Both the position numbers and the translations under genes were made by a program. From an uncultured Nitrosomonadales bacterium (GTDB taxonomy: Bacteria; Pseudomonadota; Gammaproteobacteria; Burkholderiales; Gallionellaceae), in contig CAISHO010000053.1 in assembly GCA_903885165.1 (NCBI GenBank), forward strand, positions 1 to 35,141: a stretch of 35,141 bases of DNA, given 5' to 3'. Numbering within the stretch: the stretch's first letter is position 1; the number at the start of each line of letters is the position of its first letter. Of the stretch, positions 1 to 35,141 are shown piece after piece. The notes under the pieces were generated by a model, which saw only the letters and a list, made by a program, of their open reading frames with translations, made no database searches and was not told the origin of the DNA.

Positions 1-2
1 CC

Positions 3-455
3 GAACATCAGTCTCAATGGCAATGTTCTGCAATGCCTGTCATTCGGAGCCTGCACGGAATTGTCGGTGCAACTAATATTGGCCTGCCGTTGTTTCTGAT
101 TGAAATGGAAAGGCTGGACAAGCTCGTCACCGGTACTGCCGTCCGCAAGCGCTGCCTGTCTATCTCGCGGCAGTTGAAGAAATACATAAAATATGACGAC
201 TCACCCGCCGTCAGACTGCGGCGTGTAAGCGCACTCCAGCAGGATGATGAAATGGGCCGGGGATTGATGTTGCTGGCTGACTTTATGGAATCGCGATGGC
301 CTACCGCAGAACTGGATTTGCATAGTGCCAATTTTATGCGCCGCCCCGATACGGGCGAGGCCGTCATCACCGATCCAATCATGGATATGGAAACGCGTAA
401 CATCGTGTTGGAGCATGCTAAACGGAACTTCCCAGAGGGAATCATGATTGTGTAG
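3..455 (+). CDS. Kinase-fold (protein kinase/phosphotransferase-like) protein, C-terminal part, truncated by window edge
   Basis: Frame is open upstream of the ATG at 33 to the window start (EHQSQWQCSAMPVIRSLHG...). Hinge-like 'LPLFLIEMERLDKL' and catalytic-loop-like 'DLHSANFMRRPDTGEAVITDPI' (DxHxxN ... DP). Resembles kinase-like proteins seen in phages. Confidence 0.5.
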   Translation, partial: EHQSQWQCSAMPVIRSLHGIVGATNIGLPLFLIEMERLDKLVTGTAVRKRCLSISRQLKKYIKYDDSPAVRLRRVSALQQDDEMGRGLMLLADFMESRWPTAELDLHSANFMRRPDTGEAVITDPIMDMETRNIVLEHAKRNFPEGIMIV

Positions 456-754
456 ACTCCTCACATTATGAGTGGCTGCTTTGAATAGGCAACCAGTCGC
501 TCAATGAGTATGACCTTCAAGTTCCGCAGTGTCTCGGTTGCTGTCGCTGGTTGCCGACAACAGAATGTCTCTTGTCAGTCTAAAGCAGGCATAGCCCCAC
601 TGGTTCAACTCCAACCAATTGGAGTTTCTAGAAAGATGCGCACGAAACACTGATTCCAACTTGGGCATTCAGCCGAGTTGGTCTCTGAAATCTTCGCTAT
701 CCAACCCCAGATTGCAAATAGCCCTAAAAATCAGTGTGAAATGAATAATATCTC

Positions 755-847
755 CATTTTCACGCATGATTTTTCGTGAAAATGCTTCTTTATCCAAAAA
801 AGATAAAGAAAATCATGAATATTCGCCAAAAACTTCATGATTTTTTT
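755..847. repeat. Three consecutive AT-rich inverted repeats (hairpins)
   Basis: CATTTTCACG(755-764)/CGTGAAAATG(775-784); TTCTTTATC(786-794)/GATAAAGAA(802-810); AAAATCATGAA(809-819)/TTCATGATTTT(834-844), the last followed by a T run. Confidence 0.7.
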
Positions 848-1003
848 ATTTTATATCTCCGGATAAATGCGGTTTTCCTGTGCTCGTGGCGGTGAAAAAA
901 ATAATATTGCGTTATCGCGCATTTCTGGACCGACAGTTTAAAACTCTTGTATTCGATAATCTGAAAAGTTTGATATCCATATTGCTTGTCGATATTAAAC
1001 ATG

Positions 1004-1047
1004 TTATTTTGCATTACCAACAAAATTATGTTGATAATGCAAAATAA
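1004..1047. promoter_or_regulatory. 44-bp near-perfect inverted repeat directly upstream of the ATPase gene
   Basis: TTATTTTGCATTA(1004-1016) c CAACA(1018-1022) aaatta TGTTG(1029-1033) a TAATGCAAAATAA(1035-1047): 18 paired positions with one mismatch. Right arm abuts AAAGG (1046-1050), the likely Shine-Dalgarno. Confidence 0.65.
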
Positions 1048-1058
1048 AGGTGAATATA

Positions 1059-2240
1059 GTGCTGCATAGCTATGCATTCTCAAACTTTCAATCCTTCCGT
1101 GAGCGGATCGAAGTCGATCTGACTATCAGTCGCAAGGTCGCTATGACCGAGTGGATGAGCGATGTACCGACCGGTGAGCGCGTATCTAAACTGATGGCGG
1201 TGATAGGCCCGAATGGCAGCGGCAAGACCGCGCTGCTGAAGCCGATGGCATTTATCAGTTGGTTTATCACCAGTTCATTTCAGTCCGCACATGATGCAAG
1301 TATTCCAATTGCGTCACACGTAGCGAATGCAAATGAGCCGTGTGAGTTGGAGTGCACGGTGGACTTTGACGGTAAGCTGTGGCGTTATGTGTTGCGCTGC
1401 ACGCCTGAACGGGTGCTACATGAAGCGCTTTATCAAAAGCGTGAACGATTTGGTTATGTATTCGTTCGGGATTGGGATGCTGAAACCAAGACCTATGTGG
1501 TCAAGCAACAGGAGTTTGGTTTAGCTCCGCAGGAGGCGCGTAAGGTGCGCCAAAATGTTTCGCTGATTGCCTGGGCGGCACAATTTGGTGTGCCGCTGGC
1601 GATGCGCCTGACAGCCCCCTATGTAAATACCAATGTCAATGTGCTGGGGCGCATGCCGATTGGCAGTCAGGACGTTCAGGTAGCCGCGCAACATTTTTCA
1701 GCCCATGCTGTTCAACGAGAACGCATGGAGTACCTGTTATCTGCATGGGATTTAGGCTTGTCCGGTGTCGAGTTACAGGAATTCGTCGTTAATAATCCAC
1801 AGGAACCAAGCCAGACCGTATGGGTGCCGTTTGGCAAACACAAAAATAGAAACGCTGAATTCAAGTTGCCTTTTGCGCTTGAATCAAGCGGTACGCAAGG
1901 TGCGTTTGTCCTGTTGTCACGGCTGCTGCAAACATTGGAAATTGGCGGGTTGGCGGTTATCGACGAATTCGAGAATGATCTGCATCCGCACATGTTGGAG
2001 CCTATTCTCGACTTGTTCGCAAATTCCTCAACCAACCCGCACAACGCGCAACTGTTATTTACCTGCCACGCCATCGAAGTGTTGAATCTGGTGCATAAAT
2101 CGCAGGTGATATTGGTACAGAAAAACGAAGATTGCGAGAGTACCTCCAGTCGAATGGATGCGGTGGAAGGCATCCGCAATGACGACAACTTTTATGCCAA
2201 ATACATGGCCGGTGCTTATGGCGCTGTGCCTGTATTCTGA
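1059..2240 (+). CDS. AAA family ATPase, RloA-like (AAA_15/AAA_21, SMC-type), predicted defence protein
   Basis: N-terminus 'MLHSYAFSNFQSF', Walker A 'GPNGSGKTALL', signature-like 'LESSGTQGAFVL', Walker B 'GLAVIDEFENDLHP', 'LLFTCHAIEVLN'. GTG at 1059 has AAAGG at 8-nt spacing; the ORF track starts at GTG 1050. Confidence 0.85.
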   Translation: MLHSYAFSNFQSFRERIEVDLTISRKVAMTEWMSDVPTGERVSKLMAVIGPNGSGKTALLKPMAFISWFITSSFQSAHDASIPIASHVANANEPCELECTVDFDGKLWRYVLRCTPERVLHEALYQKRERFGYVFVRDWDAETKTYVVKQQEFGLAPQEARKVRQNVSLIAWAAQFGVPLAMRLTAPYVNTNVNVLGRMPIGSQDVQVAAQHFSAHAVQRERMEYLLSAWDLGLSGVELQEFVVNNPQEPSQTVWVPFGKHKNRNAEFKLPFALESSGTQGAFVLLSRLLQTLEIGGLAVIDEFENDLHPHMLEPILDLFANSSTNPHNAQLLFTCHAIEVLNLVHKSQVILVQKNEDCESTSSRMDAVEGIRNDDNFYAKYMAGAYGAVPVF

Positions 2241-2245
2241 TTGCC

Positions 2246-2742
2246 ATGGCTATCTGGAGAGCGCAGCGCACTTTATTGATCGTGGGGGAGGGCGACATGA
2301 AGAAGCCTTTCTGAATCATCTCAAACAGCTTTATGTGCCGCGTGGCTGCGGGCTTTCCGTGACGATCAAGAATGCCCGTGGCAAAGGGGCATTGCATGTG
2401 ATTGACTGGACAGCCAAGCAAATCGCTAACGCTGATTATGATGCTGTTGCGGCCTTGCTTGATACGGACACCGACTGGAATGCCAAAACTGAAAAATTGG
2501 CGAAAAGTAAAAAAATACAGGTTCTCAAATCTGAGCCTTGCCTTGAGGCCATGATGTTGCGGTTGATTGGAAAATCAGCAAATGGTGACGCTCAGGCACT
2601 TAAAAAGCGGTTCGCCCCATTTGTAAACAACGATCCGACGCAACGGGAAAGCTATGCTCTGCATTTTGGCCCGGTTTACTTGATGGCAGGTAGAAGCAAA
2701 GAACCGACGATAAATGCACTGCTCAGGCTTTTTGGCCGCTAA
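2246..2742 (+). pseudogene. RloB-like (TOPRIM-related) protein, apparent frameshift near 2296-2298
   Basis: ATG at 2246 reads MAIWRAQRTLLIVGEGD and then stops. The other frame continues as HEEAFLNHLKQLYVPRG...VTIKNARGKG...AALLDTDTDW...KSEPCLEAMMLRLIG, typical RloB order. Joining after GAC 2294-2296 restores the family-like 'LIVGEGD-(T/H)EEAFL'. Confidence 0.7.
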
Positions 2743-2767
2743 AAAATCACGCCATTTTTTAGCGTGA
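2738..2767 (+). terminator. Hairpin(s) over the rloB-like stop codon
   Basis: GCTAAAAAAT(2738-2747)/ATTTTTTAGC(2754-2763), with alternative TCACGC(2747-2752)/GCGTGA(2762-2767); no strong trailing T tract. Confidence 0.35.
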
Positions 2768-3010
2768 TGTAATTTTAATGCGTTAGTTTCGTCGTTTTTT
2801 TCGGTATTTTCTTCAGGGGTGATTCCGGTAAGTTTTGTTTGAACCGCCTTTTTCGGGCGATTAAATTCGTTATTAGGCATTTTTCGGGTGATCTAGGAAA
2901 GCAATGTAATTGACCTCAATGCCGTAATCGCGGATAGTTGAACAAATTCATTTAATTTACCTATCCTTAGCTGCAACTACGTGTCTGCGGCTGAGCAGTG
3001 GAGAGCAACT

Positions 3011-3409
3011 TTGAAGAAAAGAATAAATGTCGTAGGCGCGGTTCTCACTCGAGGCCAGACGATTCTTGCAGCACAACGCAGCTCGACAATGTCACTATCT
3101 GGAATGTGGGAATTTCCCGGAGGGAAAATCGAGCTAGATGAGTCACCCGAACAGGCGCTACTCCGCGAACTTGACGAGGAGTTACTCTGCTCGGCTGAGA
3201 TCGGCGAACACATCCAAACTACAGAGCACGAGTACGACTTCGGTATCGTGATTCTGACCACTTACTACTGCTCGCTGACGGGCGAAGAACCCCGTCTGAC
3301 TGAGCATTCGGCGATTCGATGGGTTCAGGCCGCTGAGTTAGACCAGCTCGATTGGGCTCCCGCCGACATACCCGCCGTTGAGCAAGTCATGAGAGATTTT
3401 CAGGTTTGA
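3011..3409 (+). CDS. Nudix hydrolase, NudG/MutT-like ((deoxy)nucleoside triphosphate pyrophosphohydrolase)
   Basis: Complete Nudix box GKIELDESPEQALLRELDEEL; C-terminal 'APADIPAVEQVM' resembles NudG. TTG 3011 has GGAGAG at 3000-3005; alternative GTG start at 2981. Confidence 0.88.
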   Translation: MKKRINVVGAVLTRGQTILAAQRSSTMSLSGMWEFPGGKIELDESPEQALLRELDEELLCSAEIGEHIQTTEHEYDFGIVILTTYYCSLTGEEPRLTEHSAIRWVQAAELDQLDWAPADIPAVEQVMRDFQV

Positions 3410-6333
3410 GTTTGATTAGTCGGCAACTGACGCAAGACAACAACTTCGGTTTTCTCAATTCTCGGGTCAACGCTGACCAGGTATTCCATCCCAGGCTCGT
3501 CTCAAACTCCGACGGCAATACCATGCTCCGAGCGATTCGTGACGAACTCAAGCGCTCGAGTCACTTCGTGTTCTCTGTCGCATTCATCACGCCGAGCGCG
3601 ATAGCGATGCTCAAGCAAGCGATCCTCGACTATAAAGGATCCGGCAGTATCATCACCTCGACCTACCTGGGGTTCAACTCGCCAGCCGCATTTCGCGAGC
3701 TCCTGAATCTCAAGGAAATTCGCGTCTACGTGCATCCCGACTCTTCTGCCGGGTTCCACGCCAAGGGTTACATCTTCGAACAGGAGTTAAGTACGACCGC
3801 GATTGTCGGCAGCTCAAACCTTACGGAGCGTGCGCTGCTCCTAAATCACGAGTGGAATCTTCGCTTCTCGGCACTACCTGACGGCGACATCGTGCAACAG
3901 CTCAATCGGGCTTCGATGGCACACATTGATGCCTCTGTTGCGCTCACGAGTAAGTGGATCGATGAGTATCAGCAGTCATGGTCAGCTCAAGTACGTCCGT
4001 CATCATCGGGATCCGGCCGGATCGAGGAATCACTCGAGCTGCCTTCTACCGGAGTCGTCCTTCCAAATGCCATGCAGATTGAAGCCCTCTCCGAAATTGC
4101 GGCATTACGCGAATCGGGGGAGACCAGAGGCGTCGTGATCTCCGCAACCGGGACTGGGAAGACCATTCTCTCTGCGCTCGACGTGCGCGCCTACGCTCCT
4201 AAACGGATGTTGTTTGTCGTGCACCGTGAGCAGATTCTTGATCGTGCGATTTCTGAGTTCAAGCGTGTGTTGGGAGCCCCAGACAGTGACTTTGGCAAAT
4301 TTGTGGGAGGTAAACAGGAGATTGACCGTCGCTATGTGTTCGCCTCCATTCAGTCGCTCTCACGGCCAGAGATTCTCGAGGCGCTGGCGCCCGATGCATT
4401 TGACTACGTTCTCATCGATGAAGTCCACCGGGCCGGAGCCACGAGCTACAGAAGAGTGATCGAGCATCTCAAGCCGGCATTTTTGCTGGGCATGACAGCG
4501 ACTCCGGAGCGCACGGACGACTTCAATGTGTTTGAACTCTTTGGCTTCAACGTGCCTTATGAAATTCGCTTGCAGAAGGCGCTAGAAGCCGACATGTTGG
4601 CGCCGTTTCATTACTACGGCGTCACCGACTTCGAGACGGAGAGTGGTGAAGTTATCGATCAACTCGCAGACCTCAGCAGGCTTGTCGCTTCTGAGCGCGT
4701 TGATCATCTTATCAAGACAATCGAGAAGTATGGCCATGCAGGTGCGCCAGTTCGGGGGCTTATTTTTTGCAGTAAGAACGCTGAGGCGGCCGAGCTTTCG
4801 GACCTTCTCAACCTTCGTGAAGTTCATGGGAAACCGCTCCGAACGCGCGCGCTCAGTGGGCGAGACTCGGTCGACGAACGCGAGAAGACTGTGCAAATGT
4901 TGGAGCGCGGCGAGCTTGACTACATAGCCACCGTCGATATTTTCAACGAAGGGATCGATATACCTTCTGTTAACCAGGTGGTCATGCTTCGCCAGACGCT
5001 GTCTAGCATCGTATTCACGCAGCAACTCGGGCGAGGTTTACGAAAGGCCGCGGGCAAAGATCATCTTGTTGTGATCGACTTCATAGGCAACTACGACAAT
5101 AACTACCTGATTCCAATCGCGTTGTTTGGTGACACTAGTCTCAATAAAGATTCGATTCGCAAGAAAATAATCGACGCTCAGGCAGCCGGTGCTATCGCCG
5201 GACTGTCGAGCGTCAACTTTGACGCAATCTCGAAGGAGAGGATCTACTCCTCCCTTGCGACCACTAGTCTTGACAGCATGACGAATCTCAAGAAATCCTT
5301 CGTCGAGCTGCAGAATCGACTGGGCCGAGCGCCGCTACTGCTCGACTTCGCCCGCTTTGATCTCGTCGATCCCAACGTGATAGCGACAAAGCAAAAGAAC
5401 TACTGGAAGTTCCTCGACAAGGTCAGTGCGAGCGATGCGCGTGCAGATGCCTACGAAGACTCTGTCCTGACGTTCCTTTCCGAAGAACTATTAAACGGCA
5501 AACGGCCCCATGAAATGCTCCTCCTCAAGGAACTTATATCGAATGCTGGTGAGCTACCTGTCGAGGATTTTTGCAGTCTTCTTGAGCAGAATAGTTTGAC
5601 ATTCGACCCGGCGACGCTCAGTTCTGTGCTGGCCGTACTAAACCTAGAATTCTTCACCGACGCGGAAGCTAGCAAGTATGGCGCCGCACCGATTGTCACT
5701 ACTCATGATGGTAACTACGAGCTTAGTGAAAAGTTTCTGGCGGCGTGGAACGATGACTTAATTTTCAATGGACACGTACGGGATGTGCTTGAAACAGGAC
5801 TGTATCTCGCTCGACACCGTTATAAGTGGAGTAGCGAGCTTGACGTAGGTCAACGCTATTCGCGAAAAGATGTCTGCCGTCTGCTCAATTGGAAGTCAAA
5901 TCAGCAAAGCACGATTTACGGCTACAAGGTTGATTTCTTGTCGAACAGCTGCCCGATCTTCGTCACCTATCACAAGGGCTCAGACGTCTCCGAGAGTACC
6001 AAGTATGAAGACGAATTTATTAACCCGTCGACATTGACATGGTTCACACGCAGCAGGCGCACGCTTGCGAGCAGCGAGGTGAAAGCGATCGTTGAGAATC
6101 AACTACCGCTCCATGTCTTCGCAAAGAAGGACGACGCAGAAGGAACTGACTTCTACTACCTTGGCAGGGCCACTTCTCAGGATGCCCGCCAGACAAAGAT
6201 GGCTGGAGACGGTGGGACTGAGCTTGATGTCGTCTCCATGACGCTGGACCTCGCGAGTCCGATTGAAACCAGTCTCTATGAGTACTTTGCGGCTCGAACG
6301 GTGGGCGTGCAGTGTCAACATTACCAAGGCTGA
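3406..6333 (+). CDS. PLD-like nuclease - DEAD/DEAH helicase - DUF3427 protein; SauUSI-like type IV (modified-cytosine-dependent) restriction enzyme
   Basis: PLD motif 'FHAKGYIFEQ...VGSSNLTERAL'; Walker A 'SATGTGKT'; 'LIDEVHRAG'; 'GMTATPERTD'; motif VI 'QQLGRGLRK'; C-terminus with DUF3427-like 'YSRKDVCRLLNW...STIYGYKVD...FYYLG'. TTG start overlaps the Nudix TGA stop (TTGA). Confidence 0.88.
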   Translation: MSLISRQLTQDNNFGFLNSRVNADQVFHPRLVSNSDGNTMLRAIRDELKRSSHFVFSVAFITPSAIAMLKQAILDYKGSGSIITSTYLGFNSPAAFRELLNLKEIRVYVHPDSSAGFHAKGYIFEQELSTTAIVGSSNLTERALLLNHEWNLRFSALPDGDIVQQLNRASMAHIDASVALTSKWIDEYQQSWSAQVRPSSSGSGRIEESLELPSTGVVLPNAMQIEALSEIAALRESGETRGVVISATGTGKTILSALDVRAYAPKRMLFVVHREQILDRAISEFKRVLGAPDSDFGKFVGGKQEIDRRYVFASIQSLSRPEILEALAPDAFDYVLIDEVHRAGATSYRRVIEHLKPAFLLGMTATPERTDDFNVFELFGFNVPYEIRLQKALEADMLAPFHYYGVTDFETESGEVIDQLADLSRLVASERVDHLIKTIEKYGHAGAPVRGLIFCSKNAEAAELSDLLNLREVHGKPLRTRALSGRDSVDEREKTVQMLERGELDYIATVDIFNEGIDIPSVNQVVMLRQTLSSIVFTQQLGRGLRKAAGKDHLVVIDFIGNYDNNYLIPIALFGDTSLNKDSIRKKIIDAQAAGAIAGLSSVNFDAISKERIYSSLATTSLDSMTNLKKSFVELQNRLGRAPLLLDFARFDLVDPNVIATKQKNYWKFLDKVSASDARADAYEDSVLTFLSEELLNGKRPHEMLLLKELISNAGELPVEDFCSLLEQNSLTFDPATLSSVLAVLNLEFFTDAEASKYGAAPIVTTHDGNYELSEKFLAAWNDDLIFNGHVRDVLETGLYLARHRYKWSSELDVGQRYSRKDVCRLLNWKSNQQSTIYGYKVDFLSNSCPIFVTYHKGSDVSESTKYEDEFINPSTLTWFTRSRRTLASSEVKAIVENQLPLHVFAKKDDAEGTDFYYLGRATSQDARQTKMAGDGGTELDVVSMTLDLASPIETSLYEYFAARTVGVQCQHYQG

Positions 6334-6598
6334 AAAATCTCATGAACATCCCCGTTACAGGTTATCGATGCGGTTAGGCGTACCAGATTGGTGCAAATCT
6401 TTGGGCACTCCGCATCACTACCATTTATAAACCGGTTTGGACGCCAATCCTACTTTAGCCGAATAAGTTGGTCAGTATCCTGCCCTGTTTTGGATTTCGC
6501 CATAGTCCGATGCTGATTTTGCTATCGTGATTTTCCTAGGGAGATAAACTATGAGCGTGTGAAATTAGTTTTCGGGTGAGTGCAGATTTATTTGTGCG

Positions 6599-6619
6599 AC
6601 CCGGATTCGGGTGTTTTTT
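6599..6619 (+). terminator. Candidate rho-independent terminator
   Basis: ACCCG(6599-6603) GATT CGGGT(6608-6612) followed by G and TTTTTT (6614-6619). Confidence 0.45.
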
Positions 6620-6660
6620 GTGAGATTCGCGAGGGAAGTGCTTTAGAAAAAGCTGCGATA

Positions 6661-6705
6661 ATGTTGCGATAGCTATGTCAATTCATGCGAATTTCATCGC
6701 AACAT
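6661..6705. repeat. 10-bp perfect inverted repeat near the tRNA-Ser/island junction
   Basis: ATGTTGCGAT(6661-6670) and ATCGCAACAT(6696-6705), 25-bp spacer. Confidence 0.55.
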
Positions 6706-6761
6706 GCCAAAATCAGGTAAACAAAAAAGTCTTTAAAATCAGAGACTTACGTTGTTTTTCC

Positions 6762-6852
6762 TGGCGGAGAAGGGGGGATTCGAACCCCCGTTGGGATATT
6801 ATCCCAAACACGCTTTCCAGGCGTGCGACTTAAACCGCTCATCCACCTCTCC
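6762..6852 (-). tRNA. tRNA-Ser(GGA)
   Basis: Minus strand: GGAGAGGTGGATGAGCGGTTTAAGTCGCACGCCTGGAAAGCGTG...(long variable arm)...CGGGGGTTCGAATCCCCCCTTCTCCGCCA; anticodon GGA, encoded CCA. Confidence 0.95.
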
Positions 6853-7045
6853 GAAGGGGGCGCAGAATAAACCAGATCATTAAATATTGCAATCTTTAAT
6901 AAAAAATTAATAGAAAAAGCTGGAAGTATTAACAAACAGCGTAGATAATCATTTCACCATATTCTCATTAAGTGTATCTAAAGATAGACTTCATCGTAGT
7001 TATACTTAAATTATTATTTTAAATTCAATAAGTTAATTAAAAACC

Positions 7046-9724
7046 ATGTCAAAACACTACCTCACCTCCCTGTTCGCGCCTAAGTCAGTCGCGGTTTTCG
7101 GTGCGAGCGACCGGGTCGATTCAGTCGGTCAGATCGTTTTTCAAAACATGCTTGATTCCGGCTTTAAAGGCGCGCTTTATCCGATCAACTCCCGTAGTCC
7201 CGAAGTGCAGGGAAGAAAAACTTACGGTTCGATTGCCGAAATTGAAGAAATTGTCGAGCTGGCCGTGATTGCCACGCCGCCGCAAACGGTGCCCGATATC
7301 ATTGAAGCGTGCGGATTGCACGGCGTCAAGGCAGCGGTGATCATCACGGCGGGTTTTGGCGAAATCGGCGCGGAAGGGAAGGAGCTTGAGCGCCGCTTAC
7401 TGGAAAATGCCAAGCGCTATGGTATCCGTCTGATTGGTCCTAACTGCCTGGGCGTAATGCGTCCGTCCATCGGTCTGAATGCGACCTTTAATAAGGGCGG
7501 TGCGAATACCGGGAATCTGGCGCTGATTTCGCAGTCCGGCGCCTTGTGTACGGCGATTCTGGACTGGGCGCAGATCAACGATGTCGGTTTTTCCAGCGTG
7601 GTGTCGATGGGTTCTTCCGCCGACGTGGATTTTGGCGAGACGCTCGATTACCTGGTTTCCGATCCGCAGACACAGAATATCCTCCTATATATAGAAGGTA
7701 TACGCGAGTCGCGCCGTTTCATGAGTTCGCTGCGAGCGGCAGCGCGCATTAAACCGGTTATTTTGATCAAGGTAGGGCGTCATGAAGCCGGATCTAAAGC
7801 CGCGATGTCGCATACCGCTTCGCTGGTTGGCTCAGATGATGCGTTTGATGCTGCCGTGCGTCGCGCCGGTGTCGTGCGTGTGCAGACTGTTACTCAGTTG
7901 TTTTCGGCGGCCAAAGCGCTGTCGTGCGGTTTTCATCCGTCCGGTAATCGTCTGGCGATTGTCACCAACGGTGGCGGACCCGGTGTGATGGCGACGGATC
8001 GCGCCTCTGACTTAGGATTAGTGATGGCCGAATTGTCGGAAGCGACCATAGCACGATTGAACGAGGTGCTGCCGCCCAACTGGTCGCACGGCAATCCCGT
8101 GGATATCATCGGTGATGCACAGGTCGATCGTTATCAGCATGCGGTGGCGGCTTGTCTGGAAGATCCGAATGTCGATGGTGTCTTGACGATATTGACGCCA
8201 CAGGCGATGACCAAACCGCTGGAGGCAGCCAATGCCGTGATTGAACTGGCTAATCATTACAAAAAACCGTTGCTGAGTTGCTGGATGGGCGAGTCGCAGG
8301 TGGCCGAGTCGCGCAAAGCGTTTGCCCATGCGAAGAAACCGAACTTCCGTACGCCGGAGCCGGCGGTTGAGGTGTTCTCCTATCTGTCTGATTATTATCA
8401 GAATCAGAAACTGTTGATGCAAATGCCTGAGCCTTTGTCCGATCATAAGGCGCCCGATATTGAAGGTGCGCGCATGGTGATTGAAGGCGCGTTGCTCGAT
8501 AAGCGTAAGATATTGAGTGAGATGGAATCCAAAGCGCTGCTGTCTGCTTTCCATATTCCGGTGGCGCAGACTATGGTCGCGCGTTCACCGAATGAGGCGC
8601 TGCTGATTGCTCAGCAATTGGGCTTCCCGGTGGTGATGAAGGTCAATTCACGCGACATTACGCATAAGAGCGATGCGGGGGGCGTGATGCTCAGCCTCTC
8701 CAATGCACAAGCGGTGCGCGCGGCTTATCACGACATTACCGAGAACGTAAAACGTAATCGTCCCGGTGCGCACATGGATGGTATTTCCATTCAACCGATG
8801 ATCGTCAAACCGAATGGTCGCGAATTGATGGTCGGTGTGACCAACGATCCGGTCTTTGGTCCGGTAATTACTTTCGGTGCGGGTGGTACGACCGTGGAAG
8901 TGATGGGCGATGCGCAGGTTTCTCTACCGCCGCTCAACGTGTTTCTCGTGCGCGATCTGATCAGTCGCACGCATGTCGCCAAGCTGCTGGGCCCGTTCCG
9001 CCACATGCCGGCTGCCGATATGGAGGCGCTCGAATCCATCCTGCTGCGCGTGTCGGAAATGGTCTGCGAGTTGCCGATGCTGATGGAAATGGACATCAAT
9101 CCGCTGATCGTGGATGAGCACGGCGCACTGGCGGCCGATGCGCGCGTGGTGGTGCAGTTCATGCAACCGAGTGCGGATCGCTATGCACATATGGCGATTT
9201 ATCCCTACCCGACACATCTGGTTAACCGCTGGCAGTTGGCTGATGGTACTGACATCACCATCCGTCCGATTCGCCCCGAGGACGCCGGATTGGTGCAGAC
9301 CTTTGTGCGCAACCTGTCCGAGCAATCGCGATTTTTCCGTTTCATGAACAGCGTGCAGGAATTGAGTCAGTCCATGCTGATCCGTTTCACTCAAATCGAC
9401 TATAGTCGCGAGATGGCGCTCATTGCGGTGAGCGAACAGCACGGTGTCGAGGTAGAATTGGGTGTGGCGCGCTTTGCGATCAATCCTGATGGCGAGAGCT
9501 GTGAATTTGCGCTTGTGATTGACGATTCCATGCATGGCAAGGGGCTGGGGCAGAAACTGATGACCGCCCTGATGGATGCGGCGCGCACCAAGGGTATGAA
9601 GATCATGGAAGGCGAAGTACTCAGAAACAATGCCGACATGTTGCATCTGATGGAAAGACTGGGATTTGAGGTCAAGACCAGCTCGGACGATGACAGCATC
9701 AAATCGGTACGCAAGGAACTGTAA
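7046..9724 (+). CDS. Bifunctional acetyl/acyl-CoA synthetase (NDP-forming-like)-GNAT protein acetyltransferase, Pat/YfiQ(PatZ)-like
   Basis: CoA-binding N-terminus 'LFAPKSVAVFGASDR', succinyl-CoA-ligase-like 'LISQSGALCTAILDWA', ATP-grasp 'GFPVVMKVNSRDITHKSDAGGV', C-terminal GNAT 'DITIRPIRPEDAGLV...GLGQKLMTALMDAARTKG'. Confidence 0.9.
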   Translation: MSKHYLTSLFAPKSVAVFGASDRVDSVGQIVFQNMLDSGFKGALYPINSRSPEVQGRKTYGSIAEIEEIVELAVIATPPQTVPDIIEACGLHGVKAAVIITAGFGEIGAEGKELERRLLENAKRYGIRLIGPNCLGVMRPSIGLNATFNKGGANTGNLALISQSGALCTAILDWAQINDVGFSSVVSMGSSADVDFGETLDYLVSDPQTQNILLYIEGIRESRRFMSSLRAAARIKPVILIKVGRHEAGSKAAMSHTASLVGSDDAFDAAVRRAGVVRVQTVTQLFSAAKALSCGFHPSGNRLAIVTNGGGPGVMATDRASDLGLVMAELSEATIARLNEVLPPNWSHGNPVDIIGDAQVDRYQHAVAACLEDPNVDGVLTILTPQAMTKPLEAANAVIELANHYKKPLLSCWMGESQVAESRKAFAHAKKPNFRTPEPAVEVFSYLSDYYQNQKLLMQMPEPLSDHKAPDIEGARMVIEGALLDKRKILSEMESKALLSAFHIPVAQTMVARSPNEALLIAQQLGFPVVMKVNSRDITHKSDAGGVMLSLSNAQAVRAAYHDITENVKRNRPGAHMDGISIQPMIVKPNGRELMVGVTNDPVFGPVITFGAGGTTVEVMGDAQVSLPPLNVFLVRDLISRTHVAKLLGPFRHMPAADMEALESILLRVSEMVCELPMLMEMDINPLIVDEHGALAADARVVVQFMQPSADRYAHMAIYPYPTHLVNRWQLADGTDITIRPIRPEDAGLVQTFVRNLSEQSRFFRFMNSVQELSQSMLIRFTQIDYSREMALIAVSEQHGVEVELGVARFAINPDGESCEFALVIDDSMHGKGLGQKLMTALMDAARTKGMKIMEGEVLRNNADMLHLMERLGFEVKTSSDDDSIKSVRKEL

Positions 9725-9734
9725 TAACAAAAGT

Positions 9735-9768
9735 GTGAAATGTGAAATGTAATTGTTTCACATTTCAC
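9735..9768. terminator. Intergenic hairpin, 13-bp perfect arms
   Basis: GTGAAATGTGAAA(9735-9747) / TTTCACATTTCAC(9756-9768), 8-nt loop. Confidence 0.55.
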
Positions 9769-9797
9769 GTTTCATTCATCACTTTTCGCGGTTTTTT

Positions 9798-10721
9798 ATG
9801 CACACAGCCTATCTGACACATCCTGTCTGTCTGAAACATGATATGGGCGCGGATCATCCTGAGTGTCCCGGGCGCATACACGCGATTGAAGATCAACTCA
9901 TCGCGTCCGGTTTATCACCGTTTCTGGTGCATTACGATGCGCCGCAAGTGACCCGCGAGCAATTGTTGCGGGTGCATCACGCCGACTACATAGCCGGTAT
10001 CTATGCCAAATCGCCCGAAAGTGGTCTGGTTGATCTGGATGGCGATACGTTGATGAATCCATACACCTTGTCAGCGGCGCTGCATGCGGCGGGTGCGGCG
10101 GTGCAGGCGGTGGATCTGGTGATGGCGGGGCAGGCGGAAAATGCTTTTTGCAACGTACGTCCACCCGGTCATCATGCAGGTCCTGACAAGGCGGGTGGTT
10201 TTTGCATCTTCAATAATGTGGCGGTGGCGGCAGCGCATGCCCTCGAACATTATGGTTTAGAACGCGTGGCGATCATCGATTTTGATGTACACCACGGTGA
10301 TGGCACGGAAGCGATTTTTCACGAGGATAGTCGTGTGATGTTGTGTTCGAGTTTTCGACATCCTTATTATCCGTATTGCGGTGCGGACAGCGGCAACGAA
10401 CACATCATTAATACCCCCTTGTCGGCCGGGACGGCGGGAGAGGCGTTCAGGGCGGCTGTCTCAGCGCAATGGTTGCCTAAGCTTGAGCAGTTCAGACCGC
10501 AGATGCTGTTTATCTCGGCGGGATTCGATGCGCATCGGGATGATGATATGGGCGGGCTGGCACTGCGCGAGGCGGATTACGCCTGGGTGACCGAGGCGCT
10601 CAAGACCTTTGCTGAACATCATACAGGACGACGCATGGTCTCGGTGCTGGAAGGGGGTTATGCGCTGCATGCCTTAGGGCGTAGCGTTGCGGCGCATATC
10701 AAGGTGCTGACTGGACTGTAA
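9798..10721 (+). CDS. Histone deacetylase family protein (class II HDAC/AcuC-like)
   Basis: 'RPPGHHAGPDKAGGFCIFNNVAVAA', 'VAIIDFDVHHGDGTEAIF', 'FISAGFDAHRDDDMGGL', 'VLEGGYALHAL'. ATG 9798 is a better start than the ORF-track start 9753. Confidence 0.93.
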   Translation: MHTAYLTHPVCLKHDMGADHPECPGRIHAIEDQLIASGLSPFLVHYDAPQVTREQLLRVHHADYIAGIYAKSPESGLVDLDGDTLMNPYTLSAALHAAGAAVQAVDLVMAGQAENAFCNVRPPGHHAGPDKAGGFCIFNNVAVAAAHALEHYGLERVAIIDFDVHHGDGTEAIFHEDSRVMLCSSFRHPYYPYCGADSGNEHIINTPLSAGTAGEAFRAAVSAQWLPKLEQFRPQMLFISAGFDAHRDDDMGGLALREADYAWVTEALKTFAEHHTGRRMVSVLEGGYALHALGRSVAAHIKVLTGL

Positions 10722-10872
10722 AATTTGTGGGGCAGGTCATGCTGCACAGCGGTCTGCCTTACGCTTTTTCATCCCTTACGACTGATAAATAGGAATCGCC
10801 TGATATACAAGCGATAGTTAGCACGTGTATCTTACGCCAAACTTACAAAGCTAATTACGCGAAGGACATACT

Positions 10873-13758
10873 GTGGAGGGCGAGCAGACAGCATCTGAGG
10901 CAACAGCCGCTCAGGCAGACGCAAAACTATTTTCTGTTGTAGCAATAGGTGCCTCAGCCGGTGGTCTGGAAGCGTTTGAGGGACTTTTTCGCAGCCTATC
11001 CCCTGATACGGGAATGGCTTTTATACTGGTCTCTCACTTGGATCCCAGCCATGAGAGCCTCCTCACTGAAATTTTGCAGCGCAGCACGTCCATGCCGGTG
11101 TTGGAAATTCAGGATCAAATGGCGATCAATGTCAATTCCGTTTACGTGATCCCGCCCAATCGCGATATGGCTATTTTTCACGGTCTGATACAACTGTCCG
11201 TTCCTGACCAGCCTCGCGGCATGCGCATGCCGATCGATGCATTTTTTCGCTCACTGGCCGAGGATTGCGGCGAGAGGGCGATCGGCATCATCCTCTCGGG
11301 AACGGGTACAGACGGAACGTTTGGTTTACGCGCCATTCTGGGGGCGGGCGGCATCACGCTGGTGCAAGAACCGTCGACGGCAAAATACGACGGGATGCCA
11401 AGAAGTGCAATCAACGCCGGTTTCTCGACCCATGTGCTGCCGGTGGAGCAGATGGCGGCGGTATTGCAGTCCGGACAGCGCATGCTGCGTGTGCCTCTGA
11501 TACCATCCGCCAATGAACTCAACGCAATCAATCGTATCCTGATGTTGCTGCGCAGCGTCAGCGGTCACGATTTTTCTTTGTATAAAAAATCCACCATCAC
11601 CCGGCGTATCGAGCGACGCATGTCGCAACACGGCATTGACAGCAAAGAGGTCTATGCGCGCTATCTGAAGGAAAATCCATTAGAAATATCAATATTATTT
11701 AAACAGTTGCTGATTAACGTCACCAACTTTTTCCGTGACCCGCACGCTTTTGAATTGCTCCGGCAAGAGATATTGCCTAAGTTGTTCGCCAATAAACCGA
11801 ATAATGAGGTATTTCGTGCCTGGATAGCGGGTTGTTCCAGCGGGGAAGAAGTTTACTCGATTGCCATCTTGTTGCGTGAATACATGGATGAATCGCATCA
11901 GGAATATCGGATACAACTGTTTGCGACCGATCTGGATGAAGACGCCATTGCGACGGCGCGTGCCGGTGTGTATCCGGCCAACATCGCGCAAGATGTACAC
12001 CCGGAAAGATTGCAGCGATTTTTTATCAAGGAGGAGGGCGGTTACCGCATAAAAAAAATAATCCGTGAGATGGTGGTTTTTGCAGTACACAACGTCATCA
12101 AAGATCCGCCCATTATTAATTTAGACTTGCTCAGTTGTCGCAATGTATTGATTTATATGGAGACTGAGCTGCAAAACCGCTTGATTAGTGCGTTTCATCA
12201 TTCCTTAAAACCGGATGGAGTGTTACTGTTATCGCCTTCCGAAAATATTGGCTCCCATAGTGATCTGTTCGCGCCGATCAACCGCAAGTGGAAATTTTAT
12301 CGTGCCCTGGGCGGCGTGGTTTCCTATCCCCTGGTTGCGAGCGGCGCGGCTCGATACGAAGCGGAATCTGAGCGTATCCCTACGACCAAAGAGACAAATT
12401 TCGCCGATTTGACCCGACGGGTGTTGTTGCAAACCTATGCCCCTGCTTCGGTCGTAACGGATGATAAAGGCAATATTATGTATGTGCACGGCGAAACCGG
12501 CAGGTACTTACGCCCCGCTCCCGGTCATGCAACCCTGAATGTCATCGAAATGGCGCGTGAGGGTTTGCAACTGTATTTGCGTCAGGCCATCGTTCAGGCG
12601 GCGCAGAATGTGCCGACCTTAAATCATGAAATATTCATCAAACTCGGCGACGAAGAACGCGGTGTGAAATTTTCAGTACGTCCCATTGTCAGCCCGCCAA
12701 ATTCGGGGCAGGGCGCATTGAAGTTGCTGTTGGTCAGTTTTCAGGACGCCACCCCTGTGCCGCCTGTCCGGCCTGGTAAGGGTGAGCCAACCAAGCGTGC
12801 AGAAGCACGACGTATCGATGAGTTGGAGCGCGAGCTGGCGTATTTCCGTGATCATATGCAGGCGATGTTGGAGGGGGAGCAGGCGTCAGGGGAGGAGCTC
12901 AAATCGATTAACGAAGAGTTGCAGTCGACCAATGAGGAGTTGCAGTCGACCAATGAAGAGTTCGAAACTTCACAGGAGGAGTTAAGATCCTTGAACGAGG
13001 AGCTCTCGACAGTCAATTCCGAGTTGCAGGCTAAAATAGAACAGTATGTCGACGTGCAGAACGACATGAAAAATTTGCTCGATAATATTAATGTTGGCAC
13101 GGTGTTCCTGGACGAAAAACTCCGTATCCGGCGCTATACGCGCGATACGGTGCGGCTGTATTGTCTGGTTGCTACCGATGTGGGGCGGGCGCTGGCGGAT
13201 ATCAAATCGAATATCGATAACGGGGATTTGCAAGTCGATATCCGCGCCGTACTCGAGACATTGATCCCCCGCGAACGTAAGGTACACGCCACAGAGGGCG
13301 GCTGGTATCTGGCGCGCATACAGCCTTACCGCACGTTGGATAACGTGATAGACGGGGTCGTGCTGACGTTTAACGATATCAGCAAACGCGTTGCTGCCGA
13401 ACAGCTCGCCCTGGACGCGCGCGAGTTGGCGGAGAATATCGTCAACACGGTGCATGAACCACTGATCGTGCTCGATGCCGGGTTGCGGGTCATCATGGCC
13501 AGTCGCGCTTACTATCGGTATTTTGACACCAGCGAGGCGGATACCATAGGGCGCCTCCTGTATGAGTTGGGCGGACATCAATGGGATATTCCGGCCCTGC
13601 GTGAACGGCTGGAAAAGGCGCTACCCGATAAACAGCACTTTGACGATTTCAGCGTGACAGTAGATTTCCCCGCGACGGGTGCCCGTAAATTTTTACTTAA
13701 TGTGCGGTGTATATCTTCTAAAGCTCTGATTTTAATAGGAATTGAGGAGGTCGTATGA
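10873..13758 (+). CDS. CheB methylesterase-CheR methyltransferase-PAS fusion signalling protein
   Basis: CheB 'AIGASAGGLEAFE', 'SHLDPSHES', 'SGTGTDGTFGL'; CheR 'ITNFFRDPHAFE'-like 'VTNFFRDPHAFELL', 'AGCSSGEEVYSIAILLRE', 'NLDLLSCRNVLIYM'; heptad coiled coil; PAS region. GTG start. Confidence 0.92.
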   Translation: MEGEQTASEATAAQADAKLFSVVAIGASAGGLEAFEGLFRSLSPDTGMAFILVSHLDPSHESLLTEILQRSTSMPVLEIQDQMAINVNSVYVIPPNRDMAIFHGLIQLSVPDQPRGMRMPIDAFFRSLAEDCGERAIGIILSGTGTDGTFGLRAILGAGGITLVQEPSTAKYDGMPRSAINAGFSTHVLPVEQMAAVLQSGQRMLRVPLIPSANELNAINRILMLLRSVSGHDFSLYKKSTITRRIERRMSQHGIDSKEVYARYLKENPLEISILFKQLLINVTNFFRDPHAFELLRQEILPKLFANKPNNEVFRAWIAGCSSGEEVYSIAILLREYMDESHQEYRIQLFATDLDEDAIATARAGVYPANIAQDVHPERLQRFFIKEEGGYRIKKIIREMVVFAVHNVIKDPPIINLDLLSCRNVLIYMETELQNRLISAFHHSLKPDGVLLLSPSENIGSHSDLFAPINRKWKFYRALGGVVSYPLVASGAARYEAESERIPTTKETNFADLTRRVLLQTYAPASVVTDDKGNIMYVHGETGRYLRPAPGHATLNVIEMAREGLQLYLRQAIVQAAQNVPTLNHEIFIKLGDEERGVKFSVRPIVSPPNSGQGALKLLLVSFQDATPVPPVRPGKGEPTKRAEARRIDELERELAYFRDHMQAMLEGEQASGEELKSINEELQSTNEELQSTNEEFETSQEELRSLNEELSTVNSELQAKIEQYVDVQNDMKNLLDNINVGTVFLDEKLRIRRYTRDTVRLYCLVATDVGRALADIKSNIDNGDLQVDIRAVLETLIPRERKVHATEGGWYLARIQPYRTLDNVIDGVVLTFNDISKRVAAEQLALDARELAENIVNTVHEPLIVLDAGLRVIMASRAYYRYFDTSEADTIGRLLYELGGHQWDIPALRERLEKALPDKQHFDDFSVTVDFPATGARKFLLNVRCISSKALILIGIEEVV

Positions 13759-14912
13759 AAGACAGCCCCCCATCTTCCGATGTGAGCACATTGCGCAGTC
13801 TGGCTGAATTGAGGCTGGCGCAGGGCGTGGCAGCACAGGCGCATGACAAGATTTCTCACGAGAATTTGTTGCATGAACTGGAAGTGCATCAGATCGAACT
13901 GGAGATGCAAAATGAAGCATTACGTCAGTCGCAGGTGGAACTTGAACATTCACGCGAGCGTTATATGGATTTTTATGATTTCTCACCGATCGGTTATATC
14001 ACGCTGGATGAAATTGGCCTGATTGCTGAACTCAATCTGACCGGTGCCGCGATGCTGGGCCTAGAGCGTAACAAAATCCGGTTTCAGCGATTTACCGTCT
14101 TTGTAACACCGGAATATCAGGAGCACTGGTATCGCAGTTTTCAGACGGCACTCGCCGCTGAAGAGGTGATCAGTTGTGAGCTCTCGCTCCAGCGTCAGGA
14201 TGGCAGCCGCTTCTTTGCCAAGATAGATAGTCTGCGGCTGAATAAACGCGGTGAATCGCCCTTGGTGCGCCTGGTGTTGACTGATATCACCGAACGCATC
14301 AAGAGCGAAGAAGAAATTCGCAAGTTGGCGTTCTACGATGGATTGACACTACTGCCCAATCGCCGTCTGTTGAGTGAACGTTTAATTCAGGCGATGGCGA
14401 CCAGCAAACGGAGCGGACGATTCGGTGCCTTGCTGTTTCTCGATCTGGATAATTTTAAACCGCTTAACGATGAGCACGGTCATAATATGGGCGACTTACT
14501 GTTGATCGAAGTGGCGCGTCGCATCACTTCTTGTGTGCGTGAAATGGATACGGTTGCGCGTTTTGGTGGTGATGAATTCGTCATTCTGTTGACAGAACTC
14601 GATACTGATCATGCTGTTTCTACCGCGCAGGCGGGGCAGGTCGCCGAGAAAATCCGTACCTTGCTGGCTGAGCCTTATCAGTTGGAGAGCACGTCGGACA
14701 AAGCGGGGGCGGGCATGGTTGAGCATCGTTGCACATCGAGCATCGGTATCGTGTTGTTTTTTAATCATGAAGCGCGGCAGGATAATATTATCAAGTGGGC
14801 GGACATGGCGATGTATCGGGCGAAAGCCGGCGGACGCAACCGGATTCGCTTTTATGAGTCGCAAAGCGAAGTTTGTCAAATTACACAAAATTTGGCTCTT
14901 TGTGATTCGTAG
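13755..14912 (+). CDS. PAS domain-containing diguanylate cyclase (GGDEF)
   Basis: N-terminal LLHELEVHQIELEMQNEALRQ...YDFSPIGYITLD; 'DGLTLLPNRRLL', 'ARFGGDEFVILL'. ATGA overlap with the upstream gene. Confidence 0.92.
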   Translation: MKDSPPSSDVSTLRSLAELRLAQGVAAQAHDKISHENLLHELEVHQIELEMQNEALRQSQVELEHSRERYMDFYDFSPIGYITLDEIGLIAELNLTGAAMLGLERNKIRFQRFTVFVTPEYQEHWYRSFQTALAAEEVISCELSLQRQDGSRFFAKIDSLRLNKRGESPLVRLVLTDITERIKSEEEIRKLAFYDGLTLLPNRRLLSERLIQAMATSKRSGRFGALLFLDLDNFKPLNDEHGHNMGDLLLIEVARRITSCVREMDTVARFGGDEFVILLTELDTDHAVSTAQAGQVAEKIRTLLAEPYQLESTSDKAGAGMVEHRCTSSIGIVLFFNHEARQDNIIKWADMAMYRAKAGGRNRIRFYESQSEVCQITQNLALCDS

Positions 14913-15024
14913 TGGCTAAGTCGCTTTAAATTCAGCTTAATCGTAAGGATCGTAATCCACCAAATTCTTTTGGTGAAAAATTTTAATTTTATTACCTACT
15001 GTATTTCACATAGAGCCAATAATT

Positions 15025-17409
15025 TTGAATAATCAATTAGATAATAATCTTCGTGCTGAGGCTGAACATCGTATCGGCGAATTTCCTATGATCAGTGAAG
15101 CGCTCCCGGACAAGAATCTGCTGCACGAGCTTCAGGTACATCAGATAGAACTGGAAATGCAGAATGAAACCCTGCTACAAGCGCAATTGGCGCTGGAGGA
15201 TTCAAACGCGCGCTACAAGGATTTATACGATTTTGCGCCTGTCGGCTATTTGACGCTCGATAAAGATGGCTTGATTGTTGAGTCGAATCTCACCGCAGCC
15301 AGCTTGTTGGGCGTGGAGCGCAAGCCGTTGTCGGGTCGTCCATTTTCCCGGTATATCGGCGTGGAATCGTTGGCTCAGTGGCGTCGATATTTTCGGGAAA
15401 TATTGAAAGATGAAGCCTCGCAACTGACTGAGTTGATGCTCAGGCACAGTGATGGTCGTGAAATGTATGCCGGGTTTGCAGGTCGCCGTGTTTCACCGGA
15501 GCGCGTGCGTATTACCTTTCGCGATACCACGCAACGCAGGCTGGCCCAGATAGCGCTTGCGGAAAGCCGGGAACTGTTGAGTTTGTTTATTCAATATGCG
15601 CCTTCGGCCATTGCGATGTTTGACAAGGAGATGCGCTATGTCGCGTACAGTCGGCGCTGGATTACAGATTATAATTTGGCGGACAGGGGTGATTTAACCG
15701 GTCTTAGCCACTATGATGTTTTTCCTGAGATACCTGAATGCTGGCGGGCAATTCACCGGCGTTGTGTGGCCGGGGCTGTTGAGAAAAGTGAACAAGAACT
15801 GTTTCAACGCGAGGACGGGAGGGTGGACTGGGTGCGCTGGGAAATCCGTCCCTGGCGGCACGCCAACGGCGAAATCGCCGGCGTCATTCTTTTTTCGGAG
15901 GTGATTACCGAGCGGGTGCAGACGGAAAAAAAATTGCGTGAATCAGAGGAAAAGTTCAAGTCTATTTTTGAAGGTGCGCTTGACGGCATTATCATGCTGG
16001 ATCCTGAAAACAGCCGCTTCGTTAGCGTCAATCCGGCATTTTGTGCGGCGCTAGGTTATCAACGGGATGAGTTAGTGAATTTGGCGGTGCAGGATATTCA
16101 TCCGGCGGAAGATATGCCATGGATTATTGAGGATATTCAAAGACATCTGCATGGCGAGATACAAATGAGTACCGATATTCCTGTCTTGCGTCGGGATGGT
16201 TCTGTTTTTTACGCAGATATCAAGTCATCGCCCGTCGTGCTTCAGGGTAAAACGTATCTGGTCGCTGTGTTTCGCGATAATTCGATGCGCCGCAAGTTGG
16301 AAGAAGTACGTCGTATCAGTGAGCTCAAACATCGCTTGCTATTTGAGTCTTCGCACGATGCGTTGATGATATTGTCGCCACCCTCCTGGCAGTTTAGCGG
16401 GGCGAATCGGGCGACCCTGCAATTATTTGGCGCTGTGAGTGAGAGCGAATTTCTGGGGCGGGGACCGTGGGACGTATCGCCCGAGTTTCAGCCTGATGGT
16501 GAAAATTCCAGCGAGCAGGCGCTCAAGGTGATAGAGACGACCATGAAGGAGGGCTCGCATTTCTTTGAATGGTTACATCAGCGCATGGATGGCACGCTGT
16601 TTTTTTCCGAGGTGTTGTTGACCCGGATAGACTTGGGAGCGGAGGTGTTTATCCAGGCAACTGTGCGCGATATTACCAATCGCCGTCAGGCAGATAATGC
16701 CCTCCGTGAATCTCAGCAGATGTTGCGGGAGCTGGCGGCGCAGAGTGCCGCCACGCGTGAGGCCGAGTTGAAACATGTCGCCCGCGAAGTACACGATGAG
16801 TTGGGGCAGATTTTAACGGCCTTGCGCATGGATATTTCGCTGATACGCATGCAGTTCGGCCAGAAAAATCCCGAGTTGCATCAAAAAATTCAGGATATGA
16901 TGGTGCTGGTGGATAAGGCAATACAGGGCGTGCGTGATGTCACGGTCAATTTGCGTCCGCCCGCGTTAGATATGGGGCTGGTTCCGGCGCTCACCTGGCT
17001 GACCAAGGATTTTAACTCACGCAACAACACCGTCTGTTACTTGCGTCTGATCAATCATCTCGATGAGTTGAGCGAAACGCAGACGGTGGTGATTTTTCGT
17101 ATTGTGCAGGAGTCGTTGACCAATGTAGCTCGCCACGCGGCGGCGTCCCGTGTCGATATTACGCTGGCTCAAGTCGAGTCCGGGGTGGAGGTCACCGTAC
17201 TGGATGACGGGCACGGCTTTGATACGGTACAGAAGCCCACAAAAAAGTCCTTTGGACTGCTCGGTATCATGGAGCGTGCGTTGGCCGTGAATGGTCGGGT
17301 TAATGTGGTCAGTGTTCCTGGAAAAGGGACGGTGATTTCCGTCTATATTCCATTTGATAGTGTAAGGCCGAAGAGAAGGAAAAATGATGATACGAATGCT
17401 AATCGCTGA
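15025..17409 (+). CDS. Multi-PAS sensor histidine kinase (HisKA_3/NarX-type)
   Basis: Several PAS segments; dimerisation/phosphoacceptor 'REVHDELGQILTALRMDISLIR'; HATPase 'DDGHGFD...KSFGLLGIMERA'. TTG start. Confidence 0.9.
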   Translation: MNNQLDNNLRAEAEHRIGEFPMISEALPDKNLLHELQVHQIELEMQNETLLQAQLALEDSNARYKDLYDFAPVGYLTLDKDGLIVESNLTAASLLGVERKPLSGRPFSRYIGVESLAQWRRYFREILKDEASQLTELMLRHSDGREMYAGFAGRRVSPERVRITFRDTTQRRLAQIALAESRELLSLFIQYAPSAIAMFDKEMRYVAYSRRWITDYNLADRGDLTGLSHYDVFPEIPECWRAIHRRCVAGAVEKSEQELFQREDGRVDWVRWEIRPWRHANGEIAGVILFSEVITERVQTEKKLRESEEKFKSIFEGALDGIIMLDPENSRFVSVNPAFCAALGYQRDELVNLAVQDIHPAEDMPWIIEDIQRHLHGEIQMSTDIPVLRRDGSVFYADIKSSPVVLQGKTYLVAVFRDNSMRRKLEEVRRISELKHRLLFESSHDALMILSPPSWQFSGANRATLQLFGAVSESEFLGRGPWDVSPEFQPDGENSSEQALKVIETTMKEGSHFFEWLHQRMDGTLFFSEVLLTRIDLGAEVFIQATVRDITNRRQADNALRESQQMLRELAAQSAATREAELKHVAREVHDELGQILTALRMDISLIRMQFGQKNPELHQKIQDMMVLVDKAIQGVRDVTVNLRPPALDMGLVPALTWLTKDFNSRNNTVCYLRLINHLDELSETQTVVIFRIVQESLTNVARHAAASRVDITLAQVESGVEVTVLDDGHGFDTVQKPTKKSFGLLGIMERALAVNGRVNVVSVPGKGTVISVYIPFDSVRPKRRKNDDTNANR

Positions 17410-18025
17410 CGATCACGCCATCGTGCGGGAAGGTTTGAAAAAGATATTTTCATTGATACCGGATGTGGAGGTGGTGGCTGAAGCGGGCGATGGCGCCGAG
17501 GTGTTACGCCATCTGGCCGGGCCCGCAGACTTCGATTTGTTGCTGCTGGATTTGACCATGCCCGGGTTGAGCGGAATTACCCTGATCGAACGTATCAAGA
17601 CGCGTTGCCCGAATTTGCCGATTTTGATTTTTTCCATGCACAATGAGTCGCAAATCGCCCTGCGCACCATCAAGGCCGGCGCTTCCGGGTATATCGCCAA
17701 AGACAGCGATCCCGAGGTGTTGTTAGCGGCCATACGGCGGGTGGCGGATGGCGGCAAGTATATAGACCCTAAACTGGCTGAACAACTGGCTTTCGAGTCG
17801 GTCTTTCCCGAACAGCGGGAGCCGCATGCCAGATTGTCTGATCGGGAGTTTGAGATTTTCAGGCTGTTAGTCGCCGGTAAACGCGTTAATGAAATTGCTG
17901 ATCTGTTGTCGATTAGCAACAAGACGGTCAGTACCCACAAAATTCATCTGATGGGAAAAATGGACCTGACTAATGCCGCCGAATTGGTGCATTACGCCAT
18001 CGAAAAGAATCTCTTCCTGTATTAA
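17384..18025 (+). CDS. NarL/FixJ-family response regulator (REC-LuxR HTH)
   Basis: 'MIRMLIADDHAIVREGLKKIFS', 'LLLLDLTMPGLSG', LuxR-type HTH 'LSDREFEIFRLLVAGKRVNEIADLLSISNKTVSTHKIHLMGKM'. Overlaps the upstream kinase by 26 bp. Confidence 0.95.
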   Translation: MMIRMLIADDHAIVREGLKKIFSLIPDVEVVAEAGDGAEVLRHLAGPADFDLLLLDLTMPGLSGITLIERIKTRCPNLPILIFSMHNESQIALRTIKAGASGYIAKDSDPEVLLAAIRRVADGGKYIDPKLAEQLAFESVFPEQREPHARLSDREFEIFRLLVAGKRVNEIADLLSISNKTVSTHKIHLMGKMDLTNAAELVHYAIEKNLFLY

Positions 18026-18056
18026 ACTCGAGATGCGGTGCGCCTCACGCCGCATT

Positions 18057-18119
18057 CCTCACTCCTCACTCCTCACTCCTCACTCCTCACTCCTCACTCC
18101 TCACTCCTCACTCCTCACT
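18057..18119. repeat. Perfect 7-bp tandem repeat, 9 copies of CCTCACT
   Basis: (CCTCACT)x9 counted directly in the sequence. Confidence 0.95.
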
Positions 18120-18299
18120 CTCTTCCCACTTTCCATTCTTTTGGTAGGGGAATTCCTATGCCTACCGCGTTTTTACGGGTAGTAAAATCAGCCGTGTCTG
18201 ATGGCGCACTTCTATTCGTTTAAGCACAATGGCACCTGTTGAAAGCGCTTGTAGACATCGGGTTAGCCCGGTGCCAACGGTAAACGAACCTAGGGAGTC

Positions 18300-18626
18300 A
18301 TGATGCGAAATCTAAAATTAGTGCCCGATGCGCTGTCAGGGGAAACCATACTCGATATGGTCAAAATGGCAGCCGAGCTGGATGAGCATCGTTATTTTCT
18401 GGAAAAAACCGTCGCCATCCGTACCGAACAATTGCTCAGACGGATCACGCTGCTCGAGTCCTGCAACGAGACCTTGTGCGCGAAACTAGCTAGTACCAAT
18501 AAAGAATTGGATACGCTCAAACAACAACTGGCGTGCCACAGCACTGTGCGCGCGTTGCCTCAGTTATACCTGATGAATCATCAAATCCCGCAAAATGAAT
18601 GGAGCGAACATACCACCGCCGTGTAA
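18300..18626 (+). CDS. Hypothetical protein, predicted helical/coiled coil
   Basis: ATG after AGGGAG; 108 aa, heptad-like 'EKTVAIRTEQLLRRITLLESCNETLCAKLASTNKELDTLKQQL'. Confidence 0.6.
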   Translation: MMRNLKLVPDALSGETILDMVKMAAELDEHRYFLEKTVAIRTEQLLRRITLLESCNETLCAKLASTNKELDTLKQQLACHSTVRALPQLYLMNHQIPQNEWSEHTTAV

Positions 18627-18681
18627 GTTTTTTGGCTAAATTTAACGTGTCTATGTGATTAATTTTTGTACTGGGAGATGG

Positions 18682-18888
18682 ATGATGAGGCTGGAAGTTG
18701 TACGCGTAATTGCTCAATCACATGGGCTTCGATCCGGGAAGCGTTCCAAAGAGGATCTGATTAAATCCATCCAATCGGAGGAGGGGAATTTCGATTGTTA
18801 TGGCACCGCAGTGCAGGGCGTGTGCGATCAGGAAACGTGTTTGTGGCGTACGGATTGTTTTGATAACTCAACAGAAGAAACATCATGA
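18682..18888 (+). CDS. SAP/Rho-N-like domain small protein
   Basis: MMRLEVVRVIAQSHGLRSGKRSKEDLIKSIQSEEGNFDCYGTAVQGVCDQETCLWRTDCF; GGGAG upstream; stop overlaps the Hsp20 start (ATGA). Confidence 0.7.
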   Translation: MMRLEVVRVIAQSHGLRSGKRSKEDLIKSIQSEEGNFDCYGTAVQGVCDQETCLWRTDCFDNSTEETS

Positions 18889-19334
18889 ATCTGGTTAAGT
18901 GGAATCCCTTCAGGGAATTGGAAGATGTCAGCAATCGTCTCAATAGTCTGTTCGGTAAGCTGCCGGCCAGAGGCGAATCAGGGGCCGATATGCTGGCTGT
19001 GGCGGACTGGATGCCTACCGTGGACATCAGCGAAACGGATGCGGGTTATCTGATTAAGGCCGAGATTCCTGAAGTCAAAAAAGAAGACGTCAAAGTCAAT
19101 ATTCAGGACGGTATGCTGACCATTTCCGGTGAGCGTCATCAGGAAAAGGAAGAGAAGAGTCAGAAGTTTCACCGCATCGAACGCGCTTATGGCAGTTTTT
19201 CACGCAGTTTCAGAATGCCTGATGATGCCGATGAAAATACCGTGAATGCAGAATTCAAGGACGGCATGCTCAATGTCACCTTACCTAAGTCAAAGAAGGC
19301 AGAAACCAAATCTGTCAGTGTCAGTATCGCGTAG
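18885..19334 (+). CDS. Hsp20/alpha-crystallin small heat shock protein
   Basis: 'MNLVKWNPFRELEDVSNRLNSLF', 'DISETDAGYLIKAEIPEVKKEDVKVNIQDGMLTISGERHQEKEE', 'AEFKDGMLNVTLPKSK'. Confidence 0.95.
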   Translation: MNLVKWNPFRELEDVSNRLNSLFGKLPARGESGADMLAVADWMPTVDISETDAGYLIKAEIPEVKKEDVKVNIQDGMLTISGERHQEKEEKSQKFHRIERAYGSFSRSFRMPDDADENTVNAEFKDGMLNVTLPKSKKAETKSVSVSIA

Positions 19335-19443
19335 CGATACCTTATCCCTCTTTCCTGCCGGGGGGCAAAAAGGGAAGAGGGAGTACATAAGGTGGTAGTT
19401 GAAAAAGGTAGTGGTAATTTTCTATAAAGTTAAGGAGAGTGTC

Positions 19444-19650
19444 ATGACTAAGGGTACGGTTAAATGGTTTAACGATGTAAAAGGTTTCGGTTTTATTACG
19501 CCCGATGATGGTACGGCAGATATGTTCGCCCATTTCTCGGCGATTACGGCTAAGGGATTCAAGTCGTTAAAAGAAGGCCAAATAGTCAGCTTCGAGGTGG
19601 TCAAGGGTGCGAAGGGCTTGCAGGCTGCCAACATTCAACCCGTTCAGTAA
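19444..19650 (+). CDS. Cold-shock protein, CspA family
   Basis: [71 protein letters not shown]1/RNP2 motifs. Confidence 0.96.
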
Positions 19651-19693
19651 GCGCAGGTTTTCAGGGTGTGTTGCGGTGAAGTGGGATGCTGAC

Positions 19694-20872
19694 ATGATCG
19701 CTGCGACAGAGCGCAGGCAGGGTGACTCGAGTCTGGTGCAAAGGATCGTTGAGGTCGAGCGTGCCAATCAGAATAAGAGCCAGTTCCTGGCGGTTGCCAG
19801 TCATGATTTGCGCCAACCGATACACGCCCTGGGATTGTATATCGCCGAATTACGGCGCAAAGTGTCCGGTGAGGAACAGCAACATCTGGTGGGGCAGGTC
19901 GAACGCTCGGTCGATGCCTTGTCCACCCTGATCGATGCATTGCTGGATATCTCCAAGTTGGATGCGGGTGCCGTTGTCCCGCAAAAACAGGTCTGTGATC
20001 TGTCTGAGTTATTTTCTCGTATCGCTGCCGATTTCAAGCGGGCAGCCAAAATTAAAAATATTCGTCTGGTGGTGCGGCCCGTCAGCGCCTATGTCTATAC
20101 GGATCCGGTGCTGCTCGAACGCATTCTGGTCAATCTGGTGAGTAATGCTGTGCGTTATACCAGGCCGTTCGGCTGTATCTTGTTAGGCGCTCGCCAGCGC
20201 GGTCAACAAATTCACATCGAGGTGCGCGACAACGGTATCGGTATTCCAGAGGGTATGCAAGATCATATATTCTGTGAATTTATTCAATTAAATCATGATG
20301 TTATTAGTGGTGAAAAAGGCTTGGGGCTGGGGTTGGCTATCGTCGACCGTTTGGTTAAGCTGTTGGGCCATCGTATCGAGCTACGTTCTGCGCCCTGTGT
20401 CGGGTCGCTGTTCACGGTTAAATTAGCCCGTGCGCTCAAACCGGTCGAGGTGTTTAGTCTGCCGGTTGATCCGCTGAGCGATGCTGAACTGCTAAGTGGA
20501 AAGAAAGTGTTGATCGTCGATGGTGATCTGCTGGTGTTGGATGGTACGGCGTTGATACTAGGTTCATGGGGTTATCAGGTGACAGCGTTAACAACCTTGG
20601 CGGCGGTACAGAAAAGGCTGGTTGAGGGGGAAAGCTGGGACCTGGTTATCAGCGACTATCAGTTGGATCGCGGGGCGACCGGCCTTGATGTGAGCGAAAC
20701 CGTGCGACAGCATTGCGCTACGCTGACTCCCTGTATCCTGATCAGCGGTGACACCAGTGTCATAGTGCAAAAAATGGCGGATGGCGCAGGCCACCATTTG
20801 CTGCATAAACCCGTCAAGCCCGCCAAGTTGCGATCTCTGGTGCAATACCATCTCAAGGAAGTGACCCATTAG
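19694..20872 (+). CDS. Hybrid histidine kinase (HisKA-HATPase-REC) without N-terminal sensor domain
   Basis: 'KSQFLAVASHDLRQPIHALGLY', HATPase 'ILVNLVSNAVRYT...VRDNGIGIPEG...GLGLGLAIVDRLV', REC 'KKVLIVDGDLLVLDG...LVISDYQL'. Start uncertain (GTG 19670/19676 or ATG 19694). Confidence 0.85.
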   Translation: MIAATERRQGDSSLVQRIVEVERANQNKSQFLAVASHDLRQPIHALGLYIAELRRKVSGEEQQHLVGQVERSVDALSTLIDALLDISKLDAGAVVPQKQVCDLSELFSRIAADFKRAAKIKNIRLVVRPVSAYVYTDPVLLERILVNLVSNAVRYTRPFGCILLGARQRGQQIHIEVRDNGIGIPEGMQDHIFCEFIQLNHDVISGEKGLGLGLAIVDRLVKLLGHRIELRSAPCVGSLFTVKLARALKPVEVFSLPVDPLSDAELLSGKKVLIVDGDLLVLDGTALILGSWGYQVTALTTLAAVQKRLVEGESWDLVISDYQLDRGATGLDVSETVRQHCATLTPCILISGDTSVIVQKMADGAGHHLLHKPVKPAKLRSLVQYHLKEVTH

Positions 20873-20909
20873 GTTGCCATCGCCTTAATTTAGGTTTAAC
20901 GTTGCGCCT

Positions 20910-21113
20910 ATGAAAACTGCACTATCTCCCATTGAATCTGAATTTGACTCTAATGAAGAAGCGGAGTCGTATGCGTGTTGGTTTCGTGCAAAGGTTCAGG
21001 AATCACTGGACGATAATAGCCAGTTGATCCCCCACGATCAGGTGATGGCAGAAATGCAAGCCGTCATAGATCAAAAATGCCTAGAACATGCTGCCCGTAC
21101 TTTGGCGAACTAG
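20910..21113 (+). CDS. Type II antitoxin, PaaA2/StbD-like
   Basis: MKTALSPIESEFDSNEEAESYACWFRAKVQESLDDNSQLIPHDQVMAEMQAVID resembles PaaA2; overlaps the downstream ParE-like gene. Confidence 0.78.
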   Translation: MKTALSPIESEFDSNEEAESYACWFRAKVQESLDDNSQLIPHDQVMAEMQAVIDQKCLEHAARTLAN

Positions 21114-21363
21114 GGCACGTTCGAGCCTGATTCAGATAAATTCCTACATTGCCGATCGTAATCCGGTTGCCGCCCAAAGGTTGAAGGATGCAATTGAGCA
21201 GGCTGTCTCCAACCTGCCGCAACATCCGTACCTTTATCGTCCTGGACTAGTCGCAGGAACGCGCGAGATCGTCGTGCATCCGAATTACGTTGTGGTGTAT
21301 CGGGTTGCCGTATCAGCGATTGAAATAATCAATGTCCTGCATACCCGGCAACAATATCCCTGA
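21088..21363 (+). CDS. ParE/RelE-superfamily toxin (ParE2-like)
   Basis: 'LWRTRARSSLIQINSYIADRNPVAAQRLKDAIEQAVSNLPQHPYLYRPGLVAGTREIVVHPNYVVVYRV...INVLHTRQQYP'. Confidence 0.88.
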   Translation: MLPVLWRTRARSSLIQINSYIADRNPVAAQRLKDAIEQAVSNLPQHPYLYRPGLVAGTREIVVHPNYVVVYRVAVSAIEIINVLHTRQQYP

Positions 21364-21500
21364 AAATAACGCCTGTTGCGCTGGTTGCATCAGGTCTTGT
21401 ATGAGAATATTCGCAATACATCCATTAAATTATCAATGAAATCAATATATAACGCTTTGCGGCGATTTGTTGCGCCGGATCTGTTCGGTGAGGTGATGAA

Positions 21501-22655
21501 ATGAACTTTCGCACCTGCGACATCTTTTGTAACGTCATCGACAACTACGGCGATATCGGTGTGAGTTGGCGCTTGGCGCGGCAGTTGGCGAACGAGTTTG
21601 GCCTGTACGTGCGACTGTGGGTGGATGATCTGGCCAGCTTCGCTAAACTGTGCCCCGAGGCGGATGCAGGTTTGGATATGCAGCACCGGCGCGGGGTAGA
21701 GGTGCGGCTGTGGCCTCAGGCTTTTCCTGATGTGCAGGTGGCTGATCTGGTAATTGATGCGTTCGGTTGCGCTTTACCGTCCAGTTATTTGGCGGCGATG
21801 GCGGTGCGCGATGAGCCGCCCGTCTGGATCAATCTGGAATATCTCTCCGCCGAAGATTGGGTCGAGGGTTGCCATAAGCTGCCGTCACCCAAGCCGCCGC
21901 TGACCCGTTATTTTTTCTTCCCCGGATTTACCAAAAAAACCGGTGGCCTGTTGCTGGAACATGATTTGCTGGCGCGGCGCGATGCGTTTTTGAGCGATAA
22001 GAATCAGCAGCAGGCATTCTGGCAATCCATGGGTATGGAAATGCCGTCCGCTGACATCCTGAAAATCTCCCTGTTCGCCTATGAAAATGGAGCGCTCACC
22101 GGTTTATTCAACGCTTGGGCTGATAGCGCGCAGCGGGTGCTGTGTCTGGTGCCGGAAGGGCGCATCCTGCCGCAGGTCAGACAATATTTTGGCGATGAGG
22201 CTGCGGGGCAGGGCTATGTGCGCGGCAATCTTGAGGTGCGCGTGTTGCCCTTCGTTGAACAAGAGCGCTATGACGAATTGTTGTGGGCGTGCGATATCAA
22301 CTTTGTTCGAGGTGAAGATTCCTGTGTGCGTGCTCAGTGGGCAGGACGCCCGTTTGTCTGGCAAATCTATCCTCAGCACGATGCGGTGCACTGGGAGAAA
22401 TTGCAGGCATTTTTGAATCGGTACGGGGCAACGCTCGGTGCTGAAGCCGTGCCGGCGATGCAGAGTTTATGGCAGCAGTGGAACGATGAGGGGGATGCCG
22501 GTCAGGCGTGGTCCGCATTCGCAAATCAGCTCGGCCAGTTGAACCTCGGGGCGCAGGTTTGGGCGCAGCAATTATCGTCAAACAATCTGACATTGAATTT
22601 GCTGGATTTTTCGCAGGAAATCGGTACAATGCGCGCCTTCAAAATTGATGGTTAG
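21501..22655 (+). CDS. earP: EF-P arginine 32 rhamnosyltransferase EarP
   Basis: '[39 protein letters not shown]', '[26 protein letters not shown]'; directly upstream of efp. Confidence 0.95.
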
Positions 22656-22660
22656 CGAAC

Positions 22661-23215
22661 ATGAAAACAGCACAAGAATTACGCCCTGGTAACGTCTTTA
22701 TGGTCGGTTCCGACCCTATGGTTATTCTGAAGGCGGAATACAGCCGTTCCGGTCGTAACGGTTCGGTAGTCAAGATGAAGATGAAGAATCTGTTAACCGA
22801 ATCGGCCAAAGAAACCGTCTTCGCCGCAGATGATAAGTTTGATCAAGTCATCCTCGATCGCCGTGAAGTGACTTACTCTTACTTCGCCGATCCGATGTAC
22901 GTATTCATGGATGAAGAATACAACCAGTACGAGATCGAAGCGGAATCCATGGGCGATGCGCTCAACTACATCGAAGACGGTATGCCATGCGAAGTAGTGT
23001 TCTACAACGATAAGGCGATTTCGGTTGAGCTGCCAAATACAATCACGCGTGAAGTGATCTACACTGAACCTGCTGTTCGTGGCGATACTTCCGGTAAGGT
23101 GATGAAGCCTGCCAAGATCAATGGCGGATTCGAATTGCCGGTTGCGGCTTTCGTTGAAATCGGCGATAAGATTGAAATCGATACACGTACCAATGAGTTT
23201 AAAAAGCGCGCTTAA
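22661..23215 (+). CDS. efp: Elongation factor P
   Basis: [43 protein letters not shown]...; Arg at position 32 in the SGRNG loop. Confidence 0.97.
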
Positions 23216-23238
23216 TCAATAAGTTACTTTTTAACGAG

Positions 23239-23270
23239 CTGCTCGTGAGAGAAATCTTGCGGGCAGTTTT
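23239..23270 (+). terminator. Rho-independent terminator after efp
   Basis: CTGCTCGTGAGA gaaa TCTTGCGGGCAG (with wobble pairs) followed by TTTT. Confidence 0.6.
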
Positions 23271-23392
23271 GTTTTTAACGCAGCCGCTTGACTGTGCAGC
23301 GCCAGAGGGTCGCAATTTTTCCCGGGGAAATTTTGCTGCGGCCCAGCCTCAAAGTCCGTAAAATGCCCCTTTTGCTTTTATAAGTGTGATTT

Positions 23393-24784
23393 ATGTCTAT
23401 ACGTACCCGTTTTGCCCCCAGTCCTACCGGTTATCTGCATATCGGCGGTGCGCGCACTGCGCTGTTTTCATGGGCCTATGCCAGAGGGCTGGGTGGCACG
23501 TTTATTCTGCGCATTGAAGATACCGATGTCGAGCGCTCAACCCCTGAGGCGGTGCAGGCGATTCTGGATGGGATGTCCTGGTTGAATCTGGGTTATGACG
23601 AAGGTCCTTACTATCAGATGCAGCGCATGGAGCGCTACAAGGAGGTGTTGGCGCAACTGATCGCGGGCGGTCACGCTTATTACTGTTACACCACGCCGGA
23701 AGAATTGGATGTGATGCGTGAGGCGCAGCGCGCACGGGGCGAGAAGCCTCGTTACGATGGTGCCTGGCGCCCTGAAGAGGGTAGGGTGTTGCCTGCGCCT
23801 CCTGAAGGTGTTAAGCCGGTGGTGCGTTTTAAGAATCCGTTGCATGGTGCGGTGGCATGGGACGATCTGGTGAAAGGGCGCGTCGTGTTCGAATCCAGCG
23901 AGCTGGATGATCTGGTGATCGCGCGCTCGGACGGTACACCGACCTACAATTTCTGCGTGGTGGTGGATGACTGGGATATGAAGATCACCCACGTGATTCG
24001 TGGTGACGATCATGTCAACAATACGCCGCGCCAAATTAACATCTTGAAGGCGCTGGGCGCCGAGGTGCCACAGTACGCGCATCTGTCGATGATCCTAGGT
24101 GATGATGGTACCAAGCTCTCCAAGCGTCACGGCGCGGTGAGTGTGATGCAGTATGCCGACGATGGCTATTTGCCTGAAGCGGTCATCAATTATCTGGCGC
24201 GTTTAGGCTGGTCGCATGGCGATGAGGAAGTTTTCCCGGTCGAGCAATTTGTTGAATGGTTCGATCTGGATCACATCACGTCTTCAGCGGCTCAGTTCAA
24301 TACAGAAAAGCTGCGCTGGCTGAATCAACACTACATCAAGCTGGCGGACAATACGCGTCTGGCGGCGCTGGTCGGTGGTCATCTGGCTGCGCGCGGTGTG
24401 ACAGTGAGCGATACGCCGCCGCTGGAGTCGGTGATTGCGCTGTACAAGGACCGTGCGGCGACGCTGCTGGAGTTGGCGGATGAGGCTGAGGTGTTTTACA
24501 TCGATGTGCATCCGTCGCAGGAGGCGCTGGACGCACAGTTGTTGCCGGAAGTGATGCCTGCCTTGCGCGAGTTGGCGACGCGTCTGGCTGATGTTGAATG
24601 GGTAGCGCCGGAGCTGGGTGCGTTGATAAAGGAAGTGCTGGTGCAGCATAAGCTGAAGATGCCTAAGCTTGCGATGCCGTTGCGTGTGATGCTGGTTGGA
24701 CAAACCCATACGCCTTCGGTAGATGCCGTGCTGGCCTTGTTTCCACGTGAAACTGTTTTGGCGCGTATCGCGAAATATTTGTAG
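23393..24784 (+). CDS. gltX: Glutamyl-tRNA synthetase
   Basis: HIGH-type '[20 protein letters not shown]', '[13 protein letters not shown]', KMSKS-like '[10 protein letters not shown]'. Confidence 0.97.
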
Positions 24785-24845
24785 AAAACGGAGAAAAGAC
24801 TTTACATTAACAGGTGCTCTCCATATAATGCGCGCTCTTCGAAAC

Positions 24846-24921
<76 letters not shown>

Positions 24922-24940
24922 AGAAGAAGATTTATATTAC

Positions 24941-25016
24941 GTCCCTATCGTCTAGAGGCCTAGGACATCGCCCTTTCACGGCGGTAACACGAGTTCGAAT
25001 CTCGTTGGGGACGCCA
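24941..25016 (+). tRNA. tRNA-Glu(TTC)
   Basis: GTCCCTATCGTCTAGAGGCCTAGGACATCGCCCTTTCACGGCGGTAACACGAGTTCGAATCTCGTTGGGGACGCCA; anticodon TTC. Confidence 0.96.
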
Positions 25017-25024
25017 GATTCATA

Positions 25025-25061
25025 AAAAGGTAGCTTGATTATTCAAGTTGCCTTTTTTGCG
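25025..25061 (+). terminator. Rho-independent terminator after the tRNA pair
   Basis: AAAAGGTAGCTTGA ttat TCAAGTTGCCTTTTTT. Confidence 0.65.
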
Positions 25062-25379
25062 TCCTGTTCGCTCAAGGATGACGGTTGCGAGTTGCCATCG
25101 TATCATGCGCCTCGAGGGCGATTTCATTCCCTGATCAGATCTGCGTATAAAGCTCGTCTGAATATTCTATGCGATTGAGGGAGTGGCTCAATTTCTGCTG
25201 GCTCGAATCGCTGATTTCGAATTGATAAATACCGGGTATGTGAATTCAGATAAATTTATGGAATGGCGGTTGCGGGCGGTTTGCAGATTTCTAAATGACG
25301 CCGGTACGGCGACAGGCAAGGCAATCCCTGATAGAATGCGCGGTCGTAATTTTATCAATCCTTGTTTGGAGAATTTAGC

Positions 25380-25805
25380 ATGGCTGTTGAACGTACTCTG
25401 TCGATTATCAAACCTGATGCAGTTGCAAAAAATGTAATTGGTCAAATCTATTCCCGTTTCGAAGGCGCTGGCCTGAAGGTTATCGCTGCACGCATGACCC
25501 AATTGTCACAAAAAGAAGCTGAAGGTTTTTACGCTGTACACGCAGCACGTCCTTTCTTCAAAGACCTGGTGAGCTTCATGATTTCCGGTCCTGTGATGAT
25601 TCAGGCTCTGGAAGGCGAAGGCGCGATTCTGAAGAACCGCGATCTGATGGGTGCTACCGATCCTAAGAAGGCTGACAAGGGCACGATTCGTGCTGACTTC
25701 GCTGACAGTATCGATGCAAATGCAGTACACGGTTCTGACGCTGCTGAAACTGCTGCGGTTGAAATCGCATATTTCTTCCCGGCTTTGAACGTTTACTCTC
25801 GCTAA
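25380..25805 (+). CDS. ndk: Nucleoside diphosphate kinase
   Basis: [39 protein letters not shown]...; catalytic '[20 protein letters not shown]'. ATG 25380. Confidence 0.97.
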
Positions 25806-25817
25806 GTATTTGTTTTA

Positions 25818-26915
25818 ATGCAAAAAAATCTTCTCGATCTGGATGCACATGCGCTGACCGCCTATTTCACAGAAATGGGTGAGAAGCCATTCCGCGCCAA
25901 GCAATTGCTGCGCTGGATATACCAGGTCGGGGAGTCCGATTTTTCTGCGATGACCGACATCGCGGGCACATTGCGTAACAAGCTTGCGCAGTGCGCCAGT
26001 ATCACCGTTCCAGATATTGTGAAGGAAGAATTATCCGACGACGGCACCCGAAAATGGCTGCTTAGTGTCGGCAACGGCAACGCGGTGGAGGCGGTGTACA
26101 TTCCCGAATCGACACGCGGTACGCTGTGCATCTCCTCTCAGGCCGGCTGTGCGCTGGACTGCTCATTCTGTTCGACCGGCAAACAGGGTTTTAACCGCAA
26201 TCTTTCCGTTGCGGAAATCATCGGTCAGTTGTGGTGGGCGAATCACCAGTTGGGCAAAAATGCTGAAGGCAACTGGGCGATCAGCAATGTGGTGATGATG
26301 GGTATGGGCGAGCCGCTGCTCAATTATGACAATACGCTCAGTGCCTTGCGCCTGATGCTGGACGATCAGGCTTACGGTTTGTCGCGCCGCCGCGTGACAG
26401 TGTCGACTTCAGGTATCGTGCCAGCGATGGATCGCTTGCGTGAAGATTGTCCAGTCGCACTGGCCGTCTCCTTGCATGCGCCGAACGATGCGCTGCGCGA
26501 TCAACTGGTGCCGATCAATCAGAAGTATCCGCTCAAGGAGTTGCTGGCTGCCTGTCGGCGTTATTTGGAAAAAGCGCCGCGCGATTTCATTACTTTTGAA
26601 TATGTGATGCTCGATGGTATCAATGATAGCGTGCAGCAGGCGCATGAACTGGTGCGATTGGTGCGCGACGTGCCGTGCAAATTTAATCTGATCCCGTTTA
26701 ACCCGTTTCCGCTGTCGCCCTATAAGCGCTCAAGGCCGGATGCCATCCAGCGTTTCCGCGATGTGCTGATGCAGGCGGATATCATCACCACGACACGCAA
26801 GACGCGCGGTGACGATATTGCCGCCGCGTGCGGTCAATTGGCTGGGCAAGTGCTAGACAAAACCCGCCGCACGGGAACGCGTCCCGTGGTATTTCATAAA
26901 GGGGCTGCGCTATGA
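25818..26915 (+). CDS. rlmN: 23S rRNA/tRNA adenine-C2 methyltransferase RlmN
   Basis: Radical SAM '[20 protein letters not shown]', '[13 protein letters not shown]', 'VSLHAPND'. Confidence 0.97.
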
Positions 26916-27655
26916 AATATATTTTGATCTTCTCTCTATTGCTGGCCGGCTGTGCGGGCAACGGTAACGGCCCGGTGCCACAGAGTCAGTCCGGGGTCAA
27001 AAGCAGCGCTAAGGTTCATACGGAACTGGCCGGTTTGTATTTTGAACGCGCTCAGATGGGGATTGCACTGCAAGAAATTGAGTTGGCTTTACAGTCCGAT
27101 CGGAACTATGCGCCGGCTTATCATGTGCGCGGCCTGATCCATATGACGCTACGTGAAGACAAAGAAGCGGAAGATGATTTCGTACAAAGCCTTCGTCTGG
27201 ATAAAATGGATTCCGAGGCGCATAACAATTTTGGCTGGTTTTTATGCCAGCGCGGCCGTGAACAGGAATCGATCCCTCATTTTATGGCTGCATTGAAAAA
27301 TCCGCTGTATAACACGCCGGAACGGGCGTATCTGAATGCCGGATTGTGCTATCAGAAACAAGGTAAAAGTGCCGATGCGGAAGAGTTTCTGATGCGTGCC
27401 CTAGTGGTGCAACCTGAAATGGGTCAGGCCATGCAAGCGCTGGCGGAGCTGAAGTTCGCCCAAGGCGATTATGTGACTGCCAAGAAATATATTGCAGCAC
27501 AAAAGAATGAAAATTTGACGGCCGGACAAATTTTGCTGGCTGTACGTATCGAGCGTAATCTCAGGAATGCCAACGCAGAGGCAAGTTATGCCATGCAGTT
27601 AAGACAGCGATTTCCTGATTCGCGTGAGGCTCAATTGTTAATGCGTGGTGAATAA
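26912..27655 (+). CDS. pilW: Type IV pilus biogenesis/stability lipoprotein PilW (PilF), TPR
   Basis: Lipobox 'LLLAGCAG', TPRs '[29 protein letters not shown]...[11 protein letters not shown]', located between rlmN and rodZ. Confidence 0.9.
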
Positions 27656-28536
27656 TGGAACAAGAAAACAAAGTTGATTCGGCAATTGTAACGGAGGCCG
27701 TAAGTGTCGATAAGGTGAAATCGGTCGGGCAAATGCTGCGTGAAGCTCGAGAACGGCTGGGTCTGAGCGTGGAGGATGTGGTCGCGAATATCAAGCTCGC
27801 ACCGCGTCAGGTTGTGGCGATGGAAGCGGACGATTATAAGTCTCTGCCGGAAACGGCTTTTGTTCGCGGTTTTGTGCGCAGTTATGCGAAACTGTTGCAA
27901 CTGGATGCCCAACCGCTGCTCAATGCCTTGCCCGGCGCGGCACGCCCGCCGGTTGTTACAGAACCGTTCAAAGTCGAAACGCCATTTCCGGAACGCTCAA
28001 TGCGTCAGCAAAATTTAAATCTGCTGATCGCGGCATTTTTACTGGCACTAGTCATCGCTGGATTCGCACTCTGGCAGGCAAACTCCCCCCGGCCAGTCGT
28101 GGTCACGGAGGCTGAAAATACGCCTGATGCTGCGATGGTCGCGACCCCGTTGCCTTTACCTGAACAACTGGAATTGCTCGATGGCTCCGGTGTGCCGGTG
28201 GTGGAAGCCTCTGCTGTGGTTGCGGCGCCTGTCGCCTCTTCTGCGGTGGTGGTTGCGCCCGTCGTGGTTGCCACCCCGTTGCCTGTGAGCACGGGTCAGA
28301 TGGTGCGTGTCGAATTCGATAAGACCTCCTGGACTGAGGTTCGTGAAAAATCAGGCAAGATTCTGTCTAAACAGGTGAATCAGGCTGGCAGTGAGTTACG
28401 CGTCGAGGGGGTTGCCCCTTTTGTATTAGTGATTGGTCATGCCGCGTCTGCACACCTTTACTACAAGGACAAGCTGGTTGATCTGAAACCATATGTTAAG
28501 CCGGGTACTGACGTGGCACGTCTGACGCTGGAGTAA
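27655..28536 (+). CDS. rodZ: RodZ-like cytoskeletal HTH membrane protein
   Basis: HTH '[58 protein letters not shown]', TM '[18 protein letters not shown]', C-terminal DUF4115-like. Confidence 0.92.
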
Positions 28537-28538
28537 CC

Positions 28539-29777
28539 ATGAACGTGATACTTCGCCGTCCGTCGCAACGGGTATTAATTGGCAAAGTCATGTTGGGTGG
28601 CGGTGCGCCTATCGTCGTGCAGTCCATGACCAATACCGATACCGCCGACATCGCTTCGACTACCAAACAGGTGTTCGAGTTGGCAAAGGCAGGTTCCGAG
28701 CTGGTTCGCATCACGGTAAATACACCGGAAGCGGCTGCTGCTGTGCCGCATATTCGTAACCGTTTGAATGCATTAGGTTGTTTTGTGCCACTGGTTGGGG
28801 ATTTTCATTACAACGGACACCGTTTGCTGACTCAGTTCCCGGAGTGTGCACAGGCGCTGGCTAAATACCGCATCAATCCCGGCAATGTCGGGCGCAACCG
28901 CGAGGAAGATGATCCCTTTACTATCATGATACAGACGGCGATCCGCTATGATAAGCCGGTGCGTATCGGGGTCAACTGGGGAAGTCTGGATCAGAAACTG
29001 GTGGTGCGGATGATGGACGAAAACGCCCGTCTGGCTAATCCGCTCGATGTCAAAGCGGTGACGCGCGCCGCGCTGATCGCCTCTGCCATAGAAAGCGCAC
29101 AACGGGCCGAGCAATTAGGCATGGCGCATAACCGCATCGTGTTGTCCTGTAAGGTCAGCGAAGTACAAGATCTAATCGCTGTCTATCGCTCCCTGACGCG
29201 GCAATGCGATTACGCCCTGCATCTCGGATTGACCGAGGCTGGGATGGGTTCCAAAGGAATTGTGGCATCGACTGCGGCCTTGTCTGTGCTGTTGCAGGAA
29301 GGCATCGGCGATACGATTCGGATTTCATTGACCCCTGAACCGGGTGGCGATCGCACGGCGGAAGTTTTGGTGGCGCAGGAGATTTTGCAAACCATGGGCA
29401 TGCGCGCGTTCGCGCCGATGGTGACGGCCTGTCCCGGTTGCGGTCGCACCACCAGCAGCTTTTTTCAGGAGTTGGCGCAGAGCATACAGCGCCACTTGCG
29501 TACGCAGATGCCGGTTTGGCGCGAGCAGTACGACGGCGTGGAGAATATGACGGTTGCGGTGATGGGTTGCATCGTAAATGGTCCCGGCGAGAGCAAGATG
29601 GCGAACATCGGTATCAGCCTGCCCGGCAACGGGGAAGCTCCCGCAGCCCCTGTTTACATCGACGGCGAGAAGGCGATGACTTTGCGCGGCGATAACATCG
29701 CGGCCGAATTTACCGGCATCGTCGATGATTATGTGACAAAAAAATATATTAAACGGGGAGTGGGGAGTGGGGAGTAG
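28539..29777 (+). CDS. ispG: 4-hydroxy-3-methylbut-2-enyl diphosphate synthase IspG/GcpE
   Basis: '[19 protein letters not shown]', '[11 protein letters not shown]', '[10 protein letters not shown]', 'CPGCGRT', '[21 protein letters not shown]'. Confidence 0.97.
29755..29775. repeat. 7-bp tandem repeat (GGGGAGT)x3 at the ispG 3' end
   Basis: Three exact copies overlapping the last codons (R G V G S G E stop). Confidence 0.9.
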
Positions 29778-29831
29778 AAAGTCGGGTTTTCCCACTTCCT
29801 ACTTACAATTTTCCACTCACCAGGATTGAAT

Positions 29832-31106
29832 ATGAGCAACGAAACATTACAAGCCGTACGCGGCATGAACGATATTCTGCCTGACGAAGCGGCATTGTGG
29901 TTATGGTTTGAAGAAGTTGTGCGCGACTGGCTGGCCGGTTACGGTTATCGAAATATCCGTATGCCGCTGGTGGAACCCACGGGGCTGTTCAAACGTGCGA
30001 TCGGTGAAGTGACCGATATCGTCGAAAAAGAGATGTACAGTTTTGAGGATAGTCTCAACGGCGATCAACTGACACTGCGTCCCGAAGGTACTGCATCCTG
30101 TGTGCGCGCCGTGTTGCAGCACAATTTGCTGTATAACGCGCCGCAGCGTCTGTATTACAGCGGCCCGATGTTCCGTCACGAGCGTCCGCAAAAGGGACGT
30201 TACCGCCAGTTTCATCAGGTGGGCGTGGAAGCCTTAGGCTTTGCCGGTCCTGATATCGACGCTGAACAGATTTTGATGTGTGCGCGGCTTTGGAAAAAGT
30301 TGGGGTTGACCGATGTGACGCTGCAAATCAATACGCTGGGTGATTCTGCCTGCCGTCTGCGTCATCGCGCCAAATTGATTGCCTATTTCGAACAGAATCA
30401 GGCTTTGCTCGATGCGGAAGCGACCCGTCGATTGCACAGCAATCCGTTGCGTATCCTGGATAGCAAGAATCCGGCGATGCAGGAATTGATCGAAGCCGCG
30501 CCGAAATTGATGGATGAGCTGAGCGTCGAGGCGATCAATCATTTTGCGGCGGTGCAGGCAATATTGACGCGTCATGGTATTCCGTTTGAAATCAACCCGC
30601 GTCTGGTGCGTGGTTTGGATTATTACAACCGTACCGTGTTTGAGTGGGTGACGACACGTTTGGGCGCGCAAGGCACAATCTGTGCGGGCGGTCGTTACGA
30701 CGGACTGGTCGAGCAGATCGGCGGTAAGCCAGCTCCGGCCATGGGTTTTGCGATGGGCGTGGAGCGTTTGCTGGTGCTGTTGCAGGAAGGCGGTATGCCC
30801 TTGCCCAATCAGGTGGTCGATGTATATGTGGTGCATCAGGGCGAGGCTGCTGCCGTATTGGCCAGTACCGTTTCCGAGCAGTTGCGCGATGACCATTTAC
30901 GTGTGGTGATGCATTGCGGCGGCGGTAGTTTTAAGTCACAGATGAAGAAGGCCGATGCCAGCGGTGCTGTCGTGTCGGTGGTGATCGGTGACGATGAGGC
31001 GATGGCGGGTGAAGTCAGCGTCAAGCCTATGCAAGGCGGCGAGCAGGTGCGGGTGAAAGTGCAGGAACTTACCGCTACAGTTAATAAATTTATCAAGCAG
31101 GAGTAA
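29832..31106 (+). CDS. hisS: Histidyl-tRNA synthetase
   Basis: '[14 protein letters not shown]', '[12 protein letters not shown]', '[19 protein letters not shown]', '[14 protein letters not shown]'. ATG 29832. Confidence 0.97.
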
Positions 31107-31111
31107 TCACA

Positions 31112-31750
31112 ATGGCAGCTTTGGATTTGCAGGAACAAGAACAGTTAGACACGCTTAAGGCCTGGTGGAAAGACAACGGTAATTGGGTGGTGGGCGTGGT
31201 TCTAGTTGCCGCGATCGCGATGGGTGGTTGGCGCGGCTGGCAGTATTACCATAACAAGCAGAGCGCGGAAGCCGCGACGCTCTATCAACAATTCGTCGAG
31301 CAGTTGGCCAGTAACGATGCCAAACGTGTCAATGATGCGGCTGCCGCCGTGATGGATAAATATGCTTCAACGCCTTATGCCGCGCGCGCGGCGTTAACCG
31401 CCGCTCAAATCAATGAGATGGGCAGTCAACCTCTGCGTGCCAAGACGCAATTGCAGTGGGTGATCGAGCACGCGTCAGAAGATGGTCTGAAGAACGTCGC
31501 CGGATTGCGCATGGCATCCATCCTGCTGGATGAAAAGGATTACGCGGGTGCGTTGAAATTGCTCGATGCCAAGCACGCTGCCTCGTTCGATGCGCTGTAT
31601 GCCGATTTGCAAGGAGATGTACTGGCGGCTCAGGGTAAGTCGGCTGAAGCACGTGCCGCATACCAAAAAGCGTTCGATAAGCTGGATGCGAAGAGTTCGT
31701 ATCGCAATCTGGTACAGATGAAGCTGGATACCTTTGGAGCTGCTAAATGA
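31112..31750 (+). CDS. yfgM: YfgM/tetratricopeptide membrane protein
   Basis: 'LDLQEQEQLDTLKAWWKDNGNWVVGVVLVAAIAMGGWRGWQYY'; located between hisS and bamB. Confidence 0.9.
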   Translation: MAALDLQEQEQLDTLKAWWKDNGNWVVGVVLVAAIAMGGWRGWQYYHNKQSAEAATLYQQFVEQLASNDAKRVNDAAAAVMDKYASTPYAARAALTAAQINEMGSQPLRAKTQLQWVIEHASEDGLKNVAGLRMASILLDEKDYAGALKLLDAKHAASFDALYADLQGDVLAAQGKSAEARAAYQKAFDKLDAKSSYRNLVQMKLDTFGAAK

Positions 31751-32898
31751 AAAAAATACCCCTGCTGTTAATATTGCTTGCCATGAGTGGCTGTGGCAGC
31801 GTGGATATGGTTAAAGGATGGATGGGTGCGACTAAACCGGGTACGGTTGAACCGGCTAAACTGGTTGAATTCAGCCAGACAGCCCATTTTACTGAACGCT
31901 GGCACGCAGATTTTGGCGATTCTGGAGCGAGTCCGTTGCAGGCGACTCTGACGGCTGATGCCGTTTACGGTGTCTCAGGAAAAGGCGTGCTGACGCGTCT
32001 GGATCGCGCAACCGGCCGTCAAATCTGGCGCGTCGATAGCAATATCGGAGTGTCAGCCGGTGTTGGTAGCGGAGAAGGTCTGGTTTTGATCGGCAGCGAT
32101 AAGGGCGAGGTGCAAGCCTTCGGTGAAGATGGCGTGTTGCGCTGGAAGCATACGGTGTCCAGCGAAGTGATGGGCGTGCCGGAAGTCAGTGGCGGTGTGG
32201 TCGTGGTGCGTACCGGGGACGGTCATATCACAGGGTTGAGTGTGGCTGATGGTAGCCGCCGCTGGATTTACGAGCGCAGCACACCGGCTTTGGCAGTACG
32301 CAGTCATGCGGGTGTGACCATCCGTCGTGGCGTGGCTTACGCGGGATTTGCCGGCGGCAAACTGGTGGCACTTAAGGTAGCAGACGGTTCTATGATGTGG
32401 GAGAACTCGGTATCCGTTCCGCGCGGCAATACTGAACTGGAACGCATCAGCGACATCACCAGCAATCCGCAGATCAACGATGCGCAAGTTTGTGCGATTT
32501 CCTTTCAGGGGAATCTCGCCTGTTTCGAATCAGGTCAGGGTAGTCCGCTGTGGAACCGTGAAATCGGTAGCGATAAGGGGTTGTTTATATTGCGCAAACA
32601 TCTTTACGTGAGCGATGCTAAAGGCGTGGTTCAGGCGTTGGATAAAGACAGCGGCAGCACCATCTGGAAAAATGAGCAGCTCTTGTTCCGCGACACTTCT
32701 GCACCTTATGGTCAGGATGGACTAATTGTAGTCGGCGATTATGAGGGTTATCTGCATGCGCTCAATCGCGATGATGGACGTTTTGTTGCACGTATCAAAC
32801 TGGATGGCAGTGCCTTGTCGGCAGCGCCCGTTCAGATGGATGACGGCATGCTGGTACAAACACGCAAAGGCTCGGTTTACTCACTAACACTACACTAA
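31747..32898 (+). CDS. bamB: Outer membrane assembly lipoprotein BamB
   Basis: Lipobox 'LLAMSGCGS', PQQ/beta-propeller repeats, ATGA overlap with yfgM, upstream of der. Confidence 0.95.
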   Translation: MKKIPLLLILLAMSGCGSVDMVKGWMGATKPGTVEPAKLVEFSQTAHFTERWHADFGDSGASPLQATLTADAVYGVSGKGVLTRLDRATGRQIWRVDSNIGVSAGVGSGEGLVLIGSDKGEVQAFGEDGVLRWKHTVSSEVMGVPEVSGGVVVVRTGDGHITGLSVADGSRRWIYERSTPALAVRSHAGVTIRRGVAYAGFAGGKLVALKVADGSMMWENSVSVPRGNTELERISDITSNPQINDAQVCAISFQGNLACFESGQGSPLWNREIGSDKGLFILRKHLYVSDAKGVVQALDKDSGSTIWKNEQLLFRDTSAPYGQDGLIVVGDYEGYLHALNRDDGRFVARIKLDGSALSAAPVQMDDGMLVQTRKGSVYSLTLH

Positions 32899-32930
32899 AG
32901 TTAAATGTGAAACGGGAAAAGTGAGACGAA

Positions 32931-32956
32931 TTCACTTTTTACCTTCACTTTTTACC
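32931..32956. repeat. 13-bp tandem repeat (TTCACTTTTTACC)x2
   Basis: 32931-32943 and 32944-32956 identical; AAAAGTGA(32917-32924)/TCACTTTT(32932-32939) also forms a hairpin. Confidence 0.9.
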
Positions 32957-32981
32957 TTTCACTTATTTTAAGGTTTTCAAT

Positions 32982-34394
32982 ATGTTACCCACACTTGTAT
33001 TAGTTGGTCGTCCGAATGTGGGTAAGTCCACTTTGTTCAATCGTCTCACCCGCAGCCGCGATGCGCTGGTCGCCGATCAGCCGGGTTTAACCCGCGATCG
33101 TCACTATGGCCGTGGCCGTGTCGGCGAGCGTCCTTATTTGATCGTCGATACCGGCGGTCTGGAACCGGTGGCCAAAGACGGCATCATGTTCGAGATGGCC
33201 AGACAAAGCCGTCAGGCAGTCGATGAAGCGGATATGGTGTTGTTTCTGGTCGATGGCCGTGCAGGATGCACGCCACAGGATCTGATTATCGCTACCGAAT
33301 TGCGCAAGACCGGCAAGCCGATTCTGCTCTTGGTCAACAAGGCGGAAGGCATGGCGCGCGCACGCGTCACGGCAGAGTTCTTTGAGCTGGGTTTGGGCGA
33401 GCCGTATCCAATTTCTTCCGCACATGGCGACAATGTCGTCGAAATGATCGAAATCGCGCTGGAAAAATTCCCTGAAGAGATCGTCGATGAAGATCAGGTC
33501 GTAGAGGATAAACCGCCCAAACTGGCGATTGTCGGTCGTCCGAATGTCGGTAAATCCACCCTAGTCAATGCGATTTTGGGTGAGCAGCGTGTGATTGCGT
33601 TTGACCAACCGGGTACGACCCGCGACAGCATCTATATCGATTTCGAACGCGATGGAAAACAGTACACCATCATTGACACAGCCGGTGTTCGTCGTCGCGG
33701 CAAGGTCGAAGAAGCGATCGAAAAGTTCAGTGTAATCAAAACGATGCAAGCGATCGAAGACGCTAACGTAGTAATTCTGGTGGTGGATGCGCGCGACCAG
33801 ATCACCGAACAGGATGCGCACGTGGCTGACTTCGTGTTGCAGGCCGGACGTGCACTGGTGCTGGCCGTGAATAAATGGGATGGCCTGGACAATCACCAGC
33901 GAGAAATGGTCAAGAGCGACATCGAACGCAAGTTGCACTTCTTAGGGTTCGCTAAACGTCATTACATCTCCGCGCTGAATGGCAACGGCATCGTCAATGT
34001 GTTGAAGTCGGCTGATGATGCATATGCGGCGGCGATGGCCAAGATGTCGACGCCTAAACTGACCCGCGCCTTGCTGGGTGCGACCGAGAAACAGGCACCG
34101 CCAAAAGTCGGGCGCTTCCTGCCCAAGATGCGTTACGCGCACCAGGGCGGTAGCAATCCACCGTTGATTGTGATTCACGGCAGCGGTCTGGACAACATCC
34201 CGGCCAGTTATGCACGCTATCTGGAACGCGCCTTCGCAGAAGTTTTCAGGCTGGAAGGTACGCCTCTGAAGATACAGTTCAATTCCAGCAAGAATCCGTT
34301 CGAAGGCAAGAAGCCGCGTGCATTGACCGAAGCGGAACAACGAGCTGCGCATCGGGCCCGTATTCGTGGTCGCAAGCTATACGGAAAACAGTAA
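32982..34394 (+). CDS. der: Ribosome biogenesis GTPase Der/EngA
   Basis: Two GTPase domains: '[15 protein letters not shown]' and '[16 protein letters not shown]'; 'PGTTRDSI', 'NKWD', C-terminal KH-like domain. Confidence 0.98.
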
Positions 34395-34410
34395 GATTCG
34401 TTCTCAAAGA

Positions 34411-34434
34411 AAAACCACCTTCGGGTGGTTTTTT
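34411..34434 (+). terminator. Rho-independent terminator after der
   Basis: AAAACCACC TTCG GGTGG TTTTTT. Confidence 0.9.
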
Positions 34435-34457
34435 AATGGGCGCGCTCAAAAACCAAG

Positions 34458-34485
34458 TGCAACATTTTTAGAGGAAAATGTTGCA
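34458..34485. repeat. 11-bp perfect inverted repeat
   Basis: TGCAACATTTT(34458-34468) / AAAATGTTGCA(34475-34485), 6-nt loop. Confidence 0.7.
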
Positions 34486-34502
34486 TGGGAAAAAAGTATA
34501 TA

Positions 34503-34592
34503 GGAAATAGGGGACAGACCACGGTTTTCACAAAAGGAAATAGGGGACAGACCACGGTTTTCACAAAAATATAGGAAATAGGGGACAGACCA
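34503..34592. repeat. Direct repeat, two full 33-bp copies and one partial 19-bp copy
   Basis: GGAAATAGGGGACAGACCACGGTTTTCACAAAA at 34503-34535 and 34536-34568; GGAAATAGGGGACAGACCA at 34574-34592. Confidence 0.92.
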
Positions 34593-34699
34593 GAATGGCG
34601 CTGACTTAAGCAGTAACTATCTGAATTAAATAGTAAACTAACAACATTGGGTAAGCCGGAAAGATGCTTGCTTAAGTTTTTTCGGATGGCCATATTTTC

Positions 34700-35029
34700 T
34701 CACTTGCTCCCTCGCCAGAGTTCTTTTTTAGTCAGTAATGGGTAAGGTTTAGGCCGCCGCTTGACGCCTCTTTGCTCGATGCGCCCAGGCCGATTGCCGA
34801 TTGATTGTTCTGCCACCAGCGCCAGCAATCTATGGGTATTGTCCAGATCATCCTTCCGCCTCGGATTTCCGTCCCAAACCAGCCAGAGTTGCAGGGTGTG
34901 TTTGAAACTCAAGGTTCTTGGCAATACATCGGCCAGCAAGGCGGATTGCGCCATGATGAGGCGAATCAGGTTGTAGGCCAGCAGGTAAATCGTAAGCGCT
35001 CCATAAACCACGGACTTGTTGCCGGATTA
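34700..35029 (-). pseudogene. IS4-family-like transposase, C-terminal remnant
   Basis: Minus-strand translation GNKSVVYGALTIYLLAYNLIRLIMAQSALLADVLPRTLSFKHTLQLW...IGNRPGRIEQRGVKRRPKPYPLLTKKELWRGSK resembles IS4-type transposase C-termini; no N-terminal catalytic region, in-frame TAA just upstream. Confidence 0.7.
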
Positions 35030-35070
35030 TAAATTTCGCATGATTCATGCCTTCAATACGGAGGTTGTGA

Positions 35071-35141
35071 ATGATGAAGATGGGAACGGAATTTTGGGCT
35101 GCACATGTGGCGGCGATCCAGCGAGAATTGATTCCGGCGAG
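35071..35141 (+). CDS. IS66-type accessory protein (TnpA-like), N-terminal fragment cut by window edge
   Basis: ATG after GGAGG-like GAGG: MMKMGTEFWAAHVAAIQRELIPA..., resembling N-termini of IS66 accessory proteins; open to the window end. Confidence 0.55.
   Translation, partial: MMKMGTEFWAAHVAAIQRELIPA

What the first reader, a model, noticed from the sequence alone, without database searches (positions are those of the whole stretch)
2981..6333. Translationally coupled NudG-like Nudix + SauUSI-like 5mC-dependent restriction enzyme: possible two-layer 5-methylcytosine surveillance operon
Seen: a complete Nudix box ORF whose stop overlaps the start (TTGA) of a PLD - SF2 helicase - DUF3427 ORF, so the two are probably co-translated. 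Established: SauUSI of Staphylococcus aureus is a type IV restriction enzyme with N-terminal PLD nuclease, DEAD-type ATPase and C-terminal modified-base-recognition region, acting on 5mC/5hmC DNA; E. coli NudG (Orf135) hydrolyses CTP, dCTP and 5-methyl-dCTP among others. The Nudix ORF looks NudG-like from memory (ILAAQR..., WEFPGGK, APADIP near the C-terminus). Inference: the Nudix enzyme may purge modified dCTP, either to stop accidental 5mC incorporation into host DNA that would trigger self-cleavage, or to deplete hm-dCTP/m-dCTP pools of phages, while the nuclease destroys modified DNA. This coupling of pool sanitation and DNA restriction would be a new functional idea.
Basis: partly seen in the sequence, partly recalled or inferred. 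Interest (0 to 1): 0.82.

Follow-up and report, generated by a model that had tools for sequence, protein, structure and literature searches.

The report
Nucleotide-cleaning partner of SauUSI nuclease
A DNA-cutting enzyme that attacks methylated cytosine travels, across dozens of bacterial genera, with a small nucleotide-cleaning enzyme that probably keeps methylated building blocks out of the cell's own DNA so that it does not cut itself.

Summary
A Nudix gene (likely 3011-3409) overlaps by 4 nt a 975-aa PLD-SF2-DUF3427 protein matching S. aureus SauUSI over its whole length, with catalytic HxK and methylcytosine pocket kept. The pairing is widespread: the Nudix (PADLOC's anonymous PDC-S07) adjoins SauUSI in S. 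aureus itself and in 70 of the 80 closest relatives, in three gene orders with at least 10 rearrangements. In Bacilli, 53 of 55 SauUSI genomes carry it against 71 of 294 others; in Lactobacillaceae it occurs only with SauUSI (32 of 57 against 0 of 144). Its nearest structures include MutT2 bound to 5-methyl-dCTP and NudG. All 106 SauUSI homologues with an acidic cytosine-contact residue have the Nudix in the genome; among SauUSI-clade proteins it is missing only where that residue is Asn, and there the Nudix's own pocket Asp is often changed. Best explanation: the Nudix removes modified dCTP that would otherwise place SauUSI targets in host DNA. Substrate and protective role are inferred, not shown. 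The adjacency had been noted in part; I found no published function.

The parts
3000..3005 (+). GGAGAG, probable ribosome-binding site of the Nudix gene, 5 nt before TTG 3011
   Evidence: sequence
3011..3409 (+). Nudix hydrolase, NudG/MutT2-like, PADLOC PDC-S07 (open frame extends to GTG 2981)
   Evidence: Pfam NUDIX 3.4e-19; PDLC04899 9.6e-53; PDB 5x1x 7.7e-46, 2rrk NudG 7.8e-22; AlphaFold2 model pLDDT 95.8, top Foldseek hit MutT2:5mdCTP 5zro
3122..3190 (+). Nudix box; catalytic residues conserved in all SauUSI-linked Nudix proteins aligned (92-93 of 93, one gap)
3365..3367 (+). Asp codon aligned with NudG Asp118 (residue 129 counted from GTG 2981); Asp in 108 of 109 pairs with an acidic reader, in 5 of 15 with an Asn reader
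3406..3409 (+). TTGA: overlap of the Nudix stop and the start of the large gene
   Evidence: sequence; same kind of overlap in L037 and L004
3406..6333 (+). [quoted passage not shown]
   Evidence: PDB 7clg 1.5e-224, residues 4-961; PADLOC mREase_IV 3.5e-231; Pfam
3757..3765 (+). HxK of the PLD nuclease (His118, Lys120 = SauUSI His119, Lys121)
4048..5130 (+). SF2 ATPase motor with Walker A ATGTGKT and DEVH
5773..6288 (+). C-terminal SRA-type modified-base reader (within DUF3427)
   Evidence: DUF3427 2.2e-86; alignment to SauUSI TRD
6010..6012 (+). Asp869 = SauUSI Asp858, modelled in the SauUSI paper to contact the flipped 5-methylcytosine
   Evidence: PMC7913695; mapping

Best explanation
The two genes form a reader-sanitiser pair. 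The large protein is a SauUSI-type enzyme: its SRA domain finds 5-methylcytosine (or 5-hydroxymethylcytosine) in DNA, the motor translocates and the paired PLD domains cut. It has no partner methyltransferase, so any modified cytosine that DNA polymerase takes from the nucleotide pool into host DNA becomes a potential target. The Nudix enzyme hydrolyses such modified dCTP (5-methyl-dCTP, perhaps 5-hydroxymethyl-dCTP), which may arise by salvage of 5-methyl-dCMP from degraded foreign DNA or from phage enzymes, and so prevents self-cutting. Inferred: the Nudix substrate, self-protection as the benefit, and activity of this particular pair.
For: SauUSI homology over the full length with catalytic and pocket residues kept. 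Nudix adjacent in 70/80 nearest relatives, in three gene orders, with at least 10 order changes on the tree, so linkage is kept through rearrangement. Bacilli: 53/55 SauUSI+ genomes have the Nudix against 71/294 (odds ratio 83, p 1.7e-25, not corrected for kinship). Lactobacillaceae: 32/57 against 0/144. Where it is not adjacent it is often elsewhere in the genome. A second, ~1050-aa DUF3427 subfamily also sits beside it (12 of 29 sampled loci). All 106 acidic readers have the Nudix in the genome; within the SauUSI clade Nudix loss is seen only with an Asn reader (9 independent contrasts, about 6 agree, 0 oppose, p about 0.03). Structural neighbours are MutT2:5mdCTP and NudG, enzymes reported active on 5-methyl-dCTP. 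The host genome has no C5-cytosine methyltransferase.
Against: No biochemistry. NudG and MutT2 also hydrolyse CTP and dCTP, so a general pool function is possible. NudG Arg72/Arg77 are not conserved. About half of the sampled Nudix-only Bacilli loci have no DUF3427 enzyme nearby. C5-methyltransferases are not significantly rarer in SauUSI+ Lactobacillaceae (3/21 acidic against 39/144, p 0.29) and occur in 13 of 53 SauUSI+ Bacilli, so some hosts tolerate 5mC, perhaps in other sequence contexts. The host already has other Nudix genes. The pocket covariation rests on 3 independent reader changes.
Confidence: 0.55

Rival explanations
1. Antiviral pool depletion: the Nudix destroys the 5-hydroxymethyl- or 5-methyl-dCTP that modified-DNA phages make, so that the phage must either use plain dCTP and be cut by ordinary restriction systems, or modified dCTP and be cut by SauUSI.
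For: Same substrate logic and same structural neighbours; PADLOC lists the Nudix alone as a defence candidate; lone copies exist without SauUSI.
Against: In Lactobacillaceae the Nudix never occurs without SauUSI, as expected for a safeguard rather than a stand-alone weapon; depleting modified dCTP would weaken SauUSI's own action on the phage.
Confidence: 0.2
2. General house-cleaning passenger: a broad (d)NTP pyrophosphohydrolase (CTP/dCTP/8-oxo-dGTP) kept in defence islands, for example to limit damage or feed nucleotide turnover during restriction, with no specific tie to methylcytosine.
For: Nudix enzymes are often promiscuous; many Bacilli have a lone copy; NudG-specific arginines are missing.
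Confidence: 0.17
3. The Nudix acts on a signalling or cofactor nucleotide and regulates SauUSI or triggers cell arrest.
For: SauUSI is ATP-dependent; small overlapping genes often encode regulators (general knowledge).
Against: The close neighbours in sequence and structure are mostly nucleotide-triphosphate cleaners; convergent and unlinked copies do not suit stoichiometric control; in some loci a MazG-like pyrophosphatase, another pool-cleaning fold, is added directly downstream.
Confidence: 0.05

Closest known systems
SauUSI of Staphylococcus aureus (PDB 7clg; PMC7913695)
   Same: Full-length homology (42% identity to the S. aureus-type protein L034), same domain order, HxK, Walker motifs, SRA pocket Tyr/Phe/Asp/Trp; the S. 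aureus locus also has the Nudix 1 nt upstream.
   Different: The SauUSI mechanism paper treats it as a one-gene system; the words Nudix and MutT do not occur in it. Met829 is Tyr and Ile842 is Val in the window.
PADLOC PDC-S07 (anonymous phage-defence candidate)
   Same: The window Nudix is a strong match (9.6e-53); in S. suis PDC-S07 co-localised with type IV restriction in 23 of 23 occurrences (PMC12813430).
   Different: Not described there as a Nudix enzyme nor given a function.
E. coli NudG/Orf135 and mycobacterial MutT2
   Same: Nudix box, pocket Asp, W-E-x-P/A-G-G-K motif; among the top structural neighbours, MutT2 solved with 5mdCTP.
   Different: 37-40% identity; below the NudG equivalog cut-off; NudG Arg72/Arg77 absent; those are stand-alone genes, this one is linked to a nuclease.
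MutT homologues next to SauUSI in Streptococcus (PMC7641849, Fig. 9 legend)
   Same: Same adjacency, noted in a figure legend.
   Different: Labelled 'DNA repair'; no conservation analysis or mechanism found in the passages searched.

Membership tests
SauUSI-type type IV restriction enzyme | PLD nuclease with HxK | tested here: met
   His118/Lys120, conserved in 126/127 and 43/43 homologues
SauUSI-type type IV restriction enzyme | SF2 translocase motor with intact ATPase motifs | tested here: met
   ResIII 4e-39, Lys252, Asp338, Glu339
SauUSI-type type IV restriction enzyme | C-terminal SRA reader with 5mC pocket | tested here: met
   SauUSI Tyr831, Phe841, Asp858, Trp868 = window Tyr840, Phe852, Asp869, Trp879
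SauUSI-type type IV restriction enzyme | ATP-dependent cleavage of 5mC/5hmC DNA | not testable with these tools
   needs an assay; consistent with it, no C5-methyltransferase in the genome
NudG (pyrimidine (d)NTP diphosphatase) | NCBIfam equivalog cut-off PRK10546, 156 bits | tested here: not met
   104.5 bits
NudG (pyrimidine (d)NTP diphosphatase) | Asp118 and Glu33 present | tested here: met
NudG (pyrimidine (d)NTP diphosphatase) | Arg72 and Arg77 (role in substrate recognition recalled, not checked) | tested here: not met
   His and Gly in these columns of the window protein
Nudix hydrolase | catalytic Nudix box and fold | tested here: met
PADLOC PDC-S07 | profile match | tested here: met
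   175 bits, 9.6e-53, residues 11-139
5-methyl-dCTP hydrolase | hydrolysis of 5-methyl-dCTP | not testable with these tools
   only structural neighbourhood

The most novel reading that the evidence does not exclude
SauUSI systems are really two-component 'reader plus pool-sanitiser' immunity, in which the Nudix clears from the nucleotide pool the same modified base that the SRA domain reads in DNA, serving as a safeguard against autoimmunity; the two pockets co-evolve, and the Asn-type branch has switched to another modified base with a matching switch, and then loss, of the Nudix.
Probability: 0.35. Interest if true: 0.87.

Novelty: new variant of a known kind. Interest (0 to 1): 0.72.

Why it matters
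Type IV restriction enzymes have no partner methyltransferase, so how hosts avoid cutting themselves when modified bases enter their DNA from the pool is little discussed. If right, a well-studied barrier to DNA uptake (SauUSI) has a missing second component whose structure (5x1x) is already solved, a widespread anonymous defence candidate (PDC-S07) gets a function, and nucleotide-pool sanitation becomes part of innate immunity. It is directly testable with purified enzyme and commercial 5-methyl-dCTP.

Tried and rejected
(1) Depletion of host C5-methyltransferases in SauUSI+ genomes: trend only, p 0.29; not used as support beyond the window's own genome. (2) tRNA-Ser (6762-6852) as an integration site: no repeat of its sequence elsewhere in the window; dropped. 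(3) Nudix remnants in Nudix-less SauUSI loci: none by tblastn. (4) Lone Nudix copies next to other type IV enzymes: 65 neighbours scanned, only a DISARM pair and one weaker mREase_IV hit. (5) MazG-like gene as a regular third part: only a few loci; kept as a side note. (6) Co-divergence of the two proteins: Mantel r 0.38 over 88 pairs, above all 999 permutations, but expected for any linked pair.

Full report
WHAT IS THERE. The window (contig C53 of a 2.44 Mb, 99.7% complete genome) holds at 3011-3409 a Nudix gene and at 3406-6333 a 975-aa protein. Pfam finds NUDIX in the first and PLDc_2, ResIII, Helicase_C and DUF3427 in the second. PADLOC names them PDC-S07 (9.6e-53) and mREase_IV (3.5e-231). 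By sequence the large protein matches SauUSI, PDB 7clg, over residues 4-961 (1.5e-224). The catalytic His and Lys, Walker and DEVH residues are present, and five of the six pocket residues named in the SauUSI paper (PMC7913695) are kept or conservatively replaced; the sixth, the inserted Met829, is Tyr, as in most homologues. The Nudix start is more likely TTG 3011 than GTG 2981 (sequence and homologue lengths).

WHERE IT COMES FROM. The nearest relatives of both proteins are in Cryobacterium (about 80% identity for both), whereas the rest of the window carries genes of Pseudomonadota type such as EarP, next to GltX, RlmN, HisS and Der. Transfer from Actinomycetota as a pair is therefore likely (inference).

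THE PAIR IS CONSERVED. I collected the 80 best SauUSI relatives from named genomes. Seventy have a Nudix of this type in the flanks: 60 upstream on the same strand, 9 downstream convergent, 1 downstream on the same strand; in two of these (L104, and one upstream case) it is 0.8-0.9 kb away. In S. aureus itself the Nudix ends 1 nt before SauUSI (L031, L034), and it is the 'MutT' whose NMR structure is 5x1x. Only one further Nudix hit lies in about 789 kb of flank. On a tree of 118 large proteins the arrangement needs at least 10 changes among Nudix-bearing loci: order is reshuffled but linkage kept.

WHOLE-GENOME COUNTS. In 349 Bacilli genomes 55 have SauUSI and 124 the Nudix. 53 of 55 SauUSI genomes have it against 71 of 294 others; 46 of 55 within 1.5 kb. 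Two 'distant' cases are SauUSI genes broken by insertions, with the Nudix beside the remaining fragment. Of 29 sampled Nudix-only loci, 12 sit within 1 kb of a second, ~1050-aa PLD-SF2-DUF3427 subfamily. In 201 Lactobacillaceae genomes, 57 have SauUSI, 32 have the Nudix, and all 32 are among the 57. Fisher values here ignore kinship.

CONTROLS. Sixteen distant Pseudomonadota homologues with PLD and motor but a weak or unrecognisable SRA region have no Nudix within 4 kb where the contig allows, though their genomes carry unlinked NudG-like genes, so a need for the activity in trans is not excluded there. Six of nine searched SauUSI genomes lacking an adjacent copy carry it elsewhere.

[quoted passage not shown] It is Asp or Glu in 106 homologues; all 106 have the Nudix, 97 adjacent and 9 elsewhere in the genome. 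It is Asn in 51; only 17 have an adjacent Nudix, and whole-genome searches find none in most of the rest. With kinship accounted for there are 9 independent contrasts, about 6 agree, none oppose, p about 0.03. The Nudix residue in the NudG Asp118 column is Asp in 108 of 109 pairs with an acidic reader, but Asn, Ser or Thr in 10 of 15 with an Asn reader. That last pattern has few independent origins (3 reader changes; Nudix changes mostly within one clade) and is suggestive only. This ties the Nudix to the base the nuclease reads.

WHAT THE NUDIX PROBABLY DOES. The AlphaFold2 model (pLDDT 95.8) is closest to MutT2 with 5-methyl-dCTP (5zro), BdRppH, Bacteroides CTP pyrophosphohydrolase and NudG. 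Literature reports 5-methyl-dCTP activity for Orf135/NudG and MutT2, and for the unrelated human DCTPP1, while noting that MutT2 also hydrolyses dCTP (PMC10742078, PMC3744803). A few SauUSI loci add a MazG-like gene directly downstream; DCTPP1 belongs to the MazG-like superfamily (abstract of PMC4491611). The window's genome has no C5-cytosine methyltransferase. Together these favour removal of modified dCTP. Self-protection fits best because in Lactobacillaceae the Nudix never occurs without SauUSI; phage pool depletion remains the main rival.

WHAT WAS KNOWN. A 2020 figure legend notes MutT homologues beside SauUSI homologues in Streptococcus (PMC7641849). A 2026 S. suis survey reports PDC-S07 co-localised with type IV restriction in 23 of 23 occurrences (PMC12813430). 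The SauUSI mechanism paper does not mention it. Searches of the held library for Nudix with type IV restriction or SauUSI with MutT gave no functional proposal. The library lacks many papers, including the 2011 SauUSI paper, so this is not proof of absence.

LIMITS. No biochemistry; counts depend on profile thresholds; most statistics are not corrected for kinship; the depletion of methyltransferases that simple self-protection predicts is not significant.

Noticed in passing
window 1050-2742: Upstream pair: AAA ATPase (PADLOC AbiLi 3.4e-68) and RloB-like protein (AbiLii 6.4e-9), overlapping frames; a separate AbiL-type defence pair next to the Nudix-SauUSI pair.
   Followed up: partly
window 6762-6852: tRNA-Ser (GGA) on the minus strand just downstream of the pair, a possible island border; no repeat of the tRNA sequence found in the window.
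   Followed up: partly
L029 6889-7209, L111 7846-8163, L039 7907-8233, L033 6951-7262, L310: MazG-like pyrophosphohydrolase directly downstream of SauUSI in some Lactobacillaceae and one Microbacterium: a second pool-cleaning fold added to the same system.
   Followed up: partly
L242 6517-11924: A lone PDC-S07 Nudix in a Bacilli genome lies next to a DISARM-like DrmA/DrmB pair.
   Followed up: no
L296, L302 (Lactobacillaceae): Two tandem SauUSI genes in one genome, with Asp and Asn versions of the cytosine-contact residue, share one Nudix.
   Followed up: no
L249 (distant Pseudomonadota homologue): PLD-SF2 protein with a Peptidase_S24-like stretch before a partial DUF3427.
   Followed up: no
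G646 and G675 (Bacilli): SauUSI broken by an insertion or stop codons in genomes that also carry C5-cytosine methyltransferases, while the Nudix gene is kept; anecdotal.
   Followed up: no
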